Source: Halorubrum alkaliphilum
Lineage (GTDB): Archaea; Halobacteriota; Halobacteria; Halobacteriales; Haloferacaceae
Direction: 5' to 3'
DNA length: 64,000 nucleotides
NCBI RefSeq assembly: GCF_017873815.1
Contig: NZ_JAGGKQ010000017.1
Location: 1 to 64,000 of the forward strand
Part shown: one piece after another, positions 1-64,000 of the stretch
How positions within the stretch are numbered: the first letter of the stretch is position 1
How the letters are laid out: each line of letters begins with the position of its first letter
Translations under genes and position numbers: made by a program
The notes under the pieces: model-generated
What the model saw: the letters and a program-made list of their open reading frames with translations, nothing else
What the model was told of the DNA's origin: nothing
The model's database searches: none

Positions 1-71
1 TGGTCTTCGTGGAGTTCACTGTCTGCTTGCTGCTGGTGTTTGGTCACATTCACAGCAAGCAGACGTTCTAA
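1..71 (+). CDS. C-terminal tail of an unidentified protein entering from the left edge
   Basis: A reading frame open from base 3 ends at TAA 69-71 and gives 22 residues, finishing ...LLLVFGHIHSKQTF. Only the tail is visible, so no family can be proved. A transposase is my best guess, because the DUF2061 gene right after it has lost its 5' end and because a 12-bp inverted repeat overlaps the tail. The end of the putative element would lie between base 72 and about base 92. Confidence 0.3.
   Translation, partial: VFVEFTVCLLLVFGHIHSKQTF
21..64. repeat. 12-bp inverted repeat with 20-nt loop
   Basis: GTCTGCTTGCTG at 21-32 is perfectly complementary to CAGCAAGCAGAC at 53-64. It overlaps the last codons of the incoming reading frame. 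It could be a transcription-ending or insertion-sequence hairpin. No T-run follows it, so a terminator is not well supported. Confidence 0.6.
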
Positions 72-91
72 CTAACCGGCTTTGTGAGGTA

Positions 92-286
92 CTGACGCTC
101 TGTTATCGACTGTTCATGGTGACGATCACGGTCGTCGTCGCGTGGCTCATCGTCGGCGACGTCGGGGATGCGGTGAACATCGGGATCGTCACGAACCTGC
201 TGAAAACCGGGACGTACTATCTGTACGAGCGCACGTGGGACCATATCACGTGGGGCGTGTCGGAGTCCGGATCGGGGACGAGGTAG
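92..286 (+). pseudogene. DUF2061 small membrane protein gene, 5'-truncated
   Basis: From about base 92 the frame reads LTLCYRLFMVTITVVVAW and continues to TAG 284-286. The middle and end (TNLLKTGTYYLYERTWDHI) match the DUF2061 family of small, one- to two-helix membrane proteins of unknown function. Family members carry a charged N-terminal segment before the conserved CYR motif. Here no in-frame start exists before that motif; the only ATG, at 116, falls inside the first membrane helix and would give 56 residues. The natural start seems to have been removed by whatever lies to the left. The product might still be made from ATG 116, but I regard the gene as a remnant. Confidence 0.6.
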
Positions 287-609
287 GTGTAGTAAGACCC
301 CATCGGCGTACCGAACCGTCAGTCGAGTGCGATCGTCTCCGGTAGGGAGCCTCCCTCAGATCTACTTTTCAGGTGTCGAGCGTCTGAAAACGACCGTTCA
401 TTGTGGTGTGTTTCTCAATCGGTAGGGGGAGTAGATCGAATATACTGAGAGGGTGGCGTTTATAAGCGAGAGAGCGGTGTTGCTGGCGGCGGTTTATAAG
501 TAAATGATGTGATACCAGATGTTTCAGCTTTGTTTAAATCCTCTGGAGGTGATAAGAGGTGCGTGCTGAATGCAGGGCACGAATGCAGCACGAGGTGAAC
601 TACCCCTGC
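287..609. other. Gene-free stretch with several TATA-like boxes
   Basis: No convincing gene. The stretch is AT-richer than the rest of the window and holds repeated TTTATAAG boxes (near 460 and 492), a TTTAAAT (near 534) and a perfect Shine-Dalgarno-like GGAGGTGAT at 545-553. That motif precedes a GTG (559) which opens only an antisense shadow frame of the regulator gene. A short direct repeat GAATGCAG occurs twice near 570-590. Confidence 0.5.
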
Positions 610-948
610 CTACTCACCGACGTTGTTGAGTGCGCTGTTCAGCTCGAAGAGCTCACGGACAACGTCGCTATCCGCAACCCGGTACCGGCAAGGGGACGTG
701 TTCGGGACTTCCTCGATGAGTTCGACCTCGATGAGAAGGTCGGTGTAGTTGCCCACAGTCTGGCGGGTGACGCCAGCGTGCTCAGCGAGTTCGGTTTTGT
801 TGAACTCGCGGTTCGGCGGGAGATCGAGCAACGCGTCTACGAGGATCGGGATGGCGTCGTGCTGCGTGAGGTAAAGCCACCCGCTGGGGTGTTCCTTCCG
901 GAGTTCCTTTTTCTCCCCGCGGTCGGCCGCGCGCTCCATGCTGCTCAT
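610..948 (-). CDS. Winged helix-turn-helix transcriptional regulator
   Basis: The product is 112 residues from ATG 948. The fold is predicted from residues around 45-85: an N-terminal helix (DAIPILVDALLDLP), then a clear helix-turn-helix (FNKTELAEHAGVTRQTVGNYTDLL) and a wing ending in ELIEEVPN, as in ArsR-like DNA-binding proteins. No sensor domain is visible, so it probably acts as a dimeric repressor or activator of nearby genes. The start was chosen because a TATA box (CTATAAA on the minus strand, 968-977) lies 28 nt upstream, which fits a leaderless transcript; an upstream ATG at 987 would lie before that promoter. The divergent gene at 1041 shares the 92-bp promoter region with an inverted-repeat operator, so autoregulation and control of that gene are likely. 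Confidence 0.75.
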   Translation of the reverse strand: MSSMERAADRGEKKELRKEHPSGWLYLTQHDAIPILVDALLDLPPNREFNKTELAEHAGVTRQTVGNYTDLLIEVELIEEVPNTSPCRYRVADSDVVRELFELNSALNNVGE

Positions 949-967
949 ACAGAGATACAATGCGCCT

Positions 968-1018
968 GTGTTTATAGGTGTTTCCACTACTGTTAACCGT
1001 CATTAACAGAATTTATGT
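968..1018. promoter_or_regulatory. Divergent promoters with a CTGTTAA-N6-TTAACAG operator
   Basis: The perfect 7-bp inverted repeat CTGTTAA/TTAACAG occupies 990-1009. It lies between a minus-strand TATA box (968-977, for the regulator) and a plus-strand TATA box (TTTATG, 1011-1016, 29 nt before ATG 1041). A protein bound here would affect both promoters. The regulator gene itself is the natural candidate. Confidence 0.65.
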
Positions 1019-1040
1019 GAAGTGGGTTCATTTCCTTATC

Positions 1041-1355
1041 ATGGAGAAGCCGTCGGTGAAATGCGCCCTCTTGGCGACGATGATAGCGAAACACAAGTGG
1101 GGTACGCCGATCTCGCAGGAAGATCTCCTGAATCTCTCAGCAATCGACGGCGACTACCCGACCGCTCGTGAAGTCTACGCCGATCTACGGAGCGAACCCT
1201 ACATCACCTACCGCGGAAAGCGCGGAATCGAACTCAACAAGAGCAACTTCGACAAACTCGCCGACGTCCTTTATCACGAATGTGGCTGGGAGGCATGGGA
1301 GATCGACAGTCGTCTGAAACACTACGAAGGCCTCGACGGCCACGACTGGGCGTAA
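1041..1355 (+). CDS. Hypothetical protein under the divergent operator
   Basis: The product is a 104-residue soluble protein that I cannot assign to a named family. It begins MEKPSVKCALLATMIAKHKW and has no signal peptide or membrane segment. The segment around residues 22-60 (SQEDLLNL...DYPTAREVYADLRSEPYI) looks like a small helical domain with a possible winged-helix character, so a DNA-binding role is conceivable but unproven. ATG 1041 is chosen because a TATA box lies 29 nt upstream (leaderless); the open frame extends further upstream but across the promoter. Its neighbour is the divergent regulator. The pair sits in AT-richer DNA next to the window's damaged left edge, consistent with accessory origin. 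Confidence 0.6.
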   Translation: MEKPSVKCALLATMIAKHKWGTPISQEDLLNLSAIDGDYPTAREVYADLRSEPYITYRGKRGIELNKSNFDKLADVLYHECGWEAWEIDSRLKHYEGLDGHDWA

Positions 1356-1631
1356 TTACGAATTTCGATGAGATTACCGAGAACTATTTATTACGGGTTT
1401 GGGAGATATACCCTCTGTATCTCGCACGACGCCCGAAACCTATCACTCATTGAGGATTTCAACAGGGACTTTTAAATACGATCTCGTCGCCATCGATATG
1501 AGCAACTTACTCTTGCTATCGCCATCCTGTGTTCGTGCTGAGCAGTCGGTGCGCGAAAGTATCCTCTCTTGGGTTTCGACGAAGTCGGGTGGAGAGAACA
1601 GAGATATACCCGCGGCGGCGATTGACTCGGT

Positions 1632-1970
1632 ATGAAGCAGGCTATCGTCGCCCGCCGCGACCTCGGCATGGGCGAGGGGAAACTGGCCGCGCAGGTCGCG
1701 CACGCGTCGCTGTCGGCGTACGAGGACACGGGTCGCCGGGCGCGCAAGAAGTGGAAGGGATCCGGACAAAAGAAGGTCGTACTCGGCGCGGACTCCGAGA
1801 GCCAGCTCTTCGAACTTGCCGACAAGGCCGAGACGGAGGGGATCCCGTACGCCGTCATCCGCGACGCCGGTCACACCGAGTTGGAACCGGGCACTGTCAC
1901 GGCCCTCGCGGTCGGTCCAGCCCGCGAGAAGACGATCGACCGCGTCACCGGGGAGTTGCCCCTCTACTGA
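1632..1970 (+). CDS. pth2: Peptidyl-tRNA hydrolase, archaeal/eukaryotic type (Pth2)
   Basis: Pth2 cleaves the ester bond of peptidyl-tRNAs that drop off ribosomes and so recycles tRNA in the cytoplasm. The 112-residue length and sequence are typical: it opens [20 protein letters not shown] with the conserved lysine and QVAHAS block, has [12 protein letters not shown] in the middle and ends with the [19 protein letters not shown] signature. A TATA-like ATATACC lies about 28 nt before ATG 1632, giving a leaderless mRNA. Its TGA (1968-1970) is directly followed by the truD ATG, so the two genes are cotranscribed and probably coupled in translation. Confidence 0.95.
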
Positions 1971-3479
1971 ATGGCAGACGACGACGCGGCCCCTCGCGAC
2001 GGGCTCAGATCCTCTCACCCGGTCGAGCGCGCAGTCGGGATGGAATACTACGTCAGCGACGCGGACGGGATCGGCGGGTATCTCCGCGAGCGCCCCGACG
2101 ACTTCCGCGTCACGGAGCTGGAGGCGTTCGAGCCGGAGCCGCTCGGCGCGGACCGCGGCCCGTACCCGGAGCTGGTCGTTCGCGCCACGCTCCGAAACTG
2201 GGACACGAACGACTTCGCGAAGCGGATCTCCGACGCGCTGGAGATGAGCCGCGAGCGCGTCTCGTGGGCCGGCACGAAGGACAAACGCGCGGTGACGACC
2301 CAGCTGTTCACGCTCCGGAACGTCGACCCCGACGACCTCCCCGAGATCCGCGGCGTCGATATCGAACCCCTCGGGCGGGCGGGTCGCGGACTCTCCTTCG
2401 GCGACCTCGCCGGCAACGCCTTCGAGATCCGGGTCGCCGACGCAGTCGCGGACGCCGAGGACCGCGTCGGCGACGTGGTCGCCGACCTCGCCGCGTTCGC
2501 GGGCGGGGACGCGGACCACGTCGATCCGGACGACGCCGAGCCGGTCGACGGTGCCGAGACCGTCGGGGTCCCGAACTACTTCGGCCAGCAGCGGTTCGGC
2601 AGCGTTCGGCCCGTCACCCACCGCGTCGGACTCGCGGTCGTTCGCGGCGACTTCCGGGAGGCCGTCCGGCTGTACGCGGGCAACCCGTCGCCCGCGGAGC
2701 CGGACGACACCCGGACGGGTCGCAACCGCGTCGACGCCGCGTTCGGAACCGCTGTGAACGACCGATCCGAGGACGAACCCGGCGGCGGTTCCGGCGTCGT
2801 CGCCGATGGTACGGGCGACGGCGACTGGGACGCCTGCCTCGATGCGGTCCCACGGAAGCTCGGGTTCGAGCGCTCGATGCTCTCCCGGCTGGCGGAGGCG
2901 GGCGTGGAGCCGTCGACGCCGCCGGACGACGAGGCGTGGCGCGCCGCGCTGGAGGCGGTTCCCTCGAACCTTCAGCGGCTGTTCGTCAACGCAGCCCAGT
3001 CGGTCCTTTTCAACCGAATCACGAGCGAGCGACTGCGCCGCGGGCTCCCGTTCGACCGCCCGGTCGCCGGCGACGTGGCGTGTTTCGCCGACGGCGACGC
3101 GCCCGACCCGCTGTACGCGCCCGACGTCGACCGCCTCCAGCGCGTGTCCGACGAGCAGGTGTCCATCATGGAGCGCCACTGTGCGCGCGGTCGGGCCTTC
3201 GTCACCGCGCCGCTGGTCGGGACGGAAACGACGCTCGCCGACGGCGAGCCGGGCGAGATCGAGCGGGACGTGCTCGCCGAGGCGGGGATCGAGCCGGCCG
3301 ATTTCGATCTGCCGGGCGAGTTCGACTCGACCGGAACGCGCCGGGCGATCCTGCTTCGGACCGACCTCGACGTGGAGCTGGCTGACGGCGACCCGCGGTT
3401 CGCGTTCGCGCTCCCCAGCGGCTCGTACGCGACCGTGCTCCTCCGGGAGTTCACAAAGGCGGACCCGCTCGACGAGTGA
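1971..3479 (+). CDS. truD: tRNA pseudouridine synthase D (TruD)
   Basis: TruD isomerises uridine 13 of tRNA to pseudouridine. The 502-residue protein has the family layout: an N-terminal part with the [15 protein letters not shown] block (residues 43-58) and the catalytic motif AGTKDKRA with Asp104, a glycine-rich [18 protein letters not shown] segment, the [15 protein letters not shown] motif near residue 200, an inserted TRUD domain, and a C-terminal [17 protein letters not shown] disordered acidic and glycine-rich stretch near residues 258-285 is typical of haloarchaeal insertions. It starts one base after the pth2 stop, so both belong to one operon. Confidence 0.95.
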
Positions 3480-3583
3480 ACTGATCCACCCCTGTGGATC
3501 ACCCTCGGCTTCGATTGGAGAGAACAGTCACGACCCTGCGGTGATTCCGAGCCGTTTTTGTGCCGGACCCGCGAATCGAGGAC

Positions 3584-4138
3584 ATGACACGGATCGTCGT
3601 TTTGGACCTTCACGGCCAGTTCACGCACCTCGAACGGCGTGCGCTCCGGGACATGGGCGTCGACACCGAGATCGTCGACGCCGACACCCCGCCCGCCGAC
3701 GTCGAGGCGGACGGCGTCGTGCTCTCGGGCGGCCCCGACATGGACCGGATCGGTCGCGCACGGGAGTACCTCGACCTCGACGTCCCGGTGTTCGGGATCT
3801 GTCTCGGGATGCAGGTGATCGCGGACGAGTGCGGCGGTCGCGTCGGCGGCGGAGAGTACGGCGGCTACGCCGACGTCGACGTCGAGATCGTCGACGACGA
3901 GGACCCCCTCGTCGGGTCGCTCGCACCCGAAACCCGGGTGTGGGCCTCCCACGCCGACGAAGTGAAGGAGCTGCCTGCGGGGTTCTCCCACACCGCCACC
4001 TCCGACGTCTGTGGCATCGAGGCGATGTCGAACGTCGAGGAGGCCCTCTACGGCGTCCAGTGGCATCCGGAGGTCGCCCACACCGAGCGCGGCGAGGAAG
4101 TGTTCGAGAACTTCGTCGCCATCTGTGAGTCTGCCTGA
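3584..4138 (+). CDS. guaAA: GMP synthase, glutamine amidotransferase subunit
   Basis: This is the amidotransferase half of a two-subunit archaeal GMP synthase. It hydrolyses glutamine and passes ammonia to the synthetase subunit, which turns XMP into GMP; the synthetase gene is not in this window. The class I glutaminase triad is visible: Cys73 in FGICLGMQ, His161 and Glu163 in GVQWHPEVAH. The length (184 residues) is normal. ATG 3584 is preferred over an upstream in-frame ATG at 3560, because MTRIVVLDLHGQ is the usual family start and a T-rich TATA-like box (GTTTTTGTG) lies 25-30 nt before it. Confidence 0.92.
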   Translation: MTRIVVLDLHGQFTHLERRALRDMGVDTEIVDADTPPADVEADGVVLSGGPDMDRIGRAREYLDLDVPVFGICLGMQVIADECGGRVGGGEYGGYADVDVEIVDDEDPLVGSLAPETRVWASHADEVKELPAGFSHTATSDVCGIEAMSNVEEALYGVQWHPEVAHTERGEEVFENFVAICESA

Positions 4139-4245
4139 ACTCCCCGTTTTACGCCGCCGTCGCTGGTCGCTCGTGAACCCCGCGATCGCCGTCGCTGGTC
4201 GTTCGAGAGCGCCGCCCCAGCGGGGCGATCGGCGGGTCGTGTCGC

Positions 4246-4503
4246 CTACTCCCCGAACAGCTCGTCGACCGCGTCGCCCGCGGCCTCGGTGGCCGCCTCG
4301 GCGACGACCTCCGGATCGGGGTCGTCCGGGGCGTTCAGGTAGACGTCCACGTCGAGGACGCCCTCCTCGAAGGTGACCGTGACATCGAGGTCGGTCACCG
4401 ACGACTGATCGTAGTGCTTGAACACGACTCCCTCCGCGGCGTCCGCGGCGGCCCGAACGACCTCCTCGTCGCTCGGGTCGGCGTCGTCAGGCTCCTCGCC
4501 CAT
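4246..4503 (-). CDS. DUF3194 protein next to prefoldin
   Basis: This is an 85-residue acidic protein of the archaeal DUF3194 family. A helical N-terminus (DEEVVRAAADAAEGVVF) is followed by beta strands (VTVTFEEGVLDVDVYLNAP) and a helical tail. Its function is unknown. It starts 6 nt after the pfdB stop, so it is cotranscribed with prefoldin beta, a conserved arrangement in haloarchaea that suggests a link to protein folding. No signal peptide or membrane segment. Confidence 0.85.
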   Translation of the reverse strand: MGEEPDDADPSDEEVVRAAADAAEGVVFKHYDQSSVTDLDVTVTFEEGVLDVDVYLNAPDDPDPEVVAEAATEAAGDAVDELFGE

Positions 4504-4509
4504 GATCGC

Positions 4510-4905
4510 TTACGCGCCGCCCGCGCCCGGACCGCCGGGGCCCATCGGGCCGCCGCCCGCGCCGCCCTGTAGCATCTGCTGGAGCTCCTCTTGAAGCTCG
4601 TCGAACTGCTCTTGAACGCGCTCCTCCTGTTTCTCGAGCTGCTCGGCACGGACTTCGAGGGAGTCGACCTTGTTCTCGAGATCGTCGTAGGCGGATTCGT
4701 AGTCGGTCTCGACGAGGATCTCGCCGATCTCTCGGTACATGCCGGCGTCCTCGTCGACGTCCTCCAGCGCGTCGAGGGCCGTCTTTGACTCGTTGAGCGC
4801 GGTCTGCGCCTGCTCTCTCTGCTCGGCGACCTGCTGTGCGGTCTCCTGAAGCTCCTGAAGTTCCTCTATCTTCTCCTGTGCCTCGGGCGGCATGTTCCCT
4901 TGCAT
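4510..4905 (-). CDS. pfdB: Prefoldin subunit beta
   Basis: Prefoldin is a hexameric cytoplasmic chaperone of two alpha and four beta subunits that hands unfolded proteins to the thermosome. The 131-residue protein shows the beta-subunit plan: a long N-terminal coiled coil (from [20 protein letters not shown]), a short beta hairpin ([17 protein letters not shown]), and a second coiled coil, followed by a glycine/proline-rich tail ([18 protein letters not shown]) typical of haloarchaea. It is followed by DUF3194. The pcc1-rpoP-rpl37ae group lies about 100 bp upstream on the same strand, so it may share a transcript with them. Confidence 0.95.
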
Positions 4906-5009
4906 GGGTGAACCGACGCGGCCCGGAGGGAAAAACCCCCGATTTCTCCGCCGAGCCCAGATCGGCGTCGATATCGGCCGCTCCGGGCCGACAGCGGCCG
5001 CACGCTCCG

Positions 5010-5282
5010 TTAGCGGCTATCGGCGGTCCGGTCCGCAGTCACACGCTCGGCGACCGCGACCAGCCGTGACCAACTGGTGATCCCCGCCCGGAGCGCGGCG
5101 AGGTCGTCGGCGACGACTCGGACGCGGACCGTGTCGTCCTCGCGGGAGACGGTCGCTGCCGAGCGCGACTCGTCGAGTTCGCCCACTTCGGGAAAGAGCG
5201 CGGCGGCGACGAGACGGGCGCGCCGCTCCGTGCGGTAGCTGAACGCGAGAACGGTCTCGTGGTCGCGGCCATCGGCCGACAT
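5010..5282 (-). CDS. pcc1: KEOPS complex subunit Pcc1
   Basis: Pcc1 is the small dimerising subunit of KEOPS, which makes the t6A modification at position 37 of ANN-decoding tRNAs. The product is 90 residues (104 from an alternative start at 5324). The alpha/beta fold is recognisable: [22 protein letters not shown], then [20 protein letters not shown] and [21 protein letters not shown]. It lies downstream of rpoP and upstream of pfdB on the same strand, the usual archaeal cluster. ATG 5282 (MSADGRDHE) is preferred because the preceding residues are low-complexity, but ATG 5324, only 27 nt after rpoP, cannot be excluded. Confidence 0.85.
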
Positions 5283-5351
5283 CGACGACGGGTCGTCATC
5301 GTTGGCGGCGGTGCGGCCGGTCACGGGTGTGTATGGGGGTCCGTCGAGGGA

Positions 5352-5486
5352 CTACTCGACGTTGACTTCCTGGATCCCGCCGCCGCGCTCCTTCAGGAGG
5401 ACGCGGTGGCCACAGTAGGGACAGCGCACGCCGCCGTACTCGTCGAGGGAGACGTCGCGCTTACAGCGGGAGCACTTGTAACTCAT
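5352..5486 (-). CDS. rpoP: DNA-directed RNA polymerase subunit P (Rpo12)
   Basis: This is a small zinc-binding subunit of archaeal RNA polymerase, homologous to eukaryotic Rpb12. The 44-residue product reads [19 protein letters not shown] and then [15 protein letters not shown], giving the four zinc cysteines as two CxxC pairs, and ends [10 protein letters not shown]. Its ATG shares one base with the TAA of rpl37ae (TAATG), showing translational coupling. pcc1 follows closely on the same strand. Confidence 0.93.
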
Positions 5487-5752
5487 TATTCCTCGTCGGC
5501 GAGCGCGGCGCGGATGGACCGGCGGACGGTCCGTCCGCCGGGGGTTTCGGGTCGGTACGCCCCACCGGTGAACGTCTCGCCGGTCTCCTCGTTCACCCAG
5601 ATGCCGGTTCCGACGCGCTTGACGTCGTCGCCGTCGACGGTCGCGTTTTGCATCTCCGCTTCGATGTCCTTGACCCGCTTCCGGGCGACGCGGCCATAGC
5701 GTGCGCCGAATCGGCCCGCGCTACCGGTGCTTCGTGCCTTGTCCTCAGCCAT
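5486..5752 (-). CDS. rpl37ae: 50S ribosomal protein L37Ae lacking its zinc ribbon
   Basis: This is a component of the large ribosomal subunit. The 88-residue protein has the family's N-terminus ([20 protein letters not shown]) and C-terminus ([19 protein letters not shown]). Family members normally carry two CxxC pairs in between that bind zinc. Here that segment reads [20 protein letters not shown] and ETGETF with no cysteine at all, so zinc cannot be bound in the usual way, while GTGIW is kept. The start ATG 5752 is the usual MAEDKARS; an upstream in-frame ATG at 5854 adds unrelated residues. Operon with rpoP and pcc1. Confidence 0.92.
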
Positions 5753-5945
5753 AGTGAACTCCACTACCGCCAGCGTGGATAAAAAGGCTGCGAGTCGGAG
5801 GCACCACAGAAGCAACGACCCGCGTGGTGCCCTCTCGGGCGGAGGCAAACACATGAACGGTGTTCACAGCCGATTCCCCGCCTCACAAGCACGGTCGCGC
5901 ATCGACCGCAACACCTTTGACTACTCGATAATACTACTAGGTTGT

Positions 5946-6881
5946 ATGGACGGATTTGACGGCTTCAGCGACGTGAGCGAAACGGACGTAACGAGAGCGA
6001 TCGGCAACGAGTGGACCGACGGGTTCCTCGATTTCACCGAGTCGGAGGTCATCATCCTCGGCGGCGGCCCGTCCGGGCTGATGGCGGCCAAGGAACTCGC
6101 CGAGCGCGGCGTGAAGGTGATGATAGTCGAGAAGAACAACTACCTCGGCGGCGGGTTCTGGCTCGGCGGATTCTTAATGAACACCGTGACGGTCCGGGAT
6201 CCCGCACAGGAGATCCTCGACGACCTCGATGTCGACTACGAGCCGGTCGATGACGTGGACGGTCTCTACACCGCTGCCGGCCCCGAAGCATGCTCCGGAC
6301 TAATAAAGGCCGCCTGTGACGCCGGCGCGCGCGTCCAGAACATGACCGAGTTCACCGATCTGGTCGTCCGCGAGGACCATCGCGTCGGCGGGATCGTGAT
6401 GAACTGGACGCCGGTCCACGCGCTCCCGCGTGAGATCACCTGCGTCGATCCGATCGCGGTGGAGTCCGAGTTGGTGATCGACGCGACCGGCCACGACGCG
6501 GTCGCGATCAACAAGCTCGACGAGCGCGGCGTCCTCTCGGCGCCCGGGATCGAGCACGCGAACGAGCACAACACGGGGATGGACCAGACCGGCGAGAATG
6601 AGTACGGCGCGCCCGGCCACGACTCGCCCGGCCACGACTCGATGTGGGTCGGCGAGAGCGAGGACGCCGTCGTCGAGCACACGGGCGTCGTCCACGACGG
6701 GCTGATCGCCTCCGGGATGGCGGTCGCGACCGCCTACGGTCTCCCCCGGATGGGACCGACGTTCGGCGCGATGCTCGTCTCCGGGAAGCGCGCGGCACAG
6801 ACCGCGCTCGACGAGTTGGAGGTCGACGCCGGCGATGTCCAGCTGTCGACCGGCGGCGCGCCGGCCCCCGCCGACGACTGA
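5946..6881 (+). CDS. thi4: Thiamine thiazole synthase Thi4, cysteine (sulfide-donor) type
   Basis: Thi4 makes the thiazole half of thiamine from NAD and glycine. The 311-residue protein has an N-terminal FAD/NAD-binding GGGPSG motif (residues 39-44), [14 protein letters not shown], and a C-terminal [18 protein letters not shown]. Cys166 in REITCVDPI lies where the yeast enzyme has the cysteine that gives up its sulfur, so this is probably the single-turnover Cys type described for yeast and Haloferax rather than the His type of methanogens. A histidine-rich loop ([11 protein letters not shown]) may bind iron. ATG 5946 follows a 190-bp region that lacks the CUGAGA hallmark of a TPP riboswitch; Haloferax thi4 is known to be controlled by the protein ThiR. 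Confidence 0.93.
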
Positions 6882-6959
6882 TCGACCGCGTCCGGGGCGG
6901 CCGCGTGACGTGCTCAGCCTCGACGATGACTTTTTATTCCTTATGAACCCATATCGAAC

Positions 6960-7439
6960 ATGTACTGGCGGGGACACGTCGGACTCGGGCTGCTCGCGTA
7001 CGCGCCGTTCGCGGCGTTCGCCCTCGGTGCTGGCCAGTTCGAACTGGCCCTCGCGGCTGGCGTTCTCGCGGCCGCGTTCGCGACGCTCCCCGACGTCGAT
7101 CAGTCCTTACCGATCCCGCATCGGGGCCCCACTCACACGCTCGCGTTCACCGTGGGTATGGGCGTCCTCGCGGGCGGCCTCACGGCGCTCCTCGCTGGCA
7201 TCGTGATGGCGTCCCCGCCCGCGTGGACGCCCCTCTTCATCGGGAGCGTGGCGACCGTCACGCTCTGGTCACATCTCCTCGGCGACGTCATAACCCCGAT
7301 GGGGATACGACCGTTTCACCCCCTCTCAGGGGCGCACTTCACGCTCGATCTGACGCCCGCGAAGAACCCAAGAGCGAACGCCCTCCTCCTCTCGACGGGC
7401 GTCCTTGCGTTGTCGGCCGCGGTCGCGCTCTCGATTTGA
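6960..7439 (+). CDS. YdjM-like membrane-bound metal-dependent hydrolase
   Basis: This is a 159-residue integral membrane protein with about four hydrophobic segments. It shows the YdjM family (PF04307) hallmarks: HVGLGLLAYAPF at the N-terminus, LPDVDQSLPIPHRGPTHTLAF (acidic and histidine residues thought to bind metal) and TLWSHLLGDVITPMG. The substrate is unknown in archaea; the bacterial LexA-regulated YdjM shares the fold. A TATA-like TTTTTATT stretch lies about 30 nt before ATG 6960. The gene is monocistronic and convergent with the flippase gene. Confidence 0.85.
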   Translation: MYWRGHVGLGLLAYAPFAAFALGAGQFELALAAGVLAAAFATLPDVDQSLPIPHRGPTHTLAFTVGMGVLAGGLTALLAGIVMASPPAWTPLFIGSVATVTLWSHLLGDVITPMGIRPFHPLSGAHFTLDLTPAKNPRANALLLSTGVLALSAAVALSI

Positions 7440-7493
7440 GCCAGCGACTCGGTCGTCCCCTCTCCAACGCACCGAACTCGGTCGTCTACCTGC

Positions 7494-9143
7494 TCAGTCG
7501 TCGCTCGCGCCCGTCTCGACGTGGCTACGGACGCGGCTCGCGACGCGGTTCGGCAGGACGGTCTCTGCGATCTCGACGTCACGCGGCGTCAACACACCCA
7601 ACGCGCGTCCGGCGAGGGCGTACGTCACGAGAACGACGACGGGCAACGCGAGAGCGACGACGATCGGCTCCGGGACGACCGCGACCACGACCCATCCGGC
7701 CGCGACCGCCGGGAGCCACGCGAGGACGACGGCTCCAAGCTCGGTCGTGAACGGATGGATACCCTTGAAGTAGTACACCTCCGCCAGCGCGGCGATCCCC
7801 GACAGCGTCAACGCGAGCGCGGTGCCGACCCCCGCGCCGAGGATCCCGTACCGGGGAACGAGCGTGACGCTGAACGCGACGTTCGCGACGAGTAACAGCC
7901 CCGTGTTCACGAACACGAGTCGGGAGTAGCCGAGTCCCTGTAACAGTGCCCCGTCGGGACCGCCGGCGGTGACGCTCACGAGGTAGCCGGCGACTAAGGC
8001 GAGCACGACCCCGCTGGCGACGGTGTACTGCGGGGTGAACACCAAGGCGAGATACGTCTCCGCACCCAATGCGAGTATCGCCGCGAAGGGGAGCGACAGC
8101 CCGAGCGCCCACCGCGTCGCCGTCCGGTACCGCTCGGAGACCGTCGCCCGGTCGGTTCGCGCCTCCGCGATCAGCGGCTTGAACACCGGCGCGAGCGACG
8201 AGAAGAAGACGAGCAGGTTCGCCGCCAGCATGTAACCGATCCGGTAGATCCCGACGTCCTCCGAGGTGCGGAAGTAGCCGACGACGAAGTAGTCGACCTG
8301 CCCCATCACGACGTAGATGACGCCGGCGAGCGCGAGCGGGACGCCGTATCGGAGCACGTCCCGAGTCGGAGTGAACGAGACGGTTCCTCCCCTGAGAGCG
8401 TCCTGGCGGACGAGGAGGACGATGCCAAGGCTGATGGCGACCGCGAGCCCGACCACGTACCCGCCGACGACGCCGAGCAGTCCGAACCCGGCGAGCAGCA
8501 GCGCGAGGGTCGCGACGAGCCGGACGGTGGGCCGAACGAGATCGCGGACGTACACGCGGTATCGGAGTTGCTTTATTCCTCCGTACGACGCCATGAGTCC
8601 GTTGAACACGGCGAGAAGCGGGAGCGCGACGGCGAGCATGCGGAGCGCGGTCGCGAGCCCCGGCTCGTCGAACACGGACGCGAACACGTCGGCACTGAGG
8701 TACATCGCGACGCTCGTCGCCACCGACGTACACAACAGGAGCGCGAACACTTGGAGGGTAACACCCCGGGCTTTTCCCGGCTCTCCCCGGTCGAGATACT
8801 GCGGAACGAAGTAGTCGATGGCTCTGTGGAGCCCCGCGCTGGCGAACACCTGTGTGAGGTGTAACACGGCGGTCGCGAGCACGAACAGCCCGTACACGCC
8901 GGGGCTGACGAGCCGGGTTATCATCGCGACGACGAGGAAGCCGAACGCCTTCTTGAGGATCTCGCCGACGAACGTGATGGTTCCCTGCTGGGCCATCGTC
9001 TCCTCCGCGACCTTCGAGGACTGGACCGACGTGTCCGTCGTGTCCTCGCGGGTCTCGACCGACGGCTCGGTGCCGGACGGGTCCGAAAGCGCGTCGTCAC
9101 CGACATCGCCACCGGGGTGCCGGTCGTCCGGTGCTCCCGTCAC
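7494..9143 (-). CDS. Wzx-like polysaccharide flippase
   Basis: This is a 549-residue membrane protein of the MOP superfamily, which flips lipid-linked sugars across the membrane. After a polar, acidic N-terminal stretch of about 50 residues come 12-14 hydrophobic segments starting at TITFVGEILKKAFGFLVVAM. The ...YGLFVLATAVLHLTQVFASAGL and QVDYFVVGYF motifs are typical of haloarchaeal flippases. The first ATG (9143) is used; Met50 is a possible later start. No glycosyltransferase genes lie beside it, so the substrate is unknown; N-glycan or exopolysaccharide precursors are likely. Confidence 0.85.
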   Translation of the reverse strand: MTGAPDDRHPGGDVGDDALSDPSGTEPSVETREDTTDTSVQSSKVAEETMAQQGTITFVGEILKKAFGFLVVAMITRLVSPGVYGLFVLATAVLHLTQVFASAGLHRAIDYFVPQYLDRGEPGKARGVTLQVFALLLCTSVATSVAMYLSADVFASVFDEPGLATALRMLAVALPLLAVFNGLMASYGGIKQLRYRVYVRDLVRPTVRLVATLALLLAGFGLLGVVGGYVVGLAVAISLGIVLLVRQDALRGGTVSFTPTRDVLRYGVPLALAGVIYVVMGQVDYFVVGYFRTSEDVGIYRIGYMLAANLLVFFSSLAPVFKPLIAEARTDRATVSERYRTATRWALGLSLPFAAILALGAETYLALVFTPQYTVASGVVLALVAGYLVSVTAGGPDGALLQGLGYSRLVFVNTGLLLVANVAFSVTLVPRYGILGAGVGTALALTLSGIAALAEVYYFKGIHPFTTELGAVVLAWLPAVAAGWVVVAVVPEPIVVALALPVVVLVTYALAGRALGVLTPRDVEIAETVLPNRVASRVRSHVETGASDD

Positions 9144-9218
9144 TCTCCCCCTCCCCGGAGGGGTGTCGTCGATCGGGATGTGACCGATCTCGGGCGACGA
9201 CCGTGGTCTCGGCTCATG

Positions 9219-9605
9219 TCAGAGGTTTTGAACGACCTCCGCGTCGTGGGCGACGACGTCGGCCGCGGGCTCCCCGACGTGCGGGAACGTCACCCGAAAC
9301 GGCCAACTGTCGCCCTCGTCGACCCCTTCGACCTGTTCGACCGTGCTGTCTAGAAGCGTCTCCTCGTCGCCGTGGAACTCGACTCTGACCTCGAGGTAGG
9401 AGATCTCCACGTCCCGCGTGCGCTCGATCGTCCCTTCGACGGCTACCGTCTCCTCGTCGGATCCGACGTGCTCCCGAACGAGTTCGCTCTCGGCGACCCG
9501 CGCCGGCGGATCGGCGAACTCCCCGCCCGGGTCGTCGCTACACCCGGCCGTCACGACCGGCGGAAGCGTGGCGGCCACGGCCGCGAGCAGGGAGCGACGA
9601 CGCAT
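9219..9605 (-). CDS. FxLYD-domain lipoprotein
   Basis: The 128-residue secreted protein begins MRRRSLLAAVAATLPPVVTA followed by GCSDD: twin arginines, a hydrophobic core and a TAGC lipobox, so it is probably Tat-exported and lipid-anchored. The mature part (VAVEGTIERTRDVEISYLEV, then STVEQVEGVDEGDSWPFRVT) matches the FxLYD extracellular beta-sandwich domain. Its function is unknown, presumably at the cell surface. It lies between the flippase and methyltransferase genes on the same strand, with spacing that does not prove an operon. Confidence 0.8.
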   Translation of the reverse strand: MRRRSLLAAVAATLPPVVTAGCSDDPGGEFADPPARVAESELVREHVGSDEETVAVEGTIERTRDVEISYLEVRVEFHGDEETLLDSTVEQVEGVDEGDSWPFRVTFPHVGEPAADVVAHDAEVVQNL

Positions 9606-9659
9606 ACGTTCGGTGGTGGAGGGGGCGATTCATAAGGGTCCCGCCGTCAGGCGGTGGAG

Positions 9660-10505
9660 TCAGCTCCCGTCGACGGATCCCGCCGTGATCCGAGCGAATC
9701 CGCCGAGCAGTCGCGTCGTGCTCGCGTCCCGACACCGCTCGTGTACCCGACCGTGTGCGGCGACTGCCCGCTGGTCGAGCCGCGCAACCGCCGATTCCGC
9801 TCCGGACCGTTCGCGTCTCGCACGGGGCAGTCCGTCGCCCCCGCCGGGAGGCGCCGCGAGCCGTACGGCGGCCGCGAACGCAGGATTCAGGAGACGGCCG
9901 ATCGGCTCCGTGCTTCGTGCGAGGCCGGCGACGCAGATCCGGCCGCCTCCCGATCGGCCACCACTCACGGCAGCAGCCTCCCCTCGGTCCGACGGGTCCC
10001 CGTCCGCAACGAGCCGGCACCACTCGTCGACGGCCCCTTCGGGATCCGCGAGCATTCCGGTGAGGAACGTCGCGAGAACCGCGTCAACGTCGCTTACGTT
10101 GCGGCCGTCGATGTCGCTTACGTTGCGGCCGTCGATGTCGCTTACGTTGCGGCCGCTGCCGTCGAGAGCGTCGGTCGGCGCACGGAGCGGGGGTCGGGTC
10201 GCGTCCGCGCGAGCGACGTGGACGTTCCCCCAGCCGGCTCGCTCGATGCGCTCCCGTGCGCGCCCGAGGACGCCGCCCGAGACGTCGAGACCGATCACGG
10301 TCCCGCCACGCCCGACGCGCTCCCGGAGGTACGGGAGGTTCGCGCCGGTCCCGCATCCCATCTCGACGACGACGTCGCCGCGGTCGGGATCGAGCGCCTC
10401 AACGACGCGCTCGCGGAGCCCGGTGACGAACGGCGCGTCGGTCGCGAGCCGGTCGTAGAGGCGGGCGTATCGGGTGTAAAACGCCGCGGCATCGCGTCCA
10501 CTCAT
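9660..10505 (-). CDS. Class I SAM-dependent methyltransferase with internal tandem repeat
   Basis: The 281-residue cytoplasmic protein begins SGRDAAAFYTRYARLYDRLA and carries motif I VVVEMGCGTGANLPYL (residues ~46-61) and IGLDVSGGVLGRARERI, the standard SAM-binding fold. The substrate is unknown; the start resembles UbiE/Methyltransf_11 members. After motif III (VARADATRPPLRAP) the reading frame contains three copies of an 8-residue unit (GRNVSDID) encoded by a 24-bp tandem repeat. Beyond about residue 215 the sequence becomes arginine-rich and unlike the family, so the C-terminus may be frameshifted or decayed. ATG 10505 is used because the upstream part of the frame is low-complexity. Confidence 0.7.
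   Translation of the reverse strand: MSGRDAAAFYTRYARLYDRLATDAPFVTGLRERVVEALDPDRGDVVVEMGCGTGANLPYLRERVGRGGTVIGLDVSGGVLGRARERIERAGWGNVHVARADATRPPLRAPTDALDGSGRNVSDIDGRNVSDIDGRNVSDVDAVLATFLTGMLADPEGAVDEWCRLVADGDPSDRGEAAAVSGGRSGGGRICVAGLARSTEPIGRLLNPAFAAAVRLAAPPGGGDGLPRARRERSGAESAVARLDQRAVAAHGRVHERCRDASTTRLLGGFARITAGSVDGS
10091..10155. repeat. 24-bp tandem repeat inside the methyltransferase gene
   Basis: Units begin CGCTTACGTTGCGG at 10091, 10115 and 10139; the first two are complete and the third is cut short after 17 bases. The period is a multiple of three, so the repeat keeps the frame and adds GRNVSDID units to the protein. Confidence 0.9.
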
Positions 10506-10546
10506 ACCCTTCCCTGTGCTCTCGGCGGGGTAAACGTCGTCGTCGG

Positions 10547-11452
10547 TCACTCGCGGATCACGGCGAGGTCGTCGTCGACGGTCCAGCGGCCGCCGTCCGG
10601 CGACTCGAAAACGACACAGTCCGGACGTATCGTCGTCTCCCACGCCATTACTGCCGCGAACCGGTCCCAGCCCGGGGCGAGGCCGCGGTCCGCGAAGTAG
10701 CCGGCCACGGGGTCCCGATCCGCGGTCGCGTGAAGGGGGTGTGTGATCCGACGCTGCCCACAGTGGTCACACGAGAGTTTCACCAACCCGTCGTGTGTGA
10801 ACCGGTCGGACCCCCCCGGCTCGTCGCCCGCCCGCTCGGGTCGATCCGCCGACTCGAGCGTCATCGTCACGTCCCGACCACAGTCCGGGCAGACCCCGGC
10901 CGCCATCGCCCGAACGTGTTGGTCGACCAGAACGTGGGCCCGCTCGAACGCCGTCTCGATCCCGACTCCGTCGATGCCCGATGGCGGATACGCGAGCGCG
11001 GTGAGCGTTCCCTTCGGAACCAGTTCGTGGTCGATCAACCCCGAACAGTCCGGGCAGCGGGTGGTCAGGTACCCGCGCTCGTAGGACACTTCGACGCCCG
11101 CCCCGCACCGGTAGCATTCGGTATCGATCCGTTGGGCCTCGACGCTCACGTCCTCCCTGAGAACGCCCCGTCTCCGCAGTCGGACCACCTCGCGCCCGGG
11201 CTCGGAGAGACGGTAACCGTCGTCGGTCTTCCTGACGAACCGATCGACCAGCCGATGCAGGTGATAGCTGAACCGGCCGCTGTCCTCGACGCCCACGTCG
11301 GATTTGATCGTCGAGTATGCCACGTTGCTCGCGAGCGGCCCCGGTTCGACGGTTCGCTCGTACAGCGAATCGAGGATGGCGAGTCTGACCTGGCTGTCGA
11401 GCGCGGCGAACGCGAGCGTGTCCCCGGATCGGCTCGCGGCGGAGGTGTCCAT
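10547..11452 (-). CDS. Winged-helix regulator with zinc-ribbon domains
   Basis: The product is 301 residues. Residues ~10-90 form an ArsR-like winged helix (TLAFAALDSQVRLAILDSLY, then SGRFSYHLHRLVDRF, then YRLSEPGREVVRL). The middle and C-terminal parts hold three CxxC-containing zinc-ribbon segments: CYRCG with CPDC, CPDCG, and CDHCG. Haloarchaea carry many such proteins, thought to be DNA-binding regulators; the effector is unknown. ATG 11452 is preferred over ATG 11506 because a TATA-like CCTAAAACG lies about 32 nt before it. It is divergent from pyruvate kinase across a 212-bp region with two short dyads, so it might control itself or pyk. Confidence 0.8.
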   Translation of the reverse strand: MDTSAASRSGDTLAFAALDSQVRLAILDSLYERTVEPGPLASNVAYSTIKSDVGVEDSGRFSYHLHRLVDRFVRKTDDGYRLSEPGREVVRLRRRGVLREDVSVEAQRIDTECYRCGAGVEVSYERGYLTTRCPDCSGLIDHELVPKGTLTALAYPPSGIDGVGIETAFERAHVLVDQHVRAMAAGVCPDCGRDVTMTLESADRPERAGDEPGGSDRFTHDGLVKLSCDHCGQRRITHPLHATADRDPVAGYFADRGLAPGWDRFAAVMAWETTIRPDCVVFESPDGGRWTVDDDLAVIRE

Positions 11453-11519
11453 TGTGACATCGGTGTAGTAGTAGTAGCGTTTTAGGTATTTCGTTCCGAT
11501 TGACATCTGTTGGCCGGGA

Positions 11520-11552
11520 GTGACACGTCACGTTCCGACGAGCGTGCTCGTC
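11520..11552. promoter_or_regulatory. Two dyads between the zinc-ribbon regulator and pyk
   Basis: GTGAC-AC-GTCAC (11520-11531) and GACGAGC-GT-GCTCGTC (11537-11552) are perfect inverted repeats side by side in the divergent intergenic region. They are candidate operators. No binding data exist, and short dyads arise easily in GC-rich DNA. Confidence 0.35.
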
Positions 11553-11664
11553 CCGGAGTCGGCCTCAGTTCGGCCCGTACGCCACACGTATCACCAATTC
11601 ATCGTTTTCGATCGTGTCCAACTCGACCGTATGGCTTTTTCCGGGCCTCCGCTGAATCGGGAGT

Positions 11665-13422
11665 ATGCGCAACGCAAAGATCGTCTGTACCCTCGGTCCC
11701 GCGTCGGACGACCGGGACACGATCCGCGATCTCGCGACCGCCGGAATGTCGGTCGCGCGATTGAACGCCAGCCACGGCACGACCGCCCACCGCGAGACGG
11801 TCATCGAGCGCGTCCGCGACGTCGACGACGCGGTCGAGGACCCCCTCGCGGTGATGGTCGACCTGAAAGGCCCCGAGGTCCGGACCGCCGAGATCGACGA
11901 CCCGATCTCGCTCGTGACCGACACCGAGGTGACGTTCCTCCCGGGCGACGAGGCAACCCCCGAGCGTGTCGGGCTGACACACTCCATTGCGGCCGCGAGC
12001 CCCGGCGACCTCGTCCTCCTCGACGACGGCCGGATCGAGTGTCGAGTCGAGCGAATCGACGGCGACGCGGTCGTCGCGACGGTCGTCTCCGGTGGAAAAC
12101 TCGGCTCCCGAAAGGGGGTCAACCTCCCCGGCGTCGACATCGACGTCGACCTCGTCACGCCCAAAGACGAGGACGAACTCCGGCTGGCGGCCCGCGCCGA
12201 CGCCGACTTCGTCGCCGCCTCGTTCGTCCGCGACGGCGACGACGTCTACCGGATCGCCGACCTGCTGGAGGAGTACGGCGGCGACGACATCCCCGTGATC
12301 GCGAAGATCGAGCGCGTGGGAGCAGTCGACAACCTGGAGGGGATCGTCGACGCCGCGGACGGCGTGATGGTCGCTCGCGGCGACCTCGGCGTCGAGTGCC
12401 CGCTGGAGGACGTGCCGATGATCCAAAAGCGGATCATCCGGACCTGCGTCAACGCGGGCGTCCCGGTGATCACGGCGACGGAGATGCTCGACTCGATGGT
12501 CCACTCGCGGCGACCGACCCGCGCGGAGGCCTCCGACGTCGCCAACGCGGTCCTCGACGGAACCGACGCTGTCATGCTCTCCGGCGAGACGGCCATCGGC
12601 GACCATCCGACGCGCGTCGTCGAGACGATGGACCGGATCGTCCGCGAGGTCGAGAACAGCGAGGAGTACGCCGAGACCCGCGAACAGCGCGTCCCGGCCG
12701 CCGCCGAGGGGTCCCGGACCGAGGCGCTCGCGCGGTCGGCGCGATACCTCGCCCGTGATATCGGTGCGTCGACGGTCGTCGCGGTCTCCGAGTCCGGCTT
12801 CACCGCGCGCAAGACCGCGATGTTCCGTCCGGGCGTGCCGGTCGTCGCGACCACCCCGAACGACCGCGTTCGCCGCCAGCTCGCCCTCTCGTGGGGGGTC
12901 CAGCCGGTCACGACCGAGTACGCCGACGACATGGAATCGGTCCTCGACAACGCGGTCGACGCCGCCATCGACACCGGCGCGGCCGCCTCCGGCGACACCC
13001 TCGTGGTCCTCTCCGGCATGCTGACCGAGCTGGAAGGAACGAACACGACGAACACCCTGAAGGTCCACGTCGCGGCGGAGACGGTCGTCACCGGCAAGGC
13101 CGTCGCCGCCGGGCGGGTCGCGGGGCCGGTCCACCGGGCCGCTGACGGCGACCTCTCGGGCGTCCCGGACGGCGCGATCCTCGCGCTCGCCGAGGGGTTC
13201 GACGACGAGTTCGACGGCGACGTGGACCGGATCGGCGGGATCATCGACGCCCGTCCCGACATGACCGGCTACCCCGCGGTCGTCGCCCGCGAGCTGGGAG
13301 TCCCGATGGTGTCGGGTGCGGCACTGCCCGACGATGTCGCCGACGGGACGACGCTCACTATCGACGGCGAGCGCGGCATCGTCTACGACGGCGACGTCGT
13401 CACTCCCGGTCGGCGGCGGTAG
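11665..13422 (+). CDS. pyk: Pyruvate kinase
   Basis: Pyruvate kinase converts phosphoenolpyruvate and ADP to pyruvate and ATP, the last step of glycolysis. The 585-residue protein starts MRNAKIVCTLGPASDDRDTI and has the active-site segments SVARLNASHG, MVDLKGPEVRT, VIAKIERVGAVDNLEGIV, GVMVARGDLGVECP and ITATEMLDSMVHSRRPTRAE. After the regulatory C domain, the last ~100 residues (from about AGRVAGPVHRAADGD) form a PEP-utilising swivel-like domain, found in several archaeal and Bacillus enzymes. It has its own promoter (CTTTTTCC about 30 nt before the ATG). Confidence 0.97.
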   Translation: MRNAKIVCTLGPASDDRDTIRDLATAGMSVARLNASHGTTAHRETVIERVRDVDDAVEDPLAVMVDLKGPEVRTAEIDDPISLVTDTEVTFLPGDEATPERVGLTHSIAAASPGDLVLLDDGRIECRVERIDGDAVVATVVSGGKLGSRKGVNLPGVDIDVDLVTPKDEDELRLAARADADFVAASFVRDGDDVYRIADLLEEYGGDDIPVIAKIERVGAVDNLEGIVDAADGVMVARGDLGVECPLEDVPMIQKRIIRTCVNAGVPVITATEMLDSMVHSRRPTRAEASDVANAVLDGTDAVMLSGETAIGDHPTRVVETMDRIVREVENSEEYAETREQRVPAAAEGSRTEALARSARYLARDIGASTVVAVSESGFTARKTAMFRPGVPVVATTPNDRVRRQLALSWGVQPVTTEYADDMESVLDNAVDAAIDTGAAASGDTLVVLSGMLTELEGTNTTNTLKVHVAAETVVTGKAVAAGRVAGPVHRAADGDLSGVPDGAILALAEGFDDEFDGDVDRIGGIIDARPDMTGYPAVVARELGVPMVSGAALPDDVADGTTLTIDGERGIVYDGDVVTPGRRR

Positions 13423-13482
13423 TCCGCTCGACTTCGGTCTCCACCCACCAGCCCTTTATTAAGAACGTTCGTACCGTGTCGT

Positions 13483-13794
13483 ATGAGCCGCGACAGCGAC
13501 GACGATGTCCGAAGCCGGGCGAACGAGGTCCGGGATTCCCGTGCGGGTGACGACGCGGACGACACACCGGAGGGCACAGGCGAGGATCCGGGCGACGTGC
13601 CCACCGCCGAGGCCGACGACGGCGAAAGCGAGTGGCGCTTCGACGTCGACGATGTCGGTCCCGACGGAGTGACGGAGGACACCGCGACGCCCGAGACGGA
13701 GCCCATCGAGCCCGGGTCCATCGAGCTCGAACACGCCGCGTTCGTCGTCGTCGGCGTCGCGCTCACGGTCGGCGTGCTGTTGTTCGGGTTTTAA
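13483..13794 (+). CDS. DUF7312-like tail-anchored protein
   Basis: The product is 103 residues, very acidic and probably disordered for the first ~78, followed by one hydrophobic segment (AAFVVVGVALTVGVLLFGF) at the extreme C-terminus, i.e. a tail-anchored membrane protein. It resembles the haloarchaeal DUF7312 family of unknown function. A TTTATTAAG box 30 nt before ATG 13483 is a good TATA element. The NfeD gene follows on the same strand after 86 bp. Confidence 0.7.
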   Translation: MSRDSDDDVRSRANEVRDSRAGDDADDTPEGTGEDPGDVPTAEADDGESEWRFDVDDVGPDGVTEDTATPETEPIEPGSIELEHAAFVVVGVALTVGVLLFGF

Positions 13795-13880
13795 CAGGTC
13801 CGCGTCCGGTCCCGATCCGGCCGTCGCCCCCGTCGACCGTCGTGCCACAACTTATTCACCTCCCGTCCGTAGGTACGTCC

Positions 13881-14522
13881 ATGGACGTGCTCCTACAGGC
13901 CGACCTGTTCGGTCCCGAGACCCTCCCCTTGCTGTTGTTGACGGCGGGGATTCTGATCTCGATGGCCGAGGCGATCGCGCCGGGTGCGAACTTCATCGTC
14001 GTCGGGATCGCGCTCATCGGGGCCGGCCTCGCCGGGGTGGTGTTGGCGACGCTCGGCGTGGCGGGGACGCTCCTCACCCTGCTGATGGCCGTGTTCACGC
14101 TCGTCTTCGGCGCGGCCGCCTTCTACGGCTACAACGAGTTCGATCTGTACGGCGGTAAGGGCCAACAACAGACCAGCGACAGCGACAGCCTGAAAGGACA
14201 GATGGGGACGGTCACGGAGCGCGTGACTACGAGCGGCGGACAGGTAAAACTCCAAGACGGCGGCTTCAACCCGTATTACTCGGCGCGCTCCATCGAGGGA
14301 ACCATCGAGGAGGGCGAGGAGGTGATGGTCGTCGACCCCGGCGGCGGCAACGTCGTCACCGTCGAGGCCATGAACTACGTCGAGGACGACATCGACCGTG
14401 AACTCGCCGCGGACCGGGCTCGAAAAGACGCAGAGGAGGCGTCAGACGAGGAGGCTCGGGCAGCAGACGCCGACCCGACTACTGACCGGGAAACCGAGAC
14501 CGAACGCTCGGGGTCGAACTGA
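13881..14522 (+). CDS. NfeD-family membrane protein
   Basis: NfeD proteins organise membrane microdomains, often with stomatin/flotillin partners. The 213-residue product has about three to four hydrophobic segments (residues 12-85, from LPLLLLTAGILISMAEAIAP), then an OB-fold-like soluble domain (KGQMGTVTERVTTSGGQVKL, then IEEGEEVMVVDPGGGNVVTV) and a charged, acidic tail. ATG 13881 is chosen for the hydrophobic start. No SPFH partner gene lies beside it here. Confidence 0.88.
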   Translation: MDVLLQADLFGPETLPLLLLTAGILISMAEAIAPGANFIVVGIALIGAGLAGVVLATLGVAGTLLTLLMAVFTLVFGAAAFYGYNEFDLYGGKGQQQTSDSDSLKGQMGTVTERVTTSGGQVKLQDGGFNPYYSARSIEGTIEEGEEVMVVDPGGGNVVTVEAMNYVEDDIDRELAADRARKDAEEASDEEARAADADPTTDRETETERSGSN

Positions 14523-14628
14523 CTCCCGTCGACAGCGACTGTTAGGTAGATTCCTGTCGGCAACGACTTTTATAAGCCGCTCTCGTTGAGACGACCGGTC
14601 GAGCGTTCGTCCCCTCGTCGAGCCGATG

Positions 14629-14636
14629 GTTTATCA
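14629..14636 (+). promoter_or_regulatory. Orphaned TATA box of the original HerA-like gene
   Basis: GTTTATCA lies about 30 nt before ATG 14660, as expected for a leaderless gene. It now drives only the 34-codon remnant. Confidence 0.5.
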
Positions 14637-14659
14637 CGCGGGCGCTACCTGTCACGGGT

Positions 14660-14764
14660 ATGAACGAGCAGGAGACGATCCACGTCGCGGACGTCAGCGA
14701 AGGGATCGGCGGCGACGCGACGGCGGAGCCGGGTTGCTCTGCTCGTGAAGTATATATAGTATAG
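14660..14764 (+). pseudogene. Stranded 5' end of the HerA-like ATPase gene
   Basis: A short frame starts at ATG 14660 and reads MNEQETIHVADVSEGIGG and then DATAEPG before running into AT-rich sequence and a TAG at 14762-14764. Its first 24 codons use host-like GC-ending codons; the last ten do not. The EQETIHV pattern resembles the first residues of the intact HerA-like protein (EEQQISV) and, as I recall, the N-termini of haloarchaeal HerA-like ATPases. I infer that this is the original promoter and start of the HerA-like gene, cut off by the downstream insertion at about 14732. Confidence 0.6.
14750..14759 (+). promoter_or_regulatory. TATA box of the HNH cassette
   Basis: GTATATATAG is a strong archaeal TATA element. 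Transcription would begin near 14778, some 45 nt before ATG 14823, and would read through HNH into the overlapping HerA-like gene. Confidence 0.5.
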
Positions 14765-14822
14765 TATGAGATCATCTCTGTGTGTACGGCATGCGTATTC
14801 ACGAACGAGTGAGCCGTCGACG

Positions 14823-15437
14823 ATGAGCGGGGAAACACCGTGGCGGGAAGCGGAGCTACTCCGGTCATTATATACTGAAGAGGATCTCACGACGAGGGAA
14901 GTCGGTGAACGACTCGACTGTAGTCGGCAGGCGGTGGAGGAGTGGATACACCGTCATGACATCGCAACCCGGTCGTATAACCCGGAGACACCGACCGAAC
15001 TTCAAAACCGATCGAAACTCGAATCGATGTATCTCACGGACGGTATGAGCACGTATGCGATAGGGGAACAACTCGGATGTGCCCCCTCTACCGTTCACAA
15101 CTGGTTGAACCGCCACGGGATAGAGACGCGGTCAGTTGGGTCACAGTCCGGAGCGCTACACCACCGCTGGAAAGGTGGTGTGGATGAGTATTACGGTGAT
15201 AATTGGGCGCGACAGAGACGAAAAGCGCTTCAGCGGGATGACCTCGAATGCCAACGGTGTGGGATATCCCAATCGGAACACCGAAAACGAACGGACCTCG
15301 GACTTGATGTCCATCACGAAACGCCGATACGGACGTTCGAATCTCCCGAAAACGCGAACTCGTTGGAAAACCTCGTGACCCTGTGTCGTTCGTGTCATAA
15401 CACGGTCGAACCGCCAAATACGAAACAAAATGACTGA
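14823..15437 (+). CDS. HNH endonuclease with two helix-turn-helix domains (probable homing enzyme)
   Basis: The product is 204 residues. Two similar HTH units come first: residues ~11-48 (LTTREVGERLDCSRQAVEEW) and ~66-104 (STYAIGEQLGCAPSTVHNWL), then a HNH zinc-finger nuclease: CQRC (143-146), VHH (163-165), Asn183 in SLENL, LCRSCHN (187-193). The layout of a HNH nuclease with DNA-reading HTH repeats is typical of free-standing homing endonucleases. Codon use is AT-richer than the neighbours, pointing to transfer. ATG 14823 is preferred because the upstream ATG at 14766 lies before the expected transcription start. The last 8 bases (ATGACTGA, 15430-15437) overlap the start of the HerA-like gene, coupling their translation. 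Confidence 0.8.
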   Translation: MSGETPWREAELLRSLYTEEDLTTREVGERLDCSRQAVEEWIHRHDIATRSYNPETPTELQNRSKLESMYLTDGMSTYAIGEQLGCAPSTVHNWLNRHGIETRSVGSQSGALHHRWKGGVDEYYGDNWARQRRKALQRDDLECQRCGISQSEHRKRTDLGLDVHHETPIRTFESPENANSLENLVTLCRSCHNTVEPPNTKQND

Positions 15438-17397
15438 CGAAGAACAACAGATATCCGTCGGGGTCGATCAGGAGTACGAAGACGACGTTTCGCTCCCGGT
15501 AGTAGAACTTCTCACCGGTCGAGGATTTATAACGGGTAAGTCCGGGTCCGGAAAAAGTAACACTGCCTCTGTCGTTGCCGAGAAGCTGCTCGATTCCGCG
15601 TTTGGACTTCTCATCGTCGACGTAGACGGCGAATATTATGGTTTAAAAGAGGAGTACGAGATCCTCCACGCTGGCGCGGACGACGAGTGCGACATCGTCG
15701 TCTCGCCCGAGCACGCCGAGAAGATCGCGACGCTCGCCTTGGAACAGAACGTGCCGATCATTCTCGACGTCTCCGGCTATCTGGAGGAGGAGACGGCCAA
15801 CGAGCTCCTGCTCGAAGTCGTCAAACAGCTGTTCGCGAAGGAGAAACGGTTGAAAAAGCCGTTCCTGCTCGTCATCGAGGAGTGTCACGAGTACATCCCC
15901 GAGGGCGGCGGGATGAACGAGACGGGTAAGATGCTGATAAAGGTCGGCAAACGCGGGCGGAAACACGGCCTCGGGATCGTCGGGATCAGCCAGCGCCCGG
16001 CCGACGTCAAAAAGGACTTCATCACGCAGTGTGACTGGCTCTGCTGGCACCGGCTCACGTGGGACAACGACACGAAGGTCGTCGGGCGCATCCTCGGCTC
16101 GAAGTACGCGAGCGCGGTCGAAGACCTAGGCGACGGCGAGGCCTTTTTAATGACCGACTGGGACGAGTCGATCCGTCGGATCCAGTTCCATCGCAAACGG
16201 ACCTTCGACGCGGGCGCGACGCCGGGGCTCGACGACTTCGAGCGCCCGGAGCTCAAGTCGGTCTCCAGCGACCTCGTCGGAGAGCTTCAGTCGATCTCCG
16301 ACGAGCAAGAGCGTCACGAGTCGGAGCTCGCCGACCTCCGACAGGAGCTGGAAAAGAAGGACCAGCGGATCCGCCAGCTCGAACGCGAGTTGGAGGACGC
16401 CCGGGACCTGAGCGACATGGCCGACCAGTTCGCACAGGCGATGCTCGGCAAGGCCGAGGCTCCCTATCGCGGTGGGGGCGGACGGTCGGTCGCGTCGGCG
16501 AACCGCCGCGAACAGGCCGGGATCGACGACTACGACGTTGCGGTCGCGAAAACCGAGGGCGAGTCCCCGGACCCCGCCGAAACCGATGACCCCGGCGATG
16601 GGGGTGACGGAGGCGGAGAGAGCGGTGACGGAACCGACGTATCGAGCGACGAGGCTACGGACGACGGCGACGCGGCCGGGAGATCCGGCGACGACGGGGA
16701 GGTCGACTCGCGGAACGCCGGACCCTCCGATGTCGAAGCCTCCGACGTCGAACCCGCCGACGTCGAACCCGCCGACGTCGAACCCTCCGACGTCGACCCC
16801 GTGACGCGCGCGGATGTCGCCGAGGGAGCGCTCCGGTTCGACGACGCGGTCGAACTGGGGACTCGCGAGGCGGTCATCGAGGAGCTTCGCGGGCGGATCG
16901 AGGCGCTCTCCGACCTCTCACGTGGAATGCTCCGACACTACCGTCGCGAGGGCGTCAGCGACCCGGTCGCAGCCCATATCGACGCCGGCGGAGACGGCGA
17001 CGACGAACACGCCTACAGCCGCCACCGACCCATCCGGAAGTCGGGCCTCATCCGGCATGCCGGGCGGGGCCACTACACGTATGCGGTGCCGGACCTGATC
17101 CGTGAGGCGTACGCGGACCGGCTCGACGAGCCGGCCGTCCGCGAGACGGTTCGGGAGGTCGAGACGGCGTTCGTGCCGCCGGCCGAACGCGAGTATCCGC
17201 CGGACGCGGGCCCCGAGGCGGTCGAGGGGAGCGTCGAGGAGGGCAAACGAGCCGTCAAAAGCGGGGCAGAGGGCGGAGTCGGGAGCGTATCCGAAACGAG
17301 CGAGAACGCCGCAGACGACGAAACAACGCCGTACACCGGCGATTTAAGCGAGGCGGCTCGGCGGATCGCGGAGCGGGGTGTCGACGGCGACGAGTAA
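15430..17397 (+). CDS. HerA-like ATPase (DUF87) with coiled coil and acidic linker
   Basis: The product is 655 residues. Residues 1-270 form a HerA/FtsK-type P-loop ATPase: Walker A GKSGSGKS (36-43), Walker B LLVIEECHEY (146-155), and GKRGRKHGLGIVGISQRP. Such ATPases translocate along double-stranded DNA; the partner nuclease NurA is not adjacent, so the exact role is unknown. A coiled coil (~290-330) and a disordered acidic linker with five SDVEP-like repeats lead to a C-terminal domain (~455-580) that looks like a winged helix (HRPIRKSGLIRHAGRGHYTY). By hand count about 35 of the first 73 codons end in A or T, against about 8 of the next 70. The 5' end therefore looks imported with the HNH gene, which overlaps the start. 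Confidence 0.88.
   Translation: MTDEEQQISVGVDQEYEDDVSLPVVELLTGRGFITGKSGSGKSNTASVVAEKLLDSAFGLLIVDVDGEYYGLKEEYEILHAGADDECDIVVSPEHAEKIATLALEQNVPIILDVSGYLEEETANELLLEVVKQLFAKEKRLKKPFLLVIEECHEYIPEGGGMNETGKMLIKVGKRGRKHGLGIVGISQRPADVKKDFITQCDWLCWHRLTWDNDTKVVGRILGSKYASAVEDLGDGEAFLMTDWDESIRRIQFHRKRTFDAGATPGLDDFERPELKSVSSDLVGELQSISDEQERHESELADLRQELEKKDQRIRQLERELEDARDLSDMADQFAQAMLGKAEAPYRGGGGRSVASANRREQAGIDDYDVAVAKTEGESPDPAETDDPGDGGDGGGESGDGTDVSSDEATDDGDAAGRSGDDGEVDSRNAGPSDVEASDVEPADVEPADVEPSDVDPVTRADVAEGALRFDDAVELGTREAVIEELRGRIEALSDLSRGMLRHYRREGVSDPVAAHIDAGGDGDDEHAYSRHRPIRKSGLIRHAGRGHYTYAVPDLIREAYADRLDEPAVRETVREVETAFVPPAEREYPPDAGPEAVEGSVEEGKRAVKSGAEGGVGSVSETSENAADDETTPYTGDLSEAARRIAERGVDGDE
16726..16800. 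repeat. Five 15-bp tandem units in the HerA-like linker
   Basis: Units such as GCCGACGTCGAACCC repeat five times without gaps, encoding (S/A)DVE(P/A) pentapeptides in the disordered linker. The units differ by a few bases at the ends of the array. Confidence 0.9.
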
Positions 17398-17410
17398 GAG
17401 ACTGGAGCGG

Positions 17411-17584
17411 CTACCCGCGATACCAGTGGTCGATCATCACGATAAGGATCAACAGTCCCGGGCCGATACCTGCCGTGTACACGCCGAACACGAACAGGAT
17501 CGCGAACAGCACGACCGTCGAGCCGATCTGTACGGGCGAGTCCTGTTCGCGGAACCAGTCGAGGTAGCGTCCCAGCAGCGACAT
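17411..17584 (-). CDS. Small two-helix membrane protein
   Basis: The 57-residue protein begins SLLGRYLDWFREQDSPVQIG and has two hydrophobic segments, TVVLFAILFVFGVYTAG and GPGLLILIVMIDHWY. Its function is unknown; similar short proteins occur widely in haloarchaea. ATG 17584 gives the cleanest start, with a possible alternative at 17605. It is convergent with the HerA-like gene, 13 bp apart. Confidence 0.65.
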   Translation of the reverse strand: MSLLGRYLDWFREQDSPVQIGSTVVLFAILFVFGVYTAGIGPGLLILIVMIDHWYRG

Positions 17585-17710
17585 GGCTGGACGTGGAACG
17601 GACACGGGCTTAGTTCCCTCGCCTGACGGCCGATCGGCGGGGGACTCACGGGCGAGCCTAACGGGTATTGACGATCGTTTATAAGCGTTCGTCGTGTGGG
17701 ACTGAATATA

Positions 17711-19564
17711 GTGAGTGAGACACTACCGATCATCGCAGCCATTCTCGGGATCGGGATTGCGCTCCAAGTCGTCTCCTCACGACTCAGGGTTCCAAGCGTC
17801 CTCTTTTTGATCCTCGTCGGGGTGTTGCTCGGTCCCGAAGGGCTCGGGTTCATCAGCCTCGACACGTTCGGGGACGGGCTCGGGACGGTCGTCGGGCTCT
17901 CAGTGGCGATCATCGTCTTCGACGGCGGCTTCGATCTCAGGCGCGAGCGGCTGGTCGACGCGCCGAAATCCATCCTCCGAGTGGTGACGATTGGCGCGGC
18001 GATCATGTTCTTCGGAACGGCGCTCGCCGTACAGTTCTTCCTCACCGACGACTGGGGACTCGCGTTCCTGATCGGGGCGCTGTTGATCGCGACCGGTCCG
18101 ACCGTGATAACGCCGATCCTTCAGGTCATCGACGTGCGCGAACACGTCGCCTCGACGCTGGAAGCCGAGGGGATAATCAACGATGTCACCGCGGCGATCC
18201 TCGCGATCGTCGTGTTCGAGACGCTCGTCGTCGGGGTGGGCGATACGGGAACCGTGCTGACCGGGTTCCTCTCGCGGCTCGTGGCCGGTATCGGCGTCGG
18301 CATGGTCGTCGCAACCGTCGTGTACGTCGTGCTCGTCCGGCTGGACGCACCGGGGGCCGACGCGGAACGCACGGTGCGGCTCGTGACGCTCGGCGGCGCG
18401 TTCGTCTCGTACGGGCTCGCGGAGTCGATCGCGCCGGAGACGGGGGTCGCCGCGGCGGCGGCCGCGGGGGTCGCGTTGGGGAACGTCGACCTTCCGCACC
18501 GCGAAGAGGTCGTGAAGTTCGGACGCGACCTCACCCTCGTGGCGCTCTCGTTCGTGTTCATTTCGCTGGCGGCGCTCATCGACTTCGGCGCGCTGGTGAG
18601 CCTCGGGGTCGGCGGGATCGGCGTCGTCATCGCCGTGACGCTCGTGATCCGGCCGCTCGTGATGTTTCTCTCGGCGCGCGAGTCCGTGTTCACTCGGAAC
18701 GAGCGGTACTTTCTGAGCTTCGTGGGACCACGAGGGATCATTCCGGCGTCGGTCGCGACGCTGTTCGCCATCGACCTCCAACAGACCGGAGCGACCGCAG
18801 AGGCGCAGACGCTGGTCGGGGCGGTGTTCCTCGTCATCTTCGTCACGGTGATCCTTCAGGCGGGGCTCGCACGGCAGATAGCGGAGTTCTTCGACGTCCA
18901 ACCGATGAAAACCATCATCATCGGCGGGGGCCGGGTCGGCCGGACCCTCGCCACACGACTGGAGAAACGGGGCGAGAACGTCGTGATCCTCGATCGGGAT
19001 CCGGGAGCGGTCGAGTCGCTCCAGTCCGACGGGCTCCGCGCGAGCGTCGGCGACGGGACCGACACCGGTATTTTGGAGGACCACGGGGCCGAGAACGCGA
19101 AGATGGTCGTCGCGGCGACCGCGAACGACGACACGAACCTGCTCGTCTGTCAGCTCGCACGCAACAAGTTCGACGTCGAGACGGTGATCGGTCGGGTGAA
19201 CGACCCCGACAACGTTCCCGCGTTCGACGCGCTCGACGTGCGCGCCATCGACGTCTCCTCGGCGATGGCGTGGTCGATCGACAACGAGATCGAGCGGCCG
19301 ACGCTCACCCACTGGATGAACCAGCTCGGCGACGGTCACGACGCACAGGAGGTGACGATCACCGCGGAGACGTTCGCGGGGAAGACCGTCCAGCAGATGG
19401 GCTCCCGGATCCCTCAGGGCGTGTTGATCGCCGTCATCGGCCGTGACGACGAGACGTTCGTTCCCCACGGCGACACCGTTCTAGAGGCCGGCGACCGGGT
19501 GACGATCCTCGGCGACGAGGACGACGTCGAAACCGCGATAAAACGGGTCCACCCCCACGACTGA
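17711..19564 (+). CDS. Na+/H+ antiporter (CPA family) with TrkA-N and TrkA-C domains
   Basis: The 617-residue membrane protein combines about 12 transmembrane segments of a NhaP-like sodium/proton exchanger (residues ~1-395; SVAIIVFDGGFDL, ATGPTVITPIL, SFVGPRGIIPASVATLF) with a cytoplasmic NAD-binding TrkA-N domain (IIIGGGRVGRTLATRLEKRG, ~400-520) and a TrkA-C domain at the end. The nucleotide-binding part probably gates transport. GTG 17711 is chosen because the TATA box TTTATAA (17678-17684) would place transcription near 17705; the earlier GTG at 17696 is too close to it. Confidence 0.88.
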   Translation: MSETLPIIAAILGIGIALQVVSSRLRVPSVLFLILVGVLLGPEGLGFISLDTFGDGLGTVVGLSVAIIVFDGGFDLRRERLVDAPKSILRVVTIGAAIMFFGTALAVQFFLTDDWGLAFLIGALLIATGPTVITPILQVIDVREHVASTLEAEGIINDVTAAILAIVVFETLVVGVGDTGTVLTGFLSRLVAGIGVGMVVATVVYVVLVRLDAPGADAERTVRLVTLGGAFVSYGLAESIAPETGVAAAAAAGVALGNVDLPHREEVVKFGRDLTLVALSFVFISLAALIDFGALVSLGVGGIGVVIAVTLVIRPLVMFLSARESVFTRNERYFLSFVGPRGIIPASVATLFAIDLQQTGATAEAQTLVGAVFLVIFVTVILQAGLARQIAEFFDVQPMKTIIIGGGRVGRTLATRLEKRGENVVILDRDPGAVESLQSDGLRASVGDGTDTGILEDHGAENAKMVVAATANDDTNLLVCQLARNKFDVETVIGRVNDPDNVPAFDALDVRAIDVSSAMAWSIDNEIERPTLTHWMNQLGDGHDAQEVTITAETFAGKTVQQMGSRIPQGVLIAVIGRDDETFVPHGDTVLEAGDRVTILGDEDDVETAIKRVHPHD

Positions 19565-19651
19565 CCGATCGATCGTCTCGGGGGAGCAGCACTGGCTCGT
19601 GTCTAACTAGTAAGGCACATCTTTGAGGCCTCCATATCCGGTATGGACGTT

Positions 19652-19668
19652 CGTCGAAAGTTTCGACG
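19652..19668. promoter_or_regulatory. Perfect 8-bp dyad before the APC permease
   Basis: CGTCGAAA-G-TTTCGACG ends 9 nt before GTG 19678. It could be an operator or a hairpin in the mRNA leader that hides the start codon. Confidence 0.4.
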
Positions 19669-19677
19669 TGACCCTAC

Positions 19678-21987
19678 GTGCCAACAGGACTCAAACGTGA
19701 TCTAGGGCTGTTCTCGACGATGGCGATCGCCATCGGTGCGATGGTCGGATCGGGCGTGTTCATTCTTCCCGGCGTGGCGTTCGTCACCGTCGACGGACCG
19801 GCGGTCGTTTTGGCTTTCCTTCTGGCCGGCGTACTGATCCTCCCCGCGGCGTTCAGCGCTTCCGAGATGGCGACGGCGATGCCGGAGGACGGCGGCTCGT
19901 ACGTCTACGTCGAGCGCGGGATGGGGCCCCTTTTAGGCACCATCGCCGGCGTCGGTAACTGGTTCATGCTCTCGTTCAAGGGCGCGTTGGCGCTCGTCGG
20001 CGGCGTCCCGTATCTCGTGTTCGTCGCACCGGGGATCGCCGAGTACATCATCCCCTTTGCCGTGACGCTGGCGGTGTTCTTCACCGTTATAAACGTCGTG
20101 AGTACGAAGAGCGCCGGGAGCCTCCAGTTCGTGATCGTCGGCGTGATGGTCGTCGTGCTCGGCTACTTCATCGTCGGCGGCGTCCCCAATATCGCTCCCG
20201 AACAGACCGCGGGAGCGTTTAACTTCGGGAGCGGGGGGCTGCTCGCCGCGACCGCGCTCGTGTTCATCTCGTATGCGGGCGTGATCAAGATCGCGGCGGT
20301 CGCCGAGGAGGTGAAGGACCCCGGCAAGACGATTCCGCGAGCGATGATCGGATCGCTCGTGCTCACCACCGCCCTGTACGTCGCGGTCGTCTACGTCGCG
20401 ATCGGGATCGTCGATATCCCGGCCGCCATCGAGGCGGGAGAACTCCAGCCCGACGGTGAGGGGCCGATAATGGGACTCGCCGCCGCACAGGTGCTCGGGC
20501 CGATCGGGACGGGTGCCGTCGTCGCGGCCGCACTGTTGGCGCTCGCGTCGACCGCGAACGCCGGGTTGCTGTCGGCGTCCCGGTTCCCGTTCGCGATGGC
20601 CCGTGACGGGCTCGCGCCGCCCGCCTTCGAGACGGTCAGCGACCGGTTCAACACCCCCGTTCTCTCCATCTCGCTGTCCGGCGGGATCATCGTTCTGATG
20701 GTCGTCTTCCTCCCGATCGATCAGGTGGCGAAGTTCGGGAGCGCGTTCCAGATCCTCGTCTTCATCCTCGTGAACCTCGCGTTGATCGGGTTCCGCGAGG
20801 GCGCGGTCGACGACTACGACCCCGTTTTCACCTCGCCGCTGTACCCGTGGATGCAGATCTTCGGGATGGCGAGCGGCCTCCTCGTGCTCACGCAGGTCGG
20901 GCTCGTCCCGTTCGCGGGCGCGGCGCTCATCACCGCGGTCTCCGTCGTGTACTTCTATCTCTACGTCCGGCCGCGGACGGATCGCGAGGGCGCGGCTCGG
21001 ACGGGTGTCCGCCAGAACGTCAGCGAGGCCGCCATCGAGCGCACCAAGGAACTGTTCGGGGAACAGCAGCGCTACGACACGCTGGTCGCGGTCACCGACG
21101 AGACGGCCGACGAGACCAGCGTCGACATGCTCCGTATCGGCATGGATCTCTCCGCCCTGCGTCAGGGTGACGTGACCGTCGGCACGTTCACGGAGGTGCC
21201 ACACCGGGCGTTCACCGCCGGCGACACCACGTCGACGCGCGTCGACGCGCCCGAGTGGGCGCTGAACGCGAGCACGCTCCCCGTCGACGACTCCCGTCCC
21301 GACGGCGGCGTCGCGCAGGTTCCGGACGACGCGGAGACCGCTCGCGGTCTGTCGAGCGTCGACTTCCGAGAGATACGGACCGAGGAGGTCGGTCCCGCAA
21401 TCGTCGAGTACGCCTCCTTCGAGGAGGAGGACTTCGTCGTGCTCGAACGGCGTGTCGAGGAGCTCCACGAGCTGTACGGCGAGGGGCTCAACGAGCACGT
21501 GTTGAAGAACGCGCCGTGTGGCGTGTTGCTCGTCGAGGACCGCGGCTTCGACGGGGCCGACGAGATCGCGGTCGCGACGAACAGCGGGACCTACGATCCG
21601 GTGAAGCTGCTCGTCGCCGACGCCATCGCCGAGGAGACCGGCGCGACGCTGTCGCTGCTCCAGACCGTGCCCGAGGGCGTCTCCGACGAGCGTCGGCAGG
21701 TCGTCCAGGAGTACCACGACGAGCTCCGCCGGGTACTCACGGTCACGACGGACTCGCGGATCCTGGAGACCGACGACCGGATCGAGGGGCTCTCGCGGTT
21801 CGCCGAGTCCGCCGACCTCCTCGTCACGACCACGGAGCGTCGCGGGCTGCGCGGCGCGGTGTTCGGCCGGCCGGGCGACCGCCTCGTCGACAGCGTCGAC
21901 TGTACAGCCGTGATGGTACAGCCGCCGGATACACAGCAGTCCGGGTTCATCCAGCGCGTCCTCCTCGACCGGCTGTTCGGAGGATAG
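19678..21987 (+). CDS. APC-family amino acid permease with C-terminal UspA domains
   Basis: The product is 769 residues. The first ~440 form about 12 transmembrane segments of an amino acid-polyamine-cation transporter, including the substrate-loop motif IAIGAMVGSGVFILPG (residues 17-32) and ISYAGVIKIAAVAEEVKDPGKTIP-type loops. The remaining ~330 cytoplasmic residues contain two UspA-like nucleotide-binding domains (from RYDTLVAVTDE, and from YDPVKLLVADAIAEETG to GRPGDRLVDSVDCTAVMVQP), which may sense ATP or AMP and regulate transport. The substrate is not known. GTG 19678 is the only sensible start for PTGLKRDLGLFSTMAIAIG; no Shine-Dalgarno is obvious, but a 17-nt dyad lies just before it. 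Confidence 0.88.
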   Translation: MPTGLKRDLGLFSTMAIAIGAMVGSGVFILPGVAFVTVDGPAVVLAFLLAGVLILPAAFSASEMATAMPEDGGSYVYVERGMGPLLGTIAGVGNWFMLSFKGALALVGGVPYLVFVAPGIAEYIIPFAVTLAVFFTVINVVSTKSAGSLQFVIVGVMVVVLGYFIVGGVPNIAPEQTAGAFNFGSGGLLAATALVFISYAGVIKIAAVAEEVKDPGKTIPRAMIGSLVLTTALYVAVVYVAIGIVDIPAAIEAGELQPDGEGPIMGLAAAQVLGPIGTGAVVAAALLALASTANAGLLSASRFPFAMARDGLAPPAFETVSDRFNTPVLSISLSGGIIVLMVVFLPIDQVAKFGSAFQILVFILVNLALIGFREGAVDDYDPVFTSPLYPWMQIFGMASGLLVLTQVGLVPFAGAALITAVSVVYFYLYVRPRTDREGAARTGVRQNVSEAAIERTKELFGEQQRYDTLVAVTDETADETSVDMLRIGMDLSALRQGDVTVGTFTEVPHRAFTAGDTTSTRVDAPEWALNASTLPVDDSRPDGGVAQVPDDAETARGLSSVDFREIRTEEVGPAIVEYASFEEEDFVVLERRVEELHELYGEGLNEHVLKNAPCGVLLVEDRGFDGADEIAVATNSGTYDPVKLLVADAIAEETGATLSLLQTVPEGVSDERRQVVQEYHDELRRVLTVTTDSRILETDDRIEGLSRFAESADLLVTTTERRGLRGAVFGRPGDRLVDSVDCTAVMVQPPDTQQSGFIQRVLLDRLFGG

Positions 21988-22032
21988 ATACTCCATCACG
22001 GATCGGTGGGGGCCATCTCCGAAGCCGCAGGC

Positions 22033-22192
22033 GTTTGTTTATACGTGATCGACGGTAGACACCTCCAACGCCCCAGCCGTTCACTTATAAATGGTTGACT
22101 ACGGATCGGCGGGAAACACCTCCAACGCCCCAGCCGCTCGCTTATAAGTTGTTGCTGGCGGATCGACGGCGAACGCCTCCAAAGCCCCAGCC
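22033..22192. repeat. Tandem 57-bp units, copy 1 (each with a TATA-like box)
   Basis: Three units start at 22033 (46 bp, shortened), 22079 (57 bp) and 22136 (57 bp). Each has TTATA(A/C) near its start and ends with a conserved CTCCAA(A/C)GCCCCAGCC block. The same 57-bp periodicity recurs at 37661-37831. The array leads directly into the stem-loop element. Confidence 0.85.
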
Positions 22193-22472
22193 GCGAGGTG
22201 GTCGCACGCTCGCTGTCGTTCGAAAATCGGAGATTTTCGTGATGACGAAAGAGCTTCGCTCTTTCGAACCACGCTCCTCACTCGGTCGCTATCGCTCCCT
22301 CGTTGCGGTGCTTACATCGCCTGCGACCACCTCGCGGCTGCCCCTTTGAGTCCCACCCCGCCCCGCAACCGCACCGCACCTCACGCCTCCCCAGCCTCGC
22401 CGGAACGGCGCTTACAAGCGCCGTTCCGGGCTCCCTCGCGCCGGCGGTGAGCGCCGCGTCGCGGCGCTCACC
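22188..22472. ncRNA. Structured intergenic element, copy 1 (candidate non-coding RNA)
   Basis: A 19-bp perfect stem (CAGCCGCGAGGTGGTCGCA at 22188-22206 with its complement at 22322-22340) encloses a loop holding two extra hairpins, CGAAAATC/GATTTTCG (22221-22239) and CGAAAGAGC/GCTCTTTCG (22246-22266). It also holds a conserved block CCTCACTCGGTCGC...GCTCCCTCG...CTTACATC. Downstream are two further perfect hairpins: CCGGAACGGCGCTT (22400-22429) and GGTGAGCGCCGCG (22446-22472). The stem differs from copy 2 by three compensated base pairs. It lies between the convergent APC permease and trpS genes in a 546-bp region without protein genes. The transcribed strand is unknown, because TTATAA reads as a TATA box both ways. 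Confidence 0.6.
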
Positions 22473-22533
22473 GGGGCGCGCCGACGACAGTGGGAGCGCA
22501 TCGACGAGCAACCGGTCCCGTTCGCGGTCGGGG

Positions 22534-24201
22534 TCAGTGCTCGCCGCCCGTTCCGCGCCGGTCGGAGTCCAGATCGATGTCGAGGTCGTCGAGGAGTTCC
22601 TCGGCTTCTTCGCGCTTCTCCTGGTGGTCCTCGAGGAACTCCCTCATTAGCTCGGCGGCCTGCTCCTTACAGCCGCCACAGAGGCGTTCGCCGTTCACGC
22701 ACTCGGAGTACACCTCCTTCGTCAGCTCGTCGTCGTCGGCCGCGAGCAGGTAGGCGTACAGCTCGTAGACGGGACAGTCGTCGGCCTCGCCGCCGAGTTC
22801 GCGCTGCTTTTCCGCCGTGTCCCGGCCGCCCGTGGTCGCCGACCGGACCTTGTCGTAACCGTCCTCGGGGTCATCGAGCAGCGAGATGTGGCTCGCCGGG
22901 ATCGACGAGGACATCTTCCCGCCGGTGAGTCCGGTCATGAAGCGGTGGTAGATCGAGGAGGGCTGCCGGAATCCGTACCCGTCGTGGTCGATCTCGACCC
23001 CGCGCGCCACCGACTCGGCCGCCTCCCGAGAGAGGTCGAACGCGTCGACGTGGCCCTCGAACACGCGCTTTTCGCCGTCGATCGCCTCGATGAGCGCCTC
23101 GAACGCCTCGTCGGTGGCGTTGCGGTCGAAGAAGCGCACGCGGGGACGAAGCGGCTCCTTGCCGCCGGCTTCGAGCTTGTCGAGGGCGGTCGCTTTCGCG
23201 TCCCCGAGGCCGGACGGTGCGTCGTACTCCGCGAGCCACTCGGCGGCGTCCGTACAGCGGACGTCCGTGTTAGCGTCGGTCGGTTCACCCGCCAGCGCGT
23301 CGTAGGCGGCCCGCACCAGTTGTCGTTCGTCGTCGTCGAGCTCGAAGCTCGCGAACGCCTCGGTCACTTTGAAGTAGCGCACCCGGGTCGCCAGGTCGCG
23401 GGTCAGCCGGACGTGTGGGTCCTGATCCGGTCCCACGGGGATCACCGTGGGCTTCGGCTCGTCGACGAGTTGCGGGTAGAGGATGTCCGCCGTCTGGGTG
23501 ACCACGCTCTGCATATGCGAAACGTTCGTCTCGCCGTCGAAGCCGTAGATCGCCTCGAACTCCGAGAAGTTCGCCTTCGACCCGAGTTCGAACCCGAGGT
23601 CCTGGACCTCGCGGTTGTCGGATTGGCGGTACAGTTCGCCGTCCTCGGCGTCGAAGCCGAGCGCGAGCAGCGAAAGCAGGTAGCTCCGGGCGTGCTCGTC
23701 GATCTCCGGCCACGACATCCCGCGCGCGGAGTGGGCCTCCAGATCGGCGATGAGGCCGAAGACGTCGCCGCCCTGCCGTTGATGCCAGATCAGCTCGTCG
23801 AAGACGAGCTTGTGGCCGATGTGGGGGTCGCCGGTGGGCATAAAGCCCGAGAGGGCCGCGAACGGCTCGTCGTTCGCCATCGCCTCGGCGACCGCGTCGT
23901 ACTCGCGGTGCCCGAAGATGACGCCGCGGCGCATCAGATAGTGGGGGTGCGGCACGTCGTCGGCGACGTCGTCGAACGCCTCGATGCCGAACTCCTCGAA
24001 CAGATCCGCGTAGTCGCCGACCGACGCCGACCCCCACGGGTCCAAGGCGACGTCGTCGGTCGGTTCGTCGGCCCGCTCCGTCCCGCCGTCGGTGCGGGGG
24101 ATCCCGTCGTCGCGGGACCGCCCGTCGTCGCGGGACCGCCCGTCGACATCGGCCGACCCGCGGTCCTCTCGGGCGACTCCCTCGGAGGTGTCCTCGTCCA
24201 T
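22534..24201 (-). CDS. trpS: Tryptophan-tRNA ligase
   Basis: This enzyme charges tRNA-Trp with tryptophan. The product is 555 residues and belongs to the archaeal/eukaryotic type of class I synthetase. The HIGH motif appears as PTGDPHIGH (residues ~122-130) and KMSKS as GGKMSSS (near 415). The first ~50 residues are acidic with repeated DGRSRDD elements and are probably disordered; the core begins at DVALDPWGSASVGDY. Near the C-terminus CVNGERLCGGCKEQAA may bind zinc, and the end is a charged helix. Confidence 0.95.
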   Translation of the reverse strand: MDEDTSEGVAREDRGSADVDGRSRDDGRSRDDGIPRTDGGTERADEPTDDVALDPWGSASVGDYADLFEEFGIEAFDDVADDVPHPHYLMRRGVIFGHREYDAVAEAMANDEPFAALSGFMPTGDPHIGHKLVFDELIWHQRQGGDVFGLIADLEAHSARGMSWPEIDEHARSYLLSLLALGFDAEDGELYRQSDNREVQDLGFELGSKANFSEFEAIYGFDGETNVSHMQSVVTQTADILYPQLVDEPKPTVIPVGPDQDPHVRLTRDLATRVRYFKVTEAFASFELDDDERQLVRAAYDALAGEPTDANTDVRCTDAAEWLAEYDAPSGLGDAKATALDKLEAGGKEPLRPRVRFFDRNATDEAFEALIEAIDGEKRVFEGHVDAFDLSREAAESVARGVEIDHDGYGFRQPSSIYHRFMTGLTGGKMSSSIPASHISLLDDPEDGYDKVRSATTGGRDTAEKQRELGGEADDCPVYELYAYLLAADDDELTKEVYSECVNGERLCGGCKEQAAELMREFLEDHQEKREEAEELLDDLDIDLDSDRRGTGGEH

Positions 24202-24315
24202 ACGTTCCCTCCCGTCGGTCGACGCAAAAACCGTTCGCTTGTTCGGGAGTGGATACCAGTCCGGGACGCCTCATCCCCGGACGCCTCGTCCCCGGGTCGA
24301 GGAACGCCCTACCGA

Positions 24316-24768
24316 TTACTGGCCGCTGCGGAGGGCGACCGTCTCCTGTTCGAACCCTGATCCGTCGCCCCGCCAGCGCCACGAACCGACGAACGGGTGG
24401 CCGTCCAGCGCGCAGATCACGTACGAGTGGTCGGGCCACGCCGCCTGCGCGGCGTCGGTCTCGCTCGGTCGAGCCGGGCCGGTCGGGTGGGAGTGGTAGA
24501 ACCCAACCACGTCGAGTCCGTCCGCCTCGATCCGTTCGATCAGTTCGAGTTGCTCCTCCGGGGTGATCAGATACCGTGTTCGGGGGGTTTCGGCGACGTT
24601 CTCCGCCTCGTATCGGCGGGTGACGACGCTCGGATCCCCGTCGGTTCCGCGGTCCCCCGCCAGCACGCCGCAGACCTCCTCCTTGCCGCCCTCGGAGGCG
24701 TGGCGGACGATATCGTCGTATATCGTCCGTGGAAGCTCGATCACGTCGTGAGAGAGTCGTCCGACCAT
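24316..24768 (-). CDS. JAMM/MPN+ metalloprotease, probable desampylase
   Basis: The 150-residue protein has the full JAMM zinc motif: Glu30/31 in KEEVCGVL, His92 and His94 in FYHSHP, Ser102 and Asp105 in PSETD. Haloferax HvJAMM1, which has the same size and motif, removes SAMP ubiquitin-like proteins from their targets and releases them for MoaE-type sulfur transfer; I infer the same role here. The molybdoenzyme operon at 51-56 kb would need molybdopterin made with such sulfur carriers. ATG 24768 lies next to a plus-strand DUF302 gene; the two are divergent. Confidence 0.85.
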   Translation of the reverse strand: MVGRLSHDVIELPRTIYDDIVRHASEGGKEEVCGVLAGDRGTDGDPSVVTRRYEAENVAETPRTRYLITPEEQLELIERIEADGLDVVGFYHSHPTGPARPSETDAAQAAWPDHSYVICALDGHPFVGSWRWRGDGSGFEQETVALRSGQ

Positions 24769-24871
24769 ATAAACCGTTCCGGCCGGTCGAGAGACGCGGT
24801 GTCACGTCCGAGATACCGGCAGCCGTTGGTGGCCGGGGAAGCTATTTATTCGACGCCCCGGGACCTGACCC

Positions 24872-25360
24872 ATGAGCGACACCGCAGGCGACTCCCTCGC
24901 GCCGACCGCGGACGAGGCGCTCCACACGACGGTCGACATGCCCTTCGACGACGCAGTTCCCTTCGTCCAGATCGAACACGAGCTCGCGGACTTCGAGACG
25001 GTCCGCGTCACGCGGCTCGACGAGATGATCGAGGGTATGCTCGGCCACGACGACGTCGAGCGAACCGCGCTGATCGTGGTTTGTCACCCCGAGATCGCGT
25101 ACGACGCTATCGATATCGACCCGACGCTTGCCGGCATGCTTCCCTGTACGACGGTCGTCTACGAGCGGGCGGGCGACGACCGCGTTCACGTCCATCACGT
25201 GTCGGCGACGAAGGCGATCCGAGATCTCGGCTGTGCGCCCGCGGACGCGGACCCGGCGGTCGCGGACCTCGTCGAGAAGACGGGCGAGTTGATGACGGTC
25301 GTCTGGGAGAACATCGAGGAGCACGGCCGCGACGACGAAGTCCCTCCGTCCCGGGAGTGA
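24872..25360 (+). CDS. DUF302 protein
   Basis: The 162-residue soluble protein contains the DUF302 fold (VDMPFDDAVPFVQIEHELAD, later ALIVVCHPEIAYDAIDI and LPCTTVVYER). DUF302 domains are thought to bind small ligands and are often linked to redox or stress functions, but no activity is established. The TATA-like GCTATTTATTC lies about 30 nt before ATG 24872. The UspA gene follows on the same strand. Confidence 0.85.
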   Translation: MSDTAGDSLAPTADEALHTTVDMPFDDAVPFVQIEHELADFETVRVTRLDEMIEGMLGHDDVERTALIVVCHPEIAYDAIDIDPTLAGMLPCTTVVYERAGDDRVHVHHVSATKAIRDLGCAPADADPAVADLVEKTGELMTVVWENIEEHGRDDEVPPSRE

Positions 25361-25474
25361 TGACGGCCGGTTCGTCGCTCCGGGCGGCTGACTCCGTCCC
25401 GCCGTCGGTTGCGGTCCCCGGCCATCCCTTGGAGTGCGCCGAGATTTATACTGCGGCCGTGCCCATCCTCGCGT

Positions 25475-25918
25475 ATGACCGCTCCCGACCACGTGTTGGT
25501 CCCGCTTGACGGCTCGCCGCTGGCGAACGAGGCCCTGACGCACGCGCTCGCGACGTTCGACCGTCGGGTGACGGTGTTGAACGTCGTCACGCCGCTCGAC
25601 GCCGGCATGATCGAGGGCGGCGTCTTAGAGCCGGACGATGAGCGGGTCGCGGCCGCCCGCGAGCGCACTGAGCGACTGGTGGAGCAAGCGCGAGACCGGG
25701 CGGCGGCTGAGGGTCGGACCGTTGACACGGCCATCGAGACGGGCGATCCCGCCGACGCGATCCTGGAGTACGTCGACGACCACGACGTCGACCACGTCGT
25801 GATGGGCGGTCACGGCGGTGATGCGGGATCGATCGCCCGGCGACTCCTCGGCACCGTCGCGACCGCGGTCGTCGGGGGCGCGGACGTGACGGTCACCGTG
25901 GTCCGCCACGACGACTGA
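25475..25918 (+). CDS. Universal stress protein (UspA)
   Basis: The 147-residue protein has the single-domain UspA fold: DHVLVPLDGSPLANEALTHA at the start and the ATP-binding signature GGHGG followed by SIARRLLGTVATAVV near the end, which suggests an ATP-binding type. Its exact role is unknown; it is part of a stress-related group with DUF302. A TTTATACTG box about 30 nt before ATG 25475 supports this start. Confidence 0.92.
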   Translation: MTAPDHVLVPLDGSPLANEALTHALATFDRRVTVLNVVTPLDAGMIEGGVLEPDDERVAAARERTERLVEQARDRAAAEGRTVDTAIETGDPADAILEYVDDHDVDHVVMGGHGGDAGSIARRLLGTVATAVVGGADVTVTVVRHDD

Positions 25919-26014
25919 TGGCAACCACGACGGTACGGAGAGTCGACCGGGGTCGCTACCGTTCCGTTCGTCGGAGGTCACCACACATATGTACCACTGA
26001 GTGTTTGGATCCGT

Positions 26015-27277
26015 ATGGAGCAACACTCCCTCTCGCGGTTCGAGTATCGCGCACCGACGATCCGACACGGGTCGGTCGAGGAACTCGGGAGGGAACTCGC
26101 GAACCACGGTTACGAGCGAGCCCTCGTGATCACCGGCAAAACGGTCGGCAGCCGTCCGGCCGTACTGGATCCGGTGCGGGAGGGGCTCTCGGACCGCCTC
26201 GTCGGCGTCGTCGATCGAACCACACCGGAAAAGCGTCTGGAGACGGTCCTTTCGGCGGCCGAACGCGCGGAGGAACGTGATGCTGACGTCCTCGTCGGTC
26301 TCGGCGGAGCGAGCAGTCTCGACGTAACCCGGGTGACGGCTGCCGTCGCAGCCAGCGAGTCGTCACCGGCGGAGCTTCGGACGTCGTTCGAGCGGACCGG
26401 AACGCTCCCGGTCCCCGAAGCGCCGTTGCCGAGCGTGGCGGTTCCGACGACGCTCGCGGGAGGGAGCCTCTCGATGCTCGGGGGAGTAAGCGCCCGGCGG
26501 ACTACTTCGGGAACGGAACTCGTCGGTGGCGGCGTCGGCGACCCACGGCTCATGCCCGTCCTCGCACTCTACGATCCGGAACTGGTCGGAACGACTCCAC
26601 GGGAGATCCTCGCGGGCTCGGCGATGAACGGGTTCAACAAGGGCGTCGAAACCCTCTATTCGAGCCACCGGACGCCAGTCACCGACGCGACGGCGAGCCG
26701 CGGGCTGCGGCTGCTCATCGACGGTCTCCCGACCCTCAGCGAGGATCCGGAGCACTGGGACCTCGAGACGATGCTTCGGGGGGTTTCACTCGTCCAATAC
26801 GGGACGACGCGACCGACCGGGACCACGTTCTCGCTCCTCCACGCGCTGGGTCACTCGCTGCGAGTTCACGCGGGCGTCCAACTCGGGGTCGCCCACGCCG
26901 TCGTCACACCTCCCGCGCTCGAACGGTTGTTCGACGACGCCGACGGGCGTCGGGAACTGCTCGCGGACGCGATGACGGTCGATACCGACGAACGCGGGCC
27001 TGCCGAGGGGGTCGTCTCCGCGGTCGCCTCGCTGCGTGAGACGCTCGGACTCCCCGAACGGCTTCGAAACGTCGAGGGCGTTTCCGAATCGATGCTAGAG
27101 ACGGTCGCACGGACGGCCGCCGAGGACTTCCTGCGCTCGAACGATCCGCCAACGCCGTCGCTGGCGGTTCCGCCCGAGCATCGGAAGGACGAACCGTGGT
27201 GCGGAACGCCGCATCCACCCGCGGACCTCACGGTGTCGACGCCCGCGTTCCTGACGATCCTCGAGTCGGCCTGGTGA
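26015..27277 (+). CDS. Iron-containing alcohol dehydrogenase-like protein with altered metal site
   Basis: The 420-residue protein has the fold of the Fe-ADH/maleylacetate reductase family: an N-terminal Rossmann half with GHGS-like RHGSVEELGREL, VLVGLGGASSLDVTR for NAD(P) binding, PLPSVAVPTTLAGG, and a helical C-terminal half. Two of the usual iron ligands are missing: where the family has DxxxH (as in DALAHAIEA) this protein has NGFNKGVET, i.e. Asn and Lys. The later histidines (HALGHSLRVHAG, LGVAHAVVTP) remain. It may use another metal, or none, so its reaction is uncertain. A TATA-like CATATGTA lies about 28 nt before the ATG. Confidence 0.8.
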   Translation: MEQHSLSRFEYRAPTIRHGSVEELGRELANHGYERALVITGKTVGSRPAVLDPVREGLSDRLVGVVDRTTPEKRLETVLSAAERAEERDADVLVGLGGASSLDVTRVTAAVAASESSPAELRTSFERTGTLPVPEAPLPSVAVPTTLAGGSLSMLGGVSARRTTSGTELVGGGVGDPRLMPVLALYDPELVGTTPREILAGSAMNGFNKGVETLYSSHRTPVTDATASRGLRLLIDGLPTLSEDPEHWDLETMLRGVSLVQYGTTRPTGTTFSLLHALGHSLRVHAGVQLGVAHAVVTPPALERLFDDADGRRELLADAMTVDTDERGPAEGVVSAVASLRETLGLPERLRNVEGVSESMLETVARTAAEDFLRSNDPPTPSLAVPPEHRKDEPWCGTPHPPADLTVSTPAFLTILESAW

Positions 27278-27316
27278 GTCGACGCTCTCTGTGGCCCCAT
27301 CCGTTCCGGAGCCACC

Positions 27317-28531
27317 TCACGACATCCCCAGAGCAGTCGAGAACGCCCGGTAGAGGCCGAACCCGATCGCGATCGAGGTCGCGAGCGTGATCAGCCAGAA
27401 CCCGACGGTCACGACGATCTTCCGCCGGGAGACGCCGGCCGAGCCCGCCGCGAGACCCCCGCCGATGACGCCGGAGATGATGATGTTGTTAAACGAGATG
27501 GGGATCCCGAGGGTGATCGCCGCCTGCGCGATGACGAATCCGGGGACGAGCGCCGCGATCGACCGCCGCAGTCCCAGTTCGGCGTACTCCCGCGAGGTCG
27601 CCTGGAGGAGTCGCGGCGCACCCATCCACGCGCCCGCGAGGATCCCGGACGCGCCGACGCCCAGAAGCGCGATCGCGGGCAGTCCGAGCTCGGTTCCGTA
27701 GAGGTTCTCCAGAGGACCGGTCGCGAGCCCGACCTGGCTGCCGCCGCTGGAGAACGCCACGACGCTCCCGAGCACGAGCAGGAACGTCCGGATCCCGTCC
27801 TCGACGGAGCGCTGGGTTCGCCGTCGGATCACCCGGAACCCGCCGGCCGCGAACGCCAGCGTCACGAGGACGACCACGGGATCGACGCCGCCCGCGGCCG
27901 GCAGGTCGACGAGCCGTCCGGCCGCTCGTGAGACCCACTCGGCGATCGACCCCTGTGCCCGGGTCGGATGCGGGATCACGCCGAGCCGGACGTTCGCGAG
28001 GATCCCGGAGACCACGCCAGCGAGCAGCGGGACCCCGACCGTGTCGGGGACATCGTCGCGTCGGAGCAGCGTCGCGGTGAGGTACGCGACCCCACCGGAG
28101 ACGGGTGGAACCAGCAGCCAGAACGTCCCGATCCGGCGGTAGGTGTCGAACGCCGGGTCGCCGCCGAGCGAGAGCCCCACGCCGACCATCGCGCCGGTCG
28201 TCGCGAACGCCGCGGGCACCGGGTAGCCGCTGTACACGCCGAACGCCATGAACGACGCCGCCACGAGCAGCCCGGTCGTCGCCGCCAGCGGCGTGATCTG
28301 GACGCCGTTTATCAGGTCCGCGCCGACCGTCTCGGAGATCGCTCCGCCCTGCGTTAACGCGCCCGCCGCCGCGAGGATCCCGACGAGGAACGCCGCGCGC
28401 ATCGTCGAGATGACGTTGGCCCCTATGGCTGGCGCGAACGGTGGGGAGTTGCTGTTCGCCCCGAGCGACCACGCCATGAACAGGCAGGTGATCGTCGCGA
28501 ACGCGACGAGCATCCAGAAAGTGATCGTCAC
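27317..28531 (-). CDS. PiT-family inorganic phosphate transporter
   Basis: The ~404-residue membrane protein has about ten hydrophobic segments and the PiT family signatures GANSNSPPFAPAIGAN near the N-terminus and GIPISFNNIIISGVIGGGL near the C-terminus, marking the duplicated transport repeats. It takes up phosphate with a cation. GTG 28531 is chosen because it overlaps the endA stop codon as GTGA, a classic sign of coupled translation; an ATG at 28558 would overlap endA by 31 bp. Confidence 0.88.
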   Translation of the reverse strand: MTITFWMLVAFATITCLFMAWSLGANSNSPPFAPAIGANVISTMRAAFLVGILAAAGALTQGGAISETVGADLINGVQITPLAATTGLLVAASFMAFGVYSGYPVPAAFATTGAMVGVGLSLGGDPAFDTYRRIGTFWLLVPPVSGGVAYLTATLLRRDDVPDTVGVPLLAGVVSGILANVRLGVIPHPTRAQGSIAEWVSRAAGRLVDLPAAGGVDPVVVLVTLAFAAGGFRVIRRRTQRSVEDGIRTFLLVLGSVVAFSSGGSQVGLATGPLENLYGTELGLPAIALLGVGASGILAGAWMGAPRLLQATSREYAELGLRRSIAALVPGFVIAQAAITLGIPISFNNIIISGVIGGGLAAGSAGVSRRKIVVTVGFWLITLATSIAIGFGLYRAFSTALGMS

Positions 28532-29778
28532 GGCGTCAACCGCCCCACCGAGAGCCACTCGATGTCGGCGGCGTTGCCGTCCGACCCGTCATCGTCCGCT
28601 TCGCTACCGCCGCCCCCCGTCAGCGCGAACAGTAGCTCCTTGCGAACGCCGCCGGCGAGCCTGACGTCGAGCGAGAGCTCCCGCGGCGCGAACGCGTGGT
28701 CGGGCTCCACGACCCGGACGAGGTGCTCGGAGTGTGGGAGGTCCGCCACGGTCTCCACGTCGAGGTACGTCCGGAAGTCCGCGCCGAACTTGAACCCCGT
28801 CTTGGGAACCGCGTCGCGCCCGCGCAGGTCCCGGTAGGTCGCCAGCCGCCGGTCGAACCGGTCGCCCTCGACGGTCCGGCCGCGAGCGACGACCGCGGCG
28901 AGGTCGTTCTCGCTCGTGTCGTCCTCGCCGTCGTCCACGTTGTTCGCGCCGCCCGAGCCGTTGTTCGCGCCGCCCGCGCCGTTGCTCGCGCCGCCGCCGA
29001 CCCCGGCCGCTCCGTCTCCCGCCGCGACGACCTCGTCGAGGTGGAGCACCCCGTCCGCCGCCAGCGACGCGGCTTCGAGCAGGGACAGCTGGAGGGCGTT
29101 CTCGACGGCGGCCGCGCGCCCGGTCAGCGGTTGGCCGTAGAAGCCGTGTTCGTACAGCGCGGGGGGCGCACCCCAGACGACGACCCGGTCGGAGAGGAGC
29201 ACGCCCCGCAGCGTTTCCGGCGGCTCGTAGTCGGTACCCCCCTCTATTTCGGGGTGCTCGACGCCGAAGTACGTGATGTCGCTCTCCTCGTCGACGACCG
29301 CGAGGGTCCGACCGGCCAGCCCGCTGGCCGGCACCGGCTCCCGCTCGCCGACCACCCGGATCGCGTAGTGGACGTTCCCGGTGTCCGGCGTCGACCCGCG
29401 CTCGTAGGCGACCAGATCGACGGCGTCCGATACGTCGGCGTCCCCGCCGGGCCACGGGTCGCGGGCCGGCGAGAGGTAGAAGCCGCGGTCGCGTAGGTCC
29501 GAGTACACGAGATACCGTACCGCGAACCGGTCGACTGCGGCGGCGCTGTCGACGAAGAACCGTTCGAAGCCGACGGGGGTCGGGTCGTCGGATTCGGCGT
29601 CGGAAAGCGCCACGCCCGAGAGGTCGCCACGGAACAGGAGGTGGGCGGCCTCGACCCGTGAGAGAGCGATCGAGTTCCCTTCGAGGGGGCGGCCGTACCC
29701 GCGTGAGTCGAAGAAGCGCTGACGGGCGTCGCCGCCGACGTGGACGGCGTCGCCGCGGAGATCGCCTGTCGGTTGCAT
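28528..29778 (-). CDS. endA: tRNA splicing endonuclease (tRNA-intron lyase)
   Basis: EndA cuts introns out of precursor tRNAs at bulge-helix-bulge motifs. The 416-residue protein is of the fused two-repeat type: an N-terminal inactive repeat (RQRFFDSRGYGRPLEGNSIALS), a middle part with YGQPLTGRAAAVENALQLS, and a catalytic C-terminal repeat with GFKFGADFRTY, His in LPHSEHLVRVV and Lys in GGVRKELLF, the probable Tyr/His/Lys triad. A glycine/asparagine-rich repeat (GANNGSGGANN) links the halves. ATG 29778 is used; the frame continues upstream only as an antisense shadow of the CDC48 gene. It overlaps the phosphate transporter start by 4 bp. Confidence 0.92.
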   Translation of the reverse strand: MQPTGDLRGDAVHVGGDARQRFFDSRGYGRPLEGNSIALSRVEAAHLLFRGDLSGVALSDAESDDPTPVGFERFFVDSAAAVDRFAVRYLVYSDLRDRGFYLSPARDPWPGGDADVSDAVDLVAYERGSTPDTGNVHYAIRVVGEREPVPASGLAGRTLAVVDEESDITYFGVEHPEIEGGTDYEPPETLRGVLLSDRVVVWGAPPALYEHGFYGQPLTGRAAAVENALQLSLLEAASLAADGVLHLDEVVAAGDGAAGVGGGASNGAGGANNGSGGANNVDDGEDDTSENDLAAVVARGRTVEGDRFDRRLATYRDLRGRDAVPKTGFKFGADFRTYLDVETVADLPHSEHLVRVVEPDHAFAPRELSLDVRLAGGVRKELLFALTGGGGSEADDDGSDGNAADIEWLSVGRLTP

Positions 29779-29859
29779 GGCGTCATTCGTGGCCCCACGG
29801 GGTAAGGGGGTTCCGGTCGGACGGGCAAGGATAAAGGATGGGCGGGCCGGAAGAGGCGT

Positions 29860-32160
29860 ATGAACGATACCGTAGGCGTCACGCTCACGGTGCGTGCCGC
29901 CGAGAAACGCGATGCCGGCCGCGGTATCGCCAGGCTCCCCGAAACCGCTCGCAAGCGACTCGGCCTCCTCAGCGGCGACACCGTCCGGATCGAGGGCGAA
30001 CGCGCCGCCGTCGCGAAGGTGTGGCCCGGCGGCGCGGACGCGCGCGACGGCACCGTCCTCATCGACGCCGACACCCGCGCGAACGCCGGCGTGAAGGTCG
30101 GCGACACCGTCGCGGTCAGCCCGATCGAGGTCGCCGACGCCCGCCGGATCGTCCTCGCCGCGCCGGCCGCGCTCGCCGACGTCGACGTGAGTCGGGAGGT
30201 CGTCGAACGCGCGCTCGCCCGCGACCTCCGCGATAGACCCGTCACGCCCGGCGAGGCGGTCCACGTCGAGCGGCTGGGCGGGCTCCGGTTCGTCGTCGAC
30301 CGAACCGAGCCCTCCGGCACGGTTCGCGTGTCGTCGTCGACGACCGTCGAGGTCGTCTACGAGGGCGTCGACGAGGGGTCCGACTCCCGAAGCGACGGTT
30401 CGACCGACAGCAGCCGGAGCGGCGGCTCCCGGCCGACGCCGACGCGCGACGCCCGGGAGTCGGGAGCGGGATCGAATACGGGAGCGGCCGGCGCTGGCCG
30501 GACTAGTCGATCCGGCACACACGGAACCGACGGGGTTGCCGCCGGCGACGGAGAGCCGGCGGAGCGCACCGCGGGTGCGACGTACGAGGACATCGGCGGA
30601 CTCGACGAGGAGCTGGAGCTGGTTCGCGAGACGATCGAGTTGCCCCTCTCCGAGCCGGAGGTGTTCACGAGGCTCGGCGTCGACCCGCCGAAGGGCGTGC
30701 TGTTGTACGGGCCGCCGGGGACGGGGAAGACGCTCATCGCGCGCGCCGTCGCCAACGAGGTCGACGCGACGTTCATCACCGTCGACGGCCCGGAGATCAT
30801 GTCGAAGTACAAGGGCGAAAGCGAGGAGCGCCTGCGGGACGTGTTCGAGCGCGCGAGCGAGGAGTCGCCGGCGATCGTCTTCTTCGACGAGATCGACTCG
30901 ATCGCGGGGAAACGCGACGACGGCGGCGACGTGGAGAACCGCGTCGTCGGGCAGTTGCTCTCGCTGATGGACGGGCTCGACGCCCGCGGCGACGTGATCG
31001 TCATCGGCGCGACGAACCGCGTCGACAGCCTCGACCCCGCGCTGCGTCGCGGCGGCCGCTTCGACCGCGAGATCGAGATCGGCGTCCCCGGCGAGGTCGG
31101 TCGCCGCCAGATCCTCGACGTCCACACCCGGCGGATGCCGCTCGCGGACGACGTCGACCTCGACCGGATCGCGAGCCGGACCCACGGGTTCGTCGGCGCG
31201 GACATCGAGGGACTCACACAGGAGGCGGCGATGACTGCGCTCCGGCGGGCCCGCGAGGACGACGCGGCGGCGCTCGCGACGGTGACGGTCGCCAAGGCGG
31301 ACTTCGAGGCGGCCCACGCCGCCGTCGAGCCCAGCGCGATGCGCGAGTACGTCGCCGAGCAGCCGACGACTGACTTCTCGGACGTGGGGGGGTTACCGGA
31401 GGCGAAGGAGAAACTGGAGCGGGCGGTGACGTGGCCGCTGACGTACGGCCCGCTGTTCGACGCCGCCAACGCGGACCCGCCGACCGGCGTCCTGCTTCAC
31501 GGGCCGCCCGGAACCGGGAAGACGCTGCTCGCGCGCGCCATCGCCGGCGAGAGCGGCGTCAACTTCATTCAGGTGGCCGGTCCCGAACTGCTCGACCGGT
31601 ACGTCGGCGAGTCGGAGAAGGCGGTGCGTGACCTCTTCGACCGGGCGCGACAGGCGGCCCCGGTGATCGTCTTCTTCGACGAGATAGACGCGGTCGCGAC
31701 CGATCGCGACGCCGCGGGCGGCGGCGACTCCGGCGTCGGCGAACGGGTCGTCTCCCAGCTCCTCACGGAGCTGGACCGCGCGAGCGACAACCCGAACCTG
31801 GTGGTGCTCTCGGCGACGAACCGGCGAGCGGCGCTCGATCCGGCCCTACTGCGGCCGGGCCGACTCGAGACTCACATCGAGGTTCCGGAACCCGACCGCG
31901 ACGCGCGACGGAAGGTGTTCGAGGTCCACACGCGGGATAAACCGGTCGCTGACGACGTCGATCTCGACCGTCTCGCCGACGAGACGGAGGGGTACTCCGG
32001 CGCGGAGATCGCCGCGGTCTGCCGCGAGGCTGCGATGACCGCGATCGAGCGGGTCACCGACGAACACGGCGAGTCCGCCAACGACCACGCCGACGAGGTC
32101 GCGATCACCGACGACGACTTCTCGGCGGCGCTCGGGACGGTCGCGGCCTCCCAGCTGTAG
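29860..32160 (+). CDS. CDC48/VAT-type AAA+ ATPase
   Basis: The 766-residue protein has the CDC48 layout: an N-domain with double-psi barrel (residues ~1-190), a disordered linker rich in Ser/Gly (190-245), and two AAA modules. D1 has GPPGTGKT and IVFFDEID; D2 has GPPGTGKTLLARAIAGE and IVFFDEIDAVATDRD, followed by arginine-finger SATNRR. Such ATPases unfold proteins and feed them to the proteasome or remodel complexes. Haloarchaea carry several paralogs, so the specific clients are unknown. It is divergent from endA with 81 bp between. Confidence 0.93.
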   Translation: MNDTVGVTLTVRAAEKRDAGRGIARLPETARKRLGLLSGDTVRIEGERAAVAKVWPGGADARDGTVLIDADTRANAGVKVGDTVAVSPIEVADARRIVLAAPAALADVDVSREVVERALARDLRDRPVTPGEAVHVERLGGLRFVVDRTEPSGTVRVSSSTTVEVVYEGVDEGSDSRSDGSTDSSRSGGSRPTPTRDARESGAGSNTGAAGAGRTSRSGTHGTDGVAAGDGEPAERTAGATYEDIGGLDEELELVRETIELPLSEPEVFTRLGVDPPKGVLLYGPPGTGKTLIARAVANEVDATFITVDGPEIMSKYKGESEERLRDVFERASEESPAIVFFDEIDSIAGKRDDGGDVENRVVGQLLSLMDGLDARGDVIVIGATNRVDSLDPALRRGGRFDREIEIGVPGEVGRRQILDVHTRRMPLADDVDLDRIASRTHGFVGADIEGLTQEAAMTALRRAREDDAAALATVTVAKADFEAAHAAVEPSAMREYVAEQPTTDFSDVGGLPEAKEKLERAVTWPLTYGPLFDAANADPPTGVLLHGPPGTGKTLLARAIAGESGVNFIQVAGPELLDRYVGESEKAVRDLFDRARQAAPVIVFFDEIDAVATDRDAAGGGDSGVGERVVSQLLTELDRASDNPNLVVLSATNRRAALDPALLRPGRLETHIEVPEPDRDARRKVFEVHTRDKPVADDVDLDRLADETEGYSGAEIAAVCREAAMTAIERVTDEHGESANDHADEVAITDDDFSAALGTVAASQL

Positions 32161-32231
32161 TCCGTTCTTCTCGGCTTGCCAGCCTCCCCGGCACGGAGAA
32201 CGCCTTTGGATCGGCGGGTCCAACACGACCC

Positions 32232-33203
32232 ATGCGCGGCTCCGCGGACGACGAGCGAACCGTCGACGATGCTGACCGGGACTCCGTCTCCGGCGAGCCC
32301 GCCCCGCCGTCGGTGCGCGGCCTGTTCGGTGCGCTCTCGCGGGCGGTTCGGTCGCGTCCGCCGGGGGAACTCGCGCTCGTGGCACTTCCGCTCCCGACAC
32401 TGCTCGTCGTCGTCGCGGTCCTCCCCGGAACCGACGCGTGGGCGCTCTCGTTGGCCGCGGAGGGACCGTTCGAGAGCCGATGGACGCTGTGGACGGCGTT
32501 CGCCTCCAGTTTCGTCCACACCGACGCGACGCACCTCCTCGACAACGTCGTGAACTACTGGCTATTGGTCGCGGTCGCGTACCCGCTCTCGGTGGTCGCC
32601 GGCTGGCGGCGGCGGCTGGCGTTCGCGGCGGTCGCGTATCTGCTACTGGTTCCGCTCGTCTCAGCGTGGGCGACCCTGCTAGCCTTCGGCGGTACGATCG
32701 ACGCACCGGCGGCGGGATTCTCCGACGTGAACGGTGCGTTCCTCGGCTATCTCGTCGTCGTCTGGTTCGCGGCGCTCGCGGCGGAGACCGGGTCGTCGAC
32801 GGAGACGGCGTCGTCGACGACGGCTACCACGTCCGGCATCGACGCGCGCTGGTCGCTTGTCGTAGTCTTCGGGTCGCTCGCGGTCGTCTTCCTCTCCCCG
32901 AGCGGTGCGGGGTACTTCCCGCCATCGCCGTGGGTAAGTCTCCCGTTCGCGGTCGTCGCCGTCGCCGCCGGGGGCCTGCTGTACTCCCGGGTCGGTCGCC
33001 CCCGGCTCGCGGGACTCGATCTCGCCGCGCCGCGAGAGCTGTTGTACGTCACCGGCGCGAGCGTCGTCGTCGCCGGCGTGATCGGCTCGCTGGTGGTGGT
33101 GCCGGTCGGCAGCAACGTGTTCGCCCATCTCGCGGGGTACGCGGTCGGGTTCTCCGTCGCGTTCTGCTGGGTGATCGCCGACTCGTCGCGCGGTCGGCGG
33201 TGA
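32232..33203 (+). CDS. Rhomboid-like intramembrane protease or pseudoprotease
   Basis: The 323-residue membrane protein has six to seven hydrophobic segments. The rhomboid landmarks are present in order: FASSFVHTDATHLLDNVVNY (HxxxxHLxxN motif of TM2), a GFS in AAGFSDVNGAFLGYLVVVWF at the position of the catalytic GxSG, and the histidine of the last helices in VFAHLAGYAVGF. The Gly after the Ser is Asp here, so the catalytic motif is imperfect and activity is uncertain. A low-complexity Ser/Thr loop (TGSSTETASSTTATTSG) is inserted between helices. Confidence 0.75.
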   Translation: MRGSADDERTVDDADRDSVSGEPAPPSVRGLFGALSRAVRSRPPGELALVALPLPTLLVVVAVLPGTDAWALSLAAEGPFESRWTLWTAFASSFVHTDATHLLDNVVNYWLLVAVAYPLSVVAGWRRRLAFAAVAYLLLVPLVSAWATLLAFGGTIDAPAAGFSDVNGAFLGYLVVVWFAALAAETGSSTETASSTTATTSGIDARWSLVVVFGSLAVVFLSPSGAGYFPPSPWVSLPFAVVAVAAGGLLYSRVGRPRLAGLDLAAPRELLYVTGASVVVAGVIGSLVVVPVGSNVFAHLAGYAVGFSVAFCWVIADSSRGRR

Positions 33204-33209
33204 TACGGG

Positions 33210-33734
33210 TTAATCGTTCGTGTCGGCGTCGGCGGTCTCCGTGTCGGCGTCGGCGGTCTCCGTGTCGGCGTCGTGGGACCCGTGCCCGCCGTGTTCGTGG
33301 GCGTTCGCGGCCCCCAGCGGCCCGGAGCCGAACTCGTCGACGGGCGTCACGCTGTAGTCGACGGTGAGCGTGTCCTTCGTCGCGCGGACCTTCCCGACGA
33401 ACGACGAGATGTCCTCCAGGCTCCCTTCGAGGACGAACAGCTCCATACAGTACTGGCCGCCGACGTGGCTGTGGAAGTTCGAGGCGACGAGCCCCTCGTG
33501 TTCGTGTCGCAGGCGGATCATCCGCTCCTCGACGCTGGTCGTCTCGTAGTCGAACAGTACCGTGACGACGGCCATCAGCCGCCGGTCCTCCAACTTCGCG
33601 TCCTCGAACTCGCCGAGCAGGTTGCGTGACGCCTCGCGAACGACCTCGCTGCGGCCCGTGTAGCCGTGTTCTTCCGAGAACTCGTCGATCCGATCCAGTA
33701 GCGCTTCCGGCATCGAGACGCTGACGACTGTCAT
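33210..33734 (-). CDS. nikR: NikR-type nickel-responsive regulator with His-rich tail
   Basis: The product is 174 residues. It has a ribbon-helix-helix DNA-binding N-terminus ([18 protein letters not shown], then [19 protein letters not shown]) and an ACT-type C-domain with the NikR nickel ligands: [15 protein letters not shown]. It should repress nickel uptake genes when nickel is bound, but no nickel transporter lies in this window. The C-terminus carries an unusual extension, [10 protein letters not shown], followed by a tandem TADADTE repeat encoded by a 21-bp tandem repeat (33220-33272). The histidines could bind additional metal. Confidence 0.88.
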
Positions 33735-33759
33735 GTAATAACCTATCTCGGCTGTGTTG

Positions 33760-34062
33760 TTAATCCTTTATTTTTCGTTCACGGCCGTCGTCGACGCGTG
33801 CCGACAGCCACTCGTAGTGTTCCAGAAGAGCGTTCTCACCGGCCTCGGTGAGGGTGTACGCGTCGGCGATACCCTTCGTTTTGCGGGTCAGGTAGCCGGC
33901 CTCCACCAGCGCGGAGAGGGTCGCGTAGAACGACTGGGGATCGATCCGCTGGTCGTAATGCGTCTCCAACCGGCTTTTCAGCGACTGAGCCCGCAGTTCG
34001 CCGGCGTCGTACAGCAGCGCACAGCAGTCGCGCCGTCGCCCGCTGTGGAACCACTTCGTCAT
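33760..34062 (-). CDS. PadR-family transcriptional regulator
   Basis: The 100-residue protein begins [20 protein letters not shown] and continues with [37 protein letters not shown] and [18 protein letters not shown], the winged-helix pattern of PadR regulators without the C-terminal dimerisation domain. The effector and targets are unknown. ATG 34062 is preferred because the upstream part of the frame is low-complexity and lies in a stretch with a short direct repeat (GGTCGGGGAGCGTTCGAGCC, twice around 34138-34185). It is close to nikR, with 25 bp between them on the same strand, so an operon is possible. Confidence 0.75.
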
Positions 34063-34232
34063 ACCTCGGGTTCCGGGCGCGGCCTCACGACGGTTTCGGT
34101 CGGGAGCGACCGGCCGGAACGGCGACGCTGGAGTCGCCGGTCGGGGAGCGTTCGAGCCGCCGGTCGGGGAGCGTTCGAGCCGCCGGTCGGAAGGCACAAA
34201 GTTCACGTCACCCCGCCTGCGATCTGTGCCAA

Positions 34233-35000
34233 ATGGAACGTCGAGGACAAATCGGTCTGTTGGAGGCGCTCTTACTGGACGTCGTCCGGCTCCACGAGAC
34301 CTGGATGGAGCTCGTCTTCCCCCGCCAGCTCGATCCGGGCCGGGTGCTGGGCAAGTGGCAGCCCGAGACCACGCCCCAGACGATCGGCTACTACCTCTGG
34401 GCGGTCCTCGGGGCCCCGCTGGTCGCGATCGCGTATCCGCTGTTGCTCGTCGGCTTCGCCACCCGGTTTTACGCCGCGAAGCTCGACTCCGCCGTCACCC
34501 GCTTCGGGATCGCTGGCGCAGTTATCGTCGCCACCGTCGTCTGGGGGTCGCTCACCGCCGTCACCTACCTCCAGTTGGCGACCGAGGACGTGATCGCGGT
34601 CGGTGCCGCGAGTGTCGTCGCGATCGTCGCCGCCGCCCTCGCCGCGGGGTTCTCGAAGGTCGGCGGCCGGTTCGTCAGCGTGCTGTTAGCCTACCCGTTC
34701 GCGATGACCGCGCTCTTTCTGCCCCCGGTCGTCGCCGCGCTCGTGACGCCGACGCTCGAACAGCTGATCCTCCCGCCGAGCTACGACCTCGCGCGCTGGA
34801 TCCTCGACACGTTCCTCTACGTCGGCGGCATCAACGACCTCCTCCGGGGGGCGTTCGACCTCGAAACCTTCGGCGAGCAGTGGGGGCTCCCCGGTCTCGG
34901 CTACGTCCTGATGTGGGTCGGGATATCCGTTCCGCTCGGCTGGTTCCTCGGCGCGCTCGTCGCGCTGGCGAACCTCGTTCGGCCGAAGCCAGACGGGTGA
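34233..35000 (+). CDS. Hypothetical membrane protein
   Basis: The 255-residue protein has about five hydrophobic segments (residues ~52-75, 92-115, 118-138, 145-175 and 222-250). I do not recognise a family. The amphipathic N-terminus (RRGQIGLLEALLLDVVRLHE) precedes the first membrane span, and a GGINDLLRGAFDLETFGEQW loop lies before the last. It is divergent from PadR and convergent with the transducer gene; nothing in the context suggests a function. Confidence 0.6.
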   Translation: MERRGQIGLLEALLLDVVRLHETWMELVFPRQLDPGRVLGKWQPETTPQTIGYYLWAVLGAPLVAIAYPLLLVGFATRFYAAKLDSAVTRFGIAGAVIVATVVWGSLTAVTYLQLATEDVIAVGAASVVAIVAAALAAGFSKVGGRFVSVLLAYPFAMTALFLPPVVAALVTPTLEQLILPPSYDLARWILDTFLYVGGINDLLRGAFDLETFGEQWGLPGLGYVLMWVGISVPLGWFLGALVALANLVRPKPDG

Positions 35001-35018
35001 GTCGCGTTCACGTCGTTG

Positions 35019-37505
35019 CTATCGATCCGCGTCGCCGTCGCCCACTCGGTCGGCGTACTGCCGCAACTGGAGTTCGGCGCTCTCGGTGAGCTGCTCTAAC
35101 GCGTCGTCGACCCCGTACTCGCGGGCGTCGACCGACGCCTCGGCGACCAGCGTCCGGATCGTGTCGAACGGACCGATCCGGGCTCCGGTCGTGGAGACCG
35201 ACTCCTCCGCGTCGGTGAGCTGATCGATCGCCGTCCGGTAGCCGGGGTTCTCGTCGAACCACCCGTTCCGTGAAAGCCGGTCGACCGCACCCTCGTGTAC
35301 CGGGAAGTATCCCGTCTCGCGGTGCCAGCGGGCCTGTCGTTCAGGTGCCGCGAGCCAGCTCAGAAACGCTGCCGCCGCCCGCTGTTCCGCGGTCGAGACG
35401 CCGTTGGCGACCCACAGCGAGCCGCCGCCCACGACGACGCCGTGTCGCTCGTCGGCGACCGGCAGGTAGCCCGTCCCGACGGGGAACGACGCGCCCTCGT
35501 GGACGTCGACCATCGCCGACGTCGACCCGATCAGCATTCCCGCGCGCCCCTCGTGGAACGCGTCGCGAGCCTGCCCGCGGGCCTCGATCCCAGGGTCGTG
35601 GTACAGCCCCTCGGCGTCCAGCCCGGCGATCCACTCGTAGATCCGCTGGCCGGCGTCGCCGTCGAAGTAGGCCTCGGTCGGCGTGCCGGCGCGTCCGTTC
35701 TCTGCGTCGACGAGCGGCTGGCCCGCCTCGGCGAACCACTGCTCGACGAACCACGAGTAGGTCGCGAACGTGATCCCGAACTCGGTCACGCCTCCCTCGA
35801 CCAGCCGCTCGGCGCAGTGACGAACCTCGGCGAACGTGGTCGGGGGGTCGTCCGGGTTCAGCCCCGCACGCTCGAACGCCGCCCGGTCGTAGTAGAGGAC
35901 CGGGGTCGAGGCGTTAAAGGGGACCGAGTGGAGGCGACCGTCGGTCCGGTAGTAGTTCGCGACGGGGTCGAGAAGGTCGTCGGGGTCGAGGAGGGTTCCG
36001 GGGTCGAGGAGGTCGTCAGAACCGGCGAAGTTGTCGGGAGTGAGGAGGTCTTCGACCGGAACGAACGCCCCGCTGTCGAGCGCGCGTTTCGTCCCGATCT
36101 CGTAGAGGTGGGCGATCGCCGGCGGGTCGCCGCGCTCCGCCGCGGCGAGCGTGGCGTCGAACGTGCCGCGATAGCTTCCCTTCGCGGACGGCCGGATCGA
36201 GACCCCATCCGTTGTCGCCTCGAACTCGTCGACGAACTCGTCGAGCAGCCGCGCCTTACGGCCGCTCAGCGCGTGCCAGAACTCGACGACGGTGGTGTCC
36301 GCGTCGACCTCGCTACCCGAGATGTCGTACGCGGAGAGCCGGTCGTCGAGCGTCCCCGTCCGATCGCCGAGCGTCGACGCGCCCGCCGCGACCTCCGCGA
36401 GCGACGTCTTCTGGGTATGCGCGATCGTCGTCACGTCTGCGGCGTCGTCGGCCGTCTCCTCCGCGAGCGCGCCCACCGACTCGACCATGTCGACCGTCTC
36501 CTCGATCGCGGCCGCCTGGTCGTCGGTCGCGTCGCTGATCTCCTCGATGCCGTCCGTCGTCTCCTCGATGTCGGCGGCGAGATCGGTGAACGCTTCGAGC
36601 GCGGTCTCCGCGGTACCGATCCCCTCGTCGACGCGGTCGCGCATGTCGGCGATCTCGTCGACCGTCGCGTCCGTCTCCTCGCGCACCGAGCCGATGGATC
36701 CTTCGATCTCCGCGGTGGCCTCACGAGCCTCCTCCGCGAGGCTCTTCACCTCCTCGGCGACGACCTCGAAGCCCGCACCGGCCTCCCCGGCGCGGGCCGC
36801 CTCGATCGAGGCGTTGAGCGCGAGGATGTTCGTCTCGTCGGCGATGTCGCGGATCAGGTCGGTGATCTCCTCGATCGCCGCCACCTCCGCCTCCAGCGAC
36901 TCGACCCGGTCGAGCGCCCGCTGCGTGCGCTCGTCGACGACCCGGAGTTCCTCGATCGCAGCCGTTGCGGCCTCGTTGCCCTCGTCGGCCCGTTCGGCGA
37001 CGTTGCCGGCGGTGGTCGCGACCTCCTCCGCGGACGCCGCCACCTCCTCGGTGGCCGCCGAGACGGTCTGTAGCTCCCGCGTCGCGTCCGCGATGTCGTC
37101 GCGTTGGCCGGTCGCGGCCGACTCGATCGCGTCGACGCCGGCGTACACCTCGTCGCTGTACCCCTTCGCTTGGTCCACGTTCGACCGGACGTGTTCCGAC
37201 GCGCCGGCGACCTCGTCGCCGAACCCTTCGGCCGCGGAGAGGGTATCGGTAACGTCATCGAGGAAGGCGTTCAGGTCGTCCGCGATCGCGGCCGTCTCGT
37301 CGTCGATCGACCCGGCTCCCCCGATGTCGGCGTCCGACTCCGGAAACCGAGCGCCCACGTCGCCGTCGGCGAGTCGCGCCGCGACCTCCCGGAACGTCCC
37401 GGTTCGCGGCGACCCGTCGTCGTCCGGGTCTCCGTCCAGTTCGTCGGTCACGGCGGACCGTTCCCGCTCTCGTTCGACCGTGCCGGCCTCGCCGTCTCGA
37501 TCCAT
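35019..37505 (-). CDS. Chemotaxis transducer fused to an ABC-type solute-binding protein
   Basis: The product is 828 residues. Residues ~38-90 look HAMP-like, and 90-395 form the long methyl-accepting coiled coil with the conserved signalling tip near 213-260 ([19 protein letters not shown]). Residues ~404-775 form a family 1 extracellular solute-binding protein, as in sugar or glycerol-phosphate binding proteins: [71 protein letters not shown]. There is no signal peptide and no membrane segment, so the whole protein seems cytoplasmic and would sense an internal solute and signal to CheA. No ABC transporter genes are adjacent. A TATA-like TTATTATATAC about 30 nt upstream supports ATG 37505. 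Confidence 0.85.
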
Positions 37506-37660
37506 TAGTCGGTGCTCTCCCGCCTGAGTATATAATAACTCGATCTGGGTTATCAACCGTGATACTGGCCGGCGCTGTGATCGCAGATTCCGTCTCGTAC
37601 CTGAACGGCCGCTTATATATCGATTCGGGCGCTCTCGCGGTGACCGGTTGGGATTTAGTC

Positions 37661-37831
37661 GTTTGTTTATAAGTCGGTGACTGCGTCTCGACGACGGATA
37701 GCTCCAAAGCCCCAGCCGTTTGTTTATAAGTGACTGACCGTGGATCGACGGTGAACACCTCCAAAGCCCCAGCCGTTTGTTTATAAGTGACTGACCGTGG
37801 ATCGACGGTGAACACCTCCAAAGCCCCAGCC
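37661..37831. repeat. Three tandem 57-bp units, copy 2 (each with a TATA-like box)
   Basis: Units start at 37661, 37718 and 37775, exactly 57 bp apart. The last two are identical; the first is diverged in its middle. Each opens GTTTGTTTATAAGT and ends CTCCAAAGCCCCAGCC. The array runs into the stem of copy 2, as in copy 1. Confidence 0.92.
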
Positions 37832-38035
37832 GTGAGGCGGGCGCACGTTCGCTGCGGTCCTCACTCGGTCGCAAGCTCCCTCGCTGCGGTCCTTACATCA
37901 CCTGCGCCCGCCTCACGGCTGCCCCTTTGAGCCCCACCCGACCGCAACAGCACCCGCACCTCATGCCTCCCCAGCCTCGTCGGCCGGCCTCCGCTTCGCT
38001 TCGGCCGGCCGACTCCCTCGCGCGTTTCTCGCGCG
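37827..38035. ncRNA. Structured intergenic element, copy 2 (candidate non-coding RNA)
   Basis: A 19-bp perfect stem (CAGCCGTGAGGCGGGCGCA at 37827-37845, complement at 37903-37921) encloses a loop with the conserved CCTCACTCGGTCGC, GCTCCCTCG and CTTACATC blocks shared with copy 1. After a shared CTGCCCCTTTGAG and CCTCCCCAGCCTCG come a second hairpin GTCGGCCGGCC/GGCCGGCCGAC (37979-38013) and a third CGCGCG/CGCGCG (38019-38035). These stems have different sequences from those in copy 1 but the same order. The surrounding 639-bp region (37506-38144) contains no protein gene; it also holds the promoter of the transducer gene and two TTTATAAA boxes near 38050-38087. Confidence 0.6.
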
Positions 38036-38144
38036 CCACCGCATCAATCTTTTATAAATTATCGTCGCTGCCGATCAGATAGTTTATAAACACGATCCCG
38101 ATACCATCAGTCTCTCGTCCGACGTTTCGACCCGTGTTCGGGCC

Positions 38145-38726
38145 TTACCCCCCGTCGTACCGCTCTCTCGCCGTCTCGAACGCCGATTCCGCCTGCTCCT
38201 TCGTCCGCCGACCCTCCCGTGTCGCGATCGCCTCGGGGTCGGGGCTCGCGTCGTCGTCGATCCGCGCGAACGAGCGGTGTACCTTCGTGTGACACCACCG
38301 GCACAGCGACACCGTGATCTCGTGTGGCCCCGCGTCGGGGATCGTGTCGTCCTCGGCGTCGCCGGTCGTCGTACTGCCGCGACTCGTCGTCTCCGTGTCG
38401 CTCCCGGCGTTCCCGTACGAGAGGTGGTGTTCCTCCACGAGCGGTCGCGCGTCCTCGCCGGCCAGTCGAACCTCCTCGAGTCCGCAGCGGGCACACTCGC
38501 GACCGTCGGTCGTCGAGCGGTAGTGGGGACACGCGCGCCAGTTCCCGTCCGCGCCGACGTGGCAGGCGTAGCCGTCGGCGCGGCGCGCGGCCGTGAACTC
38601 CGGGTCGTCGCCGGCGCGGTCCAGCGCGAACCGGCACCGCCCGTCGTCGGTCAGGTGGTCACAGACGCCCGCGACCGCGTACGGATCGTCGACGCCGACG
38701 GGCGTCCCTTCCGGCGTCCGTTCCAT
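38145..38726 (-). CDS. DUF7097-like protein with HNH-type zinc fold
   Basis: The 193-residue cysteine- and histidine-rich protein has several probable zinc sites: VCDHLTDDGRCRFAL, YACHVG, CPHYRS with CARCGL, and a C-terminal part EEHHLSYGN followed by LCRWCHTKVHRSF that looks like the ββα-metal fold of HNH nucleases. It resembles the haloarchaeal DUF7097 family. Nuclease activity is not established. ATG 38726 is preferred to ATG 38750, since MERTPEGTPVGVDDPYAVAG gives a cleaner start. It is on the same strand as the phosphodiesterase gene, 64 bp downstream of its stop. Confidence 0.7.
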   Translation of the reverse strand: MERTPEGTPVGVDDPYAVAGVCDHLTDDGRCRFALDRAGDDPEFTAARRADGYACHVGADGNWRACPHYRSTTDGRECARCGLEEVRLAGEDARPLVEEHHLSYGNAGSDTETTSRGSTTTGDAEDDTIPDAGPHEITVSLCRWCHTKVHRSFARIDDDASPDPEAIATREGRRTKEQAESAFETARERYDGG

Positions 38727-38790
38727 ACCGACCGGTAGGCGTGCGGGCACTTGAAGGCTCCCGGGAACGCCCGTGCGCGCGGTCGATGAT

Positions 38791-40137
38791 TCAAATCAGG
38801 CTCGCGCCGTCACAGTCGGTCCGGCTGTACTCCACGTCGAGCAGCGTCAACAGCGTGGGGGCGACGTCGAGGAGGTCCGCGTCCTCGACCGTCGCGGCCG
38901 GATGGTCGATGAACAGGCCGGCGTTCTCGAAGGTGTGCATGCCGGTTCGCGGCCCGTCCGGATCGAAGACGCGCTCGCGCGGCCGGAACCCGGCTTTCAG
39001 ATCGAAGCCGTCGTTCGGAACCGCGACGAGGTCGGGGGCGATCTCGTCGTGGTCCCCCCGGAAGGCGGTCTCGCGCTCCACGACGCGGTCGACTACCGGT
39101 CGGCCCTCCGGGCCTTCGAGCGACTCCAACGCCGCCGTCAACTCGGACCGGACCGCCTCGTACTCGGACTCGGGGACGGCTCCGTCCGGCTCGCGCCCCT
39201 CGAGGTTGACGTAGAACCGACCGGGAACGAGCGAGTACGCGCGGGCGTCGCCGGCGATGTCCGACAGCGAGTCGTGGTCCTCGCTCCGGTACGAGAGCCA
39301 GCCCTCCCGGTCGAGCCACTCGTTACAGTACACGTCGTGTTCGAGCCGCGTGAACCCGTGTGTCGAGCCGACGACGAGTCGAACGTCGTCGGGGAGCGCC
39401 TCCCGGATCGACCCGATGTGCGCGTCCAGCGCGGCGTAGAACTCCAGGAACTCCTCCGCGTACGGCCCGCCGTCGAGGTGATCGCCCCACAGGAAGTGGT
39501 TGACGCGGTCCGGGCTCGTGAACGCGCCCACGAACAGGTCCCAGTCGTCGCGTTCGACGTACCGCTCGAACAGCGCCGCCCGCCCGTCGAGCGTCTCGCG
39601 TGCGTGTTCGATGAACTCGGTTTTGTCCGCCTTGTGTCCCAGATTCGCGTTGAGCGACAGCGTGTAGTCGCTCTCCGCGAGGTAGGTCCGAAGCTCCTCG
39701 GGGTGTGCCGCCTCGTCGACGCCCGGGGAGAGGTAGCCGGACACCATCCGCTGGAGGTTCCGCTGCGGCGGAAACGTCACCGGGACGTTGAGCACAGTCG
39801 CGTTCTTGCCGGCCGCGGTCACCCGGTCCCACACCCGGGTAGCTTGGACGTCTCGACCCATCGGGACGTACGTGTCGTAGCTCCCGATCTCGCGGTCCTG
39901 AAAGCCGTATACTCCGGTCTCTCCCGGGTTGACGCCGCTCGTCAGCGCCGGCCAACAGGCGCTCGAATCCGGGGGAACGATGCTGTCGATCGCGCCGGCA
40001 CCGCCCTCCTCGGCGATCGCCGACAGCGTCGGAAAGGTCTCCGGGTCGTCGGCGACGAGATCGAACGGCAACCCGTCGATCCCGAGAAACGCCACGCGCG
40101 GCGTATCGCTCCCGCGCAACCGATCGAAGAGGCCCAT
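38791..40137 (-). CDS. Alkaline-phosphatase-superfamily phosphodiesterase
   Basis: The 448-residue soluble protein belongs to the type I phosphodiesterase/nucleotide pyrophosphatase group. Metal-binding signs are visible: GIDGLPFDLV at the start (first Asp), the nucleophile region DSSACWPALTSGVNPGETG, SPDRVNHFLWGD, GSTHGF, and GMHTFENAGLFI near the end. Haloarchaeal relatives often occur with polysaccharide genes; the substrate is unknown. It begins at ATG 40137 with TATA-like CTTTTCC about 30 nt upstream. Confidence 0.88.
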   Translation of the reverse strand: MGLFDRLRGSDTPRVAFLGIDGLPFDLVADDPETFPTLSAIAEEGGAGAIDSIVPPDSSACWPALTSGVNPGETGVYGFQDREIGSYDTYVPMGRDVQATRVWDRVTAAGKNATVLNVPVTFPPQRNLQRMVSGYLSPGVDEAAHPEELRTYLAESDYTLSLNANLGHKADKTEFIEHARETLDGRAALFERYVERDDWDLFVGAFTSPDRVNHFLWGDHLDGGPYAEEFLEFYAALDAHIGSIREALPDDVRLVVGSTHGFTRLEHDVYCNEWLDREGWLSYRSEDHDSLSDIAGDARAYSLVPGRFYVNLEGREPDGAVPESEYEAVRSELTAALESLEGPEGRPVVDRVVERETAFRGDHDEIAPDLVAVPNDGFDLKAGFRPRERVFDPDGPRTGMHTFENAGLFIDHPAATVEDADLLDVAPTLLTLLDVEYSRTDCDGASLI

Positions 40138-40301
40138 ACGTCCATATCTACGCTGGGGAGGAAAAGCGTTGACATCGGTTCACGATCCGAGTTCCGAGCG
40201 CACCGGCCGGAGCCGTCGGCGCGGACGGCCAGAACGGTGCCGTCGGCGTCCCCCGCACGTCGTCCCGGGAGCCTTTTGCGGGCGGCCGCCGAGACGCCGG
40301 C

Positions 40302-41240
40302 ATGGAGACCCGACGCACGCTGCTCGTCGACGCGTTCACCGACGATCCGCTCGCCGGCAACGTCGCCGGCGTGGTGCCCGACGCGACGGGGTTGAGCGAC
40401 GACCGAACCGGACGGATCGCGGCCGAACTGGGCGCGTCCGAGACCGCGTTCGTGACGCCCGCGGGCGACGGGGACGCCGACCACCGGATCCGTTATTTCA
40501 CGCCGACCACGGAGGTCGACCTCTGCGGCCACGCGACGATCGCGGCGTACGCGACCCTGTTCGCGGACGGGACCGTCGACGCCGGCGAGTACATCCTCCG
40601 GACGAACGTCGGCGACCTGACGGTAACGGTGACCGATGAGGGGGACGTGTGGATGCGCCAGCAGCCGCCGACGGTCGAGGTCGTCGACCCCGATGCCCTC
40701 GACGCCGAGCGCCTCGGCGACGCGCTCGGGATCGACCCGGCCGCGCTGCGCGACGTGGGCGCGGACCTCCCGGTGGCTGTCGCGTCGACCGGGCTCCCGT
40801 TCCTCGTCGTTCCCGTGAACTTCCTCGAACACCTCGGCGGTGCGGAGCCGGACGCGGACGCGGTCGAGGCGCTCTCCGAGGAGTTCGACGTTGCGGGCGT
40901 GTACGCGTTCACGTTCGACACGCTCGAAGCGGAGTCGACGCTTCACGGCCGGGCGTTCGCGCCCGCGGTCGGGATCGACGAGGACCCGGTGACGGGGACC
41001 GCGAGCGGCGCGGTCGGGGGATACCTCCGAGCCGTCGAGGCGTTCGACGGCGAGTTCCCCGACGAACTCCGGTTCGAGCAGGGTCACTTCCTCGACAGGC
41101 CGGGACACGTCCGAATCCGGGTCGGCGAGGAGTCCGATCCCGTCGAGATCGGCGGCGACGCCGTCGTCTCGCTGGAGGGAGAGCTTCGGCTGCCGGACGA
41201 GGGGAGCGGTGACGCGGATGACGACATCGTTCACGCCTGA
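40302..41240 (+). CDS. PhzF-family isomerase
   Basis: The 312-residue protein has the two-lobed PhzF/diaminopimelate epimerase fold. It begins RRTLLVDAFTDDPLAGNVAG and has the catalytic Glu in ASETAFV (residue ~48), RYFTPTTEVDLCGHATIAAY, and DEDPVTGTASGAVGGYL in the second lobe. PhzF isomerises a phenazine precursor in Pseudomonas, but most archaeal relatives have unknown substrates; no phenazine genes are present here. It probably has its own promoter. Confidence 0.88.
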   Translation: METRRTLLVDAFTDDPLAGNVAGVVPDATGLSDDRTGRIAAELGASETAFVTPAGDGDADHRIRYFTPTTEVDLCGHATIAAYATLFADGTVDAGEYILRTNVGDLTVTVTDEGDVWMRQQPPTVEVVDPDALDAERLGDALGIDPAALRDVGADLPVAVASTGLPFLVVPVNFLEHLGGAEPDADAVEALSEEFDVAGVYAFTFDTLEAESTLHGRAFAPAVGIDEDPVTGTASGAVGGYLRAVEAFDGEFPDELRFEQGHFLDRPGHVRIRVGEESDPVEIGGDAVVSLEGELRLPDEGSGDADDDIVHA

Positions 41241-41314
41241 GCGGACACGGGGCTCGGTCGATCGGAACGGGCCGCGGACGGAACGCTTACTTTTTGCCGA
41301 GTCCGATCGGAGAT

Positions 41315-41509
41315 ATGGAGTTCAACCTTCCACTCGCGGCCGGTCTGGTGGTCCTGCTCATCGCCCTCGGCACCGGCGGGCTCGTTGGCGGCGGCATGAT
41401 GGCGCTCGAAACGACGCTGATGATGGTCGTTCCCTCGATGATCGCCTTCGCGGCGGTCGTGTTCTTCATCGGCATGAAACACGGCGAGTTCCGCGCCAGC
41501 GGGGCGTAA
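41315..41509 (+). CDS. DUF7333-like small membrane protein
   Basis: The 64-residue protein has two hydrophobic segments, FNLPLAAGLVVLLIALG and MVVPSMIAFAAVVFFIGM, and a short polar tail. Similar short proteins (DUF7333) are common in haloarchaea; the function is unknown. A TTACTTTTT box 25-30 nt before ATG 41315 supports this start. The antiporter gene follows on the same strand. Confidence 0.7.
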   Translation: MEFNLPLAAGLVVLLIALGTGGLVGGGMMALETTLMMVVPSMIAFAAVVFFIGMKHGEFRASGA

Positions 41510-41582
41510 CGGACCGACACGAGCGGACCGACAACGCATCGACACCGCGGCGTTTTTGCCACGACGGCGTAAATCGGCGAGC

Positions 41583-42533
41583 GTGCCGCTCGGGTCGCCC
41601 CTCACCGAGATCGTCCTTCTCGCCGTCGGCGTCGCCCTGCTGTACGCCGGCGCGGAGCTGTTGGTCTCGGGTGCCCGGGACCTCGCGCTCGCGGTCGGGC
41701 TCAAGGCATCGACCGTCGGGGTCACCGTCGTCGCGTTCGCGACGACCGCCCCGGAACTGTTCGTCGCCGTCCTCGGCGCGGTCACCGTCTCGACCGACAT
41801 CGGGCTCGGCGCGATCGTCGGCTCCAACATCGCCAACGTCGGGTTGGTGTTGGGGGTCGCCGCGCTGATCCGCCCGCTTGAGGTGTCCGAGACCGTGTTA
41901 GAGCGCCACGTCCCGTTCATGGTGCTCGCGGCGGTGCTGCTCGTCGCGCTCGGCTGGGACGGCCGGATCGGCCCGGTCGAGGGGGTCGTCCTTCTCGTCA
42001 CGCTCGTGGGGTTCACGTTCGTCGTGCTCCGCCGGATCCGGCGGACGCAGGCCGGCATCTCCGCGGGGGAACGCGAGGAGATGCCGGACGCGGAGCCGCG
42101 GGACGTGGCCGCCGTGATCGGGGGGATCGTCGCCCTCGTCCTCGGGTCGCGGTGGCTGATCGAGGGCGGGCGGGAGCTGCTCGCGGCCGCCGGCTTCACC
42201 GACCTCTTCATCGGGCTCACCGTGCTCGCCATCGGCACGTCGTTGCCCGAACTCGCCGCGAGCGTCGTGGCCGCCGTCCGCGACGAGGCGAGCTTCAGCG
42301 TCGGCAACGTCGTCGGCTCGAACATCTACAACGTGCTCGCCGTGATCGGAATCCTAGCGCTCATCGCCCCCATCAACGTGAGCGCCTCGGTCCGCGCGTT
42401 CGAGTTCCCCGCGTTGATCGCCTTCACCCTCCTCCTAGTCGGCCTGATGTACCGCGGAAGGCGGCTCTCGCGCGCTGACGGGGCGATCCTCGTCGTCGCC
42501 TACGTTGGGTTCATCTACCTGTTGATCCCGTGA
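41583..42533 (+). CDS. Ca2+/cation (Na+) antiporter, CaCA family
   Basis: The 316-residue membrane protein has about ten segments and the two inverted alpha repeats that bind cations: ATTAPELFVAVLGAV with GAIVGSNIANVGLVLG (residues ~50-100), and GTSLPELAASVVAAVRDEA with GNVVGSNIYNVLAVIG (~220-260). It probably exports calcium in exchange for sodium or protons. GTG 41583 is preferred because a TATA-like CGTTTTTGCC lies about 30 nt upstream; an ATG at 41556 adds nine basic residues. Confidence 0.9.
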   Translation: MPLGSPLTEIVLLAVGVALLYAGAELLVSGARDLALAVGLKASTVGVTVVAFATTAPELFVAVLGAVTVSTDIGLGAIVGSNIANVGLVLGVAALIRPLEVSETVLERHVPFMVLAAVLLVALGWDGRIGPVEGVVLLVTLVGFTFVVLRRIRRTQAGISAGEREEMPDAEPRDVAAVIGGIVALVLGSRWLIEGGRELLAAAGFTDLFIGLTVLAIGTSLPELAASVVAAVRDEASFSVGNVVGSNIYNVLAVIGILALIAPINVSASVRAFEFPALIAFTLLLVGLMYRGRRLSRADGAILVVAYVGFIYLLIP

Positions 42534-42600
42534 TCGTGGCCGGGATCGAGAACGGACGTGTTCGAGCGCACCGCGCCCGCAACGACGTGAGCAACTATCT

Positions 42601-42634
42601 CATATATATGGGGCAGGAACATATATGTGTGCCC
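42601..42634. promoter_or_regulatory. Nested dyads over the TATA box of the HTH/TumE-like pair
   Basis: CATATATATG (42601-42610) and ACATATATGT (42619-42628) are perfect palindromes. The second contains the likely TATA box (about 30 nt before ATG 42652) and is flanked by GGGCA/TGCCC arms (42611-42615, 42630-42634). A repressor bound here would block TBP, as expected for an autoregulated toxin-antitoxin operon. Confidence 0.55.
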
Positions 42635-42651
42635 AAGCTGTAGCGTGGTGT

Positions 42652-43332
42652 ATGCCCGACGAGTCGTCATCTCCTGACGGCCCCACCGAGTTTCCTACGG
42701 ACGAAGAGCTACCGGACGAGCCGGTCACGGTAGCTGATATTGACCCGTTCGCTGTTGATGGGGATACCTACGAGGACGTCGATGACTTCGCGGCCGCAGA
42801 GTGGAAAAGCGAGACCACTGCGGACGAGCGAATCCGTACGGTGAGCAACGAAACGACGACTCCGAAGTCGGCGGGCGACCTCGCGGACGTGGCTCTCGTC
42901 TCAGAAACGAAAGCCAGAGCCACGCTCGACAAGCTTGCCGAAGAGGGTATCGTGAGAAGTCATCAGACGGACTCCGGGACGCTGTACGATCGAGACCCGG
43001 AGTGGCATCTCCTCAAACAGATCCGGAAACTCGCCGGGAGCGAAACGCTTGTCGATCAGATCCAGCGAGTGAAACAGGAACTCGCGGAGTACAGAGCCAC
43101 ATATGACACAACCGATCCTGAGGAACTCCTGATTTCGGATGCGAAACTCACTCAGGCCGAACTCGACGACGTCTCTCACTGGCGGACAGCTGAACGAGAG
43201 CTCAGCCACCTTAGAGCGGCATACCGCCTCAAAGAAGCAAAAGAACAGACGCTCTCCCTGACTGAACCGGGGGAAGGACGAACCGGTAGTCGGACAACAC
43301 CTCCCGCTGGCAATCAGTCATCACTCCAGTGA
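42652..43332 (+). CDS. Winged-helix regulator (DUF7342-like), possible antitoxin
   Basis: The product is 226 residues. After an acidic, disordered N-terminus of ~50 residues comes a winged helix (ADERIRTVSNETTTPKSAGD, then VSETKARATLDKLAEEGIV and TLYDRDPEWHLLKQI) and a C-terminal coiled coil (ELSHLRAAYRLKEAKEQTL). It resembles haloarchaeal DUF7342 regulators. Its TGA overlaps the ATG of the next gene by one base (TGATG), so the two are made together. Codon use is more AT-tolerant than in flanking genes, suggesting transfer. ATG 42652 is chosen since the TATA box at about 42620 lies ~30 nt before it; an upstream ATG at 42625 would lie inside the promoter. Confidence 0.7.
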   Translation: MPDESSSPDGPTEFPTDEELPDEPVTVADIDPFAVDGDTYEDVDDFAAAEWKSETTADERIRTVSNETTTPKSAGDLADVALVSETKARATLDKLAEEGIVRSHQTDSGTLYDRDPEWHLLKQIRKLAGSETLVDQIQRVKQELAEYRATYDTTDPEELLISDAKLTQAELDDVSHWRTAERELSHLRAAYRLKEAKEQTLSLTEPGEGRTGSRTTPPAGNQSSLQ

Positions 43333-43805
43333 TGGGGATGGGAAACGGCTCTCGAATCGATTCCAAAGCGATCGATGAGAGCGTGGAGCAGATGCGCCAC
43401 CAACTCGACAAGGGAGTCATCAAAGTCCGATTCCGGTATCGGAAGGGTCAGCCCTTCAAACACCGGGAAGGGGAGGACCTCAGGGCAGCACGGGTCACTG
43501 TCGCCCCCGGAATCCACAAGCGAGGTGGGTATTTCGACGTTCAGTGGTGGGTGAACGGAGACTACAAATACCACTACCGGGAGGACGGACTGGAATTTAG
43601 GTTCGGGCGCGAGGCGGCGAATGAACCCACCAGCAAGCCGGTACGGCATTTCCACCCGCCGGGGGATCTCGACGCACACACCCGATCCTGTATCGGGGTC
43701 GAGCAACCACCTGAGCTCGTCACGATCGCTGTACTGAAAACGTGGTGGGCAGCGGTCGAAAACGGTGATGAGAACCTAGTGAACGCGCAGAACGGCTTAC
43801 CGTAG
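43332..43805 (+). CDS. TumE-like protein, possible toxin
   Basis: The product is 157 residues and soluble. The middle and C-terminal part (YFDVQWWVNGDYKYHYRED, KPVRHFHPPGDLDAHTRS, then PPELVTIAVLKTWW) resembles the haloarchaeal DUF6516/TumE-like proteins that sit behind HTH genes, in which a histidine-rich strand-loop is conserved. TumE is the toxin partner in some HTH-associated pairs; here this is inference from context and motif. Its ATG overlaps the upstream stop codon. It begins MGMGNGSRIDSKAIDESVEQ. No signal peptide or membrane segment. Confidence 0.55.
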   Translation: MGMGNGSRIDSKAIDESVEQMRHQLDKGVIKVRFRYRKGQPFKHREGEDLRAARVTVAPGIHKRGGYFDVQWWVNGDYKYHYREDGLEFRFGREAANEPTSKPVRHFHPPGDLDAHTRSCIGVEQPPELVTIAVLKTWWAAVENGDENLVNAQNGLP

Positions 43806-43814
43806 TCCGGGTCA

Positions 43815-43850
43815 GTTCCCAACGACTGAACTCGTGGGCTTCCTCCTTGA
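43815..43850 (-). repeat. IS200/IS605-type right-end-like hairpin remnant
   Basis: On the minus strand the sequence reads GGAAGCCCACGAGTTCAG followed by TCGTTGGGAACTGAC, an imperfect hairpin (CCCACGA/TCGTTGGG). I recall this kind of sequence at the ends of haloarchaeal IS200/IS605 elements carrying tnpB. No tnpB or tnpA is left here, so at most it is a scar. Confidence 0.35.
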
Positions 43851-44041
43851 TTTTGTGTGATCAACGCGTGTAACAGACCGATAAGAGCGTCGGAGGAGCC
43901 GGTCACCGCGCTGACAACGGCTTATACGCGAACGCCACGCCGACCACACCGATCTCCGCCCGCTCACCTGTTCATAAACCCGCACTCACGATCCGGCCGC
44001 GAATCGACGGGTATTCGGTCGCCCGCTTCGGAACGGGAGGC

Positions 44042-45565
44042 GTGATAGGCATCGTCGTCAGTCGGGCCGACAGCGCCTCAGAACACATCGGCGAGCGACT
44101 CCTCGCGATCGGCGACTGGACGCGCCACGAGGACGCGACCCGCTCGGACGCCGACGGTGGCGGCACCTACTACCGCACCGACGGGTTCGAACTGCGGGAG
44201 TTCGACGACCTCCACATCGACCTGTCGAACCCGGCGGCCGCGTTCGGGGAGAGCGAGAACGGAGGTACCGCCGAGTTCCTCGTCTTCGTCTCCCGGCACT
44301 CCGGGGAGACGGGTCGGCTGCTGACCGCCCACGTCACCGGTAACTTCGGGCCGGCGGAGTACGGCGGAGAGCCGCGAACCCTCTCGCGGGCCGCGCCCGG
44401 CCCGGTGAGTCGCGTCGTTGACGCGCTGGCGACCCACGCGCCCGACGGGTACGACGTGGGGATCGAGTGCACCCACCACGGGCCGACCGACACGGCGGTT
44501 CCCTCGCTGTTCGTCGAGGTCGGCTCCGACGAGCCGCAGTGGTCGGACCCGGCGGCCGCGGGCGCGGTCGCGCGGGCCGTGCTCGACCTGCGGGGAACCG
44601 GGCCGAACCTCGTCGGCGGGGACGGCCGCCCGCGCCACGTCGTCGGCTTCGGTGGCGGCCATTACGCTCCGCGGTTCACCCGGATCGTTCGCGACTCCGA
44701 GTGGACGGTCGGGCACGTCGCGGCGGACTGGGGGCTCGGCGAGATGGGCGCGGCCGAGGCGAACCGGGACGTGATCGCGGCGGCCTTCGAGCGGAGCAAC
44801 GCGGCCTACGCCGTCATCGACGGCGACCGCCCCGCGCTCGCCGAGACGGTCGAGGCGCTCGGCCACCGGGTCGTAAGCGAGACGTGGATCCGGGTCGTCG
44901 GCGACCGGCCGCTCGCGCTGGTCGAGACGCTCGAGGAGCGCGTCGCACCCGTCGCCGAGGGGCTCCGATTCGGGACCATCGTGCCCGACGGTTTCGAGGG
45001 GGGATCCGGTGACGACGGCCCTCGCGACGCCGTCGTCGTCCGGGATCTCCCGGCCGAACTCCTCGCGCGGGCACAGGGGATAAACGGCGCGGACGCGGAC
45101 GGCGACGACAACGCAGTCGACGCGGACGGCGACGACAACGCAGTCGACGCGGACGGCGACGACAACGCAGACGACGCCGTCGGCGACGCGGCTCGGGCCG
45201 TGGTCGAGGCGAACGCGGTCGCGTTCGAGACCGAGCAGGCCGGCACTCGTGCGGTCGGTCGGGTCGCGTTCGCGGCCGCCGCCACCGCTCCGGGGTACGA
45301 CGACCTCGTTGCCGACCTCGCTAGCGTGCTCGAGACCGCCTACGACGAGGTGACGATCGAGCGGACTCCCGGCGACGACCCGGACGCGGTGGTCGCCCGG
45401 GAGACCGCGTTCGACCCGGAGCGGGCGGCTATCCGGGGCGTCCCCGAGGGGCCGGCGTTCGGCACACTCGCGGACGGGGAGGCGGTCGAGATCAACGGGG
45501 AGACGGTCCGTCCGGCGGAGGTCTCACGCGAGACCGAAGAGCGGTTCCCGATCGATCCGGCCTGA
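44042..45565 (+). CDS. dtdA: D-aminoacyl-tRNA deacylase, archaeal type (DtdA/DTD2)
   Basis: The enzyme hydrolyses D-amino acids wrongly attached to tRNA. The 507-residue protein shows the archaeal GEK1-like fold: VVSRADSASEHIGERLLAIG at the start, LVFVSRHSGETGRLLTAHVTGN, GIECTHHGPTDTAVPSLFVEVGS and HVVGFGGGHYAPRFTRI with the probable zinc-binding histidines. The C-terminal half is less conserved and contains a 27-bp tandem repeat (three units, 45092-45172) that adds DADGDDNAV repeats. The start is GTG 44042. Confidence 0.9.
   Translation: MIGIVVSRADSASEHIGERLLAIGDWTRHEDATRSDADGGGTYYRTDGFELREFDDLHIDLSNPAAAFGESENGGTAEFLVFVSRHSGETGRLLTAHVTGNFGPAEYGGEPRTLSRAAPGPVSRVVDALATHAPDGYDVGIECTHHGPTDTAVPSLFVEVGSDEPQWSDPAAAGAVARAVLDLRGTGPNLVGGDGRPRHVVGFGGGHYAPRFTRIVRDSEWTVGHVAADWGLGEMGAAEANRDVIAAAFERSNAAYAVIDGDRPALAETVEALGHRVVSETWIRVVGDRPLALVETLEERVAPVAEGLRFGTIVPDGFEGGSGDDGPRDAVVVRDLPAELLARAQGINGADADGDDNAVDADGDDNAVDADGDDNADDAVGDAARAVVEANAVAFETEQAGTRAVGRVAFAAAATAPGYDDLVADLASVLETAYDEVTIERTPGDDPDAVVARETAFDPERAAIRGVPEGPAFGTLADGEAVEINGETVRPAEVSRETEERFPIDPA
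45092..45172. repeat. Three 27-bp tandem units in dtdA
   Basis: Units start at 45092, 45119 and 45146 and differ in one base of the last unit. Each encodes DADGDDNAV-like residues, so the frame is kept and an acidic loop is lengthened. Confidence 0.92.
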
Positions 45566-45688
45566 GACGCCCGCGCCGCGAATCGACGGGCTCACCGCCC
45601 GATCCGTGCCCGACCGCAGAGACGCGTCCGACTCGCGTCAGACGATCGGGCAAAAATAAATACGTCCGGGTCGCAACTGGACCATATA

Positions 45689-46843
45689 ATGGACTCTATC
45701 GTTGAGGACGCCATCGACGAGGCCGAGGACGCCCCGGACGACGGGACCGGGGAGCCCGGCGACCCCGCCGGGGACGGGCACGCGGGCGCGCCCCCACAGA
45801 CCGGAACGATGACCGACGACGAGCTACAGGACGTTCTGCAGGACCTCCAGACGAACATCACCGTCGTCGGCTGTGGCGGCGCGGGCGGCAACACGGTCAA
45901 CCGGATGACCGAGGAGGGGATCAAGGGCGCGAAGCTCGTCGCTGCCAACACGGACGTCCAGCACCTCGTCAACATCGAGGCGGACACGAAGATCCTGATG
46001 GGCCAACAGAAGACCCAGGGCCGCGGCGCGGGCTCGCTCCCGCAGGTCGGCGAGGAGGCGGCTATCGAGTCCCAAGAGGAGATCCAGGACGCCATTGACG
46101 GCTCCGACATGGTGTTCGTCACCGCAGGGCTCGGGGGCGGGACGGGGACCGGCTCCGCGCCGGTCGTCGCGAAGGCCGCTCGCGAGTCGGGCGCGCTCAC
46201 CATCGCCATCGTCACCACTCCGTTCACCGCGGAAGGCGAGGTGCGCCGGACGAACGCCGAGGCCGGCCTGGAACGACTCCGTGACGTGAGCGATACCGTC
46301 ATCGTCGTCCCCAACGACCGGCTGCTCGACGCAGTCGGCAAACTGCCCGTTCGGCAGGCGTTCAAGGTGTCCGACGAGGTGTTGATGCGCTCGGTGAAGG
46401 GGATCACGGAGCTGATCACCAAGCCCGGCCTCGTCAACCTTGACTTCGCCGACGTCCGCACCGTGATGGAGAAGGGTGGCGTCGCGATGATCGGGCTCGG
46501 CGAGTCCGACTCGGAGTCGAAGGCGCAGGACTCGGTGAAGAGCGCGCTCCGCTCGCCGTTGCTCGACGTCGACATCTCCGGCGCGAATTCCGCGTTGGTC
46601 AACGTCACCGGCGGACAGGACATGAGCATCGAGGAGGCGGAGGGCGTCGTCGAGGAGATCTACGACCGGATCGACCCCGATGCGCGGATCATCTGGGGGA
46701 CCTCCGTCGACGAGGAGCTCGACGGCGAGATGCGCACGATGATCGTCGTCACCGGCGTCGAGTCCCCGCAGATCTACGGTCGGCAGGGCGACGACGCCGA
46801 CGCGACCCCAGCCGAGATGGAAGACATCGACTACGTCGAGTGA
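45689..46843 (+). CDS. ftsZ1: Cell division protein FtsZ1
   Basis: FtsZ polymerises with GTP into the division ring. The 384-residue protein begins [18 protein letters not shown], the start typical of haloarchaeal FtsZ1, which in Haloferax organises the ring before FtsZ2 drives constriction. The GTP-binding parts are clear: [15 protein letters not shown], the tubulin signature [13 protein letters not shown], and [12 protein letters not shown]. It has the T7 loop [15 protein letters not shown]. An AAAATAAATA TATA element ends about 25 nt before the ATG. A 22-bp tandem array lies just downstream. Confidence 0.95.
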
Positions 46844-46892
46844 CCGGTCGGCGCTCGCCGACCGCCGTGTCGCCCCGTGCCCGAGAGCGTTT

Positions 46893-47012
46893 CCGGTCGC
46901 CTCCGGAATCGCTCCCGGTCGCCTTCGGAATCGCTCCCGGTCGCCTTCGGAATCGCTCCCGGTCGCCTTCGGAATCGCTCCCGGTCGCCTCCGGAATTGC
47001 TCCCGGTTGCCC
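46893..47012. repeat. 22-bp tandem array downstream of ftsZ1
   Basis: Five complete units of the type CCGGTCGCCTTCGGAATCG plus CTC start at 46893, 46915, 46937, 46959 and 46981, followed by a partial sixth. The middle three are identical; the first and last carry one or two changes. The array is intergenic, between the ftsZ1 stop (46843) and ATG 47055. Confidence 0.93.
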
Positions 47013-47054
47013 CGTCTCCACTGAACCGCCTTCCCCTCCGCTCACCCTCCACGC

Positions 47055-47318
47055 ATGCCATCGCTCCCGCTCACGGCCGACCCCGACGCAGTTCCCGATG
47101 TCGACGAGCCGGAGCCGAACGTCGACCGCGGACTCCCGGCGTTCGTCGGGGTGCCCGCGCTCGCGTTCGTTGCGACTGCCGCCGCTCTTCTCGTCGGGGG
47201 CATCCTGACCGGCGAGCCGGTCACGTGGGACGCCGCGCCCGGCCTCGCTCGAAACGGGCTGACCGCGGCCGGGATCGCCGGCGGCTTCCAGTGGCTGTTC
47301 GGCGGCGACGGGGCGTAG
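47055..47318 (+). CDS. Small membrane protein
   Basis: The 87-residue protein starts with an acidic, proline-rich stretch (~24 residues), then a hydrophobic segment (LPAFVGVPALAFVATAAALL) and a second weaker one near the C-terminus (LTAAGIAGGFQWLFGG). The function is unknown. The next gene follows on the same strand after 57 bp, so the two may be cotranscribed. Confidence 0.65.
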   Translation: MPSLPLTADPDAVPDVDEPEPNVDRGLPAFVGVPALAFVATAAALLVGGILTGEPVTWDAAPGLARNGLTAAGIAGGFQWLFGGDGA

Positions 47319-47375
47319 GCGCTCGGAGTCGCCGGGTACCGCGGGCTTATTAGGGCCGGGAGGCAACCGCCGACA

Positions 47376-49136
47376 ATGGCGAACGGGAAGCCCTCCGGAA
47401 GCGACGACGACGAACGATACGGCGACCCCGGCGGGTCGCTCGTGACACACTTTCTTACACGTGGATCGGTCCTCGGCGTCGTGTTCGTGGTCGGGTACCT
47501 CACCCGACCGCTCTGGCACGGTCTCGTGTATAGCGTCCTCTACTCGCCCGGTGCGGCGGTGTTCGGCGGGGGGATGGCGATCGTCGTGGTCGTGCTCTGG
47601 CTCCTGCCGCCGAGCCTGCTCGGTGGGCGCGGTGACGGGTCGCGCGACCGCGGTCGAAGCCGGATCGAGGGGTTGAGCGACGCCGACAGCGCCGTCGACG
47701 TCCTGCTCGAACTGGACGGCTCGACCGGGCGGAAGCTCCGGCTGTTCGTCGGTGCGCTGGCCGTGCTCACCCTCCTCGCGTTCCTCGTCGGCGTGCCGGC
47801 CGGCGCGCTCGAACAGCGGACCATGGCCCAGTCGACGATGGCGGACGCCACGGAGCTCGACGACTTCCCGCAGGCGAACCCCGAGAACCCGCGGGTCGTC
47901 CCGCGACAGGTCGCCGACGTCACCACGCGGGGGTCGGTCTCGTACCGGCAACACCGGCTCGGGACCAGCGACATCGCGCGGACCGAGGACGGCTCGCTCG
48001 CGTGGTCGTACGCGATACAGCCGGACGGGTTCCGCAACCAGCTGATCGAGAACCAGCGCGGCGTGCTCGTCACGGACATGACGCGGATGGACGACCGTCA
48101 GATCCGGACCTACGAGGAGGATTTCACCTACGGTGAGGGGATGCTGTTCCACCGCTCCGCGGACTGGAACCTCAAAGCGACCGACTACTTCTCGAAGTAC
48201 GACGACGACGCGGTCGAGTTCAGCCACGACGGGCGGCCGTACATGTACTACCCGAAGACGGGCCACGAGTGGCACCTGACGCCGTTGCCGCACACGACGC
48301 CGACGTGGGACGGCGGGGCGCTCGTCTCGCCCGACGGGACGATCGAACACCTCACTCCGGAGGAGGCGGCCAACCACGACGTGTTGGACGGCCAGCGGCT
48401 CTACCCCATGACGCTCACCCGTGCCGAGACGGGGTCGCTCGGCTACCGGAACGGGATCATCAACCAGCTGCCGGTGGTCGGCGCACACGAGGGGCAAGTC
48501 GAGACGGCGCGGCTCCCGTCCGACGCCGACAACGCCCAGCCGTTCGTCATCGACCTCGAGGGCGAGCGGATGTCGTACGTGACGGCGATGGAACCGTACG
48601 GGGAGGACACCCGCGGGCTCGACGAGGTGTGGTTCGCCGACGCGGAGACGGGCGCGTACACCTACTTCGGCACCGGCGACGACACGCTGACCGGGCCGGA
48701 GCGGGCGATGGGGATCGCCCGGTCCGCGGACTCGCGGACCAACTGGGGACAGAACTTCGTGATCACCGAGCCCGTCCCGGTCACGATCGACGGGGGCCTC
48801 TGGTGGCATCTCAAGGTCACGCCGACCGACTACACGGACGTGACGCGCAACGTGTTCGTCAACGCCGACACGGGCAACGCGGTCGAGATCCGTGACGACG
48901 AGGCGGTCCGGTCGTTCATCCGCGGCACGGTCACCGAGGACGATCTGGACCCGATAGACGAGGGCGACGACGAGACGGCGGGCGATGACGGCGAGCCGGC
49001 GGACGCGATCTACTACGTGCTCGTCACCGACGCGGATGGCGAGGTGATCGAACGGATCCCGGTCGAACCCGGACAGGAGACGGTCATCGTCGAACCCGAC
49101 GACGACCGCGCGGCCAACGGGACGGTGACCGGGTAG
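47376..49136 (+). CDS. Membrane-anchored protein of unknown function
   Basis: The product is 586 residues. The N-terminus has two close hydrophobic segments (SVLGVVFVVGYLTRPLWHGL and AIVVVVLWLLPPSLL), a third at ~122-142 (FVGALAVLTLLAFLVGVPAG), and then a large domain of ~420 residues, presumably outside the cell, rich in Tyr, Trp and acidic residues (SYRQHRLGTSDIAR, EEDFTYGEGMLFHRSADWN, YMYYPKTGHEWHL). I do not recognise a family. The C-terminal part, with YYVLVTDADGEVIERIPVEPG, looks like a beta domain. The gene follows the small membrane protein and may form an operon with it. Confidence 0.65.
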   Translation: MANGKPSGSDDDERYGDPGGSLVTHFLTRGSVLGVVFVVGYLTRPLWHGLVYSVLYSPGAAVFGGGMAIVVVVLWLLPPSLLGGRGDGSRDRGRSRIEGLSDADSAVDVLLELDGSTGRKLRLFVGALAVLTLLAFLVGVPAGALEQRTMAQSTMADATELDDFPQANPENPRVVPRQVADVTTRGSVSYRQHRLGTSDIARTEDGSLAWSYAIQPDGFRNQLIENQRGVLVTDMTRMDDRQIRTYEEDFTYGEGMLFHRSADWNLKATDYFSKYDDDAVEFSHDGRPYMYYPKTGHEWHLTPLPHTTPTWDGGALVSPDGTIEHLTPEEAANHDVLDGQRLYPMTLTRAETGSLGYRNGIINQLPVVGAHEGQVETARLPSDADNAQPFVIDLEGERMSYVTAMEPYGEDTRGLDEVWFADAETGAYTYFGTGDDTLTGPERAMGIARSADSRTNWGQNFVITEPVPVTIDGGLWWHLKVTPTDYTDVTRNVFVNADTGNAVEIRDDEAVRSFIRGTVTEDDLDPIDEGDDETAGDDGEPADAIYYVLVTDADGEVIERIPVEPGQETVIVEPDDDRAANGTVTG

Positions 49137-49257
49137 CACGTCCCGGCCACCGGGTCCCGTCATCGTGAGTGGGCTCACATCGTCGGCCGGACACGGAGAT
49201 CACGAGTCGTGGGACGGCGAAACACCATTACCCCGTCGCCGAGATCCGGATGACGTG

Positions 49258-49791
49258 ATGACTGACGACTCGACCGAACACGTCCCGGACGCAGTCACGT
49301 CGTTGATCCGCGAGTCACGCCTCGTCTTCGGGGCCGTGCTCGTCGACGGGACCACGCGGATCGTCGAGCGTCTCGACCGCGGCGAGTTCGACGCGGACGA
49401 GGCGGAGATGGCGCTAGCTACGGCGTTCACGAGCGCGAACGCGGACCTCGTTCCCTTCGTCACCGACGAGGACCGCCCGGACGGCGGATCAACGGACGCG
49501 ACGGAAGGTCCGGATCGGGAGTCCGACCGGATCACGACGGTTGCGGACGCTCTCATTGCGATCGCCGATGCTCACACCTACTATCTCCTCTGTAACACGG
49601 AGCCCGGCGCGTGGAAGCGGATCCGGAACGCGGCGGACGGCGGATTCGATTCCGATGCCGGAACCGACGGGTCGGCCGCCGATCGGTACCGCGTCGCCGA
49701 CGACCTCGTCGACGAGGCGACCGAGCGCATCGGCGACCTCCCGGACTCCGTCACCGGAACGGAGATAGAGGTGATCGACTGGAGCGGGTGA
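49258..49791 (+). CDS. Hypothetical acidic protein
   Basis: The 177-residue soluble protein begins TDDSTEHVPDAVTSLIRESR and is mostly helical and acidic, with a disordered stretch (DRPDGGSTDATEGPDRESDR) in the middle. I do not recognise a family. ATG 49258 is used; in-frame codons upstream lack a clear promoter. It is convergent with the Mrp gene, 15 bp apart. There is no signal peptide or membrane segment. Confidence 0.55.
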   Translation: MTDDSTEHVPDAVTSLIRESRLVFGAVLVDGTTRIVERLDRGEFDADEAEMALATAFTSANADLVPFVTDEDRPDGGSTDATEGPDRESDRITTVADALIAIADAHTYYLLCNTEPGAWKRIRNAADGGFDSDAGTDGSAADRYRVADDLVDEATERIGDLPDSVTGTEIEVIDWSG

Positions 49792-49806
49792 CGACCGGTC
49801 GCGGGG

Positions 49807-51006
49807 TCAGTGGCCGCCCGCGCCGCCTCCGCCGGTTCCGCCGCCTCCGCCGCCGCCGGCTCCATCGGATCCGCTCCCGGGCGCGTTCCGTCCGCCATCG
49901 GGCATTCCCTCGCCGTGAGCCGGATCGGCCGGGGGAACGAGCGGCGAGTCCGGATCGTCCGGGTCGAGTCGTCCCTTCTCGGCGCGGTTGACGGCACCGA
50001 TCCTGTCGACGACCGCATCCCGGAGATCGAAGAAGCGATCGGCGGCGTCCGTCGCCCGGAGCGCCGTCACCGGCTCGTCGGCGTCGCCGCCCGACCGGAT
50101 GTCCGGGTCCATCGGGACCTCGGCGAGCAGCGGCACGTCGTACTCCTCGGCGATCGCCGCGCCACCGCCGCTTCCGTACAACTCGTGTTCGTCGCCACAG
50201 CTCGGACACCGGAACGAACTCATGTTCTCGACGATCCCGAGCACCGGCGTCCCGCGGTCGAGGAACATCCGGATCCCCTTGCGAACGTCCTCCAAGGCGA
50301 TGTCCTCCGGCGTCGTCACGACCACCGCGCCCGTCACTGGCACGTTCTGGAGAAGCGTGAGCTGCTCGTCGCCGGTCCCCGGCGGCAGGTCGACGAGGAG
50401 GTAGTCGAGTTCGCCCCACTCCGTCTCCTCGATGAGCTCCGAGAGCAGCTTGTCGATCATCGGGCCGCGCAACAGTGCGGGGTCCGTGTCGTCCTCCGAG
50501 AGGAACGCCATGCTCATCAGCTTCATCCCGTCGGCCTCCGGCGGGACGATCCTCCCGTCCTCGGTCAATCCCGGTCGGGCCTCGATCCCGATCATCCCGG
50601 GGACGTTCGGGCCGTAGACGTCGGCGTCGAGCAGGCCGACGCGCGCGCCGGCCTCCGCGAGCGCGGTCGCGAGGTTCGTCGCGACCGTCGTCTTCCCGAC
50701 CCCGCCCTTCCCCGAGGCGATCGGGACGACGTTCCGAACGTCCGGAAGCGGGCTGTCCGAGTCCTCCCACGAGAGGCTCACGGTGATCTCCGGGTCGAGC
50801 CCGAGCGCCTCGACCTCCTCGCGGATACGGTCGCCCATCGCCTTCTCGTCGCCCGAGTACGGGGCGTTGAACGCGACGGCGACGGTCGCGACCCCGTCCT
50901 CGATACGGACGTCGTCTATCAGCCCGAGATCGGCGATATCACTGCCGAGGACGGGGTCCTCGACCGCACGGAGCCGTTCGCGGACCCGGTCGGCGTCAAC
51001 GGTCAT
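49807..51006 (-). CDS. Mrp/NBP35-type Fe-S carrier ATPase
   Basis: This is a scaffold or carrier ATPase that delivers Fe-S clusters to apoproteins. The 399-residue protein has a MIP18/DUF59 N-domain (residues 1-90), a deviant Walker A GKGGVGKTTVATNLA, DADVYGPNVPGM, LLVDLPPGTGDEQLTL, and the cluster-binding CPSC in SFRCPSCGDEHELYG. A glycine-rich tail (GAGGGGGGGTGGGGAGGH) is disordered. Its ATG overlaps the torD stop as ATGA, so it is the last gene of the molybdoenzyme operon and probably supplies clusters to its subunits. Confidence 0.93.
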   Translation of the reverse strand: MTVDADRVRERLRAVEDPVLGSDIADLGLIDDVRIEDGVATVAVAFNAPYSGDEKAMGDRIREEVEALGLDPEITVSLSWEDSDSPLPDVRNVVPIASGKGGVGKTTVATNLATALAEAGARVGLLDADVYGPNVPGMIGIEARPGLTEDGRIVPPEADGMKLMSMAFLSEDDTDPALLRGPMIDKLLSELIEETEWGELDYLLVDLPPGTGDEQLTLLQNVPVTGAVVVTTPEDIALEDVRKGIRMFLDRGTPVLGIVENMSSFRCPSCGDEHELYGSGGGAAIAEEYDVPLLAEVPMDPDIRSGGDADEPVTALRATDAADRFFDLRDAVVDRIGAVNRAEKGRLDPDDPDSPLVPPADPAHGEGMPDGGRNAPGSGSDGAGGGGGGGTGGGGAGGH

Positions 51007-51692
51007 CGGTTCTCACCACCTTCGAGCACCGCCACCAAGTCGTCGTCGGTCGAATCGAGCCGTTCGAGCCGCTCCGCGAGCCGCCGTCCGTCCGCTTCAA
51101 CGAACGACCGGGCCTCGTCCGCGAGCGCCGAGTAGAACGCCGTGTCGGCGTGTTCGCGCATGTTCTCGGCGAGCTCCGAGATCCACCGGCCGAGGTGCGC
51201 CGAGAGGAACTCGTACTGTCGTTCGAGACACCGCTCCGCGGCCTCGAACGCGCCCGCATCGAGCGCCTCGACCTCGGTGGCGACGAGCAGGTAGGTGAAC
51301 TCCAACTCCGCCGCGACGTGGTCGGCCGGCTCGTCGAGGTCGATATCGACGCCGGCCTCGCGGTACTCCGTCCGCACCCGCTCGGTCGCCTCGGTCATCA
51401 CCCGCGTCTCGTCGTCGACGTAGACCGACTCGTAGGGCGGGGCCAGCAGGTCGAACGGTCCGACGAACAGCCCAGCGTGGTCCAGTTTCAGCGAGTCCCG
51501 ATCCGGGACGGCCTCGCGCAGCCGTCCGACCGCGATCGAGACGTCGGCGTCGGTCGTCGCCTCCAACCCGTCCATCCCCCCGGCGTCGGGCGGCTGGAAC
51601 AGCGCCGCGAGGAGCCGGTACGTCTCCGCTCGCTGCCGCTCCGCGGCGATCCGGTCGTCGAGCGTGTCGGACATCGTGTGTGATAGTGTCAT
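51003..51692 (-). CDS. TorD/DmsD-type molybdoenzyme chaperone
   Basis: These chaperones bind the Tat signal peptide of molybdoenzymes and hold them until the cofactor is inserted. The 229-residue protein is all-helical: RAETYRLLAALFQPPDAGGM, LDHAGLFVGPFDLLAPPYES (the conserved LFVGP...PPYES motif), LEFTYLLVATEVEALDAG and the final helices. It is located between the molybdoenzyme gene (94 bp upstream) and mrp (4-bp overlap). The start is ATG 51692, with ATG 51674 as an alternative. Confidence 0.88.
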   Translation of the reverse strand: MTLSHTMSDTLDDRIAAERQRAETYRLLAALFQPPDAGGMDGLEATTDADVSIAVGRLREAVPDRDSLKLDHAGLFVGPFDLLAPPYESVYVDDETRVMTEATERVRTEYREAGVDIDLDEPADHVAAELEFTYLLVATEVEALDAGAFEAAERCLERQYEFLSAHLGRWISELAENMREHADTAFYSALADEARSFVEADGRRLAERLERLDSTDDDLVAVLEGGENR

Positions 51693-51786
51693 GAGTATCG
51701 GTCAGTTCTCGGGTACCGCGGTCGGGGGCACCGCCCCGGAAGTGGACCCGACGAGGAGCCGGATCCGAACGGAGCGGTTCGGCCAG

Positions 51787-54495
51787 TCATCGCGTCTCGA
51801 TGTCGACCCGTACGTCGCCGTAGAACACCGAACTCCCGCTGAGCCGGTCGTACTCCGCGCCGATGACGACGTTGTTCGATCCACCGCGGGCCTCGTCGCC
51901 GAACTCGTCGGACGCGACCCGGCCGTACGCCCAGTGGCCCTGTCCCCACGTCTTCGCGACGGTTCCGGGGCGGACGCCCTCCCAGAGTTTCGCCGTCGAC
52001 TCGATCTCGCCGACCGGCGACCGGATGCTGATCTCGTCGCCGTCCTCGATCCCCAGTCGGTCCGCGTCCCGGGGGTTGATCTTCGCGAGGTCCTTCCCCG
52101 GCTCATCGCCGGGATTGACGTCGTTGAACTCCTGTGCCCACGGGGTGTTCGCGGACCGGCCCTCACGGTTGAGGCGGTCCTTGTAATCGACGAAGTTGAA
52201 CGGGTAGTCGTCCTCGTCACCCATGTCGTACGGCTCCTCGTAGTGCGGGACGAACGCGTCGGGCGCGTCGGGATCGTCGACGCGACCCTGATAGTTACAC
52301 ACGTCGAGGACCGTGTCGACGTCCGTGTCGTGGCGTTCCGCGTGGCCTTCGAGCGCGTTCCGCAGGGTCTCGCCGTCGAACTCGAAGACGCCGGTGTCGG
52401 TGTCGAACTCGCCACCCTCCGAGGGCCAGCGGTGTCTGTACTCCCACTCGTCGGTGTGCCAGATGCCGCGCTCGCGGAACTCGACCCAGTCGTCGAACTC
52501 CTCGCCGCCGGGCCAGTCGAACTCGTTCTCTCGGTAGTCGGGGTCCCAGATCGGCCGTGTTCGGAGCTTGAGCGCGTTCCGCGAGAACGCCTGTGCGCGC
52601 AGTTCACGGCTCTCGAAGTCGTCGCCGGGGATCTCCTCGCGGAGGCTCCGCCCCGATTCGGGATCCGGGTACTCGGTCTCGAAGAACGCCAGTAGGTTCT
52701 CGAAGCCCCTGTCGGCGAGCGCTTCGGCCAACAGGTACGGGATCTCCGTCTCGTCGGTCTTGACGTCCCACAGCCGGCCGTTCTCGAGCACGTCCTCCGG
52801 ATCGTCGGGATCGTCGGCCATCACGGGCGTGTGGAGGTTGATCGTCCTGTAGCCCGCGCCGGTGGACCGGAGCTGGCCCCACCGTTCGAACTGGTGGTGG
52901 GTCGCCGGGAGGACGACGTCGGCGAACCACGCCGTCTCGCTGGCGTGGGTCTCGATCGTCGCGTGGAACGGGATCTCCGCGAGCGCCTCCTCCCAGCGCT
53001 GGCTCTCGGGGTTCGAGAACGCGAAGTTATTCCAGTACGAGATCAGGACCTCGATCTCGTTGGGGTCCTCGTCGAGGATCCCGTCGGCGGCGTTGTTGGT
53101 GACGACGCCGCCGCCGGACTCGCCGTCCTTGAGCGCCGGGAACTCCAGTCGACCGCGCTGGTCGATCTTCTCGTGGTCCAGTCCGGCCTCGGCGACCTCG
53201 TCGACGTACTCGTCGGGCGCGGGCAGATCCTCGACGCCGGTGCTCGGCGCGTAGAGCGTCCCGCCGCGGTTCCCGACCGACCCGACGAGCCCGTTGAGCG
53301 CGTGGATCGCCATCGCCGTGTAGCTGCCCCGAACCTGCATACAGGGACCGCCGCCGAGCCACGAGATCGCGTTCGGCCCCGCCTCCGCGAAGCCGGTCGC
53401 AACGCGTTCGATCTGCTCGGCCGGAACGCCCGCCTCGTCGGCGGCCCACTCCGGCTCCTTGTCGTACAGCTCCTCGTTCCACCACTCGATCACGCCCCGG
53501 CTGTTCTCGGACTCCTCGAACGTCTCCGGGTCGACCCGCTCGCCCGGCACGAACCGGTTCTCGCCGTCCTCGAACTCGCCGACGAACTCGCGGTTCCAGA
53601 GGCCGTCCCGGAGGATGACGTGCGCCATCGCCGAGGCGAGCGCCCCGTCGTGTCCCGGCTCGACCGGGAGCCACTCGTCGGACTTCGTCGCCGTCGAGGA
53701 GAGCCGCGGCTCGACGACCGCGACGGTCGCACGGTCGAGTAAGTCACCGAACTCGTTGGAGTAGTGGGACACCTGCCGGTTCGCCGAGATGGGGTCGGCT
53801 CCCCACGCGAGGACGTAGCGCGACTGCTGGACGTCGTACTGCCGGTAGCTCCACTCACCCTCGGTGTACATCGGGCCGAACTTCTCGGCTTCCGCACAGA
53901 TCGCGCTGTGGGAGATGTTGTTCGGCGAGCCGATGATCTGCGGCAGGTAGCTGTAGAGGATCGGCCGGAGGTAGGTGTATCGCCCGCGCGTCACCATGAA
54001 CGTCTCCGGCTCCCCGTTCTCACGGAGCTCCATGATCCGGTCGGCGATCTCGCCGATGGCCTCCTCCCACGAGATCGGCTCGAACTCGGGGTCGACGTCC
54101 CGACCCTTCTCGGGGTTGGTCCGGCGCATCGGCTGGGTGATCCGGTCGGGATCGTACAGCTGCTGGATCCCGAGGTCCTGTCGCGGGCAGTCGTTCGTCC
54201 CGTGGATCCGCGAGTCCTCGTGGCCCCGGGTCCGGAGCACGCGGTCGGTCTCGTCGTCGACGAGGACCTGTGCCGCACACCACGAGGTACAGCCCGCGCA
54301 GGTGCTCGGCCTCCAGTCGCCGGTGTGCTCGACCAGATCGGTCCGTCCGTCCTCCGCCTGCGCCAGCGGCGTGAGGCTGGTCAGGCTACTCCCAAGGCCG
54401 GCCGCGACCGCGCCGACCGCCCCCGCTTTCATCACGTCTCTGCGCCCGATCCAGAGGTCGGTGTCGTCGTCGTCCGTGGTATCGTGTTGGCTCAT
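51787..54495 (-). CDS. Tat-exported molybdopterin oxidoreductase (PsrA/PhsA/TtrA-like)
   Basis: This is the catalytic subunit of a respiratory reductase. The product is 902 residues. The Tat signal GRRDVMKAGAVGAVAAGLG lies near residues 18-36. The 4Fe-4S cluster has Cys66, Cys69, Cys73 and Cys103 (CAGCTSWC, CPRQ). The molybdenum ligand is probably Cys200 in HSAICAEAEKFG. A Cys ligand with an NrfD anchor points to the polysulfide/thiosulfate/tetrathionate/arsenate group rather than DmsA (Ser ligand); the substrate cannot be read from the sequence. It lies 4 bp downstream of the Fe-S subunit gene. The C-terminal domain holds AKINPRDADRLGIEDGDEIS. Confidence 0.88.
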   Translation of the reverse strand: MSQHDTTDDDDTDLWIGRRDVMKAGAVGAVAAGLGSSLTSLTPLAQAEDGRTDLVEHTGDWRPSTCAGCTSWCAAQVLVDDETDRVLRTRGHEDSRIHGTNDCPRQDLGIQQLYDPDRITQPMRRTNPEKGRDVDPEFEPISWEEAIGEIADRIMELRENGEPETFMVTRGRYTYLRPILYSYLPQIIGSPNNISHSAICAEAEKFGPMYTEGEWSYRQYDVQQSRYVLAWGADPISANRQVSHYSNEFGDLLDRATVAVVEPRLSSTATKSDEWLPVEPGHDGALASAMAHVILRDGLWNREFVGEFEDGENRFVPGERVDPETFEESENSRGVIEWWNEELYDKEPEWAADEAGVPAEQIERVATGFAEAGPNAISWLGGGPCMQVRGSYTAMAIHALNGLVGSVGNRGGTLYAPSTGVEDLPAPDEYVDEVAEAGLDHEKIDQRGRLEFPALKDGESGGGVVTNNAADGILDEDPNEIEVLISYWNNFAFSNPESQRWEEALAEIPFHATIETHASETAWFADVVLPATHHQFERWGQLRSTGAGYRTINLHTPVMADDPDDPEDVLENGRLWDVKTDETEIPYLLAEALADRGFENLLAFFETEYPDPESGRSLREEIPGDDFESRELRAQAFSRNALKLRTRPIWDPDYRENEFDWPGGEEFDDWVEFRERGIWHTDEWEYRHRWPSEGGEFDTDTGVFEFDGETLRNALEGHAERHDTDVDTVLDVCNYQGRVDDPDAPDAFVPHYEEPYDMGDEDDYPFNFVDYKDRLNREGRSANTPWAQEFNDVNPGDEPGKDLAKINPRDADRLGIEDGDEISIRSPVGEIESTAKLWEGVRPGTVAKTWGQGHWAYGRVASDEFGDEARGGSNNVVIGAEYDRLSGSSVFYGDVRVDIETR

Positions 54496-54499
54496 TGTT

Positions 54500-55315
54500 T
54501 CAGTCCCCCAGTCCGGGTTCGCCGGTTCCTCGCTCGTAGCTGCCGCCGTTGTAGTCGCGCACGTAGTTCACGCTCGGCTCCGTTCCCTCGTCCGCCTTCA
54601 GCACGTCCGGGTTGTACTTCGCGAGGACTTCGTTGACCGTGCTGTCGGGGTCGTTGCGGTCGCCGAAGATCCGCGCCTCACAGGGACACTCCTCGACGCA
54701 TCGCGGGAGCTCGTCCCGCTCCAGCCGGTGAACACAGAAGTTACACTTCTCGACGATCCCCTTGTAGCGCGTCGGGTGTTCGGTCTCGCTGACCTCGCGG
54801 TTCGGGTTGTAGTACGCCGGTGCGTCGACGTCGTCGTCGACGCCGGCGCGGTCCTTGACCGCCCTGGCGGACGCCGTCCCGCTCTCGATGGTCGCCTCCT
54901 CGCTTTCCCACGTCGGGTGTGGGTCCTCCTCGTTGAGGTGGATCTCGTCGTAGGGGCAGTTGATCATACAGGACTTACAGCCGATGCACGTCTCGTGGTC
55001 GTGCATCGTGATGCCGCCCTTCCCCTTGTGGAGCGCGCTCGTCGGACAGCCCTCCGCACACGGCGCGTCATCACACTGGTTGCAAAGCGTCGGCGTGTAC
55101 TCGTAGCTGACGTTCGGGAACTCGCCGTTCGTCTCGATGATCCGGCTGGAGTACGCCATTCCCTCCTGGAGGTTGTTCTCCTGTGCACAGCCGATGTTAC
55201 AGGCCCCACAGCCGGTACATCGCTGAAGGTCGATGACCATGCTCAGGTCGACCCCCTCGCCGTCGAGGGTCGTCGTTTCGAGCTCGGCGTCGAGCGACTC
55301 GGATTCGCTACTCAT
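54500..55315 (-). CDS. Four-cluster ferredoxin-type electron-transfer subunit (PsrB/DmsB-like)
   Basis: It passes electrons from the membrane anchor to the molybdenum subunit. The 271-residue protein has four groups of cysteines: RCTGCGACNIGCAQENN, CNQCDDAPCAEGCP, CIGCKSCMINCPYDE, and CNFCVH with LPRCVEECPCEARIFGD, as in DmsB/PsrB. An inserted acidic stretch (~residues 140-175) is specific to this lineage. ATG 55315 overlaps the end of the anchor gene by 8 bp, and it ends 4 bp before the molybdoenzyme gene, so all three are coupled. Confidence 0.93.
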   Translation of the reverse strand: MSSESESLDAELETTTLDGEGVDLSMVIDLQRCTGCGACNIGCAQENNLQEGMAYSSRIIETNGEFPNVSYEYTPTLCNQCDDAPCAEGCPTSALHKGKGGITMHDHETCIGCKSCMINCPYDEIHLNEEDPHPTWESEEATIESGTASARAVKDRAGVDDDVDAPAYYNPNREVSETEHPTRYKGIVEKCNFCVHRLERDELPRCVEECPCEARIFGDRNDPDSTVNEVLAKYNPDVLKADEGTEPSVNYVRDYNGGSYERGTGEPGLGD

Positions 55316-56555
55316 CGGTCTCACCTCCGTCGGGTACGTGGGTCGTGTGACTCATCGTGTCCTCCTCGTGGTGGGGGAGTTCGTCGAGATCGAACAGGGC
55401 TCGGCCGGCGGTGTACAGTCCGGCGAACAGGGCGAACCCCATGACGACGATGGCGAGTTCCGCCGCGGAGGGGGCGTAACTCGCGATCGGGAACTGGTTC
55501 GAGGGGTCGTTCGTCAGCGCGACGACCTGTCCGCCGAGCACGAACTCGAGCCGGCTGACGAACATCCCGACGAGTACCAGCACCGACGCCGCGAGGACGC
55601 CGCCGACGGTCCGGGTTCTCGGGACGGCCATGAGCACCATCGGGACGAGCAGACCGACGCCCATGCCGATGCCGACGGCCCACAGCCCGGTACCCCCGAA
55701 CAGCATCTGTTGGTGTGCCGTCGCGAGCGCCTCGTTGGTCGCGGTCAGCCCGTACGCGTGTCGGAGCCCCGTCACCAGGAACACCGCGGCCGTGGCGACG
55801 CCGAGGTACTTCCCGAGCGTTCGGGTGATCAACTCCTCGCTCACGACCGCTTCGGTCGCCGACGAGAGCTTCCGTTCGATGACGGTGACGGCGGTGATCA
55901 GGGCGACGCCCGACGCCACCGCGGTCACCAGCAGGAAGACCGACGCGAACAGCCCGCCGTAGTAGGGGCGTGCCTCGGCGGTTCCGAAGATCGCGCCCAA
56001 CGTTGCTCCCGCGAGGATCGGCGCGATCAGCGCCACGACCGCCACCGTCCGCGAGAGCCTCCTCGGCGGGTCGTCGACGCGGTCGATGAGGACGAACTCC
56101 GCGACCAGCGCGCCGCCGTACACCGAGTACAGGACGATCATCCACCACATCGGCGCGGACGGGTTCGGCGAGAGCACCATCGCCGGGATCGCGCGGACGG
56201 GCTGGCCGAGTCCGGCCATGATCACCGCGCCGCCCGCCGCGAGCGTGATCAGCGACAGCAGGACACCACGCTTGACGAGCGGTTCATATCTCTCCATGCC
56301 GAAGACGCTCGACAGCGAGGTGATCCCGATGCAGATACCCGTGCTCAACAGCGCGAAGAACACGTACGTGGAGATGAGGATCCCCCACGGTACCTGGCCC
56401 GTGATCCCCAGTACGCTCGTCCCCTCGATGAGGGTGACCAGGACGCCGTACCCGCCGATCAGGAACCCGAGCCCGATAAACGCGAGCCACGCGTAGTACC
56501 GCTTCCCGCTCGATTTGAGGCTACTAACGACCGTTTCGCCCTCGGCGTGGCTCAT
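55308..56555 (-). CDS. NrfD-type membrane anchor of the reductase
   Basis: This is the quinone-interacting membrane subunit. The 415-residue protein has about ten hydrophobic segments starting at YYAWLAFIGLGFLIGGYGVL; the NrfD/PsrC features ISTYVFFALLSTGICIGITS, PMWWMIVLYSVYGGALVAEF and SRLEFVLGGQ are visible. It takes electrons from menaquinol for the Fe-S subunit. ATG 56555 is used; the frame runs on upstream to 56741 but through low-complexity sequence. It is the first gene of the operon. Its ~260-bp upstream region contains several AT-rich boxes and a TTCCA-N7-TGGAA dyad near 56717-56733 that may bind a regulator. Confidence 0.9.
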   Translation of the reverse strand: MSHAEGETVVSSLKSSGKRYYAWLAFIGLGFLIGGYGVLVTLIEGTSVLGITGQVPWGILISTYVFFALLSTGICIGITSLSSVFGMERYEPLVKRGVLLSLITLAAGGAVIMAGLGQPVRAIPAMVLSPNPSAPMWWMIVLYSVYGGALVAEFVLIDRVDDPPRRLSRTVAVVALIAPILAGATLGAIFGTAEARPYYGGLFASVFLLVTAVASGVALITAVTVIERKLSSATEAVVSEELITRTLGKYLGVATAAVFLVTGLRHAYGLTATNEALATAHQQMLFGGTGLWAVGIGMGVGLLVPMVLMAVPRTRTVGGVLAASVLVLVGMFVSRLEFVLGGQVVALTNDPSNQFPIASYAPSAAELAIVVMGFALFAGLYTAGRALFDLDELPHHEEDTMSHTTHVPDGGETDE

Positions 56556-56814
56556 CCCATCACCCCGGATCGGAACCGACCGTCTCCTCGTGAGACGGGC
56601 ACGTCTCCGCGTCGTCTCCGCGGTCCGCCGATCGACCCGAACGCTTCGATAGTGGACATTGTACCCCTCCACGTCGACGTTTCCGGATCGAACATATAAA
56701 CTCGGATCCGTGTTCCAACATCTGTGGAATCCCTCATACAAAGACCCGAATTATGGAGGGTTATTTATCCTGCTGGCGACCGGCGTGAGCACACCGGTCG
56801 GCTTTCTCGCGTCG

Positions 56815-58041
56815 TCAGTCGTCGACGACCTCGATTCGGCCCGTCATCCCGGCGGCCTGGTGGGGTCGGCACAGGTACTCGTCGGTGCCCGGGTCGGTGA
56901 AGCGGTGTTCGAAGACGTGGCCCGCCTCGCCGACCGGGTCGCCGGAGTCGAACTCGCCGTCGACGGCGGTGACCGTGTGTGCGCCACCCTCGCCGGTCCA
57001 CTCCCAGCGGACGGTCGTTCCGGGATCGATCCGGAGGCCCGTCGGGGCGAACGCGAGGCCGTCATCGCCGGCACCGACGTCGACGACCGCGGTGGCTTGG
57101 CCGGTCGCGTCGCGGACCGATCCGGTCTCGTCGTCGTCTCGGTCGCTCTCGTCGTCCGGGTCGTCCGCGGCGGCCTCGGCCTCGTCGAGCCAGTCGGGCT
57201 CCGGGACGGTCACCGGTCGGTCGTACTCGCCGGCGGCGTCCTGGATGAACCGTGCGCCCGCCTCGCTCTCGAACTCCGCGTCGATGGCGACGACGACGCC
57301 CTCGGTGTCGACCGCCGCGGTACACCGCAGTGGGGTCAGGTCCTCCCCGATCGGGTCGTCGCCGTCGAAGCGGTCGGCCTCGACGAGATAGCGTTCCCTG
57401 TCGCCGTCCCACCGTGGCTCGTCGAAGACCAGTTCCTGGCCGAACTCGTGGTAGAACTCCAAGAGGCTCTCGACGAGCGTCCGCATCTCCGGGTAGGAGC
57501 CGGACCCGACCCCGTAGTCCGGCTCCCCATCGAGTTGGCGTCTCCAGGCGTACTCGTCGTCCCGGACGAACTCCTCGTTGTCCTCGAACAGCTCCTGATC
57601 CACGTCGGCGTCGATGTCGGCCTCGGGGTCGATACCGTCCAGCACGCCGTGGTCTCCGATCAGCGTTCGGAGTCGACCGACCTCCGCCTCCGGGTCGCCG
57701 CGGAGGCCGACCCCGAGATCGACGTCCTCGGCGTCGTCGTCCGGGCCGAGGAAGGTCGTCACGCCGCCGAGCGCGACCGGCGAGTCGGAGAGGGCGTCGA
57801 GCGTGGCGGTGAGCGCGGCGTCGGGATCGAAGCCGTCCGCCACCGTCGCGGGCGGGTCGTCGGGCTCCTCGCGGGGGTCGTCCGGGTCGTCGTCCTCGCG
57901 GGGGTCGTCGGCGGGCTCGTCCTCGCGGGGGTCGTCGGCGGGCTCGTCCTCGACGCAGCCGGCGAGGGCCGCGAGGACGCCGAGCGAGGCGGAGCCGCCG
58001 AGCAGTCGTCGTCGGGAAACACGGGGGTGATCGTTCGCCAT
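56815..58041 (-). CDS. Tat lipoprotein with C-terminal halocyanin (type 1 copper) domain
   Basis: The 408-residue exported protein starts with SRRRLLGGSASLGVLAALAG and a cysteine (AGC lipobox), giving a Tat-exported, lipid-anchored protein. A disordered acidic tandem repeat (EDEPADDPR, twice, 27-bp unit near 57888-57955) follows, then a domain of ~230 residues I cannot assign. The last ~100 residues are a halocyanin-like copper domain: GGAHTVTAVDG (His ligand), EYLCRPHQAAGM (Cys, His, Met ligands). It may carry electrons at the membrane. It lies upstream of the reductase operon on the same strand, but with about 260 bp between. Confidence 0.82.
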   Translation of the reverse strand: MANDHPRVSRRRLLGGSASLGVLAALAGCVEDEPADDPREDEPADDPREDDDPDDPREEPDDPPATVADGFDPDAALTATLDALSDSPVALGGVTTFLGPDDDAEDVDLGVGLRGDPEAEVGRLRTLIGDHGVLDGIDPEADIDADVDQELFEDNEEFVRDDEYAWRRQLDGEPDYGVGSGSYPEMRTLVESLLEFYHEFGQELVFDEPRWDGDRERYLVEADRFDGDDPIGEDLTPLRCTAAVDTEGVVVAIDAEFESEAGARFIQDAAGEYDRPVTVPEPDWLDEAEAAADDPDDESDRDDDETGSVRDATGQATAVVDVGAGDDGLAFAPTGLRIDPGTTVRWEWTGEGGAHTVTAVDGEFDSGDPVGEAGHVFEHRFTDPGTDEYLCRPHQAAGMTGRIEVVDD

Positions 58042-58109
58042 ATCGACACGTCCGGGTCGAACCAAATAATCCTACTGCCGGTCGCGTTCGTCGCTTGCGG
58101 CGAGGATCG

Positions 58110-58252
58110 GTCGTCGCCGACCTCGATTTCGGTGCACGTCTCGCCGCCCACGTGGGGCTCACGGACGGACTCGTCGACGCCGGGGTCGAGGAACCAGCGT
58201 CGGGGACGTGGTCCGCGTCGCCGACAGGGCTGCCGGAGTCGACCTCGCCGCC
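58110..58252 (-). pseudogene. Frameshifted fragment of a second halocyanin domain
   Basis: On the minus strand one frame reads GGEVDSGSPVGDADHV and, after a single-base shift, the next reads WFLDPGVDESVREPHVGG and then EIEVGDD. Together these match the end of the intact halocyanin domain next door (GEFDSGDPVGEAGHVFEHRF, TDPGTDEYLCRPHQAAGM, IEVVDD). The copper Cys and Met are replaced, and the fragment has no start, so it is a decayed duplicate. The rest of the gap 58042-58361 shows no gene; it holds the promoters of both neighbours. Confidence 0.65.
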
Positions 58253-58361
58253 AGGCGGCGACGGGAGCCGTCGGGTCGGGGTCCCGGTGCGTTTCGGGGG
58301 GTTCTCACGCGCGATAGCCCGCCCGGTACGCTTACCATCGCTCGGGGCCGTAGCCGTCGGT

Positions 58362-59045
58362 ATGTATCGGAGACGACTCCTCGCTGGGATCGCGGCGTCG
58401 GGGGCAGTCGGGCTGGCCGGGTGTCTCGGGGGCGAGGACGGCCATCGGTTCGACGCGGAGCCGGCGAGCGTGCCGGCCGCGTCGCTGTCGGCGGCCGGGT
58501 ACGAGGGCGAGGAGCCGGAGTCGTTCAGCATCGACGAGGAGGTCGACGTGCCGGTCGTGGGCGGTCGGGTGTCGGTGACGACGTGGATCGCGGGCTACGA
58601 GAACGCCTCGCGGGGGGCGTCGCTGTTCGTCGCGAGCACGCCGAACGCGACGGTCGCCGGCCGGTCGGTGAACCCCCTCGTGCGGGCGGACGACGTGGAG
58701 CTGCTCCGGCGACTGCTGGACCGGGGCGACGACGGGGTCGACGGCGACGACGTGGACGAGTTGGCGGAGCGGGAGTCGCGGACCGTGGCGATCCTCGGGC
58801 AGGAGACGACCGTGACGACGTTCGAGGCGCAGGTCGACCTCGACGTCGACGGGGACGTGTCGGTCGAGGGAACGGATGGGAGCGACGGAGAGGGCGACGA
58901 GATCGGCGAGGGGGCGGTGCCCGCGTTCGTTCACGTCGCGACGGTGGAGCACCGTGACGACGTCGTCCTGCTCGTGGGGACGCATCCGAAGTCGGTCGAC
59001 GAGGCGGAGACGCTGGCGTCGTTGATGGCCGACGTGGAGCACTAG
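58362..59045 (+). CDS. DUF6517-like Tat lipoprotein
   Basis: The 227-residue protein starts YRRRLLAGIAASGAVGLAGC, a Tat signal with AGC lipobox. The mature part (ESFSIDEEVDVPVVGGRVSV, TTWIAGYENASRGASLFVAS, then EQETTV-like GQETTVTTFEAQVDLDV) resembles the haloarchaeal DUF6517 family, of unknown function. It is predicted to be anchored at the outer face of the membrane. The frame extends upstream to 58095, but ATG 58362 gives the signal peptide directly. Confidence 0.8.
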   Translation: MYRRRLLAGIAASGAVGLAGCLGGEDGHRFDAEPASVPAASLSAAGYEGEEPESFSIDEEVDVPVVGGRVSVTTWIAGYENASRGASLFVASTPNATVAGRSVNPLVRADDVELLRRLLDRGDDGVDGDDVDELAERESRTVAILGQETTVTTFEAQVDLDVDGDVSVEGTDGSDGEGDEIGEGAVPAFVHVATVEHRDDVVLLVGTHPKSVDEAETLASLMADVEH

Positions 59046-59165
59046 ATCGTCGTCGACGCCGGATCGGCTGCCGTCCGTGGACGGTCTCCGTGGTTGACCC
59101 CGCCCCCGTCCGGGTCGTCAGCATCGGTAGCGTCCGCGTTACCGTCGTCGTCCTCGGCTGGCTCG

Positions 59166-60488
59166 TCATTGTGACTCCGTTGCCTCACGAACAAGCGCCG
59201 ACAGCGAGTCAAACAACTCCGCACAGGCGGCTTCAGTAGTTCCTTCGGCAGTGATCCGCACTAGCGGCTGGGTTCCGCTCGCGCGGACGAGCCCCCACGC
59301 GTCTTCAACATCGACACGATACCCATCGAGTGTCGTCACGTCGTCGTAGCGGGTCTGTAGTTGCGAGCCAACCTCCGCAACGACTGCTGCTTTCTGTCCG
59401 GTCTCGATGCTCTCACGACGGATCGGGAACGATGGGATCGTTGCGGTCAACTCCGACAGCGACTCTTCCCCGAGCCGAGACGCGAGTACGCAGGCCGCAA
59501 ACGGGCCGTCGGGACACAACGTCTCCGTCGGCCAGATCCACGCACCGCTTGGCTCACCACCAAAGGCAACCTGTGGGTCGGTCGCAACCTCGGCAACGAA
59601 CACGTCACCGACGCGAGTGTGCCGGACGCTGCCGCCGGCCGCCTCAACAACCTCTGCGACTGAGAGGCTCGTGTCGACGGGCACTGCGACGGCCCGGCCA
59701 TCGGACACTGCCCACCGCGAGAAGAGCGCCAGGAGCGTATCCCCGGAGACGAAGGCACCGGTTTCATCGACTGCGAGCAGCCGATCGGCGTCGCCGTCGT
59801 GGGCAACCCCCAGATCGGCGTCAGTTGCGGCAACCACAGATCGCAGGCTCTCGCAGTTTGCTTTGGTCGGTTCGCTGGGACGAGCGGGGAATGAGCCGTC
59901 CGGATCGGCGTTCAGCGTCTCGACCTGACAGCCGAGATGTCGCAACGCGGCCGCGGTCACACCGCCGGAACCGTTGCCGACATCGATGATTACGGCCGGC
60001 GGGTCGGAGGGCTGCTCAACCGCATCAGCGATGGCCTGTGCGTGTCTCTCGGTTGCTCCATCCCAGCGTCGCCGCCGCCCGATCTCGTCGTGGCGTGGTG
60101 TCGGGAACGACGCCTCGCGAACAAGCCCCGCGATCCGCTCGCGCGCTGTTTCGTCGTAAGCCTGTCCCGACGGCGTCCAGAGTTTGATCCCGTTGTCGGG
60201 CGCCGGGTTGTGCGAAGCGGTGATCGAAACACCCACATCGGCCTCCTGCCACCCCACGCTACGCGCGACCGTCGGGGTCGCCGCAAGCCCCACGTCGATT
60301 ACGTCACCGCCTGCTGCGGTGACCCCTGCTGCGAGGGCGTCTGCTAGTGGCCGACCGCTGTCGCGCGGATCCCTTCCGAGAACGACTTCCTCGGCGCCGT
60401 CTGCGACTAGCGCTTTCCCGACCGACCCCGCAAGCTCCGTCGTCACGTCCGTGCCGAATCGTCCGCGGATGCCGCTCGTTCCGAACAT
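59166..60488 (-). CDS. glmM: Phosphoglucosamine mutase-like enzyme
   Basis: GlmM interconverts glucosamine-6-phosphate and glucosamine-1-phosphate, the second step of UDP-GlcNAc synthesis. The 440-residue protein begins FGTSGIRGRFGTD; the phosphoserine loop is TASHNPAPDNG (Ser92); the metal loop is VAHDGDADRL; FGGEPSGAWIWP is the sugar loop; and RASGTQPLVRI binds phosphate. It follows glmS on the same strand with 174 bp between, including a TTTTTCA TATA-like box ~28 nt before ATG 60488, so it may have its own promoter. Codon use is less GC-biased than in the rest of the window. Confidence 0.9.
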   Translation of the reverse strand: MFGTSGIRGRFGTDVTTELAGSVGKALVADGAEEVVLGRDPRDSGRPLADALAAGVTAAGGDVIDVGLAATPTVARSVGWQEADVGVSITASHNPAPDNGIKLWTPSGQAYDETARERIAGLVREASFPTPRHDEIGRRRRWDGATERHAQAIADAVEQPSDPPAVIIDVGNGSGGVTAAALRHLGCQVETLNADPDGSFPARPSEPTKANCESLRSVVAATDADLGVAHDGDADRLLAVDETGAFVSGDTLLALFSRWAVSDGRAVAVPVDTSLSVAEVVEAAGGSVRHTRVGDVFVAEVATDPQVAFGGEPSGAWIWPTETLCPDGPFAACVLASRLGEESLSELTATIPSFPIRRESIETGQKAAVVAEVGSQLQTRYDDVTTLDGYRVDVEDAWGLVRASGTQPLVRITAEGTTEAACAELFDSLSALVREATESQ

Positions 60489-60662
60489 ACTGGAGCAACG
60501 GTCAACCGAGTGAAAAAGCGTGCCGGAGAGTGCCCACGAAATCACCCCCTCGCCGAATCAATCAATAAATACCAGTTCCGGACACCAGCGTTGACCCCCT
60601 CTCACGCTTCGACTGTGGGCTCTCTCCTGCGTTCTCTGTAGCGCAGTGCTGCCCCCGCCAAC

Positions 60663-62480
60663 TTACTCGACAGTAACGCTCTTTGCGAGATTACGCGGCT
60701 TGTCGATCGATCGGCTAAGGAAGTCCGCAACGTGGTAGGAGACCAACTGTAGTTGGACATTCGCGAGCACCGGCGCGAGCCGTGGATGCGTTTCGGGGAT
60801 TTCGAGTACGTCGTTGGCGTACTCCTCGGCACCGGCACGGCCATCGGTGACGGCAATGACGGGCGCATCCCGGGCGTCAACCTCTTTCATATTTCCGATG
60901 GTCTTGATAGCCCGCTCGTCGTCGCCAGTCACGACCGCAAACACCGGCGTCGAGGACTCGACGAGGGCAAGCGGCCCGTGTTTGAGTTCGCCCGCCGCGA
61001 ACCCTTCTGCGTGTTTGTACGTGATCTCTTTCATTTTCAGCGCGCCTTCGAGCGCAACGGATCGGTTGTCACCGCGCCCGATGAAGAAGTACGCTGAGGA
61101 GTCGACGTACGTTTCGGCGAGCGCCTTGGCGTCCGAGTCATCGAGGATCGTCTGAATCTGATCGGGCAGGTCACGCAGCGCCGCGACCAGCTTACGATCG
61201 GGTGTATCGGCAGCGACCGACATGCCAAGCAGCGTGAGCGCGACCTGCTGGCTCGCAAAAGTTTTCGTCGCGGCAACGCCGATTTCGGGGCCAGACCGGA
61301 TGTAGAGTACGTCGTCACACTCTCTGGCCGCGGTGCTCCCGACAGTGTTTGTCACCGCAAGCGTCGTCGCGCCGGCCCGGCGAGCACTCCGGAGGGCGCT
61401 CAGTGTGTCGGCAGTCTCCCCGCTCTGGGTGACGCCGATGACGACAGTCGAGTTGTCGACGGGGATCGATCTGGCGTCGTACTCGCTTGCTAGGAACACC
61501 TGTGCGCTGACGCCGTACTCCCGAAACAGCCGGGCGCCATAGAGGGCGGCGTGGTAGCTGGTGCCACAGGCGACGAAGTGGACCCGGCCGCTGACATCCA
61601 CGTCGGGGAACTCCTCGTCGATCACGGTACCGGACCGCTCATCAACCCGGCCTCGGAGGCAGTTCCGGAGTGCGCGGGGCTGTTCGTGAATCTCCTTGAG
61701 CATGTAGTGGTCGTACCCGCTCTTGCCGGCGTCTTCGGGGTCCCAGTCGACGGTCCGAATCGATTTATCGATCGGTGTTCCCGTGCTGTCTGTCACCGTA
61801 ACGCCATTGGGGTTGAGTCTCGCGAACTCGCCGTCGTCCAGATAGGTCACCTGGTCGGTGTGCTCGATGAAGGCTGGCACGTCACTGGCAAGGAACGCAG
61901 CACCGTCGTCGTGGCCAAGGACCAGCGGGGAGTCCTGTCTGGTGGCGTAGATTGTGTGGTCGCCGGCGAACACCGCGGCAATGGCGTAACTGCCCTCCAG
62001 TTGATCGACGGCATACTGGAACGCCTCAGGTCGATCGAGTCCCTTGTTGAGGCCTTCCTCGATGAGGTGTGGGACAACCTCGGTGTCCGTGTCGCTCTCG
62101 AACTCGTGGCCCTTCGCGGTGAGCTCACTCCGGAGATTGTCGTAGTTCTCGATGATCCCGTTGTGAACCACCGCAACCCGATCTGTGTCGCCAGTGTGTG
62201 GGTGTGCGTTCCGATCTGCGGGTGGGCCGTGGGTACTCCAGCGTGTATGGCCGATCCCGGTGGGTGCCGAGGAGTTGATGTCCGCGAGCGATTCTCGGAG
62301 GCTGTCGACCTCGCCTTCCGTCTTGACTACCTCGACCGATCCGTTTGCCAGCGCGACGCCGGCGGAGTCATAGCCCCGGTACTCGAGGTTCGAGAGCCCG
62401 TCAACCAGCACGTCGAGGGTCTCCGACTCACCCGGCATGTTGTAGTCCGGATCGCCGACGTAGCCGATGATCCCGCACAT
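60663..62480 (-). CDS. glmS: Glutamine-fructose-6-phosphate aminotransferase (isomerising)
   Basis: GlmS makes glucosamine-6-phosphate from fructose-6-phosphate and glutamine. The 605-residue protein starts MCGIIGYVGD, with Cys2 as glutaminase nucleophile after Met removal, followed by STHGPPADRNAHPHTG. Two SIS domains bind the sugar (ARLFREYGVSAQVFLASEYD, then SAYFFIGRGDNRSVALEGAL), and the C-terminus ends DKPRNLAKSVTVE, the typical end. Its ATG overlaps the stop of the glmU-like gene by one base (TAATG), so glmU-glmS are coupled. Confidence 0.96.
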   Translation of the reverse strand: MCGIIGYVGDPDYNMPGESETLDVLVDGLSNLEYRGYDSAGVALANGSVEVVKTEGEVDSLRESLADINSSAPTGIGHTRWSTHGPPADRNAHPHTGDTDRVAVVHNGIIENYDNLRSELTAKGHEFESDTDTEVVPHLIEEGLNKGLDRPEAFQYAVDQLEGSYAIAAVFAGDHTIYATRQDSPLVLGHDDGAAFLASDVPAFIEHTDQVTYLDDGEFARLNPNGVTVTDSTGTPIDKSIRTVDWDPEDAGKSGYDHYMLKEIHEQPRALRNCLRGRVDERSGTVIDEEFPDVDVSGRVHFVACGTSYHAALYGARLFREYGVSAQVFLASEYDARSIPVDNSTVVIGVTQSGETADTLSALRSARRAGATTLAVTNTVGSTAARECDDVLYIRSGPEIGVAATKTFASQQVALTLLGMSVAADTPDRKLVAALRDLPDQIQTILDDSDAKALAETYVDSSAYFFIGRGDNRSVALEGALKMKEITYKHAEGFAAGELKHGPLALVESSTPVFAVVTGDDERAIKTIGNMKEVDARDAPVIAVTDGRAGAEEYANDVLEIPETHPRLAPVLANVQLQLVSYHVADFLSRSIDKPRNLAKSVTVE

Positions 62481-63662
62481 TATCGAGTCACCTCCGCTCC
62501 TGCAGCGATCGTTCCATGGACTGTTGTACCCGGATGGAGCGTTGCCCCCGATCCAACGAGCGTTCCTGGCGTGAACGTCACACCGCCGGTCGCGGCAGCC
62601 CGGTCAGCAAGCAACGCTCCAAGGGGTTTGTTTTCGAACACCCGCGAGCCAACCTGTACGTCTCCCGGACCGCCCAAAACGACGCTGCCAGGGCCGATTA
62701 AGACGCCCTGGCCGGTGACACAGTCGATCACCGTCGCGTTCGCACCGACACGGGTATCATCGTCGACAACGCTGTTCTCGACCACTGCGCCCGGCCCAAT
62801 AGAGACGTTCTCGCCGATCGACGCGTACGGCCCGATCGACGCGTTCGGACCAACCTCTACATCCGGGCCGATCGCAACTGGCTCAGTGATCGAGGCCTCC
62901 GCATCGATCCGTGCTGTGTCGTGGACCGCGTGCCCACTTCGAGCGATCGTCCCGCCGGTGAATAGCTCTCGAGACACTGACAGCACGTCCCAAGGATACG
63001 TCGCATCCGCCCACAGCGCATCTGTAACAACCCCACGGACGAGTTTATCGTCGTCGACACAGCGCTGAATCGCCGACAACAGCGAGCGCTCCTCACGAAC
63101 CGGATCGACCCCCTCCGATCGTCTCGACGATCTTCGGATCGAACGCGTACACACCGGCGTTAAGCAGGTGAGTCCGATCGGTTGCCGCAGCGTCGACCAG
63201 ATCGACAACCTGACCATTCTCGACAACGACACCGCCGTACAGATCCACCGCCTCGCTGTCGACGAGCGCGAGCGTCCCGATCGCCTCGCTGTCGTGCGTT
63301 TCAATAACCTGCTCGACTAATCGGTTGTCGACGACCTGATCGCCGTTGGCGACCACCACGTCCTCGTTGAGCACATCTGCCGCTTGCAACAGGGCGTGGC
63401 CGCTTCCAAGCTGTTTTTCCTGATGATGGTAGGTGACTGGTCGGCCGCGGTAGGTCGGGCCGACGTGTGCTTGGACCCGTTCGCTTCGATACCCCACTAC
63501 GATATGTAGCTGCTTGATGCCGGCTTCGACCAGCGCATCGAGGACGTACTCCAGAATTGGCCGGTTACCGACGGGTAACATCGGTTTTGGCCGGTTGTGT
63601 GTCAGCGGCTGTAGGCGGGTTCCTTCCCCAGCCGCCAACACGATCGCTCGAGAGATAGCCAT
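62480..63662 (-). pseudogene. GlmU-like sugar-1-phosphate nucleotidylyltransferase/acetyltransferase, frameshifted
   Basis: The N-terminal frame starts at ATG 63662 (AISRAIVLAAGEGTRLQPLT, RPKPMLPVGNRPILEYVLDA) and ends prematurely at 63093. The C-terminal frame, in another phase, continues the protein (EGVDPVREERSLLSAIQR and the left-handed beta-helix repeats IGPDVEVGPNASIGPYASIG) down to TAA 62480-62482. One base too many in a run of five Cs (63109-63113, plus strand) explains the break. Removing it gives one 393-residue enzyme of normal length that would acetylate glucosamine-1-phosphate and make UDP-GlcNAc. It could be real inactivation, a sequencing error, or slippage. An IS66-type transposase gene ends only 34 bp upstream of the start. 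Confidence 0.8.
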
Positions 63663-63696
63663 ACAATAAGCAACTTGTTCGACTGATAGTACGTGT

Positions 63697-64000
63697 TTAC
63701 CCCGAGGACGCAACAGCGGGCACAGCCTGAGCTCGTGAAATCATCTCGTTGTTTCGAGCGATCCGCTTGAACTCTTCGTAGGGATTACGTCCCTGCTGGC
63801 GGCAGGTCGCCAGCAGGGACAGCAGCGTCTCATGCACGAACATACCGCGGTCGTTCCGGAGCGTTCCAATGATCTTCCGGAGAACCACCGGCTCACGAAG
63901 CGCGTTTTCAGCGGCGTTGTTCGTCGGAGAGACCGCTGGCTCACCGATGAAGGTGAGCCAGTGGTCGAGGCCTCCTTCGACCTTCCCGAGCAGTGTTGCC
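63697..64000 (-). CDS. IS66-family transposase, C-terminal part (continues past the window)
   Basis: Read from the right edge the frame gives ATLLGKVEGGLDHWLTF and continues SPTNNAAENALREPVVLRK, GTLRNDRGMFVHETLLSLL, TCRQQGRNPYEEFKRI and ends at a stop at 63697. The NNAAENALREPVVLRK motif with the following RNDRG is characteristic of the end of the IS66 DDE domain. It is truncated only by the window edge, so it may be intact. It sits 34 bp upstream of the glmU-like start on the same strand. Confidence 0.85.
   Translation of the reverse strand, partial: ATLLGKVEGGLDHWLTFIGEPAVSPTNNAAENALREPVVLRKIIGTLRNDRGMFVHETLLSLLATCRQQGRNPYEEFKRIARNNEMISRAQAVPAVASSG

Follow-up and report, generated by a model that had tools for sequence, protein, structure and literature searches.

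Why does a HerA-like ATPase gene of Halorubrum alkaliphilum have two starts, with an HNH endonuclease gene lying between them? The locus sits in what we call the window, the whole stretch of 64,000 nucleotides that was analyzed (NCBI assembly GCF_017873815.1, contig NZ_JAGGKQ010000017.1, positions 1 to 64,000, forward strand; genome G000). A sequence-only reading had proposed that an endonuclease cassette cut off the 5' end of the ATPase gene and rebuilt it with a piece of its own. The parts of the locus are as follows, all on the plus strand.

14660..14733, plus strand: retained native 5' end of the HerA-like gene (the leader), a start codon and 24 codons; left homology arm; uninterrupted in 44 Halorubrum loci and kept in all six Halorubrum carriers of the HNH gene
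14660..14764, plus strand: leader open reading frame of 34 codons; its stop, TAG at 14762-14764, lies one base ahead of the HNH ATG
14734..15630, plus strand: mobile unit, comprising the HNH gene and the carried HerA-like 5' segment; missing from uninterrupted alleles, with borders set by comparison
14766..15437, plus strand: HTH-HNH endonuclease gene, 223 amino acids, supported by the open reading frame, Pfam matches and dN/dS
15430..15437, plus strand: overlap of the HNH stop and the HerA-like start, ATGACTGA, identical in six Halorubrum carriers
15430-17397, plus strand: HerA-like open reading frame, with its ATG within the HNH stop overlap
15430..15630, plus strand: carried replacement HerA-like 5' segment, about residues 1-67, Walker A included, delimited by a divergence step, fixed differences and GC3
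15589..15624, plus strand: carried-segment counterpart of the likeliest cut or recognition stretch in intact alleles (codons for LLDNGFPVMIVDTDG), an inference from a divergence peak in three lineages
15631..17397, plus strand: native HerA-like ATPase gene from here to its end, the right homology arm; carriers and empty alleles are equally similar from EYYG on

The leader begins with an ATG at 14660 (MNEQETIHVADVSEGIGGDATAEP) and agrees with uninterrupted alleles to 14733, where it diverges. The earlier description of a host start and 24 codons followed by a break is accurate, but its picture of a leader that stops dead needs qualifying, as the reading frame continues to the TAG at 14762-14764. 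The reading had also recognized an HNH/HTH endonuclease gene, for which Pfam now reports two HTH units (HTH_23, 2e-12) and an HNH domain (1e-8, above the cut-off), and an 8-bp overlap between the endonuclease TGA and the HerA-like ATG, which is present in the window. The "new TATA box" that it placed upstream of the endonuclease (about 14753) is not supported as a conserved feature, being absent from the other carriers. The leader TGA and the HNH ATG overlap (ACATGA) in four further carriers, so that the leader appears to be a retained upstream reading frame, and judging from this layout its translation is probably coupled to that of the HNH gene.

We sought the HerA-like gene in 53 Halorubrum genomes, one per species and hence without any within-species pair of carrier and empty allele, and could read the N terminus or its vicinity at 51 loci. 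At 44 of these, the leader runs directly into the HerA-like gene without an HNH gene, and the encoded protein starts like M-TEQETIHVADVSEGIGGDATAEPGSPVELPVVDVLTGRSFITGKSGSGKSNT, which is the window leader continuing into HerA. This is the allele that had been predicted, in which 14660-14731 would continue into about codon 20 of HerA. Neither of the findings named beforehand as fatal to the proposal came to light: there was no unrelated gene continuing from the leader and no HNH-free relative with the whole carrier N terminus, although one genome, G044, shares its later part. The HNH gene is present in six Halorubrum genomes (the window genome, G033, G003, G031, G049, and G029), all of which keep the leader to about GGDAT and then break it, and in all of which the HerA-like gene restarts at an ATG that shares bases with the HNH stop. 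The remaining locus, that of G044 (L012, G044:C4), is uninterrupted; it resembles empty alleles as far as FITGK and carriers from SGSGK to about codon 44. This mosaic makes recombination its likely origin; the allele is plausibly resistant and may have lost, or never had, the nuclease. Six carriers, 44 uninterrupted alleles and one recombinant meet the test for an insertion at a fixed site that varies in presence and absence within Halorubrum.

We then compared carrier and empty alleles along the ATPase gene. Over HerA residues 21-65, nucleotide identity between the two is 0.57-0.72, and afterwards it rises to 0.85-0.94; beyond the segment, carriers are as close to empty alleles as empty alleles are to each other. 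Fixed differences, defined as bases common to >95% of empty alleles and present in no carrier, are confined in the same way: all 18 found in the 800 nt examined fall within the first 134 nt and end at 15623, with none in the next 670 nt. Base composition changes as well, GC3 in the window being 0.57 in the carried segment versus 0.88 after it, and 0.57-0.68 in the segments of carriers versus a mean of 0.82 in empty alleles. All six Halorubrum carriers thus have a diverged version of the first ~67 codons, and by these comparisons host codons about 25-68 have been replaced by a diverged homologous segment. The sharp step in divergence and the confinement of the fixed differences bear out the 5' replacement that had been proposed, and an architecture common to six genomes, with differences restricted to the predicted segment, is not due to chance.

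The interrupted gene encodes a protein that matches DUF87, the HerA central domain (2.5e-10), and a search across the order matched the gene in 361 of 392 genomes, hardly any of which carry the HNH gene. Against the NCBIfam HerA helicase equivalog the protein scores 53 bits versus a cut-off of 970 and fails that test; on profile scores, then, the window ATPase is HerA-like only and not the HerA helicase equivalog. Only one full-length ATPase copy is present in the genome of the window, so the hybrid gene must serve.

The nuclease has the hallmarks of its family: VHH, NLxxLC, CxxCHN, and CxxC are invariant in the HNH proteins of nine carriers, which meets the test for the HNH family, and there is a PDB match to 5h0m. 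Modeled with AlphaFold2 at moderate confidence (mean pLDDT 72, pTM 0.39), the G033 protein shows an HNH region together with four three-helix units. The window protein lacks about 96 amino acids, two of the four HTH units, relative to the other five Halorubrum carriers, and may have a weakened or different activity. The missing stretch is in frame and lies between similar CSR[KQ] repeats. Among Halorubrum carriers dN/dS of the HNH gene is 0.08-0.17, which indicates purifying selection on the protein. The nuclease belongs to phrog_8446, a family of halovirus HNH proteins, and its halovirus relatives in tblastn are distant. A scan of genome contigs for relatives gave one Halorubrum match and one weak relative, and a search of viral contigs gave none that could be confirmed. 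More distant HTH-HNH relatives in other genomes (L063-L068) lie in other contexts, some of them adjoining virus-like genes.

The distribution of the element does not follow that of its hosts. On a tree of pyk, a gene unlinked to the HerA-like locus that we used as the marker of host phylogeny, the six Halorubrum carriers need six state changes and a single clade is rejected (p-AU 1e-34). They are likewise scattered on a tree of the downstream part of the HerA-like gene (single clade rejected, p 5e-4), whereas in the tree of the 5' segment they form one clade with G044 as its sister. Between G031 and G029, two distantly related hosts, synonymous differences are 0.42 in pyk and 0.43 in downstream HerA versus 0.16 in the segment and 0.24 in the HNH gene. 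The nuclease gene and the segment are therefore far more alike than the host genes and moved together, and these trees and distances establish, at the level of sequence, a common horizontal spread of the two within Halorubrum. The test of discordant trees for the carried end and the host part, with horizontal movement, is met.

An order-wide search (392 genomes) with a four-HTH protein as query found three further near-full-length HNH relatives, one in family f17 (G163) and two in family f4 (G229 and G362), all within the same HerA-like gene. The HNH gene is absent from all 17 congeners of G163, and G288, G344, and G413, congeners of G229 and G362, are uninterrupted. Between G163 and its near relative G223 the leaders are identical as far as the junction, and homology sets in again at EYYGL, the same point as in Halorubrum; identity is 96% downstream and 73% in the segment, so that the borders of the mobile unit equal those in Halorubrum. 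The HNH gene of G362 begins at the start codon of the host gene itself. Every one of the nine carriers has its HerA ATG overlapped by the HNH stop; in the three outside Halorubrum the overlap is ATGA. Allele comparison thus shows the arrangement recurring in two other haloarchaeal families, and these three carriers, along with the discordant trees, support the view that the unit spreads between species and recurs across families. The difference between carrier and empty alleles peaks at the same codons (LLDNGFPVMIVDTDG) in three independent lineages, adjoining the common right border. One comparison, that of G362 with G288, shows only weak divergence in the Walker A part of the segment, which counts against the explanation we favor. 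We also considered a foreign origin of the carried segment, which could not be shown: a 138-nt tree places each family's segment, on long branches, nearest the alleles of its own family. A single clade of all carried segments is neither shown nor rejected by this tree (p-AU 0.06); that the segments of the three families do not group together also weighs against the favored explanation, as does a window nuclease short of two HTH units.

We are largely confident that positions 14734 to about 15630 constitute a homing element in which an HTH-HNH endonuclease gene is combined with a replacement for the 5' end of the invaded gene, with cleavage being an inference. The nuclease would bind through its HTH array and cut intact alleles inside the replaced stretch, probably at the LLDNGFPVMIVDTDG codons that immediately precede EYYG. 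The break would be repaired from the carrier chromosome, the leader and the native gene serving as left and right homology arms, respectively. The carried segment would restore the ATPase and, being diverged, would presumably escape cutting. Since the leader stop overlaps the HNH start in four carriers or precedes it by one base (window), leader, HNH and HerA may be coupled in translation, and the host promoter would probably drive the HNH gene and rebuilt HerA, both reached through the leader by stop/start coupling of translation. With appreciably less assurance, we lean toward a broader interpretation: an autonomous prokaryotic home-and-rescue lineage that specializes in one core ATPase gene, has invaded it in three haloarchaeal families or more, relies on the promoter and start codon of its host through coupled leader-HNH-HerA translation, and selects for resistant nuclease-free recombinants like G044.

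Pairs of HerA and a nuclease are known in defence. With that precedent, the HNH and HerA-like genes might be a two-gene defence module, their overlap and synteny being signs of a shared function and the altered N terminus an adaptation to the partner. Weak matches exist on both sides, of PADLOC HerA models to the ATPase (best 6e-25, part of the model covered) and of ZorE models to the HNH domain. We think this improbable. The ATPase is a core gene that almost never has the HNH gene beside it, and it reaches only about 50 bits against NCBIfam antiphage HerA models with cut-offs of 800-850. Moreover, the HNH gene interrupts its supposed partner and leaves the 5' end behind, and amino-acid and synonymous changes alike end at a sharp border. 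A HerA-nuclease defence system was accordingly rejected on distribution and scores, the test for membership not being met.

We give equally little weight to the possibility that an HNH insertion was followed by a single fortuitous rebuilding of the gene, through recombination with a diverged homologue, which would make the segment a mere hitch-hiker offering no protection from cutting. Co-conversion of the flank alone would also carry the segment along with the HNH gene, and the resistance of carrier alleles is only inferred. Yet three lineages share both the design and a divergence peak at the same codons, and no transfer could do without the segment, since an insertion that brought no 5' end would leave the gene broken. 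The idea that the element is ancestral in Halorubrum and was repeatedly lost can draw on the deep divergence of the element lineages (HNH synonymous differences up to 0.70), but it hardly survives the facts that most alleles across the family and the order are uninterrupted, that exact restoration of codons 25-68 requires an intact template, and that the HNH gene and segment of G031 and G029 are far younger than their hosts.

The homing element we infer has its closest parallels in fungi. In the yeasts Torulaspora and Lachancea, WHO elements at FBA1, which encodes aldolase, combine an endonuclease gene with a divergent end of the host gene; their homing swaps the gene end, keeps the gene functional, and confers resistance, and cutting has been demonstrated (eLife 2020, PMC7282813). 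The element described here is alike in this pairing and in the discordant trees of the two gene parts (PMC7282813). It is unlike WHO in having an HTH-HNH instead of a LAGLIDADG-type nuclease related to inteins and HO, in replacing the 5' instead of the 3' end, in residing in an archaeal chromosome and not a eukaryotic nuclear one, and in leaving the leader alone behind, whereas displaced gene ends pile up in clusters at WHO loci; cutting, moreover, is only inferred here. Its nuclease does not meet the test of LAGLIDADG relationship to HO and inteins, so its likeness to WHO elements lies in the way it works and does not make it one of them.

The mORFs of fungal mitochondria, which come with duplicated carboxy-terminal coding segments (Allomyces atp6; Glomus atp6, atp9, cox2, and nad3), also pair an endonuclease reading frame with a substitute gene end that gives an expressed hybrid gene of mostly synonymous divergence (PMC3630166). 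They differ in gene end (3' versus 5'), nuclease (LAGLIDADG or GIY-YIG versus HNH), and setting (mitochondria versus an archaeal chromosome) (PMC3630166). The feature that defines both groups, a divergent homologous end completing a hybrid host gene, is found here. The element is thus distinct from known gene-end-replacing elements in its archaeal chromosomes, unrelated nuclease, and opposite gene end. To our knowledge, homing elements that carry a substitute piece of their target gene are otherwise confined to fungal mitochondria and yeast FBA1. No archaeal or bacterial counterpart was found in the literature by title and abstract, a coverage that is incomplete; that this is the first in archaea is our own reading and is not demonstrated. 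The free-standing HNH endonucleases of haloviruses HJTV-4, PhiCh1, and HCTV-5 share the HTH units, the HNH domain, and phrog_8446, but are at most about 41% identical over most of their length.

Engineered home-and-rescue and cleave-and-rescue drives are reported to follow the same logic of cutting a native gene and supplying a working recoded version; they are synthetic CRISPR systems in insects and similar in working only (PMC7968924, PMC7951863). With nine carriers, empty alleles by the dozen, and one likely resistant recombinant on record here, genetically tractable haloarchaea offer a setting in which to test how a home-and-rescue drive runs in nature, from spread and divergence of the carried piece to resistance and loss. 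The locus also reveals a route by which a core gene turns hybrid.

Haloarchaeal inteins resemble the element in that they, too, home to a conserved position within a core gene. They are removed by protein splicing, whereas here no intein is involved: the HNH gene is a separate reading frame with its own start and stop, and the HerA-like gene restarts at its own ATG. As regards a self-splicing intron, the native codons 25-68 of carriers are missing rather than interrupted. A congener of G229 and G362 (G414; L108, G414:C88:22900-25900) has an intein-like insertion in the Walker A of the same HerA-like gene, in the context GKSGGGK-S...VFVHN-SNSASV, a second kind of homing element at this gene.
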